From: Clostridiales bacterium | GTDB lineage: Bacteria > Bacillota > Clostridia > Lachnospirales > WQUN01 | Reading direction: 5' to 3' | NCBI GenBank assembly: GCA_031270945.1 | Contig: JAISWZ010000188.1 | Location: 1 to 64,000 of the forward strand | Length of the DNA stretch: 64,000 nucleotides | Shown here: positions 1 through 64,000 of the stretch, in pieces | How positions within the stretch are numbered: the first letter of the stretch is position 1 | Layout of the letters: the number at the start of each line of letters is the position of its first letter | Notes under the pieces: generated by a model | The model's input: the letters and a program-made list of their open reading frames with translations, nothing else | Databases searched by the model: none | Told to the model about the DNA's origin: nothing | Translations under genes and position numbers: made by a program

Positions 1-97
1 AAAATTCCAACTACGCTTTGGGCGGGTCTTTTCCGGTATTTAGCGCTCTTCATCGCATAAACCAATGGCAAGCAACCCTCAAGCGCCACCCCTCAGC

Positions 98-538
98 TTA
101 CGAGTTCCACTTCGTGATCGCATTGTCAATTTCCGCCAAGTCGCGGAGATTGACTTCTTCACTGGGGCTGGCGGGGAAAAAATCAGTGTCTAAATCCATA
201 TCCCAGCGCTCCAGGCGCTCAGTGTCCAGGTTTATAATGTACGAGTAAAGGTAATTCAAATCATCTTCGTAGTCATACGAATTCATGTACCATTCCTCGG
301 AGCGCTGGCTCATTGACACCAAATCCCAAGGCAAGTCCAGCAATTCCTTTCCGTCTATGGATTCTCCGAATGGAACCATTTCGATTTTGTCAAAGAGTCT
401 TCCAATCTCCTCCGGATTGCTATTCCTGCAAAAAGTCAGCATTTGCACACCTAGACTCCATGGGTAGCCGTCGGACTCGCATGAAGAGATTTTCTCTACG
501 CCGTTGCGTTTGAAACCGTACAAAGCTCTTGTGCTCAT
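98..538 (-). CDS. hypothetical protein, GTRALYGF/DGYP paralog 1
   Basis: Protein of 146 residues with no function I can assign. It opens with MSTRALYGF and has a DGYP motif near residue 23, followed by a conserved LTFCR-like segment, a central acidic part, and a C-terminal half with NLDTERLERW and a final NLRDLAEID stretch. The start is supported by GGGAGG about five bases upstream of the ATG. It is the most downstream of five same-strand paralogs in the first 3 kb. No membrane segment or signal peptide is visible, so it is probably cytosolic. The opening GTR plus DGYP pattern reminds me of bacterial and phage hypothetical proteins that begin MGTRSLT and contain a DGYP-like motif; that relationship is only a suspicion. 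Confidence 0.75.
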   Translation of the reverse strand: MSTRALYGFKRNGVEKISSCESDGYPWSLGVQMLTFCRNSNPEEIGRLFDKIEMVPFGESIDGKELLDLPWDLVSMSQRSEEWYMNSYDYEDDLNYLYSYIINLDTERLERWDMDLDTDFFPASPSEEVNLRDLAEIDNAITKWNS

Positions 539-638
539 TGCATCCTCCCATAATTGTAAAAATCAATATCAAATCTAATTCATTATACCACTTTATTAGA
601 CAAGATCAAACCAGTGCCGCCAATTGCGGGCATGCAAA

Positions 639-663
639 AAGACGGGCAGATTGCGCCCGTCTT
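639..663 (-). terminator. intrinsic terminator of paralog 2
   Basis: A 9-bp stem (AAGACGGGC at 639-647 paired with 655-663) with a 7-base loop. On the minus strand it is followed by a T tract (TTTTTGC). It lies downstream of the gene at 830-1261, read leftward. The rest of the 539-829 gap repeats sequence found just downstream of paralog 1, so the duplication unit included flanking DNA. Confidence 0.7.
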
Positions 664-829
664 CAAGATATCGAGTTTTAAGTTTTTAAGTCTCTAGATA
701 CGATAGCTAAGAAAATCGCCAATATCACAACAAATTTCCATCGACGCTTTGGGCTGGTCTTTTCCGGTCTTTTCCGATCATCATCCCAAAAAACCAATGG
801 CAAGCAGCCCCCAAGCGCCACCCCTCAGC

Positions 830-1261
830 TTACGAGTCCCACTTCGTGATCGCTTTGTCGATTTCCGCCAAGTCGCGGAGATTGACTTCGCTGACAAGGG
901 AACAGGTTGAGCCGAAATCCTTGCTATCCCAGCGCTCCAGGCAATCTGTGTCCAGATTTATAATATACTTGTACTGGTAGTCAGTGAAATCTGCCATGTC
1001 GTACATGTACCATTCCTCAGAGTGATCGCTGTTGGGCGTCAAGTACGACCAGGGCAAGTCTAACAGTTTCTTCCCTTTTACAGACTCCATTTCTTCCACC
1101 AACTCAATTCTGTCGAAAAGGCTATTCATCTCTCCCAAGTCGCTGTTCCTGCAAAAGTCCAGCATTGTAACACCCAGGCCGCTTGGGTAGCCGTCACAAT
1201 GGCAGTAAGAGATTTTCTGCTCGCCATTGCGTTTATAACCGTACAAAGCGCGTGTTCCCAT
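830..1261 (-). CDS. hypothetical protein, GTRALYGF/DGYP paralog 2
   Basis: Protein of 143 residues, the closest relative of paralog 1. They share TRALYGxKRNG near the N-terminus, the DGYP motif, an SEEWYM segment in the middle, and the VNLRDLAEIDxAITKW C-terminus. It begins MGTRALYGY and has AGGAGG six bases before the ATG. Noncoding sequence downstream of its stop is also similar to that of paralog 1, which points to recent tandem duplication. It has its own terminator at 639-663. Function unknown; no catalytic motif recognised. Confidence 0.75.
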   Translation of the reverse strand: MGTRALYGYKRNGEQKISYCHCDGYPSGLGVTMLDFCRNSDLGEMNSLFDRIELVEEMESVKGKKLLDLPWSYLTPNSDHSEEWYMYDMADFTDYQYKYIINLDTDCLERWDSKDFGSTCSLVSEVNLRDLAEIDKAITKWDS

Positions 1262-1303
1262 TGAATCCTCCTGTCAAGCGATTTTTTTCTGAAACATGGC
1301 TAT

Positions 1304-1420
1304 CTTAGTGCATGGCACCGAAAAAATCCTGGCGAATGCTTCTACTAGTTTGCTCGGGCTTTTGCGAGCAAACATCCGGATTTTTTCGGTGCTTCGGAAT
1401 TACTTTTGGGATGCACTAAG
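1304..1420. repeat. palindromic MITE-like element with 10-bp terminal repeats
   Basis: The ends are CTTAGTGCAT (1304-1313) and ATGCACTAAG (1411-1420). Inside is a perfect 15-bp inverted repeat, GCACCGAAAAAATCC (1315-1329) with its complement at 1378-1392, then a smaller inner hairpin around a GTTTGCTCG arm. It sits between paralogs 2 and 3. Related elements occur near 19.5 and 50.7 kb with the same GGCACCGG/AAAAATCC inner arms. It contains no ORF. Confidence 0.75.
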
Positions 1421-1907
1421 CGTATTCCCCGTTCTCCATTTCCGCAATCGCCTCTTTTATTGCAGACTGGTCGCAGAGATCAACTTCCTTGTTCAGCGTG
1501 AGCTCCTTGTGGTTTTCCCAAATCTCCAAACGCTCAGTGTCCAGGTTTATCACGTACTTGTATGAGAAGTGCAGGTGGGACATGTCTATCATGTACTTGC
1601 ACTTTCCCTCTCCAAAGTACGCGCCCAACTCGCCTTGGGTCTTCCTGAGAAGGCAGTACCAATCATCTGCCGTCTTGTTTGACACGTTCAGGTCCAGCCA
1701 AGCCATGCACGAGAGGATCTGCTCTGTCGTTGGATGAGAGTCTTGAGCTACCATCACTATCTCTTTGAAGCGCTTCTTCAGCTTCTTCAAGCTCTTTTTC
1801 TTGCAAAACGCCAAGATTTTTACGCCCAGCTCGCTTGGATAGCCATCGCAGTGGCAATAGTTGATCTTGTCCTCCCCCTTGTAGCGGAAGCCGTACAATG
1901 TGCTCAT
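1416..1907 (-). CDS. hypothetical protein, GTRALYGF/DGYP paralog 3
   Basis: Protein of 163 residues. It begins MSTLYGFRYKGEDKI and carries CHCDGYPSELG, so it clearly belongs to the same family. It is longer than paralogs 1 and 2 because of a middle insertion containing DDWYCLLRKTQGELGAYFG, which it shares with paralog 5. The C-terminal half has YVINLDTERLEIW and an acidic helix-like tail. A GGGGGA ribosome site precedes the ATG. The stop codon lies within the right end of the repeat element at 1304-1420, so the element abuts the gene end. Function unknown. Confidence 0.75.
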   Translation of the reverse strand: MSTLYGFRYKGEDKINYCHCDGYPSELGVKILAFCKKKSLKKLKKRFKEIVMVAQDSHPTTEQILSCMAWLDLNVSNKTADDWYCLLRKTQGELGAYFGEGKCKYMIDMSHLHFSYKYVINLDTERLEIWENHKELTLNKEVDLCDQSAIKEAIAEMENGEYA

Positions 1908-1919
1908 GGAATCCCCCTA

Positions 1920-2324
1920 TTAGGCATCCGCCGCCTTCATCGCCTCAACCGCTTCATCAACGCCAGGGAAATCGTTGAATTCCAGTTCCGCAGCCAGCTT
2001 CCATTGCCTATAGTTAAAGCGCCAGAACTCGATTTTCGCCTCGTTCAGGTTGATGACGTACTTGTACTTGAAGCTTTCTTTTTCGTACGGCACACCAGGG
2101 ACATAGCCCATCGTTTTATACATGTATTCCTCCAGGTCTTTTATCCCTGACTTGAACTCCATCAGCGCGACTTTCTCGAAACGCGCCCTCATTACGCGCA
2201 AGCTGTTGTTGACGCAGAATTGCGCCACTTCACGCCCTAGCGTGCCCGGATCGCCTTCCTCGTGGCATACAGCCAGTTTCTCGTCTTTTTTATAGCGAAA
2301 GCCAAACAGTGCTCCTTTGCTCAT
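1920..2324 (-). CDS. hypothetical protein, divergent DGYP-family paralog 4
   Basis: The ORF track extends to 2459, but I place the start at the internal ATG at 2324. It has GGGAGG six bases upstream and begins MSKGALFGFRYK, matching the family N-terminus. The resulting 134-residue protein is the most divergent member: DGYP is replaced by EGDPGTLG, and the central and C-terminal parts are shorter. It keeps KYKYVINLNEAKIEFW, equivalent to the NLDT..LE.W block of its neighbours. It lies 12 bases downstream of nothing else in its frame and 12 bases before paralog 3. Function unknown. Confidence 0.7.
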   Translation of the reverse strand: MSKGALFGFRYKKDEKLAVCHEEGDPGTLGREVAQFCVNNSLRVMRARFEKVALMEFKSGIKDLEEYMYKTMGYVPGVPYEKESFKYKYVINLNEAKIEFWRFNYRQWKLAAELEFNDFPGVDEAVEAMKAADA

Positions 2325-2465
2325 GAAGCGCCTCCCTAAAAATTTTATCGTTTTGAAAAAGCAAGCGCATAGGCTATAACGTCTCCGGTCCTCCCGCCCC
2401 GACCAATTCATTAATTCTGCACTGCACGCTTGCTTAGCAACGAGTTTCCCAACTAACAAATTTTA

Positions 2466-2960
2466 TCAGTATGCGCCCTCGTACCCGTCAATCGCCTCAT
2501 CAACCTCTGACTTGTCGCGCAAATCCACCTCGCTGTCCAATGTCAAGTCCTTGCCGTTGCTCCAAAACTCCAGCTTCCCTGTATCCAGGTTGATGATGTA
2601 CTTGTATTCGAAGTTCTCAATCTTTGAACTGTCCAACATGTACTCGCACTTTCCCTTACCGAAGTATGCGCTTATTTCTCCCTGCGTCTTCCGGAGAAGG
2701 CAGTACCAATCGTCAGCGCTTTTGTTCGACACGTTCAAATCCAGCCAAGGCATGCACATCAGGATCTGTGTTTGCGTAGGCCTTGAATCCAAGTCCACCA
2801 TAATGATTTTCTTGAAGCACTTGCGCATCTTTTTCAGGCTCTTTTTCCTGCAAAATATCAGCATTTTGCGCCCCAGGCAGTCAGGGTAGCCATCCATCTG
2901 GCAGTAGCCTATCTTTGATTCTCCCTTGTAGCTGAATCCGTATAACGCTCTTGTGCCCAT
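2466..2960 (-). CDS. hypothetical protein, GTRALYGF/DGYP paralog 5
   Basis: Protein of 164 residues and the first gene of the five-paralog run. It begins MGTRALYGFSYKGESKIGYC, has DGYPDCLG, and shares with paralog 3 the DDWYCLLRKTQGE insertion and the KYIINLDTGKLEFW block. GGGAGG lies seven bases before the ATG. Several Cys residues (CQMDGYP, FCRKK, WYCLL, KCEY) are shared with paralog 3, but I see no metal-binding spacing that I trust. Probably cytosolic. Function unknown. Confidence 0.75.
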   Translation of the reverse strand: MGTRALYGFSYKGESKIGYCQMDGYPDCLGRKMLIFCRKKSLKKMRKCFKKIIMVDLDSRPTQTQILMCMPWLDLNVSNKSADDWYCLLRKTQGEISAYFGKGKCEYMLDSSKIENFEYKYIINLDTGKLEFWSNGKDLTLDSEVDLRDKSEVDEAIDGYEGAY

Positions 2961-3283
2961 ATTATTCCTCCCTGATTATAAAATTCCCTGCACGCTTGCT
3001 TACGTGAGTCGAACCGCCAAATCCCAACGTTTCTCCTCATTGAAAAGTATTATAACATCAAGCGAAAAAACTGTCAATACTTTTATGCAACATTTTTGCC
3101 TCGTGATTGCTGGCTTGCCTTTTGCCAGAATGTTGGTATCAATGATTAAATTCCATGGTGGATTATGGTACGTAGCGCAACAGCGTGCCCAATCAATTCC
3201 TATCTTAACCCCTAGCCAATTAATCCCTATCCCGATCTTTCCTCCCACCCCCCTATTCACGCCTTCCTTCCCTCAGCATCCTA

Positions 3284-3312
3284 TTGACTCAAATCCTGAG
3301 CTATGATAAAAT
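3284..3312 (+). promoter_or_regulatory. sigma-A type promoter of the MATE gene
   Basis: TTGACT at 3284-3289, a 17-base spacer, then TAAAAT at 3307-3312. It lies 134 bases before the MATE start codon. The rest of the 2961-3283 gap shows no gene. Confidence 0.7.
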
Positions 3313-3321
3313 CCCCTTGAA

Positions 3322-3420
3322 CTTGCACCTAGTGCAAGAGCAGTCATCGGAGGGGGCATAATCGTAATTATGCACCGACAAGATGCCAAGTGAGCTTGGA
3401 TAATCTTGCCGGTGTTTTTT
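3322..3420 (+). promoter_or_regulatory. structured leader or attenuator before the MATE gene
   Basis: Three consecutive hairpins lie between promoter and gene. Hairpin 1 is a perfect 7-bp stem with loop CTA at 3322-3338; it sits at the expected transcription start and could instead be a repressor operator. Hairpin 2 is GCATAAT, loop CGTA, ATTATGC at 3356-3373. Hairpin 3 spans 3373-3414 with a nearly perfect outer stem, an inner CCAAG/CTTGG stem and TTTTTT at 3415-3420, so it is a convincing terminator only 26 bases before the start codon. A premature terminator upstream of a drug-type transporter suggests regulated readthrough. I do not recognise a named riboswitch class. Confidence 0.6.
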
Positions 3421-3446
3421 GATCCCGGCAAAAACAGGAGGCAATT

Positions 3447-4781
3447 GTGGACATCAAGACAGGCAACATCAAGAAACTCTTTTTCCACTACCTTTTTGCA
3501 GGGATGGGCAGCTCTGTTATCAGCTCCATTTATACCACTGTGGATACGATGGCTTCAGGACAGTATGAAGGGCCCGTGGCAACAGCCGCGCTTTCAGTCA
3601 TCACCCCGATATTCACGCTCTTCATGTGCCTAAGCCTTCTTATAGGCATCGGAGGCGCCATCCCCATGAGCATATTGAGGGGAGAAGGGGATGAGGAGAA
3701 ATCAAATGAGTTCTTTACCCTGTCCCTCTTTTATGGCATCATCGTTTGCGCCATCTGCACAGCCTTCATCTCAATATTCAGGGAAGATTTCTTGCGCCTT
3801 TGCGGCGCGAATGACGAAGTCCTCCCCTATGCGCTGGCTTACATCAAATGGGTTATCGTAGCCATCCCCGCCTTCTTCCTGGGCGTGATCTTAAGCGTGT
3901 TCATCCGCAATGACGGCGCCCCGTTCTTGGCAATGCTTTCAGTCATTTGCGGCGGCGTCTTTAACATATTTGGCGACATCTTCTTTGTCTTCACTCTCGA
4001 CATGGGCATAGAAGGCGCAGGATTGGCCACCATGCTTGGCCAGATGGTCTCCATTGCAATTCTTTTCACCCATTTTCTGAAAAATAAGTGCAAGCTCAAG
4101 ATCGTGAAGCCCAAAAAAATCTTGAAAAAGACTCTACATATAGCTCAAATGGGGTTTTCCCCTTTTATCGTTGATCTGTCTTACGGCTTCGTTGTCCTCA
4201 TATTCAACAACCAGATCATGCGCTACTCCAACGCCACTTACCTGGCTATCTACGGAGCGCTGGCCGCCGCAACCATCCTGATCCAGTCCCTGTTCTATGG
4301 AGTAGGCCAGGCGATCCAGCCGCTAGCCTCCGTAAATTTCGGAGACAGAAACTTTGGCCGCGTTAGCTCTATACTCAAATATGCCCTCATTACCTCCATT
4401 GTCATGGGGCTTCTTTTCTTCTCCGTAGCCATCTGCTTCCCTGAAGCCATTCTCAGGATGTACATGGATGCAACCGACGAGATCATAGAGCATGGGACAG
4501 TCATTGTCCGCATATTCTCTTTCGCCTTTTTGACCCTAGGCATAAACGTAGTCTCCAGCTACTTCCTTCAGGCGATTGAGCTTTCGTCCAGCGCCCTGAT
4601 CATCTCCCTGCTCAGGGGCTTCGTAATCTGCCTAATACTTCTATTCCTCCTCCCAGCCGCTTTCGGCTTTGGCGCCATTTGGCTGACTCTTCCCCTTACC
4701 GAGCTCATGACTCTCGTCTTTGTAATTTTTGTCCTGAGAAGAAAGCGAGCGCACTTTCAAAAGAGATCCGCGTCCGAGTAA
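3447..4781 (+). CDS. MATE family efflux transporter
   Basis: Integral membrane protein of 444 residues with about twelve hydrophobic segments in two similar halves, as in the MATE (multi antimicrobial and toxin extrusion) family, which exports cationic drugs or metabolites using Na+ or H+ gradients. Typical features are an early GMGSSVISSIYTTVDTMASGQ segment, a GIGGAIPMSILRGEGDEEKS loop, and repeats of these in the second half (GVGQAIQPLASVNFGDRNF). Start is GTG with AGGAGG seven bases upstream. The gene stands alone behind its own promoter and attenuator-like leader, which is its likely control point. Substrate cannot be predicted. Confidence 0.9.
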   Translation: MDIKTGNIKKLFFHYLFAGMGSSVISSIYTTVDTMASGQYEGPVATAALSVITPIFTLFMCLSLLIGIGGAIPMSILRGEGDEEKSNEFFTLSLFYGIIVCAICTAFISIFREDFLRLCGANDEVLPYALAYIKWVIVAIPAFFLGVILSVFIRNDGAPFLAMLSVICGGVFNIFGDIFFVFTLDMGIEGAGLATMLGQMVSIAILFTHFLKNKCKLKIVKPKKILKKTLHIAQMGFSPFIVDLSYGFVVLIFNNQIMRYSNATYLAIYGALAAATILIQSLFYGVGQAIQPLASVNFGDRNFGRVSSILKYALITSIVMGLLFFSVAICFPEAILRMYMDATDEIIEHGTVIVRIFSFAFLTLGINVVSSYFLQAIELSSSALIISLLRGFVICLILLFLLPAAFGFGAIWLTLPLTELMTLVFVIFVLRRKRAHFQKRSASE

Positions 4782-4855
4782 GGCAGACCAAAACCTTTTA
4801 TAACTTGAAGTGAAATTCTTCCAGTGCGTAGCGGTGCAGCCGAACTCAGGGTATG

Positions 4856-5192
4856 GATTTTCGGCAAAAAACAACCCTGTGGATAACTCGATGAATTTCT
4901 AGCAGAGCGAGGCATTGGGTTAAATAATGGCCGAATCATGGGCTTCGTCCTCTCGTTTGATTTTGAATTCGCGTTGAAGCGCCCAGGATCGAGTGGGATG
5001 AGGCGCGTCAAGCAGGTGATTAAGGAGATGATTTTCGGCAAAAAACAGCCTGTGGATAACTCAAGGAATTTCTTAGTTTTTCGCGTGAGCGGGGCATTGG
5101 GTTAAATAAAGGCCGAAGAATGGGCTTCGGTCTCTCTTTTGGCTTTGAGTTCGCGTTGAAGCACTCAGGAGCGAGTCGGATCAGGCGCACCT
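4856..5192. repeat. two tandem ~174-bp repeats, each with a perfect DnaA box
   Basis: Copy A begins near 4856 and copy B near 5030. Both start GATTTTCGGCAAAAAACA, continue with CTGTGGATAACTC and GGCATTGGGTTAAATAA, and end with TTCGCGTTGAAGC followed by GGATC-like sequence. TGTGGATAA at 4878-4886 and 5051-5059 is the exact complement of the DnaA box TTATCCACA. No gene is visible in the block. The ORFs reported across it are shadows of the repeat. Confidence 0.75.
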
Positions 5193-5277
5193 CTCTTATA
5201 AGATGTCGGATTCCATTATTTGCGAACAACGCCTCATCCGGTTATTTCGTTGCGCCGCAGACGCAGAACCTTTTTTA
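5193..5277. repeat. 85-bp dispersed repeat, copy 1
   Basis: This segment is nearly identical, in reverse complement, to 19397-19480. Both contain GATGTCGGATTCCAT or its complement, a CATCCGGTTAT block and GCGCCGCAGACGCAGAACC. Neither copy contains an ORF or a transposase, so it is an intergenic element present in opposite orientations. Confidence 0.75.
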
Positions 5278-5290
5278 CCCACGCCAAACT

Positions 5291-5316
5291 GAGGCAGAGC
5301 GGAGCTCTGCCTCTTT
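5291..5316 (+). terminator. hairpin with T tract
   Basis: GAGGCAGAGC (5291-5300), loop GGA, GCTCTGCCTC (5304-5313), then TTTGTTTTG. It reads as a rho-independent terminator on the plus strand, although the nearest plus-strand gene (MATE) ends 500 bases upstream. Confidence 0.5.
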
Positions 5317-5317
5317 G

Positions 5318-5410
5318 TTTTGATCTTTTCTTTTTGCTCTTTGATCTTTTCTTTTTGCTCTTTTCTTATCGCTCTTTTTTTCTCTTTTTCTCTTCTCTTC
5401 TCTTTCTATC
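5318..5410. repeat. T/C-rich short tandem repeat
   Basis: Pyrimidine-rich tract in which TTTGATCTTTTCTTTTTGCTC occurs twice, then degenerates into TCTTTTTCTCTTCTC-type sequence. It lies directly downstream (minus strand) of the gene ending at 5411. Confidence 0.6.
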
Positions 5411-6076
5411 TCACTTCACAAGCATCCATTCCAGCGCCCTTTTAATGTTGTCCTCCCTTATAGTGCTAGTGACAACACCCATTACGTACCCTTCTATCTG
5501 AAATCCAGACAGCTCTTTCACTTTGGACGCGTCCAGGACGCATTTCACCTGAACTCCTTCTATCAAAGCGCTTTGCACTCCAAAGTATTCCTCATCTATC
5601 CCAGGAGGGAGAAAAGGCGTGATGTCTTGAACCATCTGCTGCTCGGCGTAAGTAGGCAATAGCTCTTCAGGAAATAGCATGAGGTCAATCTCGTTTGCGG
5701 CCACCATAGCGAAGAGCTTTTGCGCGTTTGCCATGTCTACCTGGGGATCTCCGGACTCGCTCATGAACATGATAGCCATGGCTTCAAGATCCTCCAGCTC
5801 CTCCGGGGTCATGACAGCCGCTTCCATAGCCCTTGCGTAAGCGTCCAAAGCCTCGTCTGTCTGGTATCCCTCCAGGAATGCCGTCTGAACGAAGGCTTTT
5901 TTCGGCGGATGGATCCAGATCGTGTCAACCAAGCTCCAGATGATAAATATTCCGGCCAGCGTCGCTATTATGGGTATCTTGTAATATTCCCAAATATACT
6001 CCAACTTTCCCTTAAAGCTCATTCCCTTGAGCTTTTCCGCCTCAAGCCGGCAGTATTCGCTCACTTTTTCCAGCAT
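5411..6076 (-). CDS. single-pass membrane protein of unknown function
   Basis: Protein of 221 residues. A short basic cytoplasmic part (about 1-35, with KLKGMSFKGKLEYIWEYYK) precedes one membrane helix at about 36-52 (IIATLAGIFIIWSLVDTIW). The remainder is an extracytoplasmic acidic domain of about 165 residues with a Met-rich region and a segment, EIDLMLFPEELLPTYAEQ, that resembles the ligand lobe of solute-binding-like proteins. Proteins of this layout are common and uncharacterised in Clostridia. The ATG has only a weak ribosome site (GAGAAG). It lies 107 bases downstream of the DUF6062 gene on the same strand, so the two may be cotranscribed. Confidence 0.7.
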   Translation of the reverse strand: MLEKVSEYCRLEAEKLKGMSFKGKLEYIWEYYKIPIIATLAGIFIIWSLVDTIWIHPPKKAFVQTAFLEGYQTDEALDAYARAMEAAVMTPEELEDLEAMAIMFMSESGDPQVDMANAQKLFAMVAANEIDLMLFPEELLPTYAEQQMVQDITPFLPPGIDEEYFGVQSALIEGVQVKCVLDASKVKELSGFQIEGYVMGVVTSTIREDNIKRALEWMLVK

Positions 6077-6183
6077 GGCACTTGCATCTTCTCTCTTTTC
6101 GGATTATACTTTATTTGTCGCTATTGATGCGCGCATAGTGAAATTCTGCGCATATGCAGCCAAATTTCGCGCAGGGCACGGCC

Positions 6184-6891
6184 TCACGCGCCATCTTCTC
6201 CTGAAAGCGCATTAATCGCTCTCGGCAAAGCGTCCCTGGAGTCCCCTTCGGGTTCGTCTTTGTAGCGATAGTCAAATTTCCTGATGAAGAGGTCGAGATC
6301 AGCGTCTAATTTTGCCAATATCTTGTCTTCTGTTTCTGACAGCTTCGCCTGGAACTCCCCTTCGTGGGTTCCGTTCAAGTATTTTTTCCCAGATTCCCTG
6401 AGCATGGCAAAATGGGGAACGCAAATGGGGGACTTTTCAAACGCGGCCCGAAGCTCTTTCTCCTTTGGCCACATGTAAAAGAACGTGCTCACGTACCTGT
6501 CGAAAGTTCCGCCGATCCTGTCACAAATGTAGCAGCTTCCCAGTACTGTTCCATAAGCGCTTGAACCCGCTTCTTCCGCCTTTTTGAAAAAGCCCTTGCG
6601 CTTGGCAGATGTCTCCTTGGGAAGAACCGACATGTTCTTGATTACCCTCTTCAGGCGCGTTCCAACCATCAGCGCAAGACCCAACCGATTCTGCTGCTCA
6701 TACATCATTACCAGGTGCCTGCGGCAAAATCCCTTGCGGTCTGTTTCCATCCGGATGTCGTCCTCCATATAGGAAGGGCCAAGCATGAAGTCTATGCTGT
6801 CCTTCTCCAGCTTGCGCCTCATGGCGCAAAACGGGCATCCGTCCTGGTTGAACGCGTCCATGACCGGAATGGTGTATATTTCTTCTTTCAT
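6184..6891 (-). CDS. DUF6062-type protein
   Basis: I set the start at the second in-frame ATG (MKEEIYTIPVMDAF), which has GGGAGG six bases upstream, giving 235 residues. The N-terminal DGCPFCAMRR carries a CxxC pair, a second pair-like motif is CYICDR near the middle, and single Cys/His residues occur at FCRRH and CVPHF. This layout fits the clostridial family I know as DUF6062, whose function is unknown; the Cys/His set suggests metal or redox chemistry. No signal peptide or membrane helix. Family assignment is from memory of the N-terminal CPFC pattern. Confidence 0.75.
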   Translation of the reverse strand: MKEEIYTIPVMDAFNQDGCPFCAMRRKLEKDSIDFMLGPSYMEDDIRMETDRKGFCRRHLVMMYEQQNRLGLALMVGTRLKRVIKNMSVLPKETSAKRKGFFKKAEEAGSSAYGTVLGSCYICDRIGGTFDRYVSTFFYMWPKEKELRAAFEKSPICVPHFAMLRESGKKYLNGTHEGEFQAKLSETEDKILAKLDADLDLFIRKFDYRYKDEPEGDSRDALPRAINALSGEDGA

Positions 6892-7141
6892 ATTTGCCTC
6901 CCGCAGCCGCATCAGTGATGCGCCTAGATTTCTGATGAGGATTGTCTTTGGTTTAGAATTCGGGCTTGTCCCAGCTGTTTTTCTGGAACATCCCGTGTTT
7001 TCGAGCTTTATCGCTTTGTCTGCTTAACGGATTCCCGGAATTAAGAGCTTTGTACACCAGTCCTATCATTCGATCCCGGATTTCCGCGCTTTTGCATAGG
7101 TTTTGCTAAGTTTCCCGACATCCTCAGCCTTTGTTTAATTT

Positions 7142-7230
7142 CTTAGTGCATATCCCAAAATTCCGGCAGTGGCGCGATGCTTCTACGCGTGACTTTCACA
7201 AGCCATAAAATTAATTTTGGGATATGCCCA
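7142..7230. repeat. palindromic element with GCATATCCCAAAATT ends
   Basis: GCATATCCCAAAATT at 7148-7162 and its exact complement at 7213-7227, with GTGCATA/ATATGCCC edges. No ORF. It is one of the dispersed family also seen at 19.5, 48.4 and 50.7 kb. Confidence 0.75.
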
Positions 7231-7296
7231 TAAATCTCAAGCGCTTGCACTTGCCCAAACCTTCAGGCTTCCAAGTTTCAAGGAAAAAGCCTGTTA

Positions 7297-7401
7297 TGCC
7301 AACGAGCGGCAAAACTATAATTTATTTATCGTTAGTAAAGCATATCCGCCTTCCTTCATGCGGGCAACGATAAATAACTCCATATTTTAGCGCTCGTTAG
7401 T
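7297..7401. repeat. second type of palindromic element
   Basis: Imperfect terminal inverted repeats of about 34 bases. The outer arms are AACGAGCG near 7299 and CGCTCGTT near 7391. The inner arms, TTATTTATCGTT (7322-7333) and AACGATAAATAA (7366-7377), are exact complements. No ORF inside. The rest of 6892-7606 shows no gene. Confidence 0.6.
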
Positions 7402-7606
7402 TAATCGTTTGCACAAGCCCTCGTCAAACCCAGCCGTGTTTCCTATGGGAAGTATAGCATAACATTTTGGGGCTTGCATTAAAAAAGAGAGGCCTATTAT
7501 TAGAATTAGGATTTTTTTCGCGCGAGCAAAGCACCGTTCGCGAGTATATCACCTCCAAAGAAAGCATTTTGCGCGGCTTGCCGCGCCTTGGAAAAGAGGC
7601 TATAAA

Positions 7607-8473
7607 ATGCGATATGATCACAATGGCGACATGGCAGTGCTCTCGGGCCTTGACAGCTTTGATATAGGACAGACCTTGGAATGCGGGCAGTGCTTCCGGT
7701 ACAGAAGGCTAAGCGGCGCTCCCGGGTTCAAGGAATACTGCATTACAGCACACGGCAAGCTCCTCCTTGCCAGGCAGGCTGACGATCTCCTCTACTTGTA
7801 CCCTACTACCCGGCAGGAATACAAGACCATCTGGGCCAGCTACTTTGATACGCGCAGAGACTATGCCTCCATAAAAAATGACCTCAAGCAAAGGGATCCA
7901 ATCGCGGGACAAGCTGCCCAGGCAGGTGGCGGCATCAGGATCCTCAAGCAGGATCCATGGGAGTGCCTGGTTTCCTTCATCATTTCCCAGAACAACAACA
8001 TCCCAAGGATAAAAAAGATAATAGACTCCTTGTGCAAGAACTTTGGAGACTCCATAGGCTGGGGCGTCAAAGGGTTCCCTACGCCCAAAAAGCTCGCCTC
8101 TCTCACAGATGAAGACATGGCTGTCTGCAAGGCCGGATTCAGGACGAAGTACATACTTGAAGCAGCGCAAAGGGTTCACTCAGGCCAAGCCGACTTCTCC
8201 GCCATGGCTGACCTTCCGACCTTGGAGCTCAAAAAGCAGCTCATGGCCTTCAAAGGCGTCGGCCCAAAGATAGCTGATTGCGAGCTTCTCTTCGCCTTTG
8301 GCAGGACAGAGGTTTTCCCCACCGACGTTTGGATCCAGCGCATAATGCGCAACCTGTACTTCAAAGGCGAAGAAGTGCCCTTGAAGGACATCCAAGCGCT
8401 AGCCCTGGCCAAGTTCGGTTCAAACGCAGGCTTCGCGCAGCAGTACCTCTACTACAAAGCCCAGTTCGATTGA
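7607..8473 (+). CDS. ogg: 8-oxoguanine DNA glycosylase / AP lyase (Ogg type)
   Basis: Base-excision-repair enzyme of 288 residues that removes oxidised guanine from DNA. The N-terminal third matches the Ogg/AlkA N-domain (DIGQTLECGQCFRYRR). A helix-hairpin-helix-GPD core follows, with DPWECLVSFIISQNNNIPRI and the hairpin FKGVGPKIADC. In human OGG1 the catalytic Lys249 sits in GVGTK and Asp268 in the following VDVH; the equivalents here are Lys221 in GVGPK and Asp240 in PTDVW, so a bifunctional glycosylase/beta-lyase is expected. Length fits bacterial Ogg. The start has GAGG nine bases upstream. Single gene closed by a strong terminator. Confidence 0.92.
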   Translation: MRYDHNGDMAVLSGLDSFDIGQTLECGQCFRYRRLSGAPGFKEYCITAHGKLLLARQADDLLYLYPTTRQEYKTIWASYFDTRRDYASIKNDLKQRDPIAGQAAQAGGGIRILKQDPWECLVSFIISQNNNIPRIKKIIDSLCKNFGDSIGWGVKGFPTPKKLASLTDEDMAVCKAGFRTKYILEAAQRVHSGQADFSAMADLPTLELKKQLMAFKGVGPKIADCELLFAFGRTEVFPTDVWIQRIMRNLYFKGEEVPLKDIQALALAKFGSNAGFAQQYLYYKAQFD

Positions 8474-8474
8474 A

Positions 8475-8507
8475 AAGAAGGCGGAGAAACACTCCGCCTT
8501 CTTTTTT
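8475..8507 (+). terminator. intrinsic terminator of ogg
   Basis: Perfect 12-bp stem (8475-8486 with 8492-8503), loop AAACA, followed by TTTT. It begins two bases after the stop codon. Confidence 0.9.
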
Positions 8508-8683
8508 GTTGGTTTGGCGATGCTATATGGGTTTTTGGGGGTTGGGTTTTGTTTGGGTTTTTGGCTTTTTGGGTTTTTGTTTTGGTTTTTTTTGCTTCTC
8601 GCCTTAAATTCCCAAGCCTCTCTTATCTCTCTTACCCCGCTTATACTTCCCTGCTATAATCAGCTATCACCTTTATGTTTTGA

Positions 8684-8818
8684 CTTTTGGGGCGTTAAAA
8701 GATAAGCTATTAAGGGCATACCCCAGATAAGACAGTCCTGGAGCAACGCAAACTTCCGAGCCCTCTGCCCGGCAGGATTCCAGGACATGTCCAAGCAACA
8801 GACTCGCCGCCCCAAAAG
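8684..8818 (+). promoter_or_regulatory. structured 5' leader before the formate-THF ligase gene
   Basis: CTTTTGGGGC (8684-8693) is the exact complement of GCCCCAAAAG (8809-8818) and would close a 135-nt domain. Inside, GTCCTGGA (8735-8742) pairs exactly with TCCAGGAC (8779-8786). A TATAAT-like -10 at 8655-8660 would start transcription just upstream. Formate-THF ligase genes are known targets of ZTP riboswitches (pfl motif), but I do not see the conserved CCGCCUGGGC element. The class is therefore undetermined and the structure is only inferred. Confidence 0.4.
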
Positions 8819-8870
8819 GCGCAAGAACTCCTGGCCGCGCATGCCAGATCAAAAAACAAGGAGTGAAACA

Positions 8871-10547
8871 ATGGCTTACCTTTCAGACATTGAAATCGCG
8901 CAGCAGACCAAGATGGAAAAGATCAACAGCATCGCTCAAAACCTTGGCGTAAGCGAGGAGCATTTGGAGCAATACGGGCCTTACAAGGCAAAGATTAGCA
9001 ACAAGCTGTTGGATGAGATGCAAGGGAAGCCAGACGGAAAGCTGATCCTGGTTACAGCTATTACGCCTACTCCCGCAGGGGAGGGAAAGACAACTACTAC
9101 TGTAGGGCTGGCGGATGGATTAAGAAGGATCGGGAAGAAAAGCGTCGTGGCTTTGAGGGAGCCGAGCTTGGGGCCGGTCTTTGGCGTCAAGGGTGGCGCG
9201 GCTGGCGGCGGCTACGCCCAAGTGGTGCCAATGGAAGACATCAATCTCCACTTCACTGGAGACTTCCATGCCATAGGCGCGGCCAACAACCTTCTTGCCG
9301 CCATGCTGGACAACCATATTTTTCAAGGAAACGCCCTTGGCATAGACTCCCGCCGCATCACGTGGAAAAGGGCTGTAGACATGAATGACCGCCAGCTCCG
9401 CTTCATAGCCAACGGACTTGGTGGAAGAACCAATGGGGTTCCAAGAGAAGACGGGTTTGACATCACTGTGGCAAGCGAGATCATGGCGGTGCTTTGCCTG
9501 TCAAGCGGAATCACAGATCTGAAAGAAAGGCTTTCCCGCATCATAGTAGGATACACCAGGGAAGAGGCGCCAGTCAGGTGCTCTGACCTTAAAGCGGCAG
9601 GCGCAATGGCGGCTCTTTTGAAAGACGCCCTAAAGCCAAACCTGGTTCAAACCCTTGAAAAAACCCCTGCCATCGTACATGGCGGGCCTTTCGCAAACAT
9701 AGCCCATGGCTGCAACAGCGTAATAGCGACTAAGATGGCGCTGAAGCTTGGAGATTACGCAGTCACTGAGGCAGGTTTCGGCGCTGATCTAGGCGCTGAG
9801 AAGTTCTTTGACATCAAGTGCCGCATGGCTGGGCTTGTTCCAGACGCGGTGGTCATAGTTGCAAGCGTCAGGGCGCTGAAGCACCACGGAGGGGTTCCAA
9901 AGGCGGAGCTTTCAACAGAGAATGTTGAAGCGGTGGAAAAAGGGCTGCCAAACCTGCTCCAGCATGTTGAAAATGTAACAAAGGTCTTCGGGCTTCCAGC
10001 GGCGGTGGCAATCAACGCGTTTCCTACAGACACGCCAGCTGAGCTTAAGCTGGTTGAAGACAAGTGCAGGGAGCTTGGAGTCAACGTTGCCCTTTCCGAA
10101 GTCTGGGCAAAAGGCGGAGAAGGCGGAATAGCCTTGGCAGAAGAGGTTGTCCGCTTATGTGAAGCGCCAAAGAGCTTCTCCTTCGCTTACGAAGATGATC
10201 TGAGCATAGAGGCGAAGCTGGATGCCATATGCAGGAAGGTCTACCACGCTGACGGAGTTGAGCTGGCCCCTGGAGCGAAAAAACAGGCAAAGCAGCTGGA
10301 GGCTCTGGGCTTTGGAAAGCTTCCCATATGCATGGCCAAAACCCAATACAGCTTTTCAGACAACGCTGACCTTCTTGGCGCTCCAAAAGGCTTCAAAGTC
10401 CAAGTCAGAAACCTTAAAGCCAGCGCGGGCGCGGGCTTCATAGTCGCCTTGACAGGTGACATAATGACCATGCCAGGCTTGCCAAAGAGCCCAAGCGCGG
10501 AGCGCATAGACGTAGATGAGAACGGGAAGATAACCGGGCTGTTTTAA
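8871..10547 (+). CDS. fhs: formate--tetrahydrofolate ligase
   Basis: Enzyme of 558 residues that makes 10-formyl-THF from formate, THF and ATP, feeding purine synthesis or the methyl branch of acetogenesis. The track starts the ORF at 8787, but the ATG at 8871 has AAGGAG eight bases upstream and gives the usual family length. The signature P-loop region [19 protein letters not shown] lies near residues 62-80, followed by [31 protein letters not shown] and [13 protein letters not shown], typical of the family, come later. A 14-bp hairpin and then the formate channel gene follow, so the two likely form a formate-use operon. Confidence 0.97.
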
Positions 10548-10560
10548 GATCAAACAATGC

Positions 10561-10593
10561 CACACAAGAGCTGGTTTAGCCAGCTCTTGTGTG
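10561..10593 (+). terminator. 14-bp hairpin between fhs and the formate channel gene
   Basis: Perfect stem at 10561-10574 with 10580-10593 and loop TTTAG. No T tract follows; the ribosome site GGAGG begins two bases after the stem. It is therefore more likely an mRNA processing or stability hairpin than a full stop. Confidence 0.55.
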
Positions 10594-10605
10594 CGGAGGT
10601 CTAAT

Positions 10606-11433
10606 ATGAATATGCTCACCCCACGCGAAATAACCGAGGCATATGCCCGGATCGGAAAGGCGAAGTCTGTTCAGTCAACCGGGAAGCTTGCAATCATGGG
10701 AATCCTGGCCGGATTGTTTATAGCGTTTGGCGCGGCTGCCTCAAGCACCGCTTCTCACTCGATTGATAACGTCTCCTTAGCCAGGCTAATCAGCGGCCTG
10801 GTGTTCCCATTTGGGCTTGGCATGGTCATGCTCACAGGCGCTGAATTGTTCACTGGGAACACAATGATTGCCATCTCGGTCTTAAGCAAGGAAACAACCG
10901 CCAAACTGATGCTTCGCAATTGGCTCATAGTATACCTCGCAAACTTCGTTGGCGCGTTGGCGCTGGCTATGGGCTGCGCCTGGTTTGGCCAGCTGGATTA
11001 CTCAAGCGGAGGCTTGGCGCTATTTGCGATTAAAACCGCAGCGTCCAAAACATCCATTCCATTTCAAAACGCGCTAGTCGCTGGCATCTTCTGCAACATA
11101 CTTGTTTGCGCTGGAGTCCTTTGCAGCCTTTCGGCAAAGGACACAATAGGACGAATAGCCGGCGCGTACATCCCCGTAGCCTTCTTTGTAATCTGCGGGT
11201 TTGAGCATTCCGTTGCCAACATGTACTATGTTCCAGCAGGCATCTTCGCGCTTCAGGTGCCCAAGTACGCCCAGCTGGTGGCTAGCGCCGGCATATCAAC
11301 GCAAAGCCTGACCTGGGCCAACTTTTTCTTTAGAAACCTGATTCCAGTCACTTTGGGAAATATAATTGGGGGCGCTGGCATAGGCGCGGCCATGTGGGCT
11401 TGCCATATGAGGAATCAGCCTAAAGCGGGATAG
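10606..11433 (+). CDS. focA: formate/nitrite transporter (FocA/FNT family)
   Basis: I choose the ATG at 10606 (GGAGG six bases upstream) over the track start at 10591, giving 275 residues. There are six hydrophobic segments and the family pattern: GLFIAFGAAASS in the first helix region, GAELFTGNTM after the third, and GFEHSVANMYYVPAG, which holds the conserved central His of the channel. FNT proteins are pentameric channels for formate, nitrite or related anions. Position directly behind formate-THF ligase strongly suggests formate as the physiological substrate. A double terminator follows. Confidence 0.93.
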   Translation: MNMLTPREITEAYARIGKAKSVQSTGKLAIMGILAGLFIAFGAAASSTASHSIDNVSLARLISGLVFPFGLGMVMLTGAELFTGNTMIAISVLSKETTAKLMLRNWLIVYLANFVGALALAMGCAWFGQLDYSSGGLALFAIKTAASKTSIPFQNALVAGIFCNILVCAGVLCSLSAKDTIGRIAGAYIPVAFFVICGFEHSVANMYYVPAGIFALQVPKYAQLVASAGISTQSLTWANFFFRNLIPVTLGNIIGGAGIGAAMWACHMRNQPKAG

Positions 11434-11513
11434 ATTTGCTTGATAAAGGCGTTTGTGTGTGTAAATCCGGATCCGGATGGTCTACAGTGACTTTTCTGGC
11501 AGAGCATAAAGCG

Positions 11514-11587
11514 CAAGACAAAGGGAGCCTCGCGGCTCCCTTTGTCTTGTCTTTAATAAAACAAAAGGCCGGGAATCCCGGCCTTTT
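11514..11587 (+). terminator. two successive intrinsic terminator hairpins
   Basis: First hairpin: perfect 16-bp stem at 11514-11529 with 11534-11549 and loop TCGC, followed by a T-rich run. Second hairpin: 11-bp stem AAAAGGCCGGG at 11563-11573 with 11577-11587 and loop AAT. The track ORF at 11436-11864 crosses both and is rejected. Confidence 0.85.
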
Positions 11588-11664
11588 CATCTTTTTAGCT
11601 CACACTCGTGGTAGGGTCCACAGGGGTTTTGCGAAAATATCCGTCCAATTTAAGGGGAGGCACT

Positions 11665-11762
11665 CTTTGTATACTGCCTTGCTGCTCTACTGCCTTAGCC
11701 TCTCTACTGCTTTGCCTCTCTACTGCCTTAGCCTCTCTACTGCCCTGCTTCTCCACTGCCTA
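11665..11762. repeat. short tandem repeat CTCTACTGCCTTAGCCT
   Basis: About five imperfect copies of a 16-18-base unit (CTCTACTGCCTTAGCCT and variants with CTTTGCC or CCTGCTT). It begins after the double terminator and runs up to the 3' end of the small minus-strand gene at 11767. Confidence 0.65.
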
Positions 11763-11766
11763 ACGT

Positions 11767-11898
11767 TCACTCAAAGTCGTCGCTGTCCGCGCCTTCCTCT
11801 TTATCCTTTCTGTCAGCAAGGACGCTCAGCGCGGCAAGCGCGAGTGTTGTTAAAAAAAGCGTAACGCCTACTTGTCTCGCTTTTTTGACTATATCCAT
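11767..11898 (-). CDS. 43-residue small membrane protein
   Basis: Too short for the ORF track. Reading the minus strand from ATG at 11898 gives 43 residues starting MDIVKKARQVG, then one hydrophobic helix (VTLFLTTLALAALSVLA), then a charged tail DRKDKEEGADSDDFE. AGAGGTG precedes the ATG by five bases. The charge distribution (basic N-terminus, acidic C-terminus) is consistent with a small bitopic membrane protein. It is the gene downstream of 5-formyl-THF cyclo-ligase on the same strand, about 190 bases away. Function unknown. Confidence 0.5.
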   Translation of the reverse strand: MDIVKKARQVGVTLFLTTLALAALSVLADRKDKEEGADSDDFE

Positions 11899-12086
11899 AA
11901 TGCACCTCTCAATTTCGCGTTTTTTGCATAACCACAACCCAAGCGAAAAGCGCAGTTCTTTTCACTCATTAGCATACCCTCGACCGTATCAATAGCGTAT
12001 CACTAACTGAGATGTCCGGCAACCACTGATAGTGATAAGAGCATTCTGCAAAATCAATCGAGGTTTTTTCTAATTTCTTTAAATTG

Positions 12087-12647
12087 TCAATGCCATTGCC
12101 TTTCCGTCGCTATGCGATCCAAAGGGACATCCCATGGATCCGCTTCAAGCTCTTCGACCCTCTGCGCTTCAAAGGCGACCCCTATCTTTGCCGCGTTTAG
12201 GCACTGGGGGAGATACCTGTCATAATAGCCCGCGCCCATTCCAATCCTTGCGCGAGTCAAGGCGTGAAAAGCGGTGCATGGGACGATGACCAGGCCTATG
12301 TCGCTTGCTTTTATCAAGTCGCACTTGCCTTCAACAGGAGATATGATCCCGTACTTTCCTACCTTCAAGCCATCTTTCCCATGGGGTGCCGCCGCCACAA
12401 GCATATAGCCCTCTTTGCATATGGGAAACGCGACCTTCTTCCCGGAATCAATGGCCCATTGGTTAAAGGCCTCCATATCAACCTCGCCGTTAAAGGCGTT
12501 ATACGAAAGAATGACGTCTGCCGCTATCCATTCGGAAGCGATAACCCTTTCGCAGATGGCGAGGCTGAGCTTTTTTCGCTCTAAGGCAGGAATGGCGTTT
12601 CTTGCGGCTATTCCTTGGGATTTCAAGTCGGACTTGGTTTTGGGCAT
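12087..12647 (-). CDS. 5-formyltetrahydrofolate cyclo-ligase
   Basis: Enzyme of 186 residues that converts 5-formyl-THF to 5,10-methenyl-THF with ATP, returning stored folate to the one-carbon pool. The N-terminal basic segment KSDLKSQGIAARNAI and the C-terminal RIGMGAGYYDRYL loop, which matches the family's ATP/folate-binding signature GxGxGYYDR, are diagnostic. A middle PICKEGYMLV segment also fits. Length is normal. It faces the fhs-focA pair but is convergent with it; together the three genes give this region a folate one-carbon theme. Confidence 0.95.
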   Translation of the reverse strand: MPKTKSDLKSQGIAARNAIPALERKKLSLAICERVIASEWIAADVILSYNAFNGEVDMEAFNQWAIDSGKKVAFPICKEGYMLVAAAPHGKDGLKVGKYGIISPVEGKCDLIKASDIGLVIVPCTAFHALTRARIGMGAGYYDRYLPQCLNAAKIGVAFEAQRVEELEADPWDVPLDRIATERQWH

Positions 12648-12899
12648 TGGACACCTCCTGGGTTTGGTTTGGTTTTGCTATTTTTATTTGCTTGACTAAA
12701 GCTTACCACAGATTGAGGGTGGCGTCCCGTGTTTATTCTAAACATTCAAGCCTAATCATCGGTTAATGCTGCTATCTCCAAACATTGGCTAGAAGAAGCA
12801 AGCAGCTTCAGGCTTTCCGCCCCTAAAACAAATGCCTGAAACTCAACAGAAATCCAAGTCTGCCTGTTATGGCAATATGAAAATGCTACTCAATATCAG
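12648..12899. other. intergenic region without recognised gene
   Basis: Between the divergent 5-formyl-THF cyclo-ligase and hexosaminidase genes. I see no ORF with a ribosome site and no repeat that I recognise. Confidence 0.6.
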
Positions 12900-12928
12900 T
12901 TGATTTTGCCACTCCCAAGAGAGATAAT
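12900..12928 (+). promoter_or_regulatory. promoter candidate for the GH20 gene
   Basis: TTGATT (12900-12905), 17-base spacer, GATAAT (12923-12928), about 90 bases before the start codon. Confidence 0.45.
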
Positions 12929-13020
12929 AGAAGTGATTTTTAACCTGCGGCATGCCCAAAACGCAAGTTCTTCCCCAGCTGGACATGCCCTGAATATGCA
13001 TTCGCGAAGGAGTGCAACCC

Positions 13021-14598
13021 ATGAATGTCATTCCCAACCCTCGCTCAGCATCGCTAGGCGCGGAAGGGGCGTATGCCCTGCCAGAAGGCAAGATTGCTAT
13101 AGATTTGGGCCCGTTCAGCCAGAAGTCGGTTCAGGCGTTTCTAGATCGCACAGGCCTTGAGGCCAGCGTCGGCGCGGACATTTCGCTTTCGAGATCCGAA
13201 GAGTTCGCCCCCGAGGAATATGAGCTGACCGTCTCAGCTGAAGGCGTATCTGTCAAAGCTTCTACGGATAACGGGGTTGTGCTTGCCCTGACAACGCTGT
13301 TTCAGCTAAGCAAGGACGGGCAGATCCCATTCTCGCAAGTGCGCGACTTGCCCCGCTACGGTCACAGGGGCCTTTCCTTTGACTGCGCCAGGCACTTCTT
13401 TGACGCAAATGAGGTGAAGCGCGTTATCGAGCAGATGTCTCTTGTGAAGATGAATACCCTGCACTGGCACCTCACGGATGACCAGGCATGGAGGATCGAG
13501 TCCAAGAAGCACCCGGAGCTTCACCTTCAGCACAACTTTGAGTACTTCACCCAGGAGGACATCAAAAGCGTTGTAGCCTTTGCTGACTCACGCGGGGTAG
13601 AGGTAATACCCGAGATAGACATGCCAGGGCACATGAGCGCGTTGCTTTCAGCTCACCCAGACCTGAGCTGCTCAGGCAAGAAAGTTGAGCCAGCCACTTG
13701 CGGAGGGATCTACCCTGTCATCCTTTGCGCCGGAAACGAGGACGTCTACGCTTTGATAGCCGAGATCCTGGACGAGATCTGCCCGCTTTTCCCAAGCGGC
13801 AAGTTCCACGTGGGTGGAGACGAAGCTCCAAAGCGGGAATGGGAGAAGTGCCCCCGCTGCCAGCAGAAGATCAAGGAAGAGGGCCTTCCGGACGAAAAGG
13901 CTCTGCAAGGCTACTTCACAAACCGCATAATAGAAGTTTTGAAAGCCAAAGGCAAAACCCCGGTATGCTGGAACGAGTCACTTGAAGCGGCCGCCCTGGA
14001 CAAGAGCTCCATAATCCAGTACTGGATGCCAACAGGAGCTGAGGCTACGAAGAACTGGGCCAGCTCTGGCGGCAAATTTATCTACTCTGACATGTTCACC
14101 TACTACTTCGATTACCCGAACAGCATGTCCAAGCTCCAAAGGGTCTATGAAGAAAAGCTTTCCCTGGGTGACGAGGATTGCTCAGACAATCCTGGGCTGC
14201 TTGGCATCGAGTGCTGCTTGTGGACTGAGCACATCAGGGAAAACAAAGGCTTGGAAGAAAAGCTTTTCCCAAGGCTCTACGCCGCCGCCGAGAAGATGTG
14301 GGGCACCAATTCCGATTACCAGGAGTTCTTGGAAAGGCTCCGCCTGTTCATATCCCGCTTCCATCCAGCAGACATGGGCCTGATTCCAGAAGAGAGCTGG
14401 AACCTGACCGGAGAGGCCAGGCTCAATGAATCATTGGGCTTCTTGGCTATGATGAGCCAGTCCATGTCCCCAGAAGCCAAAGCGGAAGTCTCTACAAGCA
14501 TAGACCCCCAGACGCTCCAGCGGGCGTTTATGGAACACTTCTTCGAGCCCGCCGACATGCCGTTTTTGATGAGGGTGATGCAGGGGCTGTTGGGATAG
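13021..14598 (+). CDS. beta-N-acetylhexosaminidase, GH20
   Basis: Glycosidase of 525 residues expected to release terminal N-acetylhexosamine from glycans or chitin/peptidoglycan fragments. The N-terminal 110 residues form the GH20 small domain. The catalytic barrel starts near GHRGLSFDCARHFF and holds HWHLTDDQAWRIE. The HVGGDEAP motif contains the catalytic Asp267-Glu268 pair of the substrate-assisted mechanism. A late WTEHI segment fits the substrate pocket. I start at ATG 13021 (AAGGAG nine bases upstream) rather than the GTG at 13012. No signal peptide, so it acts in the cytosol on imported sugars. Confidence 0.94.
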   Translation: MNVIPNPRSASLGAEGAYALPEGKIAIDLGPFSQKSVQAFLDRTGLEASVGADISLSRSEEFAPEEYELTVSAEGVSVKASTDNGVVLALTTLFQLSKDGQIPFSQVRDLPRYGHRGLSFDCARHFFDANEVKRVIEQMSLVKMNTLHWHLTDDQAWRIESKKHPELHLQHNFEYFTQEDIKSVVAFADSRGVEVIPEIDMPGHMSALLSAHPDLSCSGKKVEPATCGGIYPVILCAGNEDVYALIAEILDEICPLFPSGKFHVGGDEAPKREWEKCPRCQQKIKEEGLPDEKALQGYFTNRIIEVLKAKGKTPVCWNESLEAAALDKSSIIQYWMPTGAEATKNWASSGGKFIYSDMFTYYFDYPNSMSKLQRVYEEKLSLGDEDCSDNPGLLGIECCLWTEHIRENKGLEEKLFPRLYAAAEKMWGTNSDYQEFLERLRLFISRFHPADMGLIPEESWNLTGEARLNESLGFLAMMSQSMSPEAKAEVSTSIDPQTLQRAFMEHFFEPADMPFLMRVMQGLLG

Positions 14599-14628
14599 GC
14601 AGATAGAAAAGTGCCCGTTACTTTTCAT

Positions 14629-14671
14629 GCGGGCTGGCGGCGTTGCCGCCAGCCCGCGTTGTCGTTTTTTA
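14629..14671 (+). terminator. intrinsic terminator after the GH20 gene
   Basis: Perfect 13-bp GC-rich stem (14629-14641 with 14645-14657), loop GTT, then GTTGTCG and a six-T tract. Confidence 0.8.
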
Positions 14672-14725
14672 TTCAAGCGTTGCGCAATCCAGCTCGTTTT
14701 AGCGTCCCCGCACCCGCTAGCCCAA

Positions 14726-14875
14726 GGTTAAACGCTTAACCTCCTGCGGCGCACGTTTCTTGACATACCTTTTCGTCCCGCAAGTCCTAGGTTAAACGTT
14801 TAACTCTCTAAGGTTGGCGGTTTTCCGCATTTTCTTGCTCCTATCGACCCGCATGCCCGAAGTTAAACGTTTAAC
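14726..14875. promoter_or_regulatory. three LacI-type operator palindromes
   Basis: GGTTAAACGCTTAACC at 14726-14741, and GTTAAACGTTTAAC at 14791-14804 and 14862-14875. All are perfect or near-perfect palindromes with a central CG, the hallmark of LacI-family operators. They are spaced 64 and 71 bases apart, and some flanking sequence (CCCGCA, CCTGCGGC) is also repeated. They lie 110-250 bases upstream of the promoter of the kinase-like genes and downstream of the GH20 terminator. No LacI-type regulator gene is in the window. Confidence 0.55.
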
Positions 14876-14958
14876 CCCTGCGGCTTTCGGTTTTCCCCCA
14901 GCCATGTCCCCAAAATCCCAACTTTTTTTATTTGCCGCACCTCAGCCCACCCCTATTC

Positions 14959-14987
14959 TTTACATTCCAATAGCGATGTGCTATAAT
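14959..14987 (+). promoter_or_regulatory. promoter of the kinase-like genes
   Basis: TTTACA (14959-14964), 17-base spacer, TATAAT (14982-14987), about 80 bases before the first kinase-like reading frame. Confidence 0.65.
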
Positions 14988-15066
14988 CAAGATGCAACCC
15001 AAATATGGTTTGGACATTTTTCAGGACGTCAGGCATATCCCAGATATGCCAAAGAGGTGATCAGTC

Positions 15067-15276
15067 TTGGACATCATATCAAAGTACCATGGCTTATGGA
15101 GCGTAGACTCGCTGATCGCCACGGGCGGCTCCGGGCCGGTCTATAAGGTCTTCAACGAAACCTTGATACAGCGCACAGAAACGAGGCATCCTCATGCATC
15201 TAATAGAAAAGTACGATGGCGGCTCGTGGAAGATAGACTCGATGCTAGGCGCCGGATTTTCCGGCAAAGTCTATAA
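15067..15276 (+). pseudogene. truncated kinase N-lobe fragment
   Basis: From a TTG start at 15067 with GAGGTG upstream, the first 31 residues (DIISKYHGLWSVDSLIATGG, then SGPVYKVF) match the N-terminus of the kinase-like protein that starts at 15194, including its glycine loop. After this the frame loses similarity and runs out of frame through the start of the next gene. It looks like the remnant of a tandem kinase gene of which only the 5' end survives. It may still be translated as a leader before the downstream gene. Confidence 0.55.
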
Positions 15277-16096
15277 AATCTCTAAAATAGGCTCAAACCC
15301 TCCAATCCAGGAAGCGCTAAAGGTCTTCTCCCTGCCGGAGATCAGACAAATTATCAAGAATAGCCACCCGGAATTTGACTCAGCCCAGTTGGATCGCTGC
15401 GCAGATTTGCAGCTGGACTCTGCCCGCGAGAAAATCTTGGCTTTCCAAGAAGCTGACTCCCCGTATATCCTCAGCTATCACCATTTTGAGGTGGTCGAAA
15501 CCGACGAGGATCCAGGCCCGCATTTTTTCCTGCGCATGGAATTGCTTCAAAGCCTGGAGCTGGCTTATGCTCTTAATCATTCCTCCGAGAAAGACGTCTG
15601 CAGGCTAGGCGTTGACATCTGCTCAGCGCTTGAGCTTTATGCCAAAAACGGATTGGTGCACGGAAACATAAAGCCCTCAGAGATTTTTCTGGCACAGAAT
15701 GGGGGCTACAAGCTTGGAGGGTTTGAGCATTCCCATCCAGCAGACGCCAAGCCTGCAAACGCAGGGATCGTGGGCGCTCGTTATTATACGGCCCCTGAAG
15801 TTGAAAAAGGGCTTAATTCTGGGAATTCAGACTTGTATTCCTTGGGGATGGTCATGCACCAGCTGCTAAACAATGGCCGGATGCCTTTCGTTTCCCAAGG
15901 CAAATCGGCAAAACCTGGTGAAACAATCGAAGCTCGATTCAAGCGCTTAAAAGGAGACGCTCTTCCTCCTCCAGTCAACGCTTCCCCAGCACTTGCAGCC
16001 ATCGTTCTCAAGGCTTGCGCATTCGATGGCGAAAAGAGGTACCAGAGCACCACTGAAATGAAGAACGCGTTGCTAGGAATCAACAGCTTCCGATAG
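15194..16096 (+). CDS. Ser/Thr protein kinase-fold protein, predicted pseudokinase
   Basis: Protein of 300 residues with a eukaryote-like kinase fold. The glycine loop LGAGFSGKVYK (about 18-28) and the ATP-binding Lys43 (EALKVF) are intact. The catalytic loop, normally HRDxKPxN, reads HGNIKPSEIF: catalytic Asp is Asn158. The metal-binding DFG reads GFE, with Gly176 in the Asp place. The activation-segment equivalent GARYYTAPEVEKG and the DLYSLGMVMHQLL helix are kept. It lacks a membrane helix and PASTA domains, unlike housekeeping PrkC kinases. It may bind nucleotide and act as a scaffold. Ribosome site is weak (GAGG), possibly coupled to the upstream fragment. Confidence 0.8.
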   Translation: MHLIEKYDGGSWKIDSMLGAGFSGKVYKISKIGSNPPIQEALKVFSLPEIRQIIKNSHPEFDSAQLDRCADLQLDSAREKILAFQEADSPYILSYHHFEVVETDEDPGPHFFLRMELLQSLELAYALNHSSEKDVCRLGVDICSALELYAKNGLVHGNIKPSEIFLAQNGGYKLGGFEHSHPADAKPANAGIVGARYYTAPEVEKGLNSGNSDLYSLGMVMHQLLNNGRMPFVSQGKSAKPGETIEARFKRLKGDALPPPVNASPALAAIVLKACAFDGEKRYQSTTEMKNALLGINSFR

Positions 16097-16198
16097 CCAG
16101 CGACGTGGAACTTTATGAAATGGGTTCCCTATCCTTGGAGCGCTATAAATACGCCACTGCTCAAAAGAACCGCATTTTTCTCGCGTATCCGCCCTTAC

Positions 16199-16233
16199 CA
16201 AAGCCTTCAGACCAACTTGGTTCGGAGGCTTTG
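16199..16233 (+). terminator. probable terminator after the pseudokinase gene
   Basis: AAAGCCT and AGGCTTT arms with an inner CCAA/TTGG stem, followed by a short T-rich stretch. The rest of 16097-16515 has no gene; a TATAAT at 16352-16357 is a likely -10 for the acetyltransferase gene. Confidence 0.45.
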
Positions 16234-16515
16234 TTCTATTTCTGCCTCAACTGTCATTTGTATCCTGCAAATTCCTCATTTTCCTCTTGTGATAGCTTGC
16301 ATCTTAGTATTCTTTAACCTGACTTTAACTTTCTTCAACCAAGTTTAAGGTATAATGTTATATGGGCGCTTTGACGAAGACCTAAGTGCGGTCCCAAATT
16401 TGCCTTCGCGTCGGCGCTCTTGGAGCATGCCTCAGCAAAGCTTTGGGATGCGCTCGGTCTGCGCTTTTCTAGAATTCAAGGCCCGCTTGCGGGCCTGGGC
16501 TATAAGGCGGTGTTT

Positions 16516-17112
16516 ATGGATAATAACGCGTACGGCATTGCTATACGGCAGTACCGCCCATCCGACGCCGAGAGCGTCCGCAGCATATGCATTGAAACGC
16601 TCCCAGAGATCATGGCGCAAAATCACATGGAAAAGCTCGCCCTTGTTGCCTTTTGCAACTACTACATCAAGCATGAGCCGTCTTGCTGCTTTGTGGCGGC
16701 CACCGAGGCGGGAGACGTTGTTGGCTACATCCTTTGCGCCGAAAACGCCAAGCTCTGGAGCGAAACGTACCTCAAGTCAATTTCTCCGCTGCCAGACTGC
16801 GACGCGAAAGAGTTTCTGGAGACAATAACCGAAACCCCGCTCTCGCTCTCAGAAGAATATCCAGCGCACCTTCACGTTGACATCTTGCCCGAATTCCAGA
16901 GAATGGGCATTGGAACCAGGCTTGTGGACGCATTGGTCCAGGAGCTTGGAAAAAGAGGCGTACCTGGCCTCATGCTTTGCGTCAACCCCAGCAACGAGAT
17001 GGGGATACGCTTCTACTTGAAGTACGGGTTTGAAATTTTAGATGAAAGGCCCTACGAGACAGTTATGGGCCTAACGCTCAAAATCCCGGGCACATGCTAC
17101 GCCCGCGAGTAA
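16516..17112 (+). CDS. GNAT family N-acetyltransferase
   Basis: Predicted acetyl-CoA-dependent acetyltransferase of 198 residues. I start at ATG 16516 (GGCGGTG upstream); the track's longer start at 16420 adds a stretch that does not look like protein. The N-terminal IAIRQYRPSDAESVRSIC begins the GNAT fold. Motif A, which binds the acetyl-CoA pyrophosphate, is ILPEFQRMGIGTRLVDAL with a Q/RxxGxG/A core. Motif B contains NPSNEMGIRFYLKYGFEIL. Substrate is unknown; an amino sugar is conceivable between the GH20 and GH120 genes, but this is inference from position only. Confidence 0.88.
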   Translation: MDNNAYGIAIRQYRPSDAESVRSICIETLPEIMAQNHMEKLALVAFCNYYIKHEPSCCFVAATEAGDVVGYILCAENAKLWSETYLKSISPLPDCDAKEFLETITETPLSLSEEYPAHLHVDILPEFQRMGIGTRLVDALVQELGKRGVPGLMLCVNPSNEMGIRFYLKYGFEILDERPYETVMGLTLKIPGTCYARE

Positions 17113-17267
17113 AAAGCTCAACCTATGCACTCAGAGCGGCCCCAGGCGCGAAGCACCTGGGGCATATCCCAAACGCCGGGATATGTCCCGCTTTCCATAT
17201 TTCAGAACCTCGGCAGAGCGAAAAGAGGGATTCTTTTCGCTCACATGAATCCTTAGGAGGGATACTG

Positions 17268-19349
17268 ATGCCAATCTATGTTTCAGCAAGCGCAAGCCGC
17301 AGCGGCGACGGCAGCAAGGAACGCCCCTTCAAAACAATCAGCCAGGCGGCGGAGATTGCCGTGGCTGGCGACGAGGTGATAGTCGCTCCAGGCGTCTACC
17401 GGGAATGGGTAGACCCGAAGAACGGGCAAGTCACATACAGAAGCGAAACGCCGCTTGGCGCGACAATAACAGGATCTGAGCAGATATCGGACTGGAAGAA
17501 GGCTGAAGGCGATGTCTGGGTGGCAACTATCCCAAACAGCCTGTTTGGCAGCTTCAACCCCTACTCTACTCCAGTGGCTGGCGATTGGTACTGGCCTGTC
17601 AAGGCATTGAGCCTTGGAGAAGTGTACTTGAACGGCAAGGCGCTGTACGAAAGCGCAAATCTGGACGAGGTTTTTAACCCGTCTTCCGAATCGGCCTCCT
17701 GGGAGCCAGAGAACGCGAAGTACCGCTGGCACTCTTCTCAGCAGGGCGATTTCACTGTCATCCATGCCAACTTTCAAGGGGCGGATCCAAACATTGAGAA
17801 CGTAGAGATAAATGTGCGCAAGCATTGTTTCTACCCCTCCAAGACCGGCGTGAACTACATCACGTTTTCTGGCTTCACTGTCAAGCAGGCTTCGCCCCAA
17901 TGGGCCCCTCCCACGGCGTACCAGGAAGGGATGATAGGGCCCCATTGGAGCAAGGGCTGGATAATCGAGGACTGCGAAATCTCAGACTCCCGCTGCAGCG
18001 GAATCTCCCTTGGCAAGTACCTGCAGCCAAACAACGAGAACAAGTGGACAACAAAGGTAACGAAAAACGGAACCCAAAACGAGCGTGACGCCATATGCCA
18101 AGCCCAGAGCGAAGGCTGGACAAAGGAAAGCATAGGCTCCCACATCGTTCGCCGCTGCCATATCCATGACTGCGGACAGGCTGGCATAGTAGGGCATCTG
18201 GGCTGCGTGTTCTCTATCATTGAGGACAACCACATCCATCATATCAACTGCAGGCAGGATCTGGCTGGAGCGGAGATAGGCGGAATAAAGATGCATGCCG
18301 CTATAGATGTCATCTTCCGCAGGAACCACATCCATCATTGCACCAGAGGCTTGTGGCTTGATTGGCAGGCGCAAGGCACCAGGGTTACCCAGAACCTGTT
18401 CCATGACAACGCTCCGCCTGAGGGCGTCAAGATCGACTCCACATACAAGCTTGGAGAGGACATCTTTGTTGAGGTAAGCCATGGGCCTACTCTCATTGAC
18501 AACAACATCCTTCTGTCTCCCTATTCTGCGAAGCTCTGCACCCAGGGCCTGGCCTTCGTCCATAACCTCATTGCCGGCTCTTTCACCTCGGTTGGCAGAG
18601 GCACTGACAATGGAGTAACCCGCTTTCCGTCTCCAAGGTATACCCCTTACCACATTCCGCACAAGACTGACGTAGCTGGCTTCATGACATTCCTGCATGG
18701 CGACGCCAGGTTCTATAATAACGTGTTCATACAGCAGGATCTGAACCCTGAGCTTGAAAGAGCGCTGCAAGCGGACGCCTTGATGTTTGAAACCCAGCCT
18801 GACTCTGCAAGGTTCGCTCCTCCAAACACTGTCCCTGGCACTCACCCGTACGATGGGTATCCTTCAGCCGAAGAATACTTCAGCCGGTTTGAGCCAATCC
18901 AGTACAGCCAGCTGCTTACCGAGACTCTGGAAGCGGAAAAAAGCGAAGAAGACCTGAAAAGGATCGCTGACATGTTCTCCAGGGACAAATATTATGATCA
19001 CCTGCCAGTCCATACTGGAGGGAACGTCTACTTCAACGGCGCCAAGCCTTGCGACAGAGAGCTTGGAAGCAACGAGGACAAGCTTCATCACGTGGATCTC
19101 GCCCTTGTAGAGAAAGACGGAAAGTTCACGCTTGAAACCAACTATTTCGGCTTCCTGTCCCGCGACCTGAGCCAGACCGTCACCACTGAGCTCCTGGGCG
19201 AAGCCTTTGAGCCAGAGCAGCCTTTTGAAAACCCCGATGGTACCCCCATTGTCTTCAATGAAGACTACTTTGGCGAGCACAGGGCTGTTCGCCCCTTGCC
19301 AGGCCCGTTTGAAAACGCGGAAGAGCTGGAGAGGGCGCTGAATTTCTAA
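17268..19349 (+). CDS. GH120 beta-xylosidase-like, right-handed beta-helix
   Basis: Glycosidase of 693 residues. The start is ATG 17268 with AGGAGG seven bases upstream; the track start at 17094 overlaps the previous gene. The sequence resembles what I remember of Thermoanaerobacterium XylC (GH120): YVSASASRSGDGSKERPFKT, GVYREWV, IPNSLFGSFNPY, FQGADPN, CFYPSKTGVNYIT, GPHWSKGWIIED. XylC uses Asp382 and Glu405 in GLWLDWEAQGTRV and DVFVEVSHGP; the equivalents here are Asp365 (GLWLDWQAQGTRV) and Glu402 (DIFVEVSHGP). No signal peptide, so it probably cleaves imported xylo-oligosaccharides in the cytosol. Insertions in the C-terminal third make it longer than XylC. Confidence 0.88.
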   Translation: MPIYVSASASRSGDGSKERPFKTISQAAEIAVAGDEVIVAPGVYREWVDPKNGQVTYRSETPLGATITGSEQISDWKKAEGDVWVATIPNSLFGSFNPYSTPVAGDWYWPVKALSLGEVYLNGKALYESANLDEVFNPSSESASWEPENAKYRWHSSQQGDFTVIHANFQGADPNIENVEINVRKHCFYPSKTGVNYITFSGFTVKQASPQWAPPTAYQEGMIGPHWSKGWIIEDCEISDSRCSGISLGKYLQPNNENKWTTKVTKNGTQNERDAICQAQSEGWTKESIGSHIVRRCHIHDCGQAGIVGHLGCVFSIIEDNHIHHINCRQDLAGAEIGGIKMHAAIDVIFRRNHIHHCTRGLWLDWQAQGTRVTQNLFHDNAPPEGVKIDSTYKLGEDIFVEVSHGPTLIDNNILLSPYSAKLCTQGLAFVHNLIAGSFTSVGRGTDNGVTRFPSPRYTPYHIPHKTDVAGFMTFLHGDARFYNNVFIQQDLNPELERALQADALMFETQPDSARFAPPNTVPGTHPYDGYPSAEEYFSRFEPIQYSQLLTETLEAEKSEEDLKRIADMFSRDKYYDHLPVHTGGNVYFNGAKPCDRELGSNEDKLHHVDLALVEKDGKFTLETNYFGFLSRDLSQTVTTELLGEAFEPEQPFENPDGTPIVFNEDYFGEHRAVRPLPGPFENAEELERALNF

Positions 19350-19396
19350 GTTGCGACAAGGCCGATAGGCGGGCTGGTTAAGGATAGATAGAACTT

Positions 19397-19480
19397 AAAA
19401 AAGGTTCTGCGTCTGCGGCGCAACGTCATAACCGGATGAAGCGTTGTTCGCAAAGAATGGAATCCGACATCCTATAAGAG
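19397..19480. repeat. 85-bp dispersed repeat, copy 2
   Basis: Reverse-complement copy of 5193-5277, with GGTTCTGCGTCTGCGGCGCA, then AACCGGATGA and GAATGGAATCCGACATC. It abuts the palindromic element that begins at 19493. Confidence 0.75.
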
Positions 19481-19492
19481 ATTGGATTTAGA

Positions 19493-19594
19493 GCATATCC
19501 CAAAATTATATCCGAGGCACCGGAAAAATCCGGCGTTGAAGCATTCGCCTGGATTTTTCCGGTGCCATTACGGAATTTTGGGATATGCACTTAG
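19493..19594. repeat. palindromic element with GCATATCCCAAAATT ends
   Basis: GCATATCCCAAAATT (19493-19507) and its complement (19574-19588), with TTAG at the edge. The inner perfect arms are GGCACCGGAAAAATCC (19516-19531) and its complement (19551-19566). Same family as 1304-1420 and 50722-50879. Confidence 0.8.
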
Positions 19595-19610
19595 ACAAAT
19601 CTCAGCTTAT

Positions 19611-20010
19611 AAGCCAGGGTCTTTTACAACCCTGGCTTTTTTGTTGTCTTCTCACTATCTCTCTCGGGGGCAGAGGTCGGAGTCCGGCATCGCAATTTTT
19701 TCATAAATCATCATGTTGCCATTTGCTTTTTTCTAACTATATAAAATAATAAAATCAGGAACTATTGTTGAACATCATTGTCATTATCATTCTAGGCTCC
19801 CAAGCATTCCAGTCTTGTAAAGCCAGTGTCTTTCACAACTCTGGCTTTTTGTTGCCTTCTCTCGCTCGCAGGTGCGAGGTCGGAATCTGACATCGCAATG
19901 AATCATCACGTTGCCCTTTTTTTTTGTCTGCTTATATGATATAATGAAATTGGAAATGAGTGCTGAATAACATTGTCATCGACATTCTAGACGCCCAAAC
20001 TATTCCCTTG
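19611..20010. repeat. ~200-bp tandem duplication, each copy beginning with a terminator hairpin
   Basis: Copy 1 starts at 19611 with a 10-bp hairpin (AAGCCAGGGT with 19629-19638) and a T run. Copy 2 starts near 19820 with AAGCCAG/CTGGCTT and a T run. Both continue with TTGTTG, CTTCTC, GAGGTCGGA, CATCGCAAT, ATCATCA, GTTGCC and end with ATTGTCAT and CATTCTAG. The first hairpin can serve as terminator for the GH120 gene. Confidence 0.65.
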
Positions 20011-20079
20011 TAAATGCTTTTCTTTAAACTGATCACATTGGTATATTTTCTTTAAACATTGGTATATAAAGGAGGAACT

Positions 20080-20500
20080 ATGTCATTCATTGAAAAATAC
20101 GATCCCGCTTGGAGCATAGATTCCGAGCTCGGAGAAGGCGGCTTTTCAAAAGTCTACAAAATAGTCAAAGAGGAATTCGGCAACAAGTACTACTCTGCGA
20201 CGAAGGTTATCCCCGTGCCCCAGAATAGCGCGGAGCTCAAGGATCTCAAGAAGAATGGCTTATTGGGGAACTCCTTTACACTTACATATCTGAGATGGCA
20301 AAAGGCAAAAGACCTGATCAACGAAATTAACATTGTGCGAGAATTCGAGGGAACGACAAACATTGTGAATTACGAGGATCACAAGGTCATTCCAAAAAGG
20401 AATGCGAGCCCGGGTACCTCATTCTCATTCGCATGGAGCTGCTTGAAAGTCTGCAAGCCCGAATAAGCACATATTCAGAAACTAAAAAAGCTCAGTCCCC
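20080..20500 (+). pseudogene. frameshifted and truncated Ser/Thr kinase
   Basis: Starts at ATG 20080 with AAGGAGG four bases upstream and begins MSFIEKYDPAWSIDSELGEG with the glycine loop GEGGFSKVYKI and an ATKVI segment. Near 20400 the reading frame shifts; in the neighbouring frame the sequence continues PGYLILIRMELLESLQARIST, which aligns with HFFLRMELLQSLELAYALNH of the pseudokinase at 15194. Similarity ends by about 20500 with no catalytic loop, so the C-lobe is missing. An intact start and ribosome site suggest recent decay. It is the third kinase-like piece in 5.5 kb. Confidence 0.7.
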
Positions 20501-21163
20501 GTACCAGAGGAGGCTGAGCTTAGAACCAGTCGTAAAATTATATGAATACAGTAGATTTTGGTGATATTAACTTGACACTAAACGCAATCAACAATTAACT
20601 GAAATAACAATTAAGTTCACTAAAATTTGTATTAAAAATGCTTTTAGTCGTATTTTGAAATCGGTTCGACAAAATTCTTTTCTCAGGGATAAAACGCCTT
20701 CAATTTCGGTAGTCATTTTGGACAAACACTATCGTTATAAAATGGACAGTAACTATTGTTTCGACCTTGGAAACAGTTATATATTTATTTGATTCTGCCG
20801 TAACAACCACCGACCAAATATGTGTAGTTGGCTTAAGCACAAAGTTTGGCCATCTTATTGACCTTTAGTCAAAACCTTGGTTTTATTGCCTTATTGAAGC
20901 TTTTGATGTAAAATCTATTTTTGATTGGGTTTTTACAAAACCAGGCGCTGGAGATTTTCACATAATAGCAAACTATTCCATTAGCCACCATAATCAACAG
21001 GTTAGTTTTCGTAAGTGCAAATGTACTATGTGGTAACTCCATCGCCTTCCGATTGTATTTTCTTAATCATTATATTGATACTTCTACGCGTTATCAACCC
21101 GTTTCACACGTTTTACTAATCCAAAATATCCTGGATTAGAAGAATTGAGTGTTTCAGGTCGAC
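20501..21163. other. AT-rich intergenic region, no gene seen
   Basis: About 660 bases of visibly AT-rich DNA downstream of the kinase remnant and of the precursor peptide. The only structure I noted is an 8-bp hairpin (CTAATCCA/TGGATTAG) around 21117-21140, close to the 3' end of the precursor gene on the minus strand but lacking a clear T tract. Confidence 0.6.
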
Positions 21164-21421
21164 CTAATTTATTCCAACAACATTTGCGCACGTAGGTGCG
21201 CAGCTGTTGCTGCAGTTCACTGCACAAGCGTTAGCGCAACCCGCTATGCACGTTGAAACGCAATCGCCTTTGCATGATGAGACGCATTGACTTGAGCACG
21301 CGGTAGCGCATGCAACAGAGCAACTGTTACCACACAATCCTGTGCAGCTTCCGTCGCAAAGTCCAGAGCAAACTCCCATTAGCATGGGAAGTGTCGCACC
21401 GAATATTTTGCTTTGATACAT
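21164..21421 (-). CDS. CXXX-repeat RiPP precursor peptide
   Basis: Ribosomally made peptide of 85 residues. The track extends to 21499, but ATG 21421 has AAGGAGG upstream and is the likely start. A 17-residue leader, MYQSKIFGATLPMLMGV, is followed by a core in which Cys occurs at residues 18, 22, 26 and so on to 78: sixteen cysteines at an unbroken four-residue period. The tail is ANVVGIN. Intervening residues are mostly small or polar (Ser, Ala, Gly, Asn, Thr, Val). This is the layout of CXXX-repeat peptides modified by radical SAM/SPASM maturases, which commonly form thioether links from Cys. The predicted maturase, accessory protein and exporter are encoded upstream on the same strand. Confidence 0.85.
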   Translation of the reverse strand: MYQSKIFGATLPMLMGVCSGLCDGSCTGLCGNSCSVACATACSSQCVSSCKGDCVSTCIAGCANACAVNCSNSCAPTCANVVGIN

Positions 21422-21483
21422 AACTCTTCCTCCTTGCCTTAACGAGCGAAAAAAATCAAACTTTCGCCATAAACAGATAATTA

Positions 21484-21532
21484 TTACAAGTAAAACCAAA
21501 ACAAACCAGATTATTATAGGTTTACTTGTAAA
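21484..21532 (-). promoter_or_regulatory. operator-like repeats and -10 box before the precursor gene
   Basis: TTTACTTGTAAA (21521-21532) is a perfect 12-base palindrome, and TTACAAGTAAA (21484-21494) is a near copy of the same site. Between them on the minus strand is TATAAT (complement of 21513-21518). No good -35 is visible at 17 bases, consistent with an activated promoter. The longer track start lies inside this region, another reason to prefer ATG 21421. Confidence 0.5.
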
Positions 21533-21730
21533 TATATAAGTTCAATCCTTATCTTCACTTCTTCATTATTATCCTTGATAAAGTTCTACTGCATAATCAT
21601 GGATAACCAATCAATTCGTGAATAAATGATTGAAATTAATATCTTTAATATAAATTCTATCAAAAAAGCTTCTCTTGTCTCAATGTTGTTTTGTTATATA
21701 TAATTATATTTGCTTCATAAAACAACTTAT

Positions 21731-24049
21731 TTATTCACTCATGCGTAAAATAATATTGCTTTCCGCATCATCCAGAGCATCTTCAAGGCTCATTTTTTCA
21801 TCCAGAAAACTGATTAACGGATATGCGAGATCTTGCTTGTAGTAGCTCATGTCATACAAGTAGTCAACGCTGGATTGAATCAAGTCGAACTGCCTGTTTT
21901 CGAGTTGGTTAAAGGCTCTGTATCCGCTATTTCTCTTCATTTGCTCAGCCTTTTTGTTCAATGGCGATGATGATAAGGATCTTGGGGTTTGCGATTCCTC
22001 TCGTATGAGCCAGCTTAGAAACATCCAGGCTTCTTCCACTTTCTCCGACGAGTTTGATATGGAATACATCCGGTATGCGTAAGCTATGGAATTTCGGTCT
22101 TTTTCACCGCTGAAAGCGGGGATGTACATAACGCTCTGGGCTGACAGATCAAGCTTTGCAATCAGATCCCCATAGGATTCCGATAGGGAGAGCAAATCGG
22201 TAAGCAAGGCATCGTCTGTTCCTGTCAGATGCCTTTCATAGGGCACTTCCTTGTTCAAAACCCCTTTGTCCCTGGCGGATTTATAAGTTTCAACCAGCTC
22301 AGTGAACCAGTCTTGGCGCAAGTCAACAGTTTTTTCCTCCAGGTTAATAAGCGAGGGCATCTGGGCGATCAGCATCGGCACAAATATATTCGTGTCAGGA
22401 TTTGCGCCTTGCGAAGTTTTAAAAAGGCAAATATCCGGATACTTTTCGCTTATATCCAGCCACTTGTCCAGGACGCCTTTCCAGGTCATGTTATCGCTTA
22501 GCTCAAACCCTATCTTGTCGCCCAGCTCCTTGTTGTACATGTGCGCAGTGTAAATCGTTCCTACAGGCAAGCCTGTCACTTTCCCCTTCAGCGTTATGGC
22601 GTTGAGCACATTTTTGTTAAGGTCTTCATAAGACGGGTCTTCCTGCAGAAGCTTTGCTAGATCCACAAACGCGTCAGTCTGAAGGATGTCCAGGTACGGA
22701 AGACCCATGCCGCCTGTGGCAACTATGTCTCCTACGTCATTAGCCATGATCTTGGCGGCAAGTTTTTCTCCTGCAAGTTCAGTGGATTTCCTGAAATCCT
22801 CCTCGGAATGGGAAATGACATCCCATTCAACCAAGAAGTCATTGTTCTCCAGCTCAAATTTCCTAACGGACTCTTCCAGGAAGTCTTGCTTGTAAGCGGC
22901 TGTTATAGTAATCGAGCGGCTTTTTGGCGCCTCGGTTTTGGCGCCAGGAGCAAAGGCCATCCTGTACAAGCGGCTTGAACGGTTGGAGCGCTTAAGCGTT
23001 CCTACAAAAAAGTCATCGCCGCTTGACGCGAAGAAGTTCAGATTTTCCATGTAATCGTCGTTGTAATCCCCTAAGATGAACGGGGTGTCTGTACCGAACT
23101 CCAGAACCGTTTCCAGTGTTCTCCAATCTAGCTTGTAAATGGCGTCCTTATTGGCCAAATGCACTGTGCCGTCTGGGTTGGCGGAAACAAAATAGTCGCC
23201 GTTAACCTTAAATCGGTTAACTATCTCATAATCCCTGAAAATGTCGCACTTTAGAATTTCGTAAGTTCCTTTTCGCCCATTGGTTGAGACAGAAGCGTAC
23301 AAGTATCCATCGTCGTTTATGTCAATATGAGAAACCATGAACTGGCTAAGCACTCCGTCAAGCTTTTCCCCAGTATTTGCTGAATTTGCTGCAAGCATTC
23401 CGCCCTCTATAAAGTATGCGCCGCCGTCTGTGACTCTGAAATCATCAACAAACATCGAAAGCACTGTCTCAAACTTTGCGGATTCTTTAAGCGCTTCAAG
23501 CGAACCTTGCGTACTATTAACTTTATTGTTATTTTCGTCATACGCTTCCAGCACAAACTCCGATATCTGATCTTGGACGAATTTGTGATAAACCAGATAA
23601 ACATATCCATTCTCGTCAACGTCCCAGTTCACCAACCAATACGAGTCGTCATGATTTTCAAAAGGCTTGGTTATTTTATTCATGTCAGGATAAAGCCCTT
23701 GATGTATTGTCCCGCCGTTTTCTAGAGAAAAATATAAAACCCGCCCCAATAAGTCTGTTTTCAAGGCGTAGGGCGCTTCGTATTCATCGGATCTAATGAT
23801 CTCTGTTTCGTAATGATAGTCTTTAACAAACACCTGCGGCTCAACAAGCTCAGTGACGGCGGGCGTTTGCTCCTGCGGTTTGGCGTCAGTGAAATTTGGC
23901 GCAGGCTCTCTTGTGGCAGGGGTCTGTGACGCTTGAACCAGATAATCCGATTCAATTTTAGGCTTAGTTAATGATCTTAAGCTGTAAACAATAAACCCTA
24001 TAAGCATAACACCTATACAAATTAAAGCGTATAATTTATTTTTTTTCAT
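21731..24049 (-). CDS. membrane-anchored extracellular solute-binding protein with propeller-like N-terminal part
   Basis: Protein of 772 residues. A single hydrophobic segment (about 7-24) without a convincing lipobox suggests an uncleaved anchor, followed by a Pro/Thr-rich linker. Residues about 75-365 contain repeated D-x-x-G-x-x-Y blocks (VDENGYVYLVYH, INDDGYLYASVS, NPDGTVHLA) that look like propeller blades. From about 375 (SITITAAYKQDFLEESVRKFE) to the end it matches type-1 sugar/oligopeptide solute-binding proteins (VATGGMGLPYLD, VTGLPVGTIYTAHMYNKEL). It lies between the precursor gene and the maturation genes; the likely permeases are at 30.9-32.6 kb. Role in sensing, immunity or uptake of the peptide is inference. 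Confidence 0.8.
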   Translation of the reverse strand: MKKNKLYALICIGVMLIGFIVYSLRSLTKPKIESDYLVQASQTPATREPAPNFTDAKPQEQTPAVTELVEPQVFVKDYHYETEIIRSDEYEAPYALKTDLLGRVLYFSLENGGTIHQGLYPDMNKITKPFENHDDSYWLVNWDVDENGYVYLVYHKFVQDQISEFVLEAYDENNNKVNSTQGSLEALKESAKFETVLSMFVDDFRVTDGGAYFIEGGMLAANSANTGEKLDGVLSQFMVSHIDINDDGYLYASVSTNGRKGTYEILKCDIFRDYEIVNRFKVNGDYFVSANPDGTVHLANKDAIYKLDWRTLETVLEFGTDTPFILGDYNDDYMENLNFFASSGDDFFVGTLKRSNRSSRLYRMAFAPGAKTEAPKSRSITITAAYKQDFLEESVRKFELENNDFLVEWDVISHSEEDFRKSTELAGEKLAAKIMANDVGDIVATGGMGLPYLDILQTDAFVDLAKLLQEDPSYEDLNKNVLNAITLKGKVTGLPVGTIYTAHMYNKELGDKIGFELSDNMTWKGVLDKWLDISEKYPDICLFKTSQGANPDTNIFVPMLIAQMPSLINLEEKTVDLRQDWFTELVETYKSARDKGVLNKEVPYERHLTGTDDALLTDLLSLSESYGDLIAKLDLSAQSVMYIPAFSGEKDRNSIAYAYRMYSISNSSEKVEEAWMFLSWLIREESQTPRSLSSSPLNKKAEQMKRNSGYRAFNQLENRQFDLIQSSVDYLYDMSYYKQDLAYPLISFLDEKMSLEDALDDAESNIILRMSE

Positions 24050-24211
24050 TTCAACCTCAATAATCTTGAATTCACGTCTTCCTTTATGCGTTCACATGCG
24101 CACCTTGCGAACGTTATATCACCGAACAACACAGACTGCTAACACGAAGTACTTCTTACTTCCATAGCTATAAATACAAAATAAATATTAGGTAAGGGGA
24201 CAGTTCAACTG

Positions 24212-24472
24212 CTATTCTTCAATCATAATTTTCGAGCCCTCAAAATCTACATAACATCTTAAGTTTTTCAGTTCGTACTTTTCATTGATATCATCCCACC
24301 ATTTTTGAAACAAGCGCGTTGTTTTCCCATAATCTGCAACAAACTTCTCGTAAAGTGAGGAATTTAAAACGTCAGGCAATTTGGCCAGATTTTCAAGAGC
24401 AATCTTCCTTTCAAAAAGTTCCTGTATGTACTTTAACTCTTCATTTGTTAAATCACAAGCAACTCTATTCAT
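24212..24472 (-). CDS. small CXXX-system accessory protein (predicted)
   Basis: Protein of 86 residues, probably cytosolic and helical: MNRVACDLTNEELKYIQELF, then a Leu-rich segment, a KWWDDINEKYELK segment, and a C-terminal RCYVDFEGSKIMIEE. AGGAG lies ten bases before the ATG, and the gene starts 13 bases after the radical SAM gene ends, so the pair is cotranscribed. NCBIfam contains a small family called CXXX repeat peptide modification system protein; size and position fit, but I cannot confirm homology without a profile search. A peptide-binding role similar to RiPP recognition elements is one possibility. Confidence 0.6.
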   Translation of the reverse strand: MNRVACDLTNEELKYIQELFERKIALENLAKLPDVLNSSLYEKFVADYGKTTRLFQKWWDDINEKYELKNLRCYVDFEGSKIMIEE

Positions 24473-24485
24473 CGCATATCATCTC

Positions 24486-26609
24486 CTAGACAGTGTAATA
24501 TCCAATTTTTACATTTTCAAGTATTTTCACTATAGGATCGTCATAACCTATCTCCGTCAATCCCTCTTTTTCAATTTTTAACCTGTACAAATTAGAAATT
24601 TCTCTTTCAATATGGCTCTTTTTACATTGGAACGAAGGTGGAACATTAATTTCACGTGTAGTCTTTACGTTGATGTATATGCAGCCTAAGCATTGATAAG
24701 AATCACAATTAGAGCAAATAGGTCGTCTAGAGTTTTTGTACATTTCCTTGTTAAATGTCCCTTTTATGCCTATGTAAGCGTCGCCCACACTGTCTATCTT
24801 ATCCTTTCCATAAAAAGCAGAGCATACATATATCTTCGAGTCCGGTGCATAAACGAAGGAGCGATTTCCAGCTTTACAGTTATCAAAATCATCGATATAG
24901 CACAGATCTGTTATAAGATTTACTTCCTTACTTATACCTGCTTCATGATATTTTACAAGGTTTAGCATTATTTTCTCTAGTTGAGATTTGTATACGGCAT
25001 TATTAAAAGTACGTTCTACATCCAATATATTTAAGTTGATACGACTTGACTTTTCCAACAGAACAGAAACAAGTTCATTTAACAAACATATGTCATTCGA
25101 ATTCACATTCAACATGCAACTAATTAGTCCATATATAGGTAAATATACGCTTTGTTTATCAAAAATCAACATGCACTCTTTTAACGTTTTGGATTCTTCA
25201 TAGAACTTCGCCGGAACCATATGAAAAATTGTATAGTCATTGTATGCGTCATCGTGACTATAAGTAAATTTCTTCGATGAATGCACGAATATCGGCCTAA
25301 AGAAATCCTTTCTACAGAATTTCAACCCTTGCAAAATATCATTACTACTCATCAACGTTTCGGAATTCGAAGAATTACTAACAGAACAATAATCCACATG
25401 ATCATCAGAAAGAAGAAAATAAAGCCTTTGCGTGTCTCGACCATTAAAATCTTTTTTAATTCCGTAAATATTCAGCAGTTTTGAAAAATAATAATCGTTT
25501 GCGCGAACACGCGCTTTATGCATTTTGCATATGTACTTCGCACGATAGAAATTGGTTGAATCTGGTGACTCATCATAACAGAAGCCTTGACAGAAGCTAC
25601 ATCCCCATGCTACAGGACACTCTAAGCATTCAGAATCACTTTGAAGCGCATATGTGGCTGTCATAAAAGGTCGTACTTTTTCCATGTCAATGCCACTATT
25701 AACATCTCCAATGCACCACTCATCTTTATTATTCAGGGAATATGATCGAAATCTTATACAAGGATATATTTTTCCGTCATTGCCAACCGCTATCATTTTT
25801 CCAGCGCCGCAACTCGTAGATGTCAAATCATTTAGGCCATAGAACCCTCCTATATTGTCATCAAAAAGCGAACATCTGTACTGGTTATGCAAATTATTCT
25901 CGATAATATAATCTGCTAATAATATCATCTGTTTTTCAAATACTAAATCATCGTCGTACTCCCAAACATTTTCAAATACAACATTGGCAGAAATGTCATG
26001 TATCCCCATTTCCCAAAGAGATATGATACTTTCTTGTAAATAGCATAAATCAGCATGTGCAAATGTGACTTTTGTGTTCGCCCTGAACTGCGATTTCCAT
26101 ATTTCTATATTTCCAGAAATTTGGTCATAAGAACCACTACCGTCAGGAAATACTCGTTGTAAATCGTGTTTAGTTTTAGTGCCATCTATAGTGATACTCA
26201 ATGACAATTTATCTTTATTCTTAGCAATATATTCTTGAACCTTTGAATTTGAATAGTTGACTCCGTTCGTGCATATATTAAAACGATAGTTCCAGTACCA
26301 TGGATGATCAATCTCAAATGCTCTTATCTTAAAATAATCGCTTAGTCGATCTATAAGGTCAATTTCTAGAAGCGGTTCCCCTCCGATAAATTCCAAGACA
26401 ACCGAATTTGGAAAATTTATGTCAGCCGAAAGAATGTAATCTATGAATTTTTTGCCCGTTTCATAATCCATCTTTTTTTCAGACGATTTATGCGTAATAT
26501 AGCAATACTTGCATCGAAGATTGCATGCATCTGTCACGACAAATGTAATAGTTTGACTGTTTCCCTCATTCCATATTTCTACATTCTTTCCTACCATATA
26601 TTCACTCAT
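24486..26609 (-). CDS. radical SAM/SPASM peptide maturase fused to a second SPASM-containing maturase
   Basis: Protein of 707 residues, starting at ATG 26609 (GAGGAA upstream; the track uses a GTG three codons earlier). The first half is a radical SAM enzyme: CNLRCKYCY binds the catalytic 4Fe-4S cluster near residues 29-36, with FIGGEPLLEIDLI following. Near 260-375 comes a SPASM domain with CGAGKMIAVGNDGKIYPC and CLECPVAWGCSFCQGFC. The second half (about 390-707) lacks CxxxCxxC but ends in another SPASM-like set: NCKAGNRSFVYAPDSKIYVC, then CSNCDSYQCLGCIY and a final Cys. It looks like a fusion of the CXXX-repeat radical SAM maturase and the separate CXXX repeat peptide maturase families. Likely reaction: thioether formation on the 16-Cys peptide. 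Confidence 0.85.
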   Translation of the reverse strand: MSEYMVGKNVEIWNEGNSQTITFVVTDACNLRCKYCYITHKSSEKKMDYETGKKFIDYILSADINFPNSVVLEFIGGEPLLEIDLIDRLSDYFKIRAFEIDHPWYWNYRFNICTNGVNYSNSKVQEYIAKNKDKLSLSITIDGTKTKHDLQRVFPDGSGSYDQISGNIEIWKSQFRANTKVTFAHADLCYLQESIISLWEMGIHDISANVVFENVWEYDDDLVFEKQMILLADYIIENNLHNQYRCSLFDDNIGGFYGLNDLTSTSCGAGKMIAVGNDGKIYPCIRFRSYSLNNKDEWCIGDVNSGIDMEKVRPFMTATYALQSDSECLECPVAWGCSFCQGFCYDESPDSTNFYRAKYICKMHKARVRANDYYFSKLLNIYGIKKDFNGRDTQRLYFLLSDDHVDYCSVSNSSNSETLMSSNDILQGLKFCRKDFFRPIFVHSSKKFTYSHDDAYNDYTIFHMVPAKFYEESKTLKECMLIFDKQSVYLPIYGLISCMLNVNSNDICLLNELVSVLLEKSSRINLNILDVERTFNNAVYKSQLEKIMLNLVKYHEAGISKEVNLITDLCYIDDFDNCKAGNRSFVYAPDSKIYVCSAFYGKDKIDSVGDAYIGIKGTFNKEMYKNSRRPICSNCDSYQCLGCIYINVKTTREINVPPSFQCKKSHIEREISNLYRLKIEKEGLTEIGYDDPIVKILENVKIGYYTV

Positions 26610-26689
26610 TGCATCCACTTCCTCAATCGCTAATTGCGCAGAAAATAGCTTTTTTTCTTTTCCTTAATCAATCAACTTCATATTAGACG

Positions 26690-26707
26690 TGTTCATTTAA
26701 ATGAACA
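26690..26707 (-). promoter_or_regulatory. 18-bp perfect palindrome upstream of the maturase gene
   Basis: TGTTCATTTAAATGAACA is a perfect palindrome 80 bases upstream of the radical SAM start codon, in the gap between exporter and maturase. It is a plausible repressor or activator site; no regulator gene is present nearby. Confidence 0.45.
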
Positions 26708-26777
26708 GATTCCTACGTACACGGATTACCATTATGCGATAAACTTACAGCACCTAATTAAATCCATTATTGATAAT

Positions 26778-28496
26778 TTACATTTTTTCTATTGCTTCTT
26801 TTTCAAACAGCTCCTTATAAAGAACATTTCTAGATAAAAGTTCTAGATGCTTCCCAAAATCCTGTATTTCACCATTATCTATTAAAAAAATGCAGTCGCT
26901 TTTTTCTACAGAAGATAACTTGTGACTTATAAAAATAACAATTGAGTTCTTAGCCACTTCAGATAAAAGATCCATTACTTTTTTCTCGAATTTACCATCA
27001 AGATCAGATGTTATTTCATCTAATAGCAAAACAGAAGAGTGTTTCAGGAGCGCTCTCGCAATATTTATTTTTTGTTTTTGACCACTTGAAAGCAAATTTC
27101 CATCTTCTCCTAGTTTTGTCTTTAAACCATTTATAAGCATTTTCTCCAACTCATTAATTTCTGCCTTTCTGCAGACGTCTGCAACTTCAGTTTCATCCGC
27201 CTTCGGATTAGCTAGTTTAACATTCTCAATTAATGAGTCATTAATTATAAACACTTCTTTTTGTGCATATGTAATGTTATCTCTTAAACTCAATAACTTT
27301 ATCTCACATATATCTTTATCATTTAGATAAACAACTCCACTTTGTATTTCATAAAACCCCATCAATATTTTAGCCAGCGTACTCTTCCCACAGCCATTTC
27401 TTCCTACAATGCTATATAAGCCCGGCTTATCAATATCAATCGAAATCCCCTTAAAAATTTCCACTCCGTCAAAATAACTAAATTTTAAGTTTTTAATTTT
27501 AATTTTCCTTATGTCTCCTAAATCCAATCCTGCATTCAATACTTCAGAATCATCATCTAACATTCCGAATATTCTATCAGCACTTACTGATACTGTCTGA
27601 GCTTGTATGTTAAAAGCTAAAATTCTCGAAACAGAATCGAACAATTTTCCAACGTACGTGTTAAATGCAACCATGTTTCCTATTGTCAATTTTCCCTCAA
27701 TTATGAACCTTGCCGATGTGTATATTGTAAAAAGAGTAAACACAAGCAGAATTGCTTGGCTCCCAATATTCATGAAGTTGCTCAAAAAAAATGTTCTTTT
27801 AAGTATTGACAGCTTTTTATCAGTGAATTTTAAAAAATCAATACGTGATGCACCTTCGGACATAAAAGAGCGAATACCTTTAATGTTCGCAAATGTAGAA
27901 TCGACAAAGCTATAATATTTGTCATGCAACTCTTTTTCTTGCTTTGATAAAACTTTAAACTTACTTCGAAAAACTATATTGTTCAAAGCAGTCAATGGTA
28001 TAAATAAAATAGCAATTATAGACAATCCCGCAGATATTGAAAAAACAAAGTAAAGAGAAACAATTAAATTAAAACTTATTAAAGCGATGCTTGTTACTAA
28101 ATTTAAGCAAAAATCAACAATTGCATTGGTATCAAATTCAAGTCTAGATATCAGCTCTCCTGTTGTTAAAGCGTCTAGCTTTTTAAACCTAAGACGCAAT
28201 ATTTTTTCAAATATGGCCAATTTCACTTCATTGTTCACTTTAAATGCAAACATTTCCCCTATGTAACTTTCGTACATCCCTAAAGCCATTGAAACTATCG
28301 TAATTGCAAAATAAGCAGCAATGCATATTGGCAAATCGGATACAGAGCCGATTGTAACAACATCAATCATTTTTCCATAGATATATGGACTGATGTTTGC
28401 CGTAATAACTCCAAATACTATGAGAATTATCAAAAAAGAAATAAACACTCTGTGCTTTTTAAAAAACAAAATATAAAACCGATTAAACGTTCCCAC
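26778..28496 (-). CDS. ABC exporter (fused membrane and ATPase domains)
   Basis: Half-transporter of 572 residues working as a dimer. It has six membrane helices in residues 1-300 and an ATPase domain with Walker A VGRNGCGKST, Q-loop YAQKEVF, signature LSSGQKQ, Walker B SVLLLDE and switch His in FISHKLSS. There is no N-terminal C39 peptidase domain, so leader removal, if any, must come from elsewhere. GTG start with AAGGAG six bases upstream. The gene shares the strong AT bias of the maturase gene downstream, supporting joint acquisition. It is the obvious candidate for exporting the modified peptide. Confidence 0.88.
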   Translation of the reverse strand: MGTFNRFYILFFKKHRVFISFLIILIVFGVITANISPYIYGKMIDVVTIGSVSDLPICIAAYFAITIVSMALGMYESYIGEMFAFKVNNEVKLAIFEKILRLRFKKLDALTTGELISRLEFDTNAIVDFCLNLVTSIALISFNLIVSLYFVFSISAGLSIIAILFIPLTALNNIVFRSKFKVLSKQEKELHDKYYSFVDSTFANIKGIRSFMSEGASRIDFLKFTDKKLSILKRTFFLSNFMNIGSQAILLVFTLFTIYTSARFIIEGKLTIGNMVAFNTYVGKLFDSVSRILAFNIQAQTVSVSADRIFGMLDDDSEVLNAGLDLGDIRKIKIKNLKFSYFDGVEIFKGISIDIDKPGLYSIVGRNGCGKSTLAKILMGFYEIQSGVVYLNDKDICEIKLLSLRDNITYAQKEVFIINDSLIENVKLANPKADETEVADVCRKAEINELEKMLINGLKTKLGEDGNLLSSGQKQKINIARALLKHSSVLLLDEITSDLDGKFEKKVMDLLSEVAKNSIVIFISHKLSSVEKSDCIFLIDNGEIQDFGKHLELLSRNVLYKELFEKEAIEKM

Positions 28497-29022
28497 TCAA
28501 TTCTCCTTGCTAAATATTTTCGCTTATTCAGCGGGTGTAATTCCATGCCTCACATACAAGTTTTATTGTGACGCCTATTAAGACTAAATCGCTTTCGTTT
28601 GAAGAATGGAAAACACACAAGATTCAATGATTGGCAAATAATACTACCTTTGCTTATATTAGTTAAGCTGGCTAAAATATTTTGTGCAAACTGGCTCACC
28701 AACAGTTGCGATTGAATGTTAACAAACTCGTGTATGATAACCTTAGGATATTCGCACTTTACTTAGAGCTATCATTAATTCCGAACCCCTCGACATTCTC
28801 CAAGCTATATTATTCTTGTTTTGCGCTACAGATCCTGTTAACTAACCTGTAGCGCCATCTACACACTTTAACAAATTCATCATCTGTGCTTTCATATGCG
28901 AGATAACCCTTGACAGTTCTATTATACGTCATTACAAGGATATGCGCAAGTGGTTTTTAAAAAAATTTTTATGTCGCGCTTTAGCTTGAAGGAGCAACGT
29001 AGCTTCAATTCTTTACTGCTGT
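28497..29022. other. AT-rich intergenic region, no gene seen
   Basis: About 525 bases between the exporter and the MacB-like gene. No ORF with a ribosome site. Base composition changes here from the AT-rich exporter side to the more GC-rich permease operon side. Confidence 0.6.
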
Positions 29023-30174
29023 TTAACCTTGGGCATTATTAATCAAATAAGAGTCTAGCCCTTTCATTCCCATCTTCAAAATCCTTGCAATCTCAAAGAT
29101 CCCAAAAGCCGTTAAAGCCATCCTAGCCCAGAACATAACAGGATATGCCATTTCATAGGCAGACCTTTTATGCGCGTAAAGAAGGTTGCCCTCCCTAATC
29201 TTCTCGCGGACAATGCCCCGGTAGAACGAGAAGTCAAAGAAGCTCTGATCCGGCGCATACTTGCTTGGAATAAAAAGCTCAAACCTGACCTTTCCGTAAA
29301 AAACAAGAATCAAGGCTATCGTTGCAGCAATGGCGATAAAAGCCTCTGCCAACTTGGTTGCGTTGGATTCGCTAGACAAGCTTTCTGTTTTCAAAGAGGC
29401 CGCAACCGTCTTGAACTGGCCAGCGCAAAAAAGCCAGCAAGCCTTCGCCATTAGCAGAGACAAGGCCAAAAACCCTGAAAATTTCACAAAAAGCCAGAAC
29501 TGGTCAAGAATGTATTGGGATCTGCTAAAATCCCTGGCAACATAATTTTTGCCGCTTGCGCCTAATGCGCCAAGGGCGTCCGAAGCCGCGAAAGGGCCAG
29601 ATGTTGAAACCCACACGCTTGAAACCGCAGCCGCCTGAGCATATGCCTTGTCAAACCCGCTATTTGCCGGCAGGTAAACATCTCTTATCCCGTCGTCCGA
29701 GACAGCCGCAAGAAGCCAGTTTTCTCTGTAGACGCCGCATACCTGGTAGCGGATCCCGTTCAGCTTGAATTCTTGCCCCACCGAGTCAGCGACCCGGAAA
29801 ATTTCAAAAGACAAGTCTTCGCTTATCAGAGCGCTGTTTATCCCGTATATGACAGCTCCATCAGAAAAGGTTGAGCCGCTTGAAAAGTGAAAATCCTTGA
29901 ATTCATCCAGCTCCGAGGTTGTCACAAAAACATTGACAGAAATGGATGGTTCGCTAATGCCCCCCACGACCCCGCCAACTTCTTTGAAGCAAGCAGCGTT
30001 GCTTCCGAAGGCTTCTCCCGCTTTTTCAAAGGTTGTCCCGAAGCTGGCGTTCATCCCGTAATTCCTTGCGTGAAGCTCAACCCGGCTCATCAATCGCGGA
30101 AAAGCAAAGTCAAGCGCAAAGCCGCAGATCACAGACAAAACCAGTCCCAAAGCCGCGCAAGCCATCTTTCTCAT
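29023..30174 (-). CDS. MacB/FtsX-like membrane protein
   Basis: Protein of 383 residues with the topology of MacB-type permeases without their ATPase: one N-terminal helix (about 6-25), a large extracytoplasmic region (about 30-225) with the ISEDLSFEIF and VCGVYRENW elements typical of the MacB periplasmic core, and three C-terminal helices (about 232-253, 280-300, 345-365). Its ATG overlaps the stop of the upstream adaptor gene by four bases (ATGA), so the two are translationally coupled. MacA-MacB pairs act on peptides or lipids at the cell surface. No matching ATP-binding protein is in the window. Confidence 0.7.
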   Translation of the reverse strand: MRKMACAALGLVLSVICGFALDFAFPRLMSRVELHARNYGMNASFGTTFEKAGEAFGSNAACFKEVGGVVGGISEPSISVNVFVTTSELDEFKDFHFSSGSTFSDGAVIYGINSALISEDLSFEIFRVADSVGQEFKLNGIRYQVCGVYRENWLLAAVSDDGIRDVYLPANSGFDKAYAQAAAVSSVWVSTSGPFAASDALGALGASGKNYVARDFSRSQYILDQFWLFVKFSGFLALSLLMAKACWLFCAGQFKTVAASLKTESLSSESNATKLAEAFIAIAATIALILVFYGKVRFELFIPSKYAPDQSFFDFSFYRGIVREKIREGNLLYAHKRSAYEMAYPVMFWARMALTAFGIFEIARILKMGMKGLDSYLINNAQG

Positions 30175-30812
30175 TGCGCGATCCTCACTTTCATCCCGTT
30201 CTTGACAGCCTTGGTTGTGCCTGAAATGAAGAGATCCCTCTCTGAAAGCGACTGCGAGACAGCTGCATTGAAGTCATCTTCGGCTTCAACATCCACTTCT
30301 TGCCTCCTTGCGACATAAGACTCTCCAAGCGCTCCGCTCTCGGTCTCCACGCGGTAAACGTACGTCCCGCCTCCCTCCCGGAAAACGCAGCCTTTTGGCA
30401 GGACGTTTGGGTATGTTCCGATTGAGTGCCTGAAGCTGACATCGCATTCCTGCCCGTCATAAGCGCCCTCAGCGCCAGATGCCTTGCACTTGGCAACGAC
30501 TGACTGGCTATTCTCGTCAAATGACTTCTCCGCAACTATGCAATCAACCCGTCCTGCCAGGTTTGAAAATGAAGCGTAGACCCTCCCGCCTTCCTTGAGA
30601 ATGCTGTCCTGCTCCAGCCCTATGGAGAAATAGACAAATGAGTCCCTGTAAACCCCGCGCGATCTCGCGTCGTATCCCAAGCTCTGGGACATCCGTCCAG
30701 CGACTCGCACCTCTGGCGTCATCCAGTAGTCGATCTTCGAGCTAGCCAGCGTAAACGCAAGCATCACAGCGAGAAATGCCGCTGCGGCCTTCACAATTCT
30801 CTTGCTCGGCAT
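30171..30812 (-). CDS. MacA/HlyD-like adaptor protein
   Basis: Protein of 213 residues; start at ATG 30812 with AAAGGTG upstream (the track begins at an earlier GTG). An N-terminal hydrophobic segment (VKAAAAFLAVMLAFTLA) anchors or exports it. The C-terminal half has the barrel pattern of membrane fusion proteins: GGTYVYRVE, then VARRQEVDVE, then the closing GTTKAVKNGMKVRIAQ, comparable to the LKDGxxVR ending of RND/MacA adaptors. The long coiled hairpin of full MacA seems absent, as in many Gram-positive homologs. Coupled to the MacB-like gene by ATGA overlap. Confidence 0.72.
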   Translation of the reverse strand: MPSKRIVKAAAAFLAVMLAFTLASSKIDYWMTPEVRVAGRMSQSLGYDARSRGVYRDSFVYFSIGLEQDSILKEGGRVYASFSNLAGRVDCIVAEKSFDENSQSVVAKCKASGAEGAYDGQECDVSFRHSIGTYPNVLPKGCVFREGGGTYVYRVETESGALGESYVARRQEVDVEAEDDFNAAVSQSLSERDLFISGTTKAVKNGMKVRIAQ

Positions 30813-30832
30813 AAAATTCACCTTTTTTTATA

Positions 30833-30925
30833 AAAGCTTTGTATTTCAAGCTTTTTTATTTCAAGCCTTTTATAAAATCTTTTTATTTCAAGTCTTTTTA
30901 TTTCAAGCCTTTTTTCTATCTTTTT
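30833..30925. repeat. short tandem repeat TTTTTATTTCAAGCC inside the permease operon
   Basis: Five to six imperfect copies of a 15-19-base unit (TTTTTATTTCAAGCCT and variants) fill the spacer between the second permease gene and the adaptor gene. On the transcribed strand the tract is A-rich (GGCTTGAAATAAAAA). Confidence 0.75.
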
Positions 30926-31709
30926 ATTTCAAGCTTCCGGCTGCTATTCCCTCTATCAGCCCTCCATAGTTCATTGCGCATGCCAAGCATGGCAGAACCA
31001 TTGCCACCACTCCACAAGCCGGAAGGCCTCTCGCAAGAGCCCCCAGATTCAGCGACAATGGGAGCAAGTCTTGGCTGGACAGGAAAACCAGCGGCTGCTC
31101 AACCATTCCCCAACTGTCAATGAAAAGAAGTATAAATAGCGCCGACATAGCACTCTTGGACATCGGGGCCACAATCCTGAAGAACGCGCCAACGCTTGAA
31201 AGCCCGTCTATCTTTCCCGCCTCAAGGATCTCACCGCTTATCCCCTTTATCATCTGCGCCGACATGAAAACCCCGAAAGCGCTGAATATTCCCGGAAGAA
31301 CCAGCGACAGCTTCGTATCCAATAGCCCCATGGCCTTAAGCGTTATGTACTGCGGCACAAGCGTTGCCTGAAAAGGCATCAGCATGGCCGCTATGTACAT
31401 GAAGAACAGGAAGTCCTTAAACGGGAACGTGAACTTCGCAAAGCCGTATCCTGCCGCAAGGCTTATCGGAATGGCAAGAACTGAAACCAGCAGCGAAACT
31501 TCAACCGAGTTCCAAAACCACTTCAAGTACTGCGGCATTCTTAAGAGAACAGATTCAAATTGGTGGATGGAAAAGTCCCTGGGCAATACGTAAGCGCCCA
31601 AGGGCTCCGTTGCTGACTTGAAAGAGCTAGAAACCGACAGAAGCGCCGGAAGCAGGCACAGGACGCATAGCGTTGCCACAAAGAGCCTGCTTCCCGCTTT
31701 TTTTAGCAT
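30924..31709 (-). CDS. ABC transporter permease, MalG/AraQ type
   Basis: Importer permease of 261 residues with about six membrane helices. The conserved cytoplasmic loop that docks the ATPase reads EAGKIDGLSSVGAFFRIVAP, a good EAA motif. An earlier MPFQATLVPQYITLKAMGLLDT segment is typical of carbohydrate-type MalG permeases. I prefer ATG 31709 (GAGGG seven bases upstream); ATG 31751 (GGAGAGGT directly upstream), which would overlap the preceding gene by 20 bases, is also possible. No ATP-binding subunit is encoded nearby, so it probably uses a shared MsmX-like ATPase. Confidence 0.88.
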   Translation of the reverse strand: MLKKAGSRLFVATLCVLCLLPALLSVSSSFKSATEPLGAYVLPRDFSIHQFESVLLRMPQYLKWFWNSVEVSLLVSVLAIPISLAAGYGFAKFTFPFKDFLFFMYIAAMLMPFQATLVPQYITLKAMGLLDTKLSLVLPGIFSAFGVFMSAQMIKGISGEILEAGKIDGLSSVGAFFRIVAPMSKSAMSALFILLFIDSWGMVEQPLVFLSSQDLLPLSLNLGALARGLPACGVVAMVLPCLACAMNYGGLIEGIAAGSLK

Positions 31710-31731
31710 AAGCAATCCCTCTTTTTTAACT

Positions 31732-32592
31732 CTATAGCTGCGAGCGGACATACCTCTCCTGCGCCTTTAGCGCTAGCCATATGCCGGCAAAAAGAACTGA
31801 GGCCAGCATAAGCGACGCTGTTGTCAGCCTCTGGTAGTTTAGCTTGAAAAAGTTGTTGTTCATGAAGTGCGCAAGCATGTATACGCTCTTGGGCGGATCG
31901 GTTCCGAATATGGCATGGATGTCCCTGAATGCCCTGAAGCTGTTTGCCACAGCTATGACCATAGCGAAAAGCGCGGCCGGCATCGCCAGCGGTATCGTTA
32001 CGTAAAGCGCCTTCTTGGCCTCGGATGTTGACTCCAGATCAAACACCTCGTAATGCTCCTTTGGTATCTGCGATATCGCGCTTGTGAATATGACAGCCAG
32101 GTATCCGATGTTCTTCCAAACATACAGCGCCACCGCCGCGCCCATGGCCGCGTCTCCAGACAATAGCCCCGGCATCTTCCGCCCTGCGGCCGCCGCGATC
32201 CTCACAGCTATTCCATCATCGCCAAGCAGCATGCTCCATCCGGCGATAACAGCGGAAACTGGAACTATGTATGGCGTCAGCATGGATACCATGGCCATGG
32301 AAGATGCCCGCCTCGACAAAGCCATTCCAGCCGCCAGTGATATCACCAGCGCCAGCGGAACCCCCGCCCCCATGTAGACCAGCGTGTTCTTGGCGGCCAG
32401 CTGAAACGCCGGGCTTTTCAGCAAGTCCACGTAGTTGTCCAGCCATACTATCTTCACGTCCGTTATCCCGGATGTGATGGAATACCATATGCTTATGAAA
32501 AACGGAGCTATCACAAAGCATACAGTCCCCGCCAAGCTTGGAAGTATGAATAGCAAGCCTATTGCGGCTTCTTTCTTTGCGTTTCTTGTCAT
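31732..32592 (-). CDS. ABC transporter permease, MalF/UgpA type
   Basis: Importer permease of 287 residues (start ATG 32592, AAGGTGG upstream), first gene of a four-gene operon. It has six membrane helices and the MalF-type N-terminus (IGLLFILPSLAGTVCFVIAPF, SIWYSIT, WLDNYVDLL). The ATPase-docking loop is weaker than usual: FDLESTSEAKKALYVTIPLA keeps the E...IPL frame but not the EAA core. With the MalG-type partner it should form the membrane channel for the solute-binding protein at 21.7-24.0 kb, which shares strand and family type. Substrate unknown. Confidence 0.86.
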   Translation of the reverse strand: MTRNAKKEAAIGLLFILPSLAGTVCFVIAPFFISIWYSITSGITDVKIVWLDNYVDLLKSPAFQLAAKNTLVYMGAGVPLALVISLAAGMALSRRASSMAMVSMLTPYIVPVSAVIAGWSMLLGDDGIAVRIAAAAGRKMPGLLSGDAAMGAAVALYVWKNIGYLAVIFTSAISQIPKEHYEVFDLESTSEAKKALYVTIPLAMPAALFAMVIAVANSFRAFRDIHAIFGTDPPKSVYMLAHFMNNNFFKLNYQRLTTASLMLASVLFAGIWLALKAQERYVRSQL

Positions 32593-32660
32593 AGCCACCA
32601 CCTTTGCGCTAGGGTTTGGCAGTTTGCTTTCCAATGCGCTAAATTCGCTCTAAATCAAAT

Positions 32661-32691
32661 ATTGGGATATGCATGAATGGCATATCCCAAT
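32661..32691. repeat. short GGGATATGC/GCATATCCC hairpin
   Basis: Perfect 12-bp arms, ATTGGGATATGC and GCATATCCCAAT, around ATGAATG. This is a minimal member of the dispersed palindrome family, here in the leader of the permease operon. Confidence 0.65.
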
Positions 32692-32779
32692 ATAATTTAA
32701 GGCATAGCGAATGTTAGGTTCGTCGCTTGAGAATTATGGCAACCTTTTATGTTGCCAGCTTATAATGCCATTTGCAAGA

Positions 32780-32809
32780 ATTATATCATAAATTCCGCCA
32801 TAAACGCAA
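32780..32809 (-). promoter_or_regulatory. promoter of the permease operon
   Basis: On the minus strand TTGCGT (complement of 32804-32809), 18-base spacer, TATAAT (complement of 32780-32785). The leader then contains a 7-bp TGGCAAC/GTTGCCA hairpin (around 32736-32756) and the palindrome at 32661-32691. Confidence 0.5.
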
Positions 32810-32895
32810 GGCTTGATTATGTGCGTCTGTAATTAGCATAGCAAAGAAACGCTTAAATATCTGCCAGTTGCGCAAGCGCAACTGCCAAATCCTTT

Positions 32896-32931
32896 GAAGG
32901 GCCGGGGGCTTTGCCCCCGGCCCTTCTTTTT
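32896..32931 (+). terminator. GC-rich hairpin with T tract
   Basis: Perfect 14-bp stem (32896-32909 with 32913-32926), loop TTT, followed by TTTTT. No plus-strand gene lies upstream. Confidence 0.5.
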
Positions 32932-33022
32932 GCTCTAAAACCCAGAATCGCTCGCTCATTCGAATCAAAACGCATCTTTCCGCATCTTTCCGCATCATCC
33001 CGCCTGTCCCAACCCCAAAAGA

Positions 33023-33058
33023 GCGCGAATCCGCAAGCAAAAGCTTGCGGATTCGCGC
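33023..33058. repeat. perfect 16-bp hairpin
   Basis: GCGCGAATCCGCAAGC and its complement around AAAA. It lies in the gene-free stretch 32810-33824, where I see no convincing coding region. Confidence 0.6.
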
Positions 33059-33824
33059 GTGCCCAACTTTAAAAGCCATACTTTAATCGTTGCGATAAAG
33101 GTTTCAGCAACGCTTTGCCAAAAGCCGCATATCCAGCCTTGTCATTCGAGCCAGGGTTGGCAAACTCGACTAACGAAAACTAGCAATCATATGTATGCAC
33201 GCCAACAGGCAAACGCATGCCCGCTTCCGCGCATTCTTGGCAAAGATTGCCCTTCCCGCTTAAATCCGCTTCTTAGAGCATCCCTCGCCTAAAAGAGGGG
33301 GACTGATTCCAGGCCAGGACACACTCGCCGTCCGCATTCGGCAAATTTTCCAAAGCTAATCCAAGCGGGGCAACCTTCAAAGCGAGCCCGGCAGGGCTCA
33401 GGCTTGCGCGCCCCAAATTTTGCGGGCTCTCGCAAGCGCATATATCAATATTACATGATGATTAGTTAGGTGTCAACATGTTTTTTTGAAATATTCAAAA
33501 AAAGCTTCGATTTCGCCATGGCCAATCGCTCGCAAAAGCTTGCAACAGGCCTTGGTTTTGATCAACGCTTTTCTGCAAGTTTTCAATATAAAACAAAAGT
33601 ATGCCTAATAAAACCCCAGCTTCATCCATTCATATCAGAATTATGGGAATAAACTTTTCAGCCGTAAATAAGAGTTAGGGTTAGTTCAGGCGATTATGCG
33701 TCAATGCCGCAATCATTTAGATCAAAGCAATAGATTCCAAAAATTTCGATTTGCCAATCGAAATCGACAAGATTCGAGCTCCCGATCAGGGCGCTGAGCG
33801 CCCCAGCGCCTCAGGCGCTGACCC

Positions 33825-33864
33825 AAAAGGGCAGGCAGGCGCTTGCGCGCCTGCCTGCCCTTTT
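33825..33864 (-). terminator. intrinsic terminator of the flavoprotein gene
   Basis: Perfect 18-bp stem (33825-33842 with 33847-33864) and loop TTGC. T runs are present on both strands; it is placed 80 bases after the stop of the minus-strand gene. A half copy of the dispersed palindrome (CATATCCCAAAATTCCG, about 33878) lies between. Confidence 0.65.
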
Positions 33865-33945
33865 AAATCACTTTGTACATATCCCAAAATTCCGTTAAGG
33901 CGCCGAACTTAATTATCAGCTCCATCACGCCCCAGTTTCTCTAGC

Positions 33946-35949
33946 CTATATCCGTCTTGCCACTTCAAACCCGTCCCAAATAGCAGCCCTGATATTCCTG
34001 ACCTTAGCGCCGTCTCCGAGGCAGTAAACATGAGGCATCTCATTTCTCAGCTCTTTGAACAGGTCATTCCTGGACTCGTAGCCAGCCGCTATGATAACGC
34101 TGTCAGCCTTAATCACTTCTGACCCTTCCTGGGTTTCGACTGTAGCGCCGTCTTTGCTAACTGAAGTCACTTTCGCGCTTGCCATTATCCTGACGTTATT
34201 GAATGCCAGCAGATCCCTGAGCATCCACTCGTTCATTGGAGGGATGGCGCTTCCGGACTTGAGTACGTCCTTCAGAGTCTCTACTATAGTCACTTTCTTG
34301 CCGTTTTGCGCCAAGTGCAGTCCCAGCTCGCATCCAACCAAGCCTCCGCCTATTATGACGCAGCTCTTTTCAACCGTCTTCCTGCCAAGATAGATGTCTT
34401 CAGCCATGGCGACCATGTCCAGATCTGATCCTGGGAAGTCCAGCTTTATGGCTTTCGAGCCTTCGGCTATGAAAATGGCGTCTGGGTTTATGGATAAGAT
34501 CACGTCTTTGGTTGCCTTGGTGTTTTTCTTTATATCCACTCCCAGCGTTTCCAGCTGGCGCTCATACCAGGCCGCAAGCTTCAGGTCATCGCTCTTGAAC
34601 TTGGGCACCCCTCCTACCAGGAGAGATCCGCCTAGCTTGTCCGACGCTTCGAACAGTATTACGTTGTGGCCTCTCAAGGCGCTTACCCTGGCCGCTTCCA
34701 GCCCAGCGGGGCCTCCGCCTACAACAGCTATATCCCTCTGCTCCTCGGCCATTTCCAGCTTTACGAACGTCTCGCGGGCGCACTCGGGATTGACAGCGCA
34801 GGATCCTCTTCCGCCCTCCAAAAGCCTTCCGAAGCAGCCGTCATGGCATCCTAGGCACGGCCTGATGTCCAAGGTCTTTCCAGCCAATACCTTGTTGACG
34901 TAGTGCGCGTCAGCCAGGAGCTGCCTACCTATGCCTACCGCGTCTATCGATTCGGACTCTATCGCCTGAACGGCCATGTCCGGCTCTTCCATTCTTCCTG
35001 CCACTATCACAGGCACCGTAGCCACTTTCTTCAGCTCTTTGGCCAGAGGCAGGTACATGCCTTTCTCGAAGTACATGGGAGGGTGCGCCCAGTACCAGGA
35101 GTCGTATGATCCAGCGTCAGCGTCAAAAGCGTCATATCCAGCTTCCTGCAAAATCTTTGCGACTTCCAGCGCTTCTTCTATATCCCGCCCTAGCTCTGCG
35201 AAATCCTCTCCTGGCACTCCGCCTTGGCGCAGTGCCTTGATGTAGCTCTTTATGCTGAATCTCACGATCACTGGGAAGCTTTTTCCGCATTTCTTCTTTA
35301 TAGCCTCCACTATCTCTATCGCAAACGTCAGCCTGCCTCTCAAGTCTCCGCCGTACTTGTCAGTCCTCTGGTTAAACAAAGCCATGGTAAAGCAGTCCAA
35401 AAGATAGCCTTCATGGACCGCGTGAACCTCTATGCCGTCAAATCCCACTTTCTTGGCTATCCCAGCGGCGTTTCCAAACCTCTCGACTATATGCTCCACT
35501 TCGGATGTTGTCAGCGCCCGGCATGGCGCGTCTATCCACCTGTTGGTCGTCTCTGACGGCGCTACGAAATCCTGCTTCTTCAAAGCCGGAGGCAAGGCGC
35601 TGCGCCCCAGCCCCGCCGTGAGCTGAAGAAATATCTTCGCCCCGTACGGATGAACCCTGTCGCAGATCTCCTTCGCCATCTTCTCATACAGGTTTTCGTT
35701 GGTGTTCGGGCAAGGAAAAAAGGAGTCTACATGCTGCTCCGCCTCATTGTCCACCCAGTTGGCGCCGGTTATTATAAGCCCAACCCCGCCCCTGGCCCGC
35801 TCAGAGAAGTACTCAACCGCGTCAGGCGTGTAGGCGTTCTGGGAATCGCTGTGTGAAAGCGTCCCCATAGGCGCCATGCAAAACTTGTTCTTGATTTCAA
35901 CCTCGCCTATCTTGAACGGCTCGAAAAGAATGCGATGCTTGTCTTTCAT
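33946..35949 (-). CDS. 2-enoate reductase-like NADH:flavin oxidoreductase
   Basis: Flavoprotein of 667 residues, the size of clostridial 2-enoate reductases and 2,4-dienoyl-CoA reductases. Residues 1-360 form an Old-Yellow-Enzyme barrel (KNKFCMAPMG, ERARGGVGLIITG, GIEVHAVHEGYLLDCF, TDKYGGDLRGR). A 4Fe-4S site follows: CLGCHDGCFGR plus a fourth Cys twelve residues on. Residues about 405-667 form an FAD/NAD(P)H module with two dinucleotide folds (VVGGGPAGLEAARVSA and VIIGGGLVGCELGLHLA). It reduces carbon-carbon double bonds with NADH in the cytosol; candidate substrates include enoates, cinnamates or bile acids, which sequence alone cannot separate. Strong GAGGTGAAGG ribosome site; monocistronic with its own terminator. 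Confidence 0.88.
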   Translation of the reverse strand: MKDKHRILFEPFKIGEVEIKNKFCMAPMGTLSHSDSQNAYTPDAVEYFSERARGGVGLIITGANWVDNEAEQHVDSFFPCPNTNENLYEKMAKEICDRVHPYGAKIFLQLTAGLGRSALPPALKKQDFVAPSETTNRWIDAPCRALTTSEVEHIVERFGNAAGIAKKVGFDGIEVHAVHEGYLLDCFTMALFNQRTDKYGGDLRGRLTFAIEIVEAIKKKCGKSFPVIVRFSIKSYIKALRQGGVPGEDFAELGRDIEEALEVAKILQEAGYDAFDADAGSYDSWYWAHPPMYFEKGMYLPLAKELKKVATVPVIVAGRMEEPDMAVQAIESESIDAVGIGRQLLADAHYVNKVLAGKTLDIRPCLGCHDGCFGRLLEGGRGSCAVNPECARETFVKLEMAEEQRDIAVVGGGPAGLEAARVSALRGHNVILFEASDKLGGSLLVGGVPKFKSDDLKLAAWYERQLETLGVDIKKNTKATKDVILSINPDAIFIAEGSKAIKLDFPGSDLDMVAMAEDIYLGRKTVEKSCVIIGGGLVGCELGLHLAQNGKKVTIVETLKDVLKSGSAIPPMNEWMLRDLLAFNNVRIMASAKVTSVSKDGATVETQEGSEVIKADSVIIAAGYESRNDLFKELRNEMPHVYCLGDGAKVRNIRAAIWDGFEVARRI

Positions 35950-36349
35950 GCCTTCACCTCGAAATCGCGCGAAATTAATCGCGCCAAGATTTTGGGGCCC
36001 GTTTGCGGTCCCATCTTAGTTATTCTTAGCCATACTTCAAGCGTTGATTCGCGCCGGCCCCCAGCGCCGGCGCTGGGGGGGCCAAAAGTTCTGGCGCTCG
36101 GATCACGACAAATTCCTGCGATTCCCACCTTGCGCCCACATGTTCCCTAGGCGTGTCAACTAACAGTAGTGCAGCCATCAAGTTTTTCGAAGCTAGAATG
36201 TATGTTCAAAGAGCGAAAAGCTTGTGATCTGGGCATTTTAAAATTGGGATTGCGCTCTTCACAAAGGTTTCATAATCTGGCGAACATCCGTCCATTTATC
36301 TCCGCCTCCCCCATTTGCGACAGAATTCATGAAATTTCATGTTTATCTC

Positions 36350-36378
36350 TTGACTTGGGGCCAATTTAAGGTTAAAAT
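36350..36378 (+). promoter_or_regulatory. promoter candidate for the TasA-like gene
   Basis: TTGACT (36350-36355), 17-base spacer, TAAAAT (36373-36378). This would give a leader of about 420 bases, which contains a CATATCCAAAAATTTTGGATTATG hairpin-like sequence near 36568-36592 and GC-rich inverted repeats but no accepted gene. Confidence 0.5.
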
Positions 36379-36807
36379 ATATTAGAGCAAATAATAGCGA
36401 GAATCGTCCTAATTTGCCGAAATAAAGATTGAGGGTTGCAAGCGCGCTCAATCCGCAAGCGCCTGCCCTTGACGCCCGCGCAAAAGCTTGCAGGGCTAAG
36501 GCCCTATACCAGCAGGCTTTCACCAGGACACCCCCCGTCATGGCATGAAGGCTTCCGCGCGCGCAGACGCATATCCAAAAATTTTGGATTATGCGCATAA
36601 AGCTTATCCCTTCGCTTAACGGCTTGGAAAAACCACGCGTTAAAGCTACGAACGCTTTCTTGGGATAAACGCTTAGCGCGCGCAGGCGCATCCCCTCGCT
36701 TAGGCGCGCTCGTTCGCCGCAAGCACCCGCGCCTCTGGCGCGCGCGCTATCCGCGCTACGCGCCAAACGCCAAACGGCGTCAAAAAAAACTTACAGGAGG
36801 CATCGAA

Positions 36808-38094
36808 ATGAACAAGAAAAAGCTTACCGCAGTCGCAGCAACACTGGTCGCGCTCACGCTCATCATCACCGGGACGTTCGCATGGATCAGCTTTCAGAAT
36901 TCCACCACCAGCGGGATCACCGGCAGAGACGCGGCGCCTGGCGCCTCAACACATGACGACATAGGCTTGGACGGCTTTGACAAAGACGTATACGTAGAGA
37001 ACTGGGGCACCGAGCCCATCTTCGTGCGCGTCAAGCTCAGCGAGTACATGGAAGTCGGATCCCTTGCCGGCACAGAAAGCCCTGACAAGAAAGTAGAGAA
37101 GCTTGTAGACTACTCTTCTTACGAAGATCCCAGCACCTGGAGCCTTTACTTCTACAACACCTATAGCCCCTTCCGTGAGTTCTGGGAGCTTGAGCACGGC
37201 GGAGCGAAGCTCTACAAGCCTGTCGCTGAAGAGAACCATGTAGACGGCTATATAGCCAATGACCCCACAATCTATGAGTTAACCGATCCTGGCGTCAAAG
37301 AGACCCTGTCCGCTGGCATCAAGTCCATGCAAGAGTGGGCTTACAACGAGCCTGAAGCAGGCAACTACTGGGTTGGCGACGAAGACGGATGGTTCTACTG
37401 GGCGCAGGCTCTTCAACCCGGCGAAGCCACTGGCCTTCTTGTAAACAACATCTCAAAGCTCAAAAACATTCCTGGCGGCACCTACTACTATGGAATCCAT
37501 ACCGAGACTCAGATGGCAACCGGACATGGCGACCTCGAGACTCCTGACTACTATATCAACTTTGGCGATTCAGCCAATGGCGGCTGGACTCCTGAAGCTT
37601 CTGATCTCTTGGGCTTTATCGTAGCCAAGTCAGAAGCCGAGTCAGGATTCTATCCTACAGCTCCTGAAGAAGATGATCCCATTCCCGCTCCTGAAGAGGA
37701 TGAGCCCCTTCCTCCAGTCGGACCTTCTGATCCAGTAAAACCCGAAGAAGAAGATCCCACCGAGCCTGTTGAGAATCCCGAAGGCATCATCGAGCCTATC
37801 CCGACTCCTAATCCTGAGGACAACGATCCTATCGTCGAGCCCGATCCTGCTGTCGATCCTATAGTCGATCCTGCTGGCGAGACTGAGGAAGAAACCGAAG
37901 ATCCTTATGGCGAGACCGAAGAAGTCGAAGATCCCGCTGCTGATGTCGAAGATCCTGCTACTGAGACCGAAGATCCCGCTGCTGATGTCGAAGATCCTGC
38001 TGGCGAAGTCGAAGATCCCACAGTTGAGCCAGGCGCTGCTGACCTGACAAAGGATCCAGTCAAAGAAGAAGAAGAAGTCCTCACAGCTAACTAA
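36808..38094 (+). CDS. TasA/camelysin-like secreted protein with acidic Pro-rich tail
   Basis: Protein of 428 residues. The N-terminus KKKLTAVAATLVALTLIITG followed by TFAWISFQN is the pattern of SipW-dependent signal peptides seen in TasA and camelysin, which form extracellular fibres. The middle (about 45-285) contains KDVYVENWGTEPIFVRVKLS, DGWFYWAQALQPGEATGLLV and a GGTYYYGIHTETQ segment, as in the TasA beta-sandwich family. From about 295 on it is an acidic, proline-rich repeat region (EDPAADVEDPATETEDPA). AGGAGG precedes the ATG by six bases. No SipW peptidase or sortase motif is present here, and the only signal peptidase in the window is the ordinary Ser/Lys type at 49.2 kb. Confidence 0.78.
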   Translation: MNKKKLTAVAATLVALTLIITGTFAWISFQNSTTSGITGRDAAPGASTHDDIGLDGFDKDVYVENWGTEPIFVRVKLSEYMEVGSLAGTESPDKKVEKLVDYSSYEDPSTWSLYFYNTYSPFREFWELEHGGAKLYKPVAEENHVDGYIANDPTIYELTDPGVKETLSAGIKSMQEWAYNEPEAGNYWVGDEDGWFYWAQALQPGEATGLLVNNISKLKNIPGGTYYYGIHTETQMATGHGDLETPDYYINFGDSANGGWTPEASDLLGFIVAKSEAESGFYPTAPEEDDPIPAPEEDEPLPPVGPSDPVKPEEEDPTEPVENPEGIIEPIPTPNPEDNDPIVEPDPAVDPIVDPAGETEEETEDPYGETEEVEDPAADVEDPATETEDPAADVEDPAGEVEDPTVEPGAADLTKDPVKEEEEVLTAN

Positions 38095-38100
38095 TAAATG

Positions 38101-38158
38101 CGATTTCAAGTGCATAAAGCCAGTCAAGCCTTCGCTTGAATTCTGGATATGCACTTCC
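38101..38158. repeat. imperfect palindrome of the GCATA/TATGC family
   Basis: GTGCATA at one end and TATGCAC at the other, with inner arms TCAAGC and GCTTGA. It lies between the TasA-like gene and its terminator. Confidence 0.55.
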
Positions 38159-38162
38159 CTAT

Positions 38163-38197
38163 AAAGGGAGCTGGCGCAGCGCGCCAGCTCCCTTTTC
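38163..38197 (+). terminator. intrinsic terminator after the TasA-like gene
   Basis: Perfect 15-bp stem (38163-38177 with 38181-38195), loop AGC, then TT. The remaining gap to 38482 has no gene. Confidence 0.75.
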
Positions 38198-38482
38198 GGG
38201 TCTTGGGTTAGGTTTTGGGGTTGGGCTTTCCGGTTTTCAGGTTTTCATGTTTGAATTATTAGGATTTTCTTCGTATTCCAGCCGCTTCTCATCTCTAGCC
38301 ATTTTCATTCCGCTCCGCGCCAATCCAAGGCCTTTTCATCTCTCAACCCAGCTCCCCCATATTTCGACCACCCCCTGTCCCTCTATTGCATTTTTTGCCG
38401 ATATGTGATACTGTGAATTCATTCATGCCGCTCGTTAGCATTGCGCGCGGCAACGCATTTGCAACACCATCGAGGTGCACAC

Positions 38483-39982
38483 ATGAAAGCATTCAACACC
38501 GATGCCGCCTGCGATCCCAGCGTCCACTGCATTGCAAGAAGAAGCCGGGTGCTTGAGAGCATCAAGTCCCTGGTTGACCGAAACAAGTACATCGTAATCA
38601 ACCGTCCCCGCAAGACAGGAAAGTCCACGGCGCTGCTTTTGCTTGGCGGGATCCTCCAGCCGGAATACAGCTATCTGTCAATATGCATAGGGCTGCTTCC
38701 TCCGGACTCATTCGCTAGCGCGAGCTGTCTATGCCCAAGGCTTCACGCTCTTATGTCTGAGGCAATGAATGGCGATACCGGCATATCAAGGCAGGCGGCG
38801 GAAGAGTTCAAGGCGGCCTCAGCCCCTGACCTGGACAGCCTGTTTTCCGCAATATTCAAGCTGTGCGCTTCCAACGGCAAGCGCATTGTGCTGGCTGTTG
38901 ACGAATATGATTCCGCTTGCGCAAGCCAGGCGTTTCTGGATTTCATGGACGCGCTGTGGGGCTGCCACCTTTACTTCAACCAGGGGACGTTCGTCTCTGT
39001 CATATTGTCAGGCCTGAAAGACGCCAGAATCCTTGCGCCTGGACAATCCAAGGCGCAGGACAAGCCGTGGGGCCAAGCCGCTGAATTTGATCAGGACATG
39101 AGCTTTTCCAGAAGCGACATCGCGGAGCTTACGGCTGGTCATGAGCTTCAGCCAGATATAGCCGATCTTTTGATGGAGTACACATGCGGCCACCCGTACC
39201 TGGTGTCCAAGCTCTGCTCCTTGATGGCCAAAAAGGCAAGCCCGCCGTGGAACCGGGAAAACTTTATCAGAGCGGTGACAAAAATCGCCAGATCCAGCTC
39301 TATCCTGATAAGCTCCATGAAAAGCCTGGCAGAGGAAAACGTGGAGCTGAAGCGTCTTTTGCACAGGCTCCTATTCTCGGGCGAGGACATAGGAATGAGC
39401 TCTGTTTCCCTCAAAACGGTAGACCAAGCCCTTCTTCACGGCTTTCTGAAAGTCACTCCAGACAACAGGATCGCTGTCTCCAACCGCATCTTTGAAACCT
39501 GTCTTTGCGACACGCTAATGCAAGACGGCCAGTCCTTTGATGATCTGGCCAAGCAGGACCAGAAAGATAGCAAAAGCCTGAACGTCCAAAAGCTCTTAAA
39601 AAAGTTCGCGTCGCACTTTTCCAAAGCCTTCAGGGCCAGGGACAAAGCTTCCTTGGAAAGCCAGGCAAGGCGCATCTTCCTGACCTACCTCAAGCCAGCC
39701 TTGGGCAAGAAAGGCACGTATTACGTAGACGCAAAAACCAGAACCCCGACCAGATCCCATGTCATTGTGGACATATGCGACAAGCAGTACATAATAGAGC
39801 TAAAGATAACCCCCTCAACAAGAAACGGGGCAGACGGGGTGGTTGAGTTCTCGGATTACTTGGGCAAGCATTCCGCAGATCATGGCTATTTTGTCCTGTT
39901 CGCCATAAAGCCCGCCAACACGGGCAAGTTCATGAAAGACGTGGAGATAAACGGGAAAAAGATCAGCATATTTATTGCTTAG
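38483..39982 (+). CDS. AAA-ATPase with C-terminal PD-(D/E)XK nuclease domain
   Basis: Protein of 499 residues; start ATG 38483 with GAGGTG five bases upstream. The N-terminal ATPase module has Walker A RPRKTGKST (about 40-49) and Walker B IVLAVDEYDS with Asp140-Glu141. The C-terminal module fits a PD-(D/E)XK fold: VIVDICDKQYIIELKI, with Asp430, Glu439 and Lys441 as the catalytic triad, and a FSDYLGKHSADHGYFVLFA strand-helix after it. This is the AAA-ATPase-like plus DUF1703-type architecture, widespread in anaerobes and often in many copies; proposed to be mobile or defence-related, real function unknown. The stop codon lies within the first unit of a tandem repeat. Confidence 0.85.
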   Translation: MKAFNTDAACDPSVHCIARRSRVLESIKSLVDRNKYIVINRPRKTGKSTALLLLGGILQPEYSYLSICIGLLPPDSFASASCLCPRLHALMSEAMNGDTGISRQAAEEFKAASAPDLDSLFSAIFKLCASNGKRIVLAVDEYDSACASQAFLDFMDALWGCHLYFNQGTFVSVILSGLKDARILAPGQSKAQDKPWGQAAEFDQDMSFSRSDIAELTAGHELQPDIADLLMEYTCGHPYLVSKLCSLMAKKASPPWNRENFIRAVTKIARSSSILISSMKSLAEENVELKRLLHRLLFSGEDIGMSSVSLKTVDQALLHGFLKVTPDNRIAVSNRIFETCLCDTLMQDGQSFDDLAKQDQKDSKSLNVQKLLKKFASHFSKAFRARDKASLESQARRIFLTYLKPALGKKGTYYVDAKTRTPTRSHVIVDICDKQYIIELKITPSTRNGADGVVEFSDYLGKHSADHGYFVLFAIKPANTGKFMKDVEINGKKISIFIA

Positions 39983-40141
39983 AGAAATAAGAGACGTGAG
40001 ACAGGCAAAAAGAGGAACAGAAAGTTTATTGCTGAGAGCAAAAAGGCGTGAGACATGCGAAAAGAGCAGCAGAAAGTTTGTTGCTGAGAGCAAAAAGGCG
40101 TGAGACAGGCAAAAATAGCAACAGAAAGTTTATTGCTTAAA
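39971..40141. repeat. 52-54-bp tandem repeat overlapping the 3' end of the AAA-nuclease gene
   Basis: TTTATTGCTTAG (39971), TTTATTGCTGAG (40025), TTTGTTGCTGAG (40077) and TTTATTGCTTAA (40129) mark unit starts at 54, 52 and 52 bases. Each is followed by AGCAAAAAGGCGTGAGACA-like and CAGAAAG blocks. The first unit includes the last codons and the stop of the upstream gene. Confidence 0.8.
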
Positions 40142-40169
40142 ACATGAAACGTAAAATAAGAAACGAAAA

Positions 40170-40206
40170 GCAAACGAGCCGCCAGGGTGCCTGGCGGCTC
40201 GTTTGC
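40170..40206 (+). terminator. 17-bp hairpin downstream of the AAA-nuclease gene
   Basis: Perfect 17-bp stem (40170-40186 with 40190-40206) and loop GTG, without a strong T tract. A second perfect 19-bp hairpin with loop GGA follows at 40249-40289. The rest of the gap to 40524 has no gene. Confidence 0.5.
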
Positions 40207-40524
40207 TGGAACTGGCCTAAATCTTAATTCTAACCCCTTAAAGAAAAACCCCCAGCCCATGCCGCGCGGAGCGCGGCATGGGCTGGGGGCAAAGCGAGTT
40301 GCGCTGTGCGCAACCGGCTTTGCAAGATCCCCGCTTTGTTTTTTTAAGAACAAAAAAGAAAGCCCTCAAGCATGCTTGGGGCTGATGTTTCAAGCTTTAC
40401 GCGCCTTCGCGCTAATGATTCCATCTATCGCGTTCATGGCGCCAATATTTCTTTCTTTTCCGCGCCTATGGCACAGCCTTTTCAAGCCCGCCCTTTGACG
40501 CTTTTTGCCTATCTCAAGCCAATC

Positions 40525-43500
40525 CTACGACTTTATGAACCTCAGCAGCAATGCCGCCAAGAGCAAGTCTTTGGACGAAAGGGTGTTAAGCTTTGGAAGG
40601 CAGTTCAGGCTTCCGGTCTGGAGCCCGACTAGGAGGTCTGTTGCGGTCAAGCCGTCTCCAAGCCCTATCAGAGAAAGCAAGTCGCTTGTTGACAAGCCCT
40701 TCCCGGACTGGATAGCGGCAATGACATCGCTGCCTGACAGCCCGTTTCCGAGCTTCAGCCCTGCTACAAGATCTGCCACCAGATCGTTTACGCACTGGCT
40801 AGTTATGGCCTGGCTTGTTGCGGGCTGGCTTGTTGCGGTTTGCGCCGCTGCCGGCTGGCTTGGCGCTGGCTGGATTGTTGCGGTCTGGGCTGTTACGACT
40901 TGGCTTGCCGGGATCTGCCCTGTGATCTGGCTTCTTCCGCCACACCCGCATCCGGCTCTGCCGGTCTGGGTTGTTGCGGTCTGGCTTGTTGCGGTCTGTC
41001 CTGAAACGCTGCTTGTTCCGGTCAATCCTGAGATCTGGCTTCTTCCGCCGCACCCGCATCCGGCTCTGCCCGTCTGGGTTCCGACAGAGGGAGTCACGGC
41101 CCTTGTTCCTGACTGGGAGATGGCGTTGCTCAGGGAAACGAGCTTATTCCAGGTATCCCTGCCTACAATCCCGTCTGCGGTAAGGCCGAAGAGCCTCTGG
41201 AATATGGCTACGGCGTTCTGGGTGCCCGTGCCGAACACTCCGTCAGCAGTAAGCTTGGGGATAGACGGGTATCTGATTGAGGCGGCATTTAGCCAGGACT
41301 GGATAAGGGCCACATCCTCGCCGCTTGAGCCCACTTTGTAGGAGTAGCCGGCGTATTCAGGGGCGTAGCCTGACGGAAGGGTAAGGACGGCTGACATGAT
41401 TTTGTCCCATGTAGCCTGGCCTACGACGCCGTCATCCTTTAGGTTGAAAAGGCTTTGGAACTCTTTGACGGCCGCGGCCGTCCCGGCGCCGAAAACTCCG
41501 TCGGCGCAGATGGCAGTGATAGACGGGAATATCTGGGACAGGGCGTTTAGGCTTTGCTGGATCAGCTTCACGTCGTTGCCTGAGGATCCCAAGGTCAAGT
41601 AGTAGCCGGGGTACTGGGGAACGGTAATTGTCGGCGCCTTCTCGGATTCGGTGACGAGCTTGTTCCAGGTCTGCTCACCTACAACACCGTCTGCCGAAAG
41701 CCCGAAGAGCTTTTGGAATGCCATGACCGCTTGCTGGGTGCCTGGCCCGAAGTTGCCGTCAGCCGTGACAGCGGGGATGGACGAGTTAAGAAGAGCGACC
41801 TTGTTGATCAGTTCCTGCAAAAGCCTTACATTGTCGCCGCTTTGCCCTACCTTCAGGAGGTATCCAGGGTAAGACGGAGATGATGTCACGGGCTTTTTCT
41901 GGGACTCAGCCACGATCTTATCCCAGGTCTGCTGGCCTACGATCCCGTCAGCGGAGAGCCCGAAGAGTTTCTGGAAGGCGATGACCGCTTGCTCTGTGCC
42001 TGATCCGAAGTCGCCGTCGGCTGTCACTTTTGGGATGGAGGGATTGTAGTCTGCCACCTTGTTCAGGTATTCCTGCAAGACCCTGACGTTTTCTCCGCTT
42101 TGCCCTACCCTAAGGAGATATCCCGGGTACTTGGAGGAATCGGTTGGGGTCTTCTGGGACTCAAGGACTATCCTGTCCCAGGTCTGCTGGCCTACGACGC
42201 CATCAGCATCAAGCCCGAACAGGTTCTGGAAAGCCAAGACCGCTTGCTCTGTCGCTGGCCCGAAGTTGCCGTCAGCGGTAACAGAAGGGATGGAAGAGTT
42301 AAGCTGGGCCACTTTGTTCAGCAGTTCCTGCATGGCTTTGACGCTTTCGCTGGTCTGCCCTATCCTGAGCGCGTAGCCCGGGTACTGGGATGAAGATGAA
42401 GGGGTTTTCTGGGACTCTGCAACTATCCTGTCCCAGGTTGCCTGCCCTACGACGCCATCAGCGTCCAGTCCAAAGTACTTCTGGAAGGCTATGACCGCCT
42501 GCTGGGTACCTGAGCCGAAGTTGCCGTCAGCAGTAATAGAGGGGAGTGAGGGATTAAGCCTTGCCACAATGTTCAGCAGCTCCTGCATGGACTGGACGCT
42601 GTCGCTGGTCTGTCCGATCCTTAGCGCATAGCCTGGGTAAACGGGAGATCCGAATACCGCTCTGGTCTTGTAGGCTTCCGCCACAATCTTATCCCAAGTG
42701 GCCTGCCCTACTACGCCGTCAGCCGAAAGGCCGTAGTAATCCTGGAACGCAATGATCGCCTGCTGGGTGCCGTAGCCGAAGTATCCGTCCGCTACAAGCG
42801 TGGGGATTGACCAGTTCCAAGTGGCGATCCTGTTCAAAAGTTCCTGCATGACCCTGATGTTCTCGCCATTCTGGCCGAGCTTTATCAGGTATCCCGGGTA
42901 TGGGAGCGATGGTGTTGGCTCTGGCGTTGGGGTTGTTGACGTCTTCTGGGACTCAAGGACTAGCCTATCCCAGGTGGACTGCCCTACTATCCCGTCAGCC
43001 GAGAGGCCAAAGAGGGACTGAAAAGCCTTGACAGCGTTAAAGGTGCCGGGCCCGAAATCTCCGTCCGCTGTCACCTTCGAGAGCGATGGGTTAAGATTCG
43101 CGACCAGGTTCAAGAGCTCCTGCAGCGTCTTCACATTGTCGCCTTTTTGCCCTTGCTTTATGAGGTATCCCGGGTACGGAACCGAGGGCTTTTTCTGGGA
43201 TTCCAAAACAAGCCTATCCCAGGTGGACTGCCCTACTATCCCGTCAGCCGTGAGGCCAAAGAGGGACTGAAAAGCTTTGACAGCGTTAAAAGTGCCAGGG
43301 CCGAAGTCCCCGTCCGCTGTCACTTTGGAAAGCGATGGGTTGAGATCCGCGACCAGGTTCAAGAGTTCCTGCAGCTTCTTTACGTTGTCGCCTGTTTGCC
43401 CCTGCTTGATCAGGTATCCTGGGTAAGCTGGGCTAGTTCCTGGGGTGCTGGGAGTCTCAGGAGTGCTGGGAGTCTCGGGAGTGCTGGGGTTATCCGGAAT

Positions 43501-45036
43501 AACCGGGTTTCCTGGCACTGGCGCTTGGTCTTTGATGGACCAATAGACTTCGTACAGCTTCTTCCAAGTGTCAACGCTCACAGCGCCGGTCTGGGGAAGC
43601 CCGAACGTCTTCTGGAACGCCGTGACAGCTGTCTTGACATCGGCGGTGAATGCGCCGTCTTCTATCACTTCTGGCACTGTGTCATAGAACTGGGCGATAT
43701 ACGTGAGAAGGAACTGAAGCTCAACTATCTCAGCCCGCTTGGACTGGGTTTCCTCCAGGCTCATCCCGTACTGAAGCCAGGTCTGAGGAGGCGTTCTTCC
43801 TACGCCTATCCTCTCGCCTTCGCTGTCAAGCTCGGCAAGCCTCTTTACCGCCACATACTTCCTGGATATCTCGTACCAGGTGCTCTTTCCTATGATCCCG
43901 TCCGCCGGAAGGTTGAATATCTCCTGAAACTTCTTTACCGCAGCCTTCGTGTCAGCGCCAAAGACCCCGTTGGGGTTGGTTATGGCAGGTATCGCCGGGT
44001 AGTTCGTCCTGATCCTGTTCAGGTAGTCCTGCATGACCTGGACGTTGATGTCATCATATCCCTCCATCAAGGCGTAACCCGGATAGGTCTCGTTGCTGTA
44101 GGAGATCTCGTCTGCCCAAGCCAGCTCCATGTCTTCGGGATAGAAGTACCGGATGATCTCCATCGCAGTGTATCCCTGCAACGCCAGGTACTGGCTTCCC
44201 CACTGGGTGAGCCCGTCGCAGGTAGCGTTCCTGCCGTCGCAGTAGATTGTGAAGTAAGGCTCGTTCCTGCCCAGCCTCTTCAGGTAGGTTCCAAACACCT
44301 CATCCACTATGGCCGCGACGTTCGAGAATATCTCTCTTCCCGGCACATAGTACTGGTCTGTCCTGGTGTTGTTCGTGATGTCAAAGCTGTACCCCTGGCT
44401 TGGGTACCAGGCGGTGTAGATCCTGTTCATGGCGAAGGTGATCTGGCACCACACGTTCGCCTTTATCGCCTCATACTCCCAGTCGGCGCAGATCTCGCTG
44501 CAGGCCACGTTCTTGATGTAGTCTTTGAACGGCACAGTCACGTCCACCCCTGGGTCTTTGTAGTACGCAAGGTGCACCCGGATATACGCCGGAAGCTTCA
44601 CCGTGTTTGTGCTTGCCCTGGCTCTCCTGTAATCCGCCTCTTGCGGGTACGATCCAGGCTCTGGCGCGGATCTGAAGTCAATGCCGTGCTCAGCCGGAAT
44701 GTTTATCTCCCTGGCCAAGCCATCCCTTGTCTGGGGATGCATCTGCACAGTCAGCTCGGAGTCGATCCCCCCGAAAATCTGGACACCGTGCGCTATGACG
44801 CCCTGGCTTCGGCTTGTCGACAGAACCTCGACATCGTAAGACTGGTAGCTGGTGCATGAGCCAACCAAAGCTTTAGTGTCTATGACTGGCAACGGAATCC
44901 TCTCAACCTTGCCGTCGCTGTCGACAGTCAGGGTATATATCGTTGTTCCGCCGCTTTTGACAAGAACCTTGGTTCCTTGGGCAGGCATGACGCCTTCTCC
45001 CCAATCCAAGGCTATTGTCAAATATCCTTCAGCCAT
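40525..45036 (-). CDS. SpoIID-like protein with 11 peptidoglycan-binding repeats
   Basis: Giant protein of 1503 residues; start ATG 45036 with GGAGGTGG upstream (the track begins 16 codons earlier). Residues about 1-110 form a beta-rich domain, then a SpoIID/LytB-like domain: VACSEICADWEYEAIKANVW through YSFDITNNTRTDQYYVPGR. After about residue 330 come eleven PG_binding_1 repeats of about 70-90 residues, each with YPGY, a QELLN helix, TADGxFGxGT and ADGxVGQxTWD; two early ones are divergent and the rest are very similar. The tail is a Ser-Gln-Thr-Ala repeat containing GRAGCGCGGRSQI twice, then a hydrophobic helix-rich end. No signal peptide, as expected of a mother-cell or spore-layer protein. 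Probable role: binding cortex or spore peptidoglycan. Confidence 0.85.
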   Translation of the reverse strand: MAEGYLTIALDWGEGVMPAQGTKVLVKSGGTTIYTLTVDSDGKVERIPLPVIDTKALVGSCTSYQSYDVEVLSTSRSQGVIAHGVQIFGGIDSELTVQMHPQTRDGLAREINIPAEHGIDFRSAPEPGSYPQEADYRRARASTNTVKLPAYIRVHLAYYKDPGVDVTVPFKDYIKNVACSEICADWEYEAIKANVWCQITFAMNRIYTAWYPSQGYSFDITNNTRTDQYYVPGREIFSNVAAIVDEVFGTYLKRLGRNEPYFTIYCDGRNATCDGLTQWGSQYLALQGYTAMEIIRYFYPEDMELAWADEISYSNETYPGYALMEGYDDINVQVMQDYLNRIRTNYPAIPAITNPNGVFGADTKAAVKKFQEIFNLPADGIIGKSTWYEISRKYVAVKRLAELDSEGERIGVGRTPPQTWLQYGMSLEETQSKRAEIVELQFLLTYIAQFYDTVPEVIEDGAFTADVKTAVTAFQKTFGLPQTGAVSVDTWKKLYEVYWSIKDQAPVPGNPVIPDNPSTPETPSTPETPSTPGTSPAYPGYLIKQGQTGDNVKKLQELLNLVADLNPSLSKVTADGDFGPGTFNAVKAFQSLFGLTADGIVGQSTWDRLVLESQKKPSVPYPGYLIKQGQKGDNVKTLQELLNLVANLNPSLSKVTADGDFGPGTFNAVKAFQSLFGLSADGIVGQSTWDRLVLESQKTSTTPTPEPTPSLPYPGYLIKLGQNGENIRVMQELLNRIATWNWSIPTLVADGYFGYGTQQAIIAFQDYYGLSADGVVGQATWDKIVAEAYKTRAVFGSPVYPGYALRIGQTSDSVQSMQELLNIVARLNPSLPSITADGNFGSGTQQAVIAFQKYFGLDADGVVGQATWDRIVAESQKTPSSSSQYPGYALRIGQTSESVKAMQELLNKVAQLNSSIPSVTADGNFGPATEQAVLAFQNLFGLDADGVVGQQTWDRIVLESQKTPTDSSKYPGYLLRVGQSGENVRVLQEYLNKVADYNPSIPKVTADGDFGSGTEQAVIAFQKLFGLSADGIVGQQTWDKIVAESQKKPVTSSPSYPGYLLKVGQSGDNVRLLQELINKVALLNSSIPAVTADGNFGPGTQQAVMAFQKLFGLSADGVVGEQTWNKLVTESEKAPTITVPQYPGYYLTLGSSGNDVKLIQQSLNALSQIFPSITAICADGVFGAGTAAAVKEFQSLFNLKDDGVVGQATWDKIMSAVLTLPSGYAPEYAGYSYKVGSSGEDVALIQSWLNAASIRYPSIPKLTADGVFGTGTQNAVAIFQRLFGLTADGIVGRDTWNKLVSLSNAISQSGTRAVTPSVGTQTGRAGCGCGGRSQISGLTGTSSVSGQTATSQTATTQTGRAGCGCGGRSQITGQIPASQVVTAQTATIQPAPSQPAAAQTATSQPATSQAITSQCVNDLVADLVAGLKLGNGLSGSDVIAAIQSGKGLSTSDLLSLIGLGDGLTATDLLVGLQTGSLNCLPKLNTLSSKDLLLAALLLRFIKS

Positions 45037-45232
45037 GGGTACCACCTCCATATTCACTGCAATGAGCGCTATTCCCAGCCTCAAAGCCGGACAGGCCTTG
45101 CGGCTGGTGATAATAAAATTTTCAATTCACCGCTCATTAGTATAATACAGGCCAAGAGCGGATGTGTTACAGTAATGCTTCATATTTCCGCTATTATTAA
45201 AAGATAGGATATATTGGGATATTAAGAGCATA

Positions 45233-45286
45233 CCCCAGCCCCTCCAACCCCGTGGCGCTTACGCCACGGGGTTGGAGGGGCTGGGG
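45233..45286. repeat. perfect 25-bp GC-rich hairpin
   Basis: Arms 45233-45257 and 45262-45286 are exact complements with a 4-base loop, preceded by AGAGCATA, a feature shared with the dispersed palindrome family. No gene on either side uses it as an obvious terminator. The remaining gap (45037-45578) has no gene. Confidence 0.65.
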
Positions 45287-45578
45287 GTTATGTTTGGGGT
45301 TGGGGTTGGGTTAGGCCTGACCCAGGCCGATGCTGGCGGGACACCAAGCTTCCAGCAAGCTCCTAATAAGCTCCTAACAAGCTCCTAATGTCGATTTTAG
45401 CAAAACAGGCGTCTTCTCCAGCAATCGACGCTTTGATTCAAACGCGCTCCAGCCCGCCCCAAGCGGGTTTTTTCCCCTCCAAAGATGCAAAATTCTAAAA
45501 ACTAATGAAATCTCGTGAAAAACAGAGCTACAGCGAGCATTTAAGTCCTAGCTTAGCGTCAACCGCCTTTCCCGTTGT

Positions 45579-45607
45579 TTGCATCTTTCCCAAGACCGCA
45601 TTATTAT
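45579..45607 (+). promoter_or_regulatory. promoter of groESL
   Basis: TTGCAT (45579-45584), 17-base spacer, TATTAT (45602-45607), directly upstream of the CIRCE element. Confidence 0.6.
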
Positions 45608-45617
45608 ATATCCGTAG

Positions 45618-45644
45618 TTAGCACTCAATAGAAGCGAGTGCTAA
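45618..45644 (+). promoter_or_regulatory. CIRCE element (HrcA operator)
   Basis: TTAGCACTC, nine bases, GAGTGCTAA: an exact match to the CIRCE inverted repeat bound by HrcA. It lies at the expected transcription start of groESL, so heat-shock derepression by HrcA is expected. Confidence 0.95.
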
Positions 45645-45828
45645 TAATGGCGTGAGAATATTTCGGATGCGCCAAATATGCTGATGAGTCCTGTTTTCGT
45701 CAAAACTCGCTCACCGGCGTAGCCAGCAGCTTGCCCGCGCAAGGCGGGCGCCAAGCGCGTTTCCAGCCGGGACGCGCAATAAAGCGCATTCTGGCAACTG
45801 GATGCGCAACATATCGGAGGTAGGAAAC

Positions 45829-46119
45829 ATGAGACTTAAACCTTTGGGCGACAGGGTCGTCATCAAGCAGCTGGAGGCAGAGGAGAAAACAAAATCCGGC
45901 ATAGTCCTTCCCAGCAATGCCAAGGAAAAGCCGCAAGAGGCAGAAGTGCTTGCCGTAGGGCCTGGCGGCACAGTGGACGGCAAAGAAGTGAAGATAGAAG
46001 TCAAGCCCGGCGACAGGATCATATATTCCAAGTACGCTGGAACAGAAGTCAAGCTCGACAAGGAAGAATACATCATCATCAAGCACAGCGACATCCTGGC
46101 GGTAGTGGAGCCGGCGTAA
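45829..46119 (+). CDS. groES: co-chaperonin GroES
   Basis: Ten-kDa co-chaperonin of 96 residues that caps the GroEL folding chamber. The start is ATG 45829 (CGGAGG eight bases upstream), giving the normal N-terminus [12 protein letters not shown]; the track adds nine spurious residues. The mobile loop region [20 protein letters not shown] contacts GroEL. The later [15 protein letters not shown] and the C-terminal DILAV are typical. First gene of the CIRCE-controlled operon; separated from groEL by an unusual AT-rich tandem repeat. Confidence 0.97.
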
Positions 46120-46144
46120 GGCTTGCAATCTTTTTAGGCTGCAA

Positions 46145-47945
<1,801 letters not shown>

Positions 47946-47963
47946 GCTAAAGCCCAAAATCCC

Positions 47964-48003
47964 AAAACCGCACCAAGCCGCAAGGCTTGGCTGCGGTTTT
48001 TTT
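47964..48003 (+). terminator. intrinsic terminator of groESL
   Basis: Long hairpin of AAAACCGCA, CCAAGCC, loop GCAA, GGCTTGG and TGCGGTTTT arms, then a T tract. A second 14-bp hairpin with loop AAC and a T run follows at 48085-48118. Confidence 0.85.
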
Positions 48004-48250
48004 CTGGAAAGAAAATATTTGGGGATCATGCGGTTTTTTAAATCTAAAGACCAAGATTCCAAGAACCAAAGCTCCTAGAACCTCAAGGGCGCTGCGCCAA
48101 CGGCGCAGCGCCCTTTTTGGCAAGCGCAAAGCATTTCCGGCTTTAAAATTTTACTCTTTTTTCAAGAAAACCGCACTATTCCCCTCTTTTTAGCCACTCC
48201 TAGCGCCTGATTAAAATCAAATGAAAACTGCGCGCTTTTGCCCTTTGTTA

Positions 48251-48279
48251 TTGACCGGCAATGACCGCTATGCTATACT
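48251..48279 (+). promoter_or_regulatory. promoter candidate for the DUF6106-lepB genes
   Basis: TTGACC (48251-48256), 17-base spacer, TATACT (48274-48279), with two palindromic elements between it and the gene at 48719. Confidence 0.5.
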
Positions 48280-48434
48280 GGAAGCATGCCTTGGGGCAAT
48301 GAAAAGCGTCTGATGCAACTGCGCTTGCGGGCGCAAAAACATATCCTTAAAACCAATTAACGGCTTAAAAAGGCCCTTTTTAGGATTTTGGGGATATGCT
48401 CTCAGTTGCTTTGGAAAAGAAAGTGGCATTTAGT

Positions 48435-48483
48435 GCATATTCCAAAATTCCGTAATGGTACTGAATATAATTTTGGGATATGC
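48435..48483. repeat. short palindromic element with GCATATtCCAAAATT ends
   Basis: GCATATTCCAAAATT (48435-48449) and AATTTTGGGATATGC (48469-48483), one mismatch between arms, with TTAGT at the left edge. A more degenerate relative (ACATATCC to GGATATGC) lies at about 48343-48397. Confidence 0.7.
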
Positions 48484-48718
48484 TCTTATTTTCAACAAGC
48501 CGCAGGAATCAAGTTTGTTCCGCAAAAGATCGCTAGAGGCATAAATTTAAGCCTTATACCCCGACCTTTTGCGATTTGCGGCGCCCCTGCATATCTAAGA
48601 CCCCAAAAACAAAAGCTTAGATATGCCTTTTAAGCGGGCGATGTATCGCTCGCAGCAACCCAAGGCCAATACGCGAGCGAAGCCTTTTGGGATCGCCGCA
48701 TAGCGAGGGCTGGTTTTG

Positions 48719-49231
48719 ATGGATAGCGTTTTTAAGGAACAGATTGTCAAAAAGAAGCCAACCGCGATCGACACTCTCAAAAAGGCTGGAATAATCATCG
48801 CCGTCATTGCCATTTATCTGGTTGCAAGCATCGTTCCAGCCATAGCACCTTTTGCCTTCATTCTTGCGGCCGCTGCGGCCTTCGGCGCCTATTACCTATT
48901 CACGATGCTGAACGTGGAGTATGAGTACGCTTTCACAAATGGCGAACTTGACATAGACGCAATCTATAACAGGTCAAGGCGCAAGAGGGTGTTCTCCGGC
49001 TCGGTCAGGGATTTCGAGGTAATGGCGCATGTAGAGGACACAGCCCACGCCAGGGATTTTGGAAACGCTGAGGTGAAAAATTACTTCAGCGGCGTAGTCG
49101 GAAAGGACACATACGCCTTTCTGGCGTCTCACAAAGGCAAAAGGCTTAAAGTGATCATAGAGCCCAATGAAATGATGCTGAAGGCTTTCTCCACTGTCCT
49201 TACGCCAAGGAAGCTGTACAAGAAGCTGTAG
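48719..49231 (+). CDS. DUF6106-like membrane protein
   Basis: Protein of 170 residues, starting at ATG 48719 (the track uses TTG one codon earlier). Two closely spaced membrane helices occupy about 22-65 (AGIIIAVIAIYLVASIVPA and FAFILAAAAAFGAYYLFTML). A cytoplasmic domain follows with VEYEYAFTNGELDIDAIYNR and RKRVFSGSVRDFEVMAHV, and a C-terminal VIIEPNEMMLKAFSTVLTPR. This resembles small clostridial proteins I know as DUF6106 (unknown function); assignment is from memory. It lies 15 bases upstream of the signal peptidase gene and is almost certainly cotranscribed with it. Confidence 0.75.
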   Translation: MDSVFKEQIVKKKPTAIDTLKKAGIIIAVIAIYLVASIVPAIAPFAFILAAAAAFGAYYLFTMLNVEYEYAFTNGELDIDAIYNRSRRKRVFSGSVRDFEVMAHVEDTAHARDFGNAEVKNYFSGVVGKDTYAFLASHKGKRLKVIIEPNEMMLKAFSTVLTPRKLYKKL

Positions 49232-49246
49232 CTAGGGGGAAGCCTA

Positions 49247-49795
49247 ATGACAGACGAGGTAAAGAGCGAGGTACGCAAAGATATAGCCAGCTGGGCCAAG
49301 ACAATAGTGTTCGCCGTTTTGGTCGCGGCTGTGTTCAACAACGTGGTGATAGTCAACGCGACAGTGCCCACCGGATCGATGATGGACAACATAAAGCCCA
49401 AGGACAGGATTGTGGCGTTCCGCTTGTCTTATTTATTCAAGGCGCCCCAGCGGTTTGACATAGTCGTGTTCCGGTTTCCAGACAACCGGCAGGTGCTTTA
49501 CGTCAAAAGGATAATAGGCCTCCCCGGCGAAACTGTCACCATCAGGGGAGGAAAAATCTACATCAACGATTCGTCTGAGCCCCTGAATGACGATTTCGTG
49601 AAAGAGACCCCAAGGGACGAGGATCTAGGCCCTTACGAAGTCCCTGAGGGATGCTACTTCATGATGGGCGACAACAGGAACTCGTCTGCCGACGCAAGAG
49701 TCTGGCAAAACACGTATGTTGTAAAATCAGATATTCTGGGCAAAGTATTATTCAAGTACTTCCCAGGAGTGCCCAAGGTTTTGTATAATACTTAA
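49247..49795 (+). CDS. lepB: signal peptidase I (Ser/Lys type)
   Basis: Membrane-anchored peptidase of 182 residues that removes signal peptides after Sec export. One N-terminal helix (TIVFAVLVAAVFNNVVIVNA), then the catalytic serine block VPTGSMMDN (Ser44) and the general-base block YVKRIIGLPGE (Lys87). The C-terminal GDNRNSSADARVW box is complete. The lysine marks it as the bacterial P-type enzyme, not the SipW/ER type that would use a His and process TasA-like proteins. Short spacing to the DUF6106 gene suggests an operon. Confidence 0.95.
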   Translation: MTDEVKSEVRKDIASWAKTIVFAVLVAAVFNNVVIVNATVPTGSMMDNIKPKDRIVAFRLSYLFKAPQRFDIVVFRFPDNRQVLYVKRIIGLPGETVTIRGGKIYINDSSEPLNDDFVKETPRDEDLGPYEVPEGCYFMMGDNRNSSADARVWQNTYVVKSDILGKVLFKYFPGVPKVLYNT

Positions 49796-50020
49796 GATTA
49801 AAGAAAATATCTTTTAGAATCAAAGAAAATTGCAAAACAAAAAGCAAGATTTAAAAAAGCAAGATTTAAAAAAGAAAGAATCTAAAATCAAAAAAGCAAG
49901 ATTTAAAAGAGAAAGAATCAAAAATCAAAAAGCAAGATTTAAAAAAGCAAGATTTAAAAAAGAAAGAATCAAAAAAGCAAAAATAAAAAAACAAAAATAA
50001 AAAAAAGCCAAACCAAGCAA
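49796..50020. repeat. A-rich tandem repeat between lepB and the DUF1858 gene
   Basis: Many imperfect copies of AAAGCAAGATTTAAAAA and AAAGAAAGAATCAAAAATC, strongly strand-biased to A. The minus-strand ORF reported here is an artefact of the repeat. Confidence 0.75.
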
Positions 50021-50070
50021 GCGGCTGCGCCGCTTGCCGCAATCCATTCGCCTTTAAAGGAGGATTTATC

Positions 50071-50289
50071 GTGGCCCAAATATCAAAGGAAACAATCATA
50101 TCTGACATCATTGCCGAAAACAGGGGAGTTATCCCCATATTCATGCGCTCAGGCATGCATTGCCTCGGATGCCCGTCAGCTCAGGGCGAGTCGCTGGAGG
50201 ATGCCGCATATGTCCACGGCATGTCAGATGACCAGGTAGACGCGCTGGTTGAAGAAATCAACACGTACCTGGAGTCAGTTCCCGTCTGA
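50071..50289 (+). CDS. DUF1858 domain protein
   Basis: Small protein of 72 residues matching the DUF1858 family: KETIISDIIAENRGVIPIFM, then GMHCLGCPSAQGESLEDAA with the family CxxC pair. The family is annotated as hybrid-cluster-protein-associated, with a suspected redox disulfide; function unproven. GTG start with AAAGGAGG seven bases upstream. It is separated from lepB by the A-rich repeat and closed by the terminator at 50494-50530. Confidence 0.9.
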   Translation: MAQISKETIISDIIAENRGVIPIFMRSGMHCLGCPSAQGESLEDAAYVHGMSDDQVDALVEEINTYLESVPV

Positions 50290-50493
50290 GATTTTCAAAA
50301 CTTACACCAAAAGCCCCAATTTTGTCATCATCAAATTTGTGTCCAATTTGAAACATAATTGACTTTTTCTTTAAAAAAACCTTGATATCATGGCCTTTTT
50401 TGTTAGCAAAACTAATTGCTTGGATTTTCCTCAAATGACAATCAGCTAAGTAAAAAGGCCGAAAAATCAAGCTCCGCTAGCGTTAAATCCTTG

Positions 50494-50530
50494 AAAAGCT
50501 CTGCCGACGCATCACTTGGCAGAGCTTTTT
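50494..50530 (+). terminator. terminator after the DUF1858 gene
   Basis: AAAAGCTCTGCC and GGCAGAGCTTTT arms (12 bp) around a 12-base loop, ending in a T tract. Confidence 0.75.
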
Positions 50531-50629
50531 CGCTTTAGTATAATGATAGTATAATGAAAGTGTAATGAAAGAATCCAAGCCCCAAATCCGTACATACTAA
50601 TAACAGGGACAATTTTTATGCCCATGTCA

Positions 50630-50720
50630 AGAGCATGTCCCAAGGTGAATGCCGAAAGTTTCCAGAGTCCAGCAAATCATTTTAGGGCTTTGGCGACTTG
50701 CTTTTGGGATATGTACCAAG
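50630..50720. repeat. degenerate palindromic element adjoining the next copy
   Basis: Begins AGAGCATGTCCCAA and ends TTTTGGGATATGTACCAAG, so it is a diverged member of the GCATATCCC family placed immediately left of the full copy at 50722. Confidence 0.6.
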
Positions 50721-50721
50721 A

Positions 50722-50879
50722 GCATATCCCAAAATTATATCCGAGGCACCGGAAAAATCCGGATGTTTGCTCGTAGAAGCCCGAGCAAACTAGTTGAAGC
50801 GTTCGCCAGGATTTTGGCGATTTGCCCTTGAACATTGGGCAAACGCTATCCGGTGCCATTTCGGAATTTTGGGATATGC
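50722..50879. repeat. long palindromic element with GCATATCCCAAAATT ends
   Basis: GCATATCCCAAAATT (50722-50736) and its exact complement (50865-50879). Inside are GAGGCACCGGAAAAATCCGG, a GTTTGCTCG-type hairpin and GGTGCC, as in the elements at 1304 and 19493, plus an extra GCCCTTGAACATTGGGC hairpin. Confidence 0.8.
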
Positions 50880-51074
50880 ACCAAGAGCTTATCCAAACCA
50901 AAATTTGGGGCAACGAAAGTCGCATGCGCATCCCATGGAGCGAAAACCGCTCCGGCGGCGGTTTCCCGCAACCGTCGATTGTCAAGAGCAGCGGACGAAA
51001 AAAAATTTTTCGCTCGCAGAGCAACTGCATGCTCCCAGCCTGTGCTCTGGGCCATGCCAAGAAAGGAGATTTAA

Positions 51075-53624
51075 ATGGCTAGAAAAACAGTCCGCGCAGT
51101 CGCTTTGTTTCTTGCGGCGATTCTGATTTCTCAAGTGTTTCCGCTTGCGGCGCTGGCAGATGAGCCTGAAGAAATATTTGAGTCTTACAGAGACACAGCA
51201 GTTTACTACGGATTAAAGCCCGAGTCCGATCCGACTGAGCTGAAAAAGGAACTGACGTACCAAGACTTTTACGAGATCATGTCCAGGTTTGCGTCCCTGA
51301 AAAACGGCATGACCATAGAAGAATTCGCGAATGCCAAGGATATCAGCGTAGCTCTGAACGGATCGAACGTACCAAGGGATCTGGCGATATATCTGGGAGT
51401 CAGGAGCTATATATCAATGCCCCCAGAAGGCAAAATGCTCCAAGACGAATTGGCTGATATGCTGTCCGAGTACCTGACCAAGGTAGTTGCGCCGCTTCCA
51501 GCCATGACCTATTACGCTGACAGCCAGTACCGCCGCTACAACTTTGTTGACGGCGCCCCTTTGGCTAGCTCACGCCAATTTGTTCAAGAAGCGCTCCTGG
51601 AATCCGTTGCGCTTTCCAAGGGCGACAGCGCTGAAAGCGGCACCTTCAGCTCTGGAAGCACAATTACCCGAGAGCAGTTCATATGCGCCATGTACATCAT
51701 AGCCTGCTCAAGCCTTCCTTTGGACATTTCAGGTCAATACCCTGGAGGCACAACAGGGGATTTGAGCTATGACACCAGCGTTGGAATAATACTTGACAGG
51801 ATAATCACCACAGGCATGACAGAAGAGCAGAAGGTTAAAGCGGTCTATGACTATCTTAGCTTCAACTCTCCTTACTCCAACTCATCTCCAACCCCGTGGA
51901 CCTCAGTCAATCCGCTGAATCCTGTAGCTCTGGAGAAAACCCTGGCGCAAGGCGCCTTGTTTGAGAGCGGCAGAGGCGGCTCGGCCGCTTTTGCCTGCGC
52001 ATTCAGGCTTTTGCTTTTAAGGCTTGGAATCCAGGCAAACTTTGTTTCAGGCACGCTTCCTTCAAACCCTGGCGCCAGCCATAACTGGAATCAGGCAAAG
52101 GTAAGCGGAGAGTGGTTCTGGTTTGACACCAGCTTGGAGAACCAGAACAAGAACAACGCGGCGCTTAGGTATAGCTACTACATGAAGAAGGATGATGTCT
52201 GGAAGACATCCCATAACTGGGACGCTTCTATCTGGCCACAAGCCATAGGCACTGTCTCTTCATCTCTTGTAACTCCGTCTCCTACTCCTACCAGAGCGCC
52301 TTCTCCAACTCCGACGCCGTATCCGACACAAGCGGCAGGCGCTCCTGACAGGTATGTATATCAAGCGCCAGGACAGGCAAGCCTTCCATTCAACTTGCTT
52401 GATTCTGTTTCATCGCCGGAGTCAGCGCAAAAGGCCATTGACTCTCTGCTTTCTTCTTTCACCCAGACATCCAAGGCAGACCCCAACTTCCGCGACCTTC
52501 TGGCTTTGTTTGCTGAACGCGCCATTTCCAAGGGAAGCGCTAGCGCTCAGGAGGAAGCTACTGTATCCATAGGCGCCTATTCCGGAAACATAGTTGAAGA
52601 GGCGGCAAAAGCCGAAGCTTCTATCGCTTCCTCCGGGGTTGTCCTGGATCGCAAGATCAGAACAGAAATTTTGTACACTCTGCCAAACGCGTCAAACAAG
52701 ATCGATATCATCATCAATCCAGGCGCTGGATCATTAGGCGTTTCAAAGGTCAGGGTAGAGTCGCCATTCATCTCCGTGGTGCTTCCAATAGAGTTCATAG
52801 CAGCCGCAGTAGCTGATGGAAACGCTTACTACCTGTCTGTTGAGAGGCAGTACCTGGATGCTATACTTTCTTACAAGACTACTTCCAATAAAAATATAAG
52901 CGAGCAGTATGGGCTGTCTACTCCGTCAGCTCCTGACACTGCCGGCATCGTGGATTCAGAGTCCAGCTCAGTTCCGCTTAAGAAGAATCCGTCTACCAAC
53001 ACCAGCGATTGGTTCGTTTATGGCAATCCAAGCAACAACTCCTTTACCTTCAGGAGTGTTGACGCAAACTTCACTGATCTTTCAGGCCTTGATCCCGCAG
53101 TCTCCTCCTATATCCTTCAGCTGTCCCAGAAGGGGATTATCAGCGGCATCGCCCCTAACACTTTCGCTCCATCAGATACACTGACCAGAGCCCAAGCGGC
53201 GCAGCTCTTCTCTGTTGCCCTCAGCATCCTTGACAAGAACGCTGACGGCGGCTTCTCTGACATTAAGCCAGAGGACTGGATGAGGCCAGCGGTAGGTTCG
53301 GCAAAGAACAACGGCATAATCGCAGGCTATGAAGATCAAACCTTCAGGCCCGAAGACATTCTCAACAAAGAGCAGCTCTCCTCCATAGCGGCCAGATCCC
53401 TTGTCCGCTCTGTCAGCGGAGTCAACGCCCTTACTGCCGCAGACATCTCTCCTGTCAGCGACGCGGCAGACATCGCAGACTGGGCCAAGGCAGACATAGC
53501 TCTGGCTTGGAAAGCCACTCTCATTCCTGTCACTGTCTCAGGCAAAGTAAACCCGCAGGAAAGCGTTACCAGAGCTGACGCCGCATACATTATCGGCAGG
53601 CTCTTTGACCGGATTTGGCTCTAA
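51075..53624 (+). CDS. SLH surface protein with transglutaminase-like domain lacking Cys
   Basis: Secreted protein of 849 residues; signal peptide at about 1-28 (VALFLAAILISQVFPLAALA). Residues about 255-360 form a transglutaminase-like fold: His336 (ASHNW) and Asp351 (WFWFDTS) occupy the family triad spacing, but the position of the catalytic Cys in G-x-G-x-C is Ser303 (GRGGSAAFA). A Pro-Thr linker (TPTRAPSPTPTPYPT) leads to a roughly 230-residue domain related to the shared body of the next four genes. Three SLH repeats follow from about 650 (ITRAQ-like TLTRAQAAQLF), anchoring it to the cell wall. GGAG ribosome site before the ATG. Confidence 0.85.
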   Translation: MARKTVRAVALFLAAILISQVFPLAALADEPEEIFESYRDTAVYYGLKPESDPTELKKELTYQDFYEIMSRFASLKNGMTIEEFANAKDISVALNGSNVPRDLAIYLGVRSYISMPPEGKMLQDELADMLSEYLTKVVAPLPAMTYYADSQYRRYNFVDGAPLASSRQFVQEALLESVALSKGDSAESGTFSSGSTITREQFICAMYIIACSSLPLDISGQYPGGTTGDLSYDTSVGIILDRIITTGMTEEQKVKAVYDYLSFNSPYSNSSPTPWTSVNPLNPVALEKTLAQGALFESGRGGSAAFACAFRLLLLRLGIQANFVSGTLPSNPGASHNWNQAKVSGEWFWFDTSLENQNKNNAALRYSYYMKKDDVWKTSHNWDASIWPQAIGTVSSSLVTPSPTPTRAPSPTPTPYPTQAAGAPDRYVYQAPGQASLPFNLLDSVSSPESAQKAIDSLLSSFTQTSKADPNFRDLLALFAERAISKGSASAQEEATVSIGAYSGNIVEEAAKAEASIASSGVVLDRKIRTEILYTLPNASNKIDIIINPGAGSLGVSKVRVESPFISVVLPIEFIAAAVADGNAYYLSVERQYLDAILSYKTTSNKNISEQYGLSTPSAPDTAGIVDSESSSVPLKKNPSTNTSDWFVYGNPSNNSFTFRSVDANFTDLSGLDPAVSSYILQLSQKGIISGIAPNTFAPSDTLTRAQAAQLFSVALSILDKNADGGFSDIKPEDWMRPAVGSAKNNGIIAGYEDQTFRPEDILNKEQLSSIAARSLVRSVSGVNALTAADISPVSDAADIADWAKADIALAWKATLIPVTVSGKVNPQESVTRADAAYIIGRLFDRIWL

Positions 53625-53640
53625 TTCTACTGCAATTATA

Positions 53641-53672
53641 CGGAAAAGCCCCGCTAAAGCGGGGCTTTTCCG
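53641..53672 (+). terminator. terminator after the first SLH gene
   Basis: Perfect 14-bp stem (53641-53654 with 53659-53672) and loop TAAA. The gap to 53948 otherwise resembles the upstream region of the SLH gene at 59575. Confidence 0.75.
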
Positions 53673-53948
53673 TTGGAGTAGATGGAGAAGATGGGTAATA
53701 AGGGGCATAAGCGGCTCCGCGTAAGCGGGGCTTGCTTTCATATGAATGTTTTAGGGATGTCCGTCTAAGGCTTGGCAAACGTGCCATGACATTGAGCGAA
53801 TATAAACGCACTTAAGAATATAATTGCGAATAATAATAAAATCCATTTATCTCCATCAGGATGATTACTGGGTTTAATGCTTGTTCGATAAATATGTTAG
53901 CGGCCAAATAAAATAAGGCAACTTGAACACTGAAAGGAAGGCTTGCTT

Positions 53949-55865
53949 ATGAAATCGAAAGGCATCAAGTTTTTGGCAATGCTTCTTGTTTCGGCAATCT
54001 TGCTGTCCGTTGCGCCAATCGACGCCTTTGGCGACCAGGTCTTCGGAGTTAAGTTCGTGAGCATTTATGTTAGCGACGTGCAAACACCAACCCGCTTTAG
54101 GGTTTTGCCAACGGATATAAGCGGAGATTTCGTTTTCACGCATGAAGACGGGGGCACAATAACGATCCCATCTTCTCTCTTGGTTTCTTATAGAGATTTC
54201 GTAGGCGTTAATATTCCTATTGCGCCAGCAAGTTGGGAGACAGACGGCACTTTGCCGGCAGACTGGCGAGAGCACGAGTATATCGCATTTATAAAGAATC
54301 CAGGTGTCTATACGCTAACCTCTTTGCCAAAACTGTCTAACGGCTACGCGATTGTTGGAATCAAGCAAAAGGATGATGAAACAAATGAAGGCGAACAACT
54401 TGTAACCACGCCATTTGTCAATATAGCTAATCTTGTCGACCTTCAGATGCCAACTACCATCACATTTTTGATAGACAAACTGGGGGACGGCGATCCTGGG
54501 AACGACGAGCGCGAGGATCCAGTTTTGACTGATCCCAGCTACGTATATCCAGCAGACCCGGGAGCTAATGTATTTCCTCCGACAGAATTGCTTGAGTCCA
54601 TTTCCACTCCTGAAGACGCGGCGAAGGTTGTTGGCGATTACGCCAGCACACTGACTGAAGCGCAGAAAACTTCTCCAACAGGCGAGGATCGCCTTGAGCG
54701 GTTTGCTGAAGAGGCTGCTTCCATGGCGGCGTCGACAACTGCAACTGACCAGTTCGTAGTTGACTACGCTCTCGTATCCAGCCTTGAGCAAAGAGCGGCT
54801 TCAGCAAAAACAGCTGTCACCAACGCGCTGACTTCAAACGGAGTGCCCTTGAACCGGGATATTCGATCTGTTGTCAGGGTTAAGGTCATGGAGTCAACTG
54901 CTTACCAGCCGGTGACAACCCTCATTTCCTTAGGCGCTTTCCGCTTGAACGCTCCTGCTTCCGCTTCAAGTGTTACCTTCAACATCAACGAGAGCTACTC
55001 TAACGCTGGAGCGGATCTGGTCATCATAGACACAGCGGGAGCGGATCTTTACATCAGCAAGGGCAAAGTTGAAACTGGAACAATGTCTGTTTCGAATCTA
55101 TCTTCGACTACTGCAAAAGTGGACTTTGGGTCGGCAAAGAACAGCGTAGTAACAGTCTCTTTCCCTGGTCAGGGGAAGGCAACTGACTATTACACTGTGA
55201 CAGATGAAGCAGGGGTCAATCACGGCGGAATATACGATCCGGCTTCAGGCTCTTTCAAGGCGAAGGTCAACAACACGGGCACTTTTAATGTTGCTTCTCG
55301 CGAAAAGGACTTCACAGACTTGAAAACGCAAGACAACGAAGTTCAAAAGGCTATCAAGGCTTTGGCGTCTAAAGGCGTTATCAACGGGCGAACGACAACG
55401 GAGTTTGCTCCGACCGCAAAGATAACAAGAGCTGAGATCGCGACTCTTCTGGTTCTTGCTCTGAAGCAAATGGATCCAAACGCCAATGGCAACTTCGCTG
55501 ACGTCAAGAATTCCGACTGGTTCTTTGGAGCGGCTGGTTCATCCAAGAAGCAAGGCCTGATAACTGGGTACGAGGACAACACTTTCAGGGGCGGAGTGAA
55601 CCTGCCGAAATCCCAAATCTACTCCGTTAGCGCCAGGATTCTTCGAAACGAGATGAAATATGCAACGCCTAAGGACATAAACGCATCGCTTAAAGCGTTT
55701 AACGACGCGACAAGCATTCCTGACTGGGCAAAGAACGATGTGGCTTTGGCGGCTTACGCAGGGCTCGTTACCACTCGCACGGACGGGAAGTTTGGAAGCG
55801 AGGAAGAAATGACGAGAGGCAATGCGGCTATAGCTGTTTGGAGGCTTTATAACAAGATTTTTTAG
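53949..55865 (+). CDS. SLH surface protein, variable-N paralog A
   Basis: Secreted protein of 638 residues; start ATG 53949 (GGAAGG seven bases upstream). Signal peptide about 1-27 (FLAMLLVSAILLSVAPIDAFG). Residues about 30-185 form an N-terminal domain shared in outline with paralogs B and C (SIYVSDVQTPTRFRVLP, ISGDFVFTHEDG, KNPGVYTLTSLPKLSNGY) but with very different loops. From the YVYPADPGAN segment onward a body of about 260 residues (ESISTPEDAAKVVGDYASTL, AYQPVTTLISLGAFRLNAPA, VVTVSFPGQGK) and three SLH repeats (ITRAEIATLLVLAL first) are nearly identical to the other copies. Ends WRLYNKIF. Own promoter region and terminator. Confidence 0.85.
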   Translation: MKSKGIKFLAMLLVSAILLSVAPIDAFGDQVFGVKFVSIYVSDVQTPTRFRVLPTDISGDFVFTHEDGGTITIPSSLLVSYRDFVGVNIPIAPASWETDGTLPADWREHEYIAFIKNPGVYTLTSLPKLSNGYAIVGIKQKDDETNEGEQLVTTPFVNIANLVDLQMPTTITFLIDKLGDGDPGNDEREDPVLTDPSYVYPADPGANVFPPTELLESISTPEDAAKVVGDYASTLTEAQKTSPTGEDRLERFAEEAASMAASTTATDQFVVDYALVSSLEQRAASAKTAVTNALTSNGVPLNRDIRSVVRVKVMESTAYQPVTTLISLGAFRLNAPASASSVTFNINESYSNAGADLVIIDTAGADLYISKGKVETGTMSVSNLSSTTAKVDFGSAKNSVVTVSFPGQGKATDYYTVTDEAGVNHGGIYDPASGSFKAKVNNTGTFNVASREKDFTDLKTQDNEVQKAIKALASKGVINGRTTTEFAPTAKITRAEIATLLVLALKQMDPNANGNFADVKNSDWFFGAAGSSKKQGLITGYEDNTFRGGVNLPKSQIYSVSARILRNEMKYATPKDINASLKAFNDATSIPDWAKNDVALAAYAGLVTTRTDGKFGSEEEMTRGNAAIAVWRLYNKIF

Positions 55866-55897
55866 GGTTTAAGAGTTTTTAAGGGTTATGAGTTTTG

Positions 55898-55930
55898 GGA
55901 GAAAGCGGGAATGCCCGCTTTCTCCTTTTT
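55898..55930 (+). terminator. terminator after paralog A
   Basis: Stem GGAGAAAGCGGG (55898-55909) with 55914-55925, then T5. Almost the same hairpin closes paralogs B, C and D. Confidence 0.85.
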
Positions 55931-56126
55931 TGATCCCCTGAAATCTATAATAGCGATTTTCACCCATGCATAAGCATAGATTTTGCGATGCGGGATTTTG
56001 TGAGTTGATAATTTCATATAATATCAATATTTCGACATTTAAAGAGAGGCTTTGGGATAGGTCGACCACTCTCGATGCCTATACTTCAAGCTTCGTGGAT
56101 CTCAAATCTATTTTTCCTATGATCTG

Positions 56127-56155
56127 TTGACATAGATATTTTATAAATCCATAAT
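56127..56155 (+). promoter_or_regulatory. promoter of SLH paralog B
   Basis: TTGACA (56127-56132), 17-base spacer, CATAAT (56150-56155), about 135 bases before the start codon. Confidence 0.65.
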
Positions 56156-56289
56156 ATCCTCACTTACATAATTTCGGCTTTGTTTTTCAAATGAGCAACA
56201 TTGCCAGCATTGCGAGTCCGACATGCGCCAAGAACGAGGACAAAAAGTCGCCAAAAAGATGATTCAGCACCGAAAGGAATGTCTTTCCT

Positions 56290-58152
56290 ATGAACTCCAA
56301 AATCATTAAATTCTTTGCGTTTCTTTTTGCATCGACAGTCTTGCTGTTGATTGCGCCTGTTAGCGCCTACGCTACCGACAGCTTAGGCATTAAGGACATC
56401 TCCATTTATGTTAGGGATGTGCAGTCGCCAGCCCGCTTTACTGTTTCGCCAAGTGAGATAAGCGGCGATTTCGTTTTCGCAAACGATGACGGAGATACGA
56501 TCACGCTTCAATCATCTTCCATGACCCTTTTTAGGGATGATTTAAACGCTTTCGCTACCATCATACCAGAAGGCTGGCAATCATACGGCTTTACCCGCCT
56601 TGTAAAGAAGCCAGGCATCTATACCCTAAAATCTGTGCCAAAGCTGTCTAACGGCTACACGATTGTTGCAATCGAACAAGAAGATGAAGCGGCAAACGAT
56701 GGCATCCAGCTTGTGACTACTCCGTTCATCAACATACGCAACCTGGTCGACTATCAAAAGTACACGCACATAAGATTTTTTGTAGACAAATTGGAGGGGG
56801 CGCCAGTGGTCGACGCTCCGCCCAGCTACGTATATCCAGCCGATCCTGGAGCGAATGTCTTTCCTCCGACATCAACGCTTGAGTCTATTTCGACTCCCGA
56901 AGACGCGGCAAAGGTTGTGAGCGATTACGTCCGAACGTTGACAGACGCTCAAAAGACCTCCCCTACCGGGGTGGATCGGCTTGCGCGGTATGCTGAAGAG
57001 GCTGCTTCCATGGCGGCGTCAACTACAGTAAACAACCTGTTTACGCTTGATTTAGCTCTTTTGTCCAGCCTTGATTCGAGAGCGGCATCGGCAAAAACCG
57101 CTGTAACTAACGCGCTGACCTCAAGCGGAGTGTCGCTAAACAGGGAGCTTCGATCAGTTATCAGGCTTAAGGTCATGCAGACAACCGCCTACCAGCCAGT
57201 GACAAGCCTCATTTCCTTGGGCGCTTTCCGCTTGAACGCTCCTGCGTCGGCTTCAAATGTTACCTTCAACGTTAATGATAGCTACTCCAAGGCTGGAGCT
57301 GACCTGGTAATCGTAGACACTACGGGAGCAGATCTCTACGTCAGCAAGGGAAAAGTTGAAACCGGAACAATATCCGTTTCAAGCGCGTCCTCGACTACTG
57401 CAAAAGTGGAGTTCGGGTCGGCAAAGAACAGCGTAGTAACAGTCTCTTTTCCTGGACAGGGCAAGGCATCTGACTATTATTCTGTGACAGATGAAGCTGG
57501 GGTCAACCAAGGCGGAATCTATGACCCAGCATCAGACTCTTTCAAGGCAAAAGTCAATAGCTCAAGCACTTTCAAAGTAGGACCAAGCGAAAAGGACTTC
57601 ACAGACTTGAAAACGCAAGACAACGAAGTTCAAAAGGCTATCAAGGCTTTGGCGTCTAAAGGCGTTATCAACGGGCGCAGCGCAACAGAATTTGAGCCGA
57701 CCGCGAAGATAACAAGAGCTGAGATCGCGACTCTTCTGGTTCTTGCTCTGAAGCAAATGGATCCAAACGCCAACGGCAACTTTGCTGACGTCAAGAATTC
57801 CGACTGGTTCTTTGGAGCGGCGGGATCCTCCAAGAAGCAGGGCTTGATAACGGGGTACGAGGACAACACTTTCAGGGGCGGAGTGAACCTGCCGAAATCC
57901 CAAATCTACTCTGTAAGCGCAAGGATACTCCGAAACGAGATGAAATATGCTACGCCTAAGGACATAAACGCGTCACTTAAAGGGTTTAACGACGCGACAA
58001 GCATTCCTGACTGGGCAAAGAGCGATGTTGCTCTGGCAGCTTACGCAGGGCTCGTTACCACTCGCACGGACGGGAAGTTTGGAAGCGAGGAAGAAATGAC
58101 GCGGGGCAACGCGGCTATAGCTGTTTGGAGGCTTTACAACAAGATTTTTTAG
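56290..58152 (+). CDS. SLH surface protein, variable-N paralog B
   Basis: Secreted protein of 620 residues. Signal peptide about 1-28 (FFAFLLVSTVLLLIAPVSAYA-like). The N-terminal domain follows the paralog A outline (SIYVRDVQSPARFTVSP, ISGDFVFANDDG, KPGIYTLKSVPKLSNGYTIV) but differs in most surface positions. The body and three SLH repeats are close copies of A and C at the DNA level, with stretches of tens of identical bases. The body carries local differences (RLARYAEEAASM, LFTLDLALLSSLDSRA) that mark it as the most divergent body among A, B and C. Followed by the same terminator type at 58168-58200. Confidence 0.85.
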   Translation: MNSKIIKFFAFLFASTVLLLIAPVSAYATDSLGIKDISIYVRDVQSPARFTVSPSEISGDFVFANDDGDTITLQSSSMTLFRDDLNAFATIIPEGWQSYGFTRLVKKPGIYTLKSVPKLSNGYTIVAIEQEDEAANDGIQLVTTPFINIRNLVDYQKYTHIRFFVDKLEGAPVVDAPPSYVYPADPGANVFPPTSTLESISTPEDAAKVVSDYVRTLTDAQKTSPTGVDRLARYAEEAASMAASTTVNNLFTLDLALLSSLDSRAASAKTAVTNALTSSGVSLNRELRSVIRLKVMQTTAYQPVTSLISLGAFRLNAPASASNVTFNVNDSYSKAGADLVIVDTTGADLYVSKGKVETGTISVSSASSTTAKVEFGSAKNSVVTVSFPGQGKASDYYSVTDEAGVNQGGIYDPASDSFKAKVNSSSTFKVGPSEKDFTDLKTQDNEVQKAIKALASKGVINGRSATEFEPTAKITRAEIATLLVLALKQMDPNANGNFADVKNSDWFFGAAGSSKKQGLITGYEDNTFRGGVNLPKSQIYSVSARILRNEMKYATPKDINASLKGFNDATSIPDWAKSDVALAAYAGLVTTRTDGKFGSEEEMTRGNAAIAVWRLYNKIF

Positions 58153-58167
58153 GGGTTAAGATTTTTG

Positions 58168-58200
58168 GGAGAAAGCGGGGATGCCCGCTTTCTCCTTTTT
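58168..58200 (+). terminator. terminator after paralog B
   Basis: GGAGAAAGCGGG (58168-58179) with 58184-58195, then a T tract. Confidence 0.85.
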
Positions 58201-58258
58201 TTATAGCAAACGCGATCAGGTGTGAGAAGTTGGGTAGCTGTCTTTATTACGGTAAGTT

Positions 58259-58474
58259 TTGGTTTTTGTTCCTGCTCCATATGAGTACCATATCGCCATC
58301 CTCACGGAATGCTTGGTCGTCTCCATCGTTTTAGTATGCGTAGCTATTGCGATTTTCTTCCTTGCGGTACTGAGCGCCCCGAACGGCATCGTCGAGAAGT
58401 TCACGCTGTTCATCGTTATTCATTGGGTCACGGTAGTCTGCGCCAACTACGTCTTTGTCTTAAAGTGCAGATGA
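58259..58474 (+). pseudogene. possible membrane protein fragment
   Basis: Reading frame of 71 residues with two good membrane helices (CLVVSIVLVCVAIAIFFLAV and FTLFIVIHWVTVVCANYVFV). It has no ATG, only TTG, and no ribosome site; an in-frame stop lies just upstream. It may be the surviving end of a larger membrane protein gene, or a small protein with poor translation signals. Confidence 0.35.
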
Positions 58475-58544
58475 AGCGCAAACCTTACTGGAACACCTAT
58501 TCTTATTGAAGTCATCTTTGCGAAAACGAGAGGAGAACGTTATT

Positions 58545-58913
58545 ATGACACCACCTCGCATTCTCAAATCGTCGGTTATAGCTCCGCCGATATTTGGCGT
58601 CGTTTTCGGCGCGCTTTTGTTTATCCTTGGTGCGGCGGACGACGCGCCTGGCCTATGCCTGATCGGATTGGTTTTTGCGTTCCTGCTTATCATGCTTGGC
58701 GCCAAAAACACCGGCCTCATTCCAAAGGGCTTCATTCAGCCGTTCATTCTGCTGTGCTTTGGAACAGGCAGCATTCTGCTTGGAACGGCATGGTTCAGAG
58801 ACACTGAGTTTGACAATGCGCCCATTTTTCCGATTGCGGCGCTTTGCATTGGCGCAGAGATATTGTCCGCTGGAATACTGCAAGCGAGACGACGGATTCG
58901 CGGCAAACAGTAA
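58545..58913 (+). CDS. small four-helix membrane protein, unknown function
   Basis: Protein of 122 residues; I start at ATG 58545 (GAGGAGA eight bases upstream) rather than 58506. About four hydrophobic segments: VIAPPIFGVVFGALLFILGA, LCLIGLVFAFLLIMLGA, FIQPFILLCFGTGSILLGTA and IFPIAALCIGAEILSAGIL, with a basic C-terminus RRRIRGKQ. I do not recognise a family. It is inserted in the SLH array and is followed, after 120 bases, by what looks like the leftover 3' end and terminator of an SLH gene. Confidence 0.65.
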   Translation: MTPPRILKSSVIAPPIFGVVFGALLFILGAADDAPGLCLIGLVFAFLLIMLGAKNTGLIPKGFIQPFILLCFGTGSILLGTAWFRDTEFDNAPIFPIAALCIGAEILSAGILQARRRIRGKQ

Positions 58914-59029
58914 GCCGTATCAGACTTGGAAGTTGGCGAGATGGCCTGCAATCCATGCTGCCTTTTGTTCCCGGTTTCCGAGCGCGTTGCTGACTTCAGC
59001 TTGCAATTGACGCATTTGCCGCCAGCATC

Positions 59030-59096
59030 ATCGAGATGGATTTTTAGGTTTAAGAGAGTTTAGGGAGAAAGCGAGAGCGTCCGCTTTCTCCTCTTT
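59030..59096 (+). terminator. remnant SLH-gene 3' end with terminator
   Basis: GATTTTTAGGTTTAAGAGAG then TTTAGGGAGAAAGCG closely matches the end of the SLH genes (GATTTTTTAGGGTTT then GGAGAAAGCGGG). The hairpin GGAGAAAGCG/CGCTTTCTCC (59064-59091) with T-rich end is present, but the SLH gene itself is missing. Confidence 0.6.
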
Positions 59097-59177
59097 TATT
59101 GGAATGGATAGGCTTCGACTGCATAGTAGCAATAACACATGTTCACAAATTTCTCAAATTCTTTTTGAAACATTCTA

Positions 59178-59206
59178 TTGACAAAGATATATTAGCGATC
59201 TATAAT
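59178..59206 (+). promoter_or_regulatory. promoter of SLH paralog C
   Basis: TTGACA (59178-59183), exactly 17 bases, TATAAT (59201-59206): perfect consensus. The start codon is about 370 bases downstream, giving an unusually long leader in which I recognise no riboswitch class. Confidence 0.75.
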
Positions 59207-59574
59207 CTTCTCAAATATATCCTCGCGACATGACTTTGCAAGTGTAAAGCGCTGCCAAGGTTCATGCCTATGGGTCCAAGCGCGGCTGATATGCGAGGAA
59301 AAGTCTACGGGCGCTTATATCTGCGAGCGAAATCATCAGCGCCTTTGAAATCTCAAGGGAGGCAAAGATCGATGTGATCTAAATATCCTTTAGGCGTCTC
59401 AGCCTGATGCGGCTTTCTGCCGCTATGACAGCGAGCGAAAAGAATTGCGAACAAGAATAAAAATCTATTTATCGTCAGCGGTACAGTAACTGGGTTTTAC
59501 GGATAATTTTATAAATTAGTTAGCGGTCGTAAGTAAATAAAAAGTGCCATGGGCACTGAAGGGAAGGTATGATT

Positions 59575-61440
59575 ATGAAATCTAAAGGCATCAAGTTTTT
59601 GGCAATTCTTCTTGCATCGACGCTGTTGCTGTCGGTTGCGCCTATCACCGCCTTTGGCGGAGGCGATGGGGTTAAGGGACTTTACCTTTATATAGCAGAT
59701 GTGCAAACGCCCGCCCGCTTTACGGTTTTGCCAGAGGAGATAAGCGGAGATTTAGTTTTTACAAGTCAAAATGGGGATACATTAAGGTTCAGCACATCTG
59801 GTATGGTAGTTAGAGATGAAGAGTTATTTGGCAGCACTGATGTCTTGACGGAAGACATGGAGCCAACCGAACATGGCATCTATATAAAAAATCCGGGTTA
59901 TTATACTCTAACAGAATATCCTGAGCTGTCTAATGGCTATGTAATTGTTTCAGCCGGATATCGACGTTATAGTAATACAAAGGACGTTGAGATTACGACA
60001 CCGTTCATTGACATTCCACAATTTAACGGCTACTTTGGAATAGACGATCTTGTATTATTGGTAGACAAATTGGATAACGGCGAGCGCGAGGCTCCAGTTA
60101 TGCCTGAGCCCAGCTACGTGTATCCAGCTGACCCAGGAGCGGATGTATTTCCTCCAACAGAATTGCTTGAGTCCATTTCGACACCAGAAGACGCGGCGAA
60201 GGTTGTTGGCGATTACGCCAGCACACTGACTGAAGTGCAGAAGACTTCTCCAACAGGCGAGGATCGCCTTGAGCGGTTTGCTGAAGAAGCGGCTTCCATG
60301 GCGGCGTCGGAAACCGTAACTGACCAGTTCGTAGTTGACTACGCTCTCGTATCCAGTCTTGAGCAAAGAGCGGCTTCAGCAAAAACAGCAGTGACTAACG
60401 CGCTTGTCTCAAATGGAGTGCCCTTGAACAGGGATATTCGATCCGTTGTCAGGGTTAAGGTCATGGAGTCAACGGCTTACCAGCCAGTGACAACCCTCAT
60501 TTCTTTGGGTGCCTTCCGATTGAACGCTCCAGCTTCCGCTTCAAATGTTACTTTCAACATCAACGAGAGCTACTCCAACGCTGGAGCGGATCTGGTCATC
60601 ATTGACACTGCGGGAGCAGATCTTTACATTAGCAAGGGAAAAGTGGAAACAGGAACAATGTCTGTTTCAAGTCCGTCCTCGACTACTGCAAAAGTGGACT
60701 TCGGTGAGGCGAAAAACAGCGTAGTAACAGTCTCTTTCCCTGGGCAGGGCAAGGCAACTGACTATTATTCTGTGACTGATGAAGCCGGGGTCAATCACGG
60801 CGGCATTTACGATCCTGCTTCAGACTCTTTTAAGGTGAAAGTCAACAGCTCAAACACTTTCAAAGTAGCGCCAAGCGAAAAGGACTTCACAGACTTGAAA
60901 GCGCAGGACAACGAAGTTCAAAAGGCCATCAAGGCTTTGGCGTCTAAAGGCGTTATTAACGGGCGAACGGCGACGGAGTTCGAACCGACCGCTAGGATAA
61001 CAAGAGCTGAGATCGCGACTCTTCTGGTTCTTGCTCTGAAGCAAATGGATCCAAACGCCAACGGCAACTTTGCTGACGTCAAGAATTCAGACTGGTTCTT
61101 TGGAGCGGCTGGATCTTCCAAGAAGCAAGGCTTGATAACTGGATATGAGGACAATACGTTCCGGGGCGGCGTGAACCTGCCGAAATCACAAATCTACTCC
61201 GTAAGCGCAAGGATCCTTCGAAACGAGATGAAATATGCAACGCCTAAGGACATAAACGCATCGCTTAAAGGGTTTAACGACGCAACAAGCATTCCTGACT
61301 GGGCAAAGAGCGATGTGGCTCTGGCGGCTTACGCAGGGCTCGTTACCACTCGCACGGACGGGAAGTTTGGAAGCGAGGAAGAAATGACGAGGGGCAATGC
61401 GGCTATAGCCGTTTGGAGGCTTTATAACAAGATTTTTTAG
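59575..61440 (+). CDS. SLH surface protein, variable-N paralog C
   Basis: Secreted protein of 621 residues; ATG 59575 has GGGAAGG seven bases upstream. Signal peptide about 1-27 (FLAILLASTLLLSVAPITAFG). The N-terminal domain again shares only the outline (LYIADVQTPARFTVLP, ISGDLVFTSQNGD, KNPGYYTLTEYPELSNGYVI). The body is very close to paralog A (LLESISTPEDAAKVVGDYAS, RLERFAEEAASMAAS), and the SLH part is almost identical to A and B, ending WRLYNKIF. Upstream noncoding sequence also resembles that of paralog A, so whole transcription units were duplicated. Confidence 0.85.
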   Translation: MKSKGIKFLAILLASTLLLSVAPITAFGGGDGVKGLYLYIADVQTPARFTVLPEEISGDLVFTSQNGDTLRFSTSGMVVRDEELFGSTDVLTEDMEPTEHGIYIKNPGYYTLTEYPELSNGYVIVSAGYRRYSNTKDVEITTPFIDIPQFNGYFGIDDLVLLVDKLDNGEREAPVMPEPSYVYPADPGADVFPPTELLESISTPEDAAKVVGDYASTLTEVQKTSPTGEDRLERFAEEAASMAASETVTDQFVVDYALVSSLEQRAASAKTAVTNALVSNGVPLNRDIRSVVRVKVMESTAYQPVTTLISLGAFRLNAPASASNVTFNINESYSNAGADLVIIDTAGADLYISKGKVETGTMSVSSPSSTTAKVDFGEAKNSVVTVSFPGQGKATDYYSVTDEAGVNHGGIYDPASDSFKVKVNSSNTFKVAPSEKDFTDLKAQDNEVQKAIKALASKGVINGRTATEFEPTARITRAEIATLLVLALKQMDPNANGNFADVKNSDWFFGAAGSSKKQGLITGYEDNTFRGGVNLPKSQIYSVSARILRNEMKYATPKDINASLKGFNDATSIPDWAKSDVALAAYAGLVTTRTDGKFGSEEEMTRGNAAIAVWRLYNKIF

Positions 61441-61457
61441 GGTTTAGGGAGTTTAAG

Positions 61458-61489
61458 GAGAAAGCGGGAATGCCCGCTTTCTCTTTTTT
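61458..61489 (+). terminator. terminator after paralog C
   Basis: GAGAAAGCGGG (61458-61468) with 61473-61483, then a T tract. Confidence 0.85.
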
Positions 61490-61878
61490 ATTGGCTTTAA
61501 GGGGCGAGAGAGATCTTATTGAAGCACGATGACTTCTGCGCGAAACAGGGCAAAAAAATGGGCGGCTCATGACCAAAGAGCTCGGGAATCAGGGAGTGGC
61601 GGAGGATTTAACGGGATAGAGCTTTCTTAGTGCCAATTTGCAGTAAGCTTAACAAACTATGCGATAATAAGCGTGGCCTATCTTCCTGTCAAAGATTCGA
61701 TGCGAAAAAGACTCTTACCAGCTTAGGGGTTCGGGGTTTTCTCAACTTTTAGGCGAAATCAATGTAGATAAAGCCTTTTTCTTTGCAATGTCACTGTTCA
61801 TTCGTCTTAAAATATGACCACAAAACAAAGTTTTTGAATTTATTATTCGTATTTTCTCAAAAGCATTATATAACTTCG

Positions 61879-61907
61879 TTGACACTTCCTATTCTTGATG
61901 CTATAAT
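61879..61907 (+). promoter_or_regulatory. promoter of SLH paralog D
   Basis: TTGACA (61879-61884), 17 bases, TATAAT (61902-61907): perfect consensus, about 115 bases before the start codon. The gap from 61490 to here has no gene. Confidence 0.8.
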
Positions 61908-62024
61908 GACTTCGATAAGTTGCCCTCATTTAGGGCTCGCCAGGATTTTTGCTTGACTCAATCTTCTATCAGAGCGAAAGCGAAGGCGTTATTCGCTCAG
62001 AACAATCAGTAAAGGAGAAGTTGT

Positions 62025-63554
62025 ATGAAAAAAATTATTTTAACGCTTGCAGTTGCCGCGCTCATTCTTTCGCAATTCCCATCCAGCGCATACGCGACTA
62101 CAGCAGTGCCCCGTGCTATCGCGAAGAGCGTAGCTAGCAATTACGTAGCCCCGGCGACAAAAATTACTATAAAGGGGTCTGCATCGCCAACGCCTGCCCC
62201 TGATCTCTCTCCGGACGAAGCAATTGCATACATATATCCAGCCGATCCTGGCTCGGACGTTACGCCTCCAACGTCAGGGCTTGAGTCCATTTCAACTCCT
62301 GAAGACGCGGCAAAGGTTGTAAGAGATTACGTCAGCACACTGACCGAAACTCAGAAGACCTCTCCTACTGGAGTAGATCGCCTTGAGCGATTCGCTGAAG
62401 AAGCGGCTTCTATGGCGGCGTCAACAACTGTAACTGACCAGTTCGTAGTTGACTACGATCTCGTGTCTGGCCTTGACGTGCTCGGCGATACAGCACGAAG
62501 CTTCGTCTCTGAAGCTCTGACATCAAGCGGGATATCTCTTAACAGAGATCTCAGATCTGTTGTCAGGGTTAAGGTCATGGAGACAACAGCTTACCAGCCA
62601 GTGACAAGCCTCATTTCCTTGGGTGCCTTCCGCTTGAACGCTCCCGCTTCAGCTTCAAATGTAACTTTCAACATCAATGAGAGCTACTCCTCTGCTGGAG
62701 CTGACACGGTTATCATAGACACTGCAGGAACAGATCTTTACATAAGCAAGGGCAAAGTGGAAACCGGAACTATATCCGTCCAAAGCCCAACCTCGACAAC
62801 TGCAAAAATAGATTTTGGCTCTGCGAAAAAGAGCGTAGTTACAGTCTCTTTTCCTGGGCAAGGCAAAGAAAATGACTATTACTCAGTGGTTGATGACTCT
62901 GGCGCCAACCACGGCGGAATCTACGATCCGGCATCTGACTCTTTTAAGGCTAAAGTCAGCAGTTCTGGCACTTTCAACGTTGCGTCTAGCGAAAAGGATT
63001 TCTCAGACCTAGTATTGCAAGACTTTGAGGTTCAAAAGGCAATCAAGGCTCTGGCATCAAAAGGGGTTATCAACGGGCGCAGCGAGACAGAGTTTGCTCC
63101 GACCGCGAAGATTACACGCGCTGAAATCTCTACTCTTCTGGTTCTAGCCCTGAAGCAAATGGATCCAAACGCTGACGGCAACTTTAACGATGTCAAGAAT
63201 TCGGACTGGTTCTTTGGAGCGGCTGGTTCATCCAAGAAGCAAGGCCTGATAACTGGATATGAAGACAATACCTTCAGGGGCACTGCAAACTTGCCGAAAT
63301 CCCAAATCTACTCCGTTAGCGCAAGGATTCTTCGAAACGAGATGAAATATGCAACCCCTAGCGACATAAGTGCGTCGCTTAATGGGTTTAACGACGCAAC
63401 AAGCATTCCTGACTGGGCAAAAAGCGATGTTGCGCTGGCGGCTTATGCAGGGCTCGTTACTACCCGCAAGGACGGGAAGTTTGGAAGCGATGAAGAAATG
63501 ACAAGAGCCAATGCGGCTATCGCTGTTTGGAGGCTTTACAACAAGATTTTTTAG
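62025..63554 (+). CDS. SLH surface protein, paralog D without the variable N-terminal domain
   Basis: Secreted protein of 509 residues with AAAGGAGA upstream of the ATG. Signal peptide about 1-25 (IILTLAVAALILSQFPSSAYA). Instead of the 150-residue N-terminal domain of A-C it has a short linker (ATKITIKGSASPTPAPDLSP), then joins the shared body at YIYPADPGSDVTPPTSGLES. The body and three SLH repeats are clear homologs but more diverged (DFSDLVLQDFEVQKAIKALA, TRKDGKFGSDEEMTRANAAI), suggesting it is the oldest split. Ends in the same WRLYNKIF. Confidence 0.85.
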   Translation: MKKIILTLAVAALILSQFPSSAYATTAVPRAIAKSVASNYVAPATKITIKGSASPTPAPDLSPDEAIAYIYPADPGSDVTPPTSGLESISTPEDAAKVVRDYVSTLTETQKTSPTGVDRLERFAEEAASMAASTTVTDQFVVDYDLVSGLDVLGDTARSFVSEALTSSGISLNRDLRSVVRVKVMETTAYQPVTSLISLGAFRLNAPASASNVTFNINESYSSAGADTVIIDTAGTDLYISKGKVETGTISVQSPTSTTAKIDFGSAKKSVVTVSFPGQGKENDYYSVVDDSGANHGGIYDPASDSFKAKVSSSGTFNVASSEKDFSDLVLQDFEVQKAIKALASKGVINGRSETEFAPTAKITRAEISTLLVLALKQMDPNADGNFNDVKNSDWFFGAAGSSKKQGLITGYEDNTFRGTANLPKSQIYSVSARILRNEMKYATPSDISASLNGFNDATSIPDWAKSDVALAAYAGLVTTRKDGKFGSDEEMTRANAAIAVWRLYNKIF

Positions 63555-63570
63555 TTTTAAAAATATGTTC

Positions 63571-63602
63571 GGAGAAAGCGGGATCCCGCTTTCTCCGTTT
63601 TA
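63571..63602 (+). terminator. terminator after paralog D
   Basis: GGAGAAAGCGGGATCCCGCT then TTCTCC is a perfect inverted repeat (63571-63596), followed by GTTTTATTT. Confidence 0.85.
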
Positions 63603-64000
63603 TTTGGATCAGGAATCTTTTTTGAGAGTGTGAGGTTTTGAGCGCAGGGAACAGAAAATGCGATAAGAGCTCCCTTATTTGCAGAATCAAGCGCGATCCC
63701 GATTTCTCAACGCTCTTGGTCGATGGATGTTTGCTATCATGGCTTTTGCTTCTTAGATGGCTTATACTTTTCCTCAAAAAACTTCCATGCAGTTTCAAAG
63801 TCTTTTACGCGATCACAGCGGTCAAAGGGGGCTACATGCGCAGCCTATCAACCTATAGGTTCTCATTCTCCCAATTTCGGGGTTAGGAACGATCTCGCAA
63901 ATTTAACGAAATCGTTGTTGACAAAGCATTTTCTATGGTATATCAATGCTCATCTGTCTTAAATTTTAGTCTTCATCTAGAACTTTTTGGTTTTATAAAT
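63603..64000. other. end of window, no gene recognised
   Basis: Short ORFs on both strands here lack ribosome sites and recognisable motifs. A gene may begin beyond the window edge. Confidence 0.55.

Follow-up and report, generated by a model that had tools for sequence, protein, structure and literature searches.

Five small genes standing in tandem at positions 98–2960 of a 64,000-nucleotide stretch of a Clostridiales bacterium genome (8.8 Mb in 725 contigs; the whole stretch is referred to below as the window) raise the question of what kind of protein this bacterium maintains in five diverged copies, and where the gene came from. A preliminary description of the sequence treated the genes as paralogs produced by tandem expansion with divergence, which is correct, and regarded them as typical of immunity, antitoxin or receptor-like families under diversifying selection. 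The genes are found here to belong to a mainly viral family, an unexpected result.

The tandem array

The array is real: all five open reading frames are intact and lie on the minus strand, with products of 134–164 aa. They comprise g1 (98–538, 146 aa) and its sister g2 (830–1261, 143 aa, 65% identical to g1), both of the short form; g3 (1416–1907, 163 aa), of the long form; g4 (1920–2324, 134 aa), the most divergent paralog, which lies 12 bp upstream of g3; and g5 (2466–2960, 164 aa), again of the long form. The list of open reading frames starts g4 at an upstream TTG (2459), but we prefer the ATG at 2324 because it is preceded by GGGAGG and aligns with the start of the family. A Shine–Dalgarno-like AGGAGG, GGGAGG or GGGGG precedes the ATG of each of the five genes. 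Identities among the paralogs range from 27 to 67% over aligned codons, and their kinship is not due to chance, with BLASTP E-values of 1e-27 for g1 versus g5 (146 vs 164 aa) and 4e-22 for g4 versus g5 (134 vs 164 aa), the weakest pair tested. The common blocks noted earlier hold as M-x-T-R-ALYGF, DGYPxxLG and YKYIINLDTxxLExW, except that g3 lacks the "TRA" (MSTLYGF) and g4 has EGDP for DGYP and NLNE for NLDT.

A sigma-70-type consensus promoter on the minus strand at 3049..3077 (TTGACA-17-TATAAT, 12 of 12 positions matched, extended −10) ends 89 bp upstream of g5 and is a candidate promoter of the array. The promoter pattern scan returned 8 promoter-like sites compared with a mean of 4.0 expected, the site at 3049–3077 being a perfect match. 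A promoter-like site on the same strand at 582..609 (TTGATC-16-TATAAT, extended −10) lies upstream of g1, and the g3–g2 intergenic region contains an inverted repeat at 1315..1392 (26-nt arms, 81% complementary) that could be a structured RNA or an attenuator. The 3′ end of g1 and its downstream flank (1..157) are repeated behind g2 at 732–889 with 82–95% identity, which exceeds that of most of the g1/g2 coding region. The pattern resembles a duplication of recent date, or ends that have been homogenised, and not selection for novelty.

The window begins at base 1 of its contig (C494), whose first 119 bases are the last 119 of contig C273, and this exact assembly-graph overlap identifies the next DNA beyond the window start. 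Continuation of the array past the contig edge is rejected, as C273 holds a gene for a protein kinase with leucine-rich repeats and zero further copies; the array is therefore exactly five genes. The genome also contains a second tandem pair, C68:6199–6789 and C69:24–602, whose members are adjacent because the two contigs share a 119-bp exact overlap. What looked like an eighth genome copy, at the C68 terminus, is the C69 gene seen through that overlap.

A mainly viral protein family

Profile searches found no known housekeeping domain in the array proteins; PADLOC, Pfam and NCBIfam scans of the array gave nothing significant, and the family as a whole matched no entry in Pfam or NCBIfam. There is direct sequence likeness between the window copies and PHROG_30528, a family of 183 positions with no assigned function, which is matched by g3 (E=1.8e-11), g5 (E=1.8e-10) and g2 (E=2.3e-7). 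The profile gives only E=0.12 for g1 and does not reach g4, and these two are tied to the family through their BLASTP matches to g5. The C68 and C69 copies also match PHROG_30528, and the profile recovers 58 of 60 aligned members.

Members identified by tblastn occur in phages of Arthrobacter, Myxococcus, Microbacterium and Rhizobium, in Bacillus phage G, and on two plasmids. Searching IMG/VR with the codon pattern of YNHxDSYPxxLG gave matches in 98 stretches; of the 80 loci that were numbered, most code for a family member according to the profile. A scan of prokaryote genomes yielded 45 family loci, several of them in phage-like settings when read by eye (genes for exonucleases or recombination, series of small open reading frames), and some in archaeal-labelled MAG bins, which may hold phage contigs from other hosts. 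When the five window proteins were the only queries, scans of viral and genome contigs detected no relatives, these copies being too derived; canonical phage motifs succeeded as the query. Similar MGTRG...DSYP-like proteins may occur in fungi too. A full-text search of a literature library by the family motifs and the PHROG name found no paper, nor any naming gp614 of phage G.

The family consensus is MGTRGxxGF...YNHxDSYPxxLG...DWYxLLRxxQG...EWAYIINLD...LExYxGF. In nearly every member the motif opens directly at the start codon, so the N-terminal end itself seems important. The phage members of PHROG_30528 are mostly single-copy and carry the canonical YNHxDSYP and EWAY, whereas the copies in the window sit in tandem on a chromosome and no longer have many of these residues. 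A further branch, MGTRHLxxVV...AQYGQWDGYPSGQG (Chryseobacterium, Acinetobacter and Clostridia MAGs; loci L148–L166), matches the same profile with E-values of 1e-25 to 1e-38 and keeps T3-R4, Y19, D23, P26 and G30, but forms a separate long-branch clade (support 100) in which YGQWDG replaces YNHxDS. PHROG_1987 and PHROG_23089 have only the N-terminal GTRG...DSYPxxLG part in common with some members; their C-terminal halves are different, the proteins are shorter or longer, and no function is assigned to them.

Predicted fold

AlphaFold models of g5 (60 aligned sequences; pLDDT 95.5, pTM 0.89) and of the canonical member L052 (pLDDT 97.2, pTM 0.92) are predicted to have the same order of elements, namely a strand hairpin followed by two helices, a long and mostly irregular centre, three more strands and a C-terminal helix. 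Foldseek searches of the PDB with both models gave no match at E<0.2, and a sequence search of the PDB found no relative. Judged from the PDB search alone, the predicted fold may be new. In BFVD the g5 model matches a protein of Orpheovirus IHUMI-LCC2 (A0A2I2L3W6; E=3.5e-13, TM 0.77/0.82, 33% identity), with further fold matches in Edafosvirus, Tupanvirus, phage G (gp614) and a medusavirus. The Orpheovirus, Edafosvirus, Tupanvirus and medusavirus proteins are uncharacterised and come from eukaryotic giant viruses, and have the same predicted fold as g5.

Selection and loss of conserved residues

Pairwise dN/dS among the paralogs is 0.15–0.48 (approximate, site-averaged values, with synonymous sites near saturation for most pairs) and shows that the paralogs are under purifying selection overall. 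The diversifying selection proposed earlier finds no support in these values or in the variable middle of g1 and g2: the pair has a synonymous divergence of 0.91 substitutions per site, and its middle segment is the most diverged at both kinds of site (dN 0.41, dS 1.93). The differing middle segments themselves are real and are a family-wide trait, as several viral members lack the middle block too (for example L048, L088, L106 and L111).

To describe residue loss we used 36 columns in which 80% or more of 67 relatives share the residue; family members keep 33 of them on average. The numbers kept are 22 in g3, 22 in g5, 16 in g2, 13 in g1 and 11 in g4, compared with 23 and 15 in the C68 (C68a) and C69 copies; the window copies have thus lost 14–25 of the 36 residues, parts of the probable functional site included. 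Judged from conservation, the family protein is probably enzyme-like, and its invariant residues would form a putative pocket composed, in L052 numbering, of T3-R4, Y19-N20-H21-x-D23-S24-Y25-P, R90, Q93, E120, D128 and E133. YNHxDS is altered in all five window copies while the P..LG frame is retained in all five, and the EWAYIINLD...LExY block persists throughout in the modified form YKYIINLDxxxLExW. The T-R after the start Met is present in g1, g2 and g5 only. In g1, T3, R4, D23, P26 and G30 are retained and Y19, N20 and H21 are lost.

The combination of intact genes under purifying selection with loss of much of the likely functional site suggests a changed role. The window copies may bind without catalysing, a reading that we adopt tentatively and for which the case is nearly balanced. 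The principal alternative is that the copies retain the ancestral enzymatic activity and that the array raises its dosage or broadens its substrates. Purifying selection is compatible with this notion, as is the retention in all five copies of P26, G30, E133 (the Glu of LExY) and the Tyr of the family that is Y123 in L052, of D23 in four of five (Glu in g4), and of the DWYxLLRxxQG block, with the element YxLLRKTQG, in g3 (WYxLLRKTQG) and g5. However, none of the five copies has kept N20 or S24, and R4 is lost in g3 and g4; the Glu of EWAY survives among the array copies only in g5; and the WYxLLRxxQG block is absent from g1 and g2 and has no conserved residue in g4, and the R90/Q93 element is missing from the former two and not conserved in the latter. 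We consider retained activity possible but doubtful.

Origin of the copies

In a tree of 77 rows the seven copies of this genome form one clade (SH-aLRT 96), within which the five window copies group together (96), as do the C68/C69 pair (95). The five genes are thereby shown to be an in-place tandem expansion from one ancestral gene, and the C68/C69 pair to descend from the same ancestor. The seven-copy clade lies inside a larger, predominantly viral clade of 38 rows (SH-aLRT 98), from which we infer a probable capture from a phage. The family is absent from the sister species of the same genus (91% complete), and searches of relatives were positive in 1 of 146 and 1 of 41 genomes, in each case the source genome itself. 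With relatives lacking the gene and the genome copies in a single clade, the most likely history is that the gene was acquired once and then duplicated. The neighbouring MatE gene has no close orthologue in the sister species (best 29% identity), and an empty site corresponding to the window array was therefore not located there. A sample of the phylum contained one other positive genome, whose locus includes an open reading frame for a PD-(D/E)XK-like exonuclease (domain assigned by eye).

Expansion of the family has also occurred elsewhere. One Zixiibacteriota genome has five matches that form one clade, a separate lineage-specific expansion, and two-copy viral contigs exist. An apparent set of four copies in phage Pumpernickel (six matches) was rejected, being two distinct genes doubled by terminal repeats.

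A phage-borne family, many lost residues and a position at a contig end would also be expected if the copies were non-functional leftovers of a decaying prophage. Such leftovers would hardly be five intact open reading frames, each with its ribosome-binding site, preceded by a promoter that matches the consensus perfectly, or have dN/dS well under 1; the tree shows duplication within the genome instead of repeated insertion, and inspection of both flanks of the array found no phage-like or prophage genes. We regard the prophage-remnant explanation as rather improbable.

Genomic neighbours

On the side away from C273, the genes flanking the array encode a MatE transporter, a product that no Pfam family matches, a DUF6062 protein and an 8-oxoguanine glycosylase (OGG). 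Across 77 viral loci no conserved neighbour or partner was found, the recurrent genes being limited to metallophosphoesterases (6 loci) and a handful of phage accessory genes, and neither a toxin nor a secretion gene stands beside members in the window flanks, the viral loci or ten bacterial loci read by eye.

The second pair sits downstream of a Shango-like operon on C68 (matches to SngA, SngB and SngC with E=2e-26, 8e-174 and 2e-208; TerB-C, BrxC/D and helicase domains), although the family is not among the three parts of Shango. In the sister species a Shango-like operon is present (54–59% identity for SngC and SngB) with no family member, so the adjacency does not reflect a conserved partnership, and the family is rejected as a partner or component of Shango.

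These observations bear on the possibility that the array encodes immunity proteins or antitoxins that have diversified to counter variable toxins. The paralogs are indeed small, soluble, tandem and divergent, and the pair beside the defence operon in the same genome would fit such a role. Yet neither the MatE, DUF6062 and OGG flank nor the kinase side places a toxin, secretion or effector gene next to the array, dN/dS is below 0.5, the phage homologs are single genes without a recurrent neighbour, and the sister-species Shango operon does without the family. The immunity, antitoxin or receptor-like assignment of the preliminary description thus lacks the partner it calls for, and we consider immunity or antitoxin function very unlikely. 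A remote relationship to Ntn-hydrolases or class II amidotransferases, which conservation beginning exactly at residues 1–5 and the MCGFFGF start of a Streptosporangium plasmid member might suggest, is scarcely credible and largely refuted by the fold searches, as none occurs among the best 50 Foldseek PDB matches of the g5 or L052 model and the second position of family members is usually Gly, less often Ser, Ala or Val, the common Gly or Ser before T-R-G being no nucleophilic Cys.

A probably captured viral gene in a possibly changed role

These results lead us to propose that a virus-borne accessory gene was captured once and duplicated, and that its copies then drifted into another role, new and probably not catalytic, an account that in our estimation has about an even chance of being right. 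The phage protein would be a stand-alone accessory, an enzyme-like or ligand-binding factor, acting on a target so universal that both phages and amoebal viruses could make use of it. One bacterium would have captured the gene once and then amplified it, and the copies would be kept for a binding or regulatory role, as decoys or competitors of incoming viral versions or as modulators of the same target, not for the original catalysis. Use of the array in defence or as a decoy is speculative and unlikely. It is also distinctly unlikely, if conceivable, that the family represents a new fold whose activity, as yet undescribed, serves phages and giant viruses on a substrate that bacteria and amoebae have in common, and that the arrays of this bacterium and of the Zixiibacteriota are captured, partly inactive decoys or inhibitors of incoming viral versions.

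Members of the family occur in phages from several bacterial phyla and on the plasmids and chromosomes of bacteria, and giant viruses encode structurally related proteins. As a single domain of about 190 aa with dense invariant polar residues it is a tractable orphan, and its activity could be a shared viral function. The lineage-specific expansions in bacteria provide a natural series of residue losses that is able to separate binding from catalysis, and if the decoy reading is true, they would mean that a viral effector has been domesticated repeatedly for defence.

Genomic surroundings of the family members

The second pair of genes of the PHROG_30528-type family in the source genome, G000 (C68:6199–6789 and C69:24–602), lies directly downstream of a Shango-like defence operon (SngA/B/C), which was detected by PADLOC at positions 1–5861 of contig C68 (locus L009). 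A Shango-like operon is also present in the sister species, at C186, but the genes downstream of it are different from those in G000. The next gene past the start of the window encodes a protein kinase with leucine-rich repeats (858 aa; contig C273, locus L204, 76–2652, plus strand).

In Zixiibacteriota, family copies lie beside an N6/N4 DNA methyltransferase gene (L129, 2303–3718; L131, 7001–8416), which in L129 matches PF01555. The start of the Streptosporangium plasmid member (L022, 4989–5555) reads VSMCGFFGF, and its N-terminus is possibly MCGFFGF. This N-terminus resembles those of class II amidotransferases; kinship with these enzymes received no support from a fold search.

Other features of the window and genome size

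A low-GC stretch of the window (21731–30821, minus strand; GC minimum 0.33 at ~24–28 kb) encodes radical SAM, ABC transporter, MacB-like and solute-binding proteins and could represent an acquired peptide-modification and export cluster. A 1519-aa ORF at 40525–45084 (minus strand) contains 11 peptidoglycan-binding (PG_binding_1) stretches.

MatE-like matches number 18 in G000 compared with 8 in the sister species. Genomes in the genus of G000 measure 7.7–8.8 Mb compared with 1.9–3.7 Mb in the sampled other genera of its taxonomic family, a difference that suggests genome growth in this genus.
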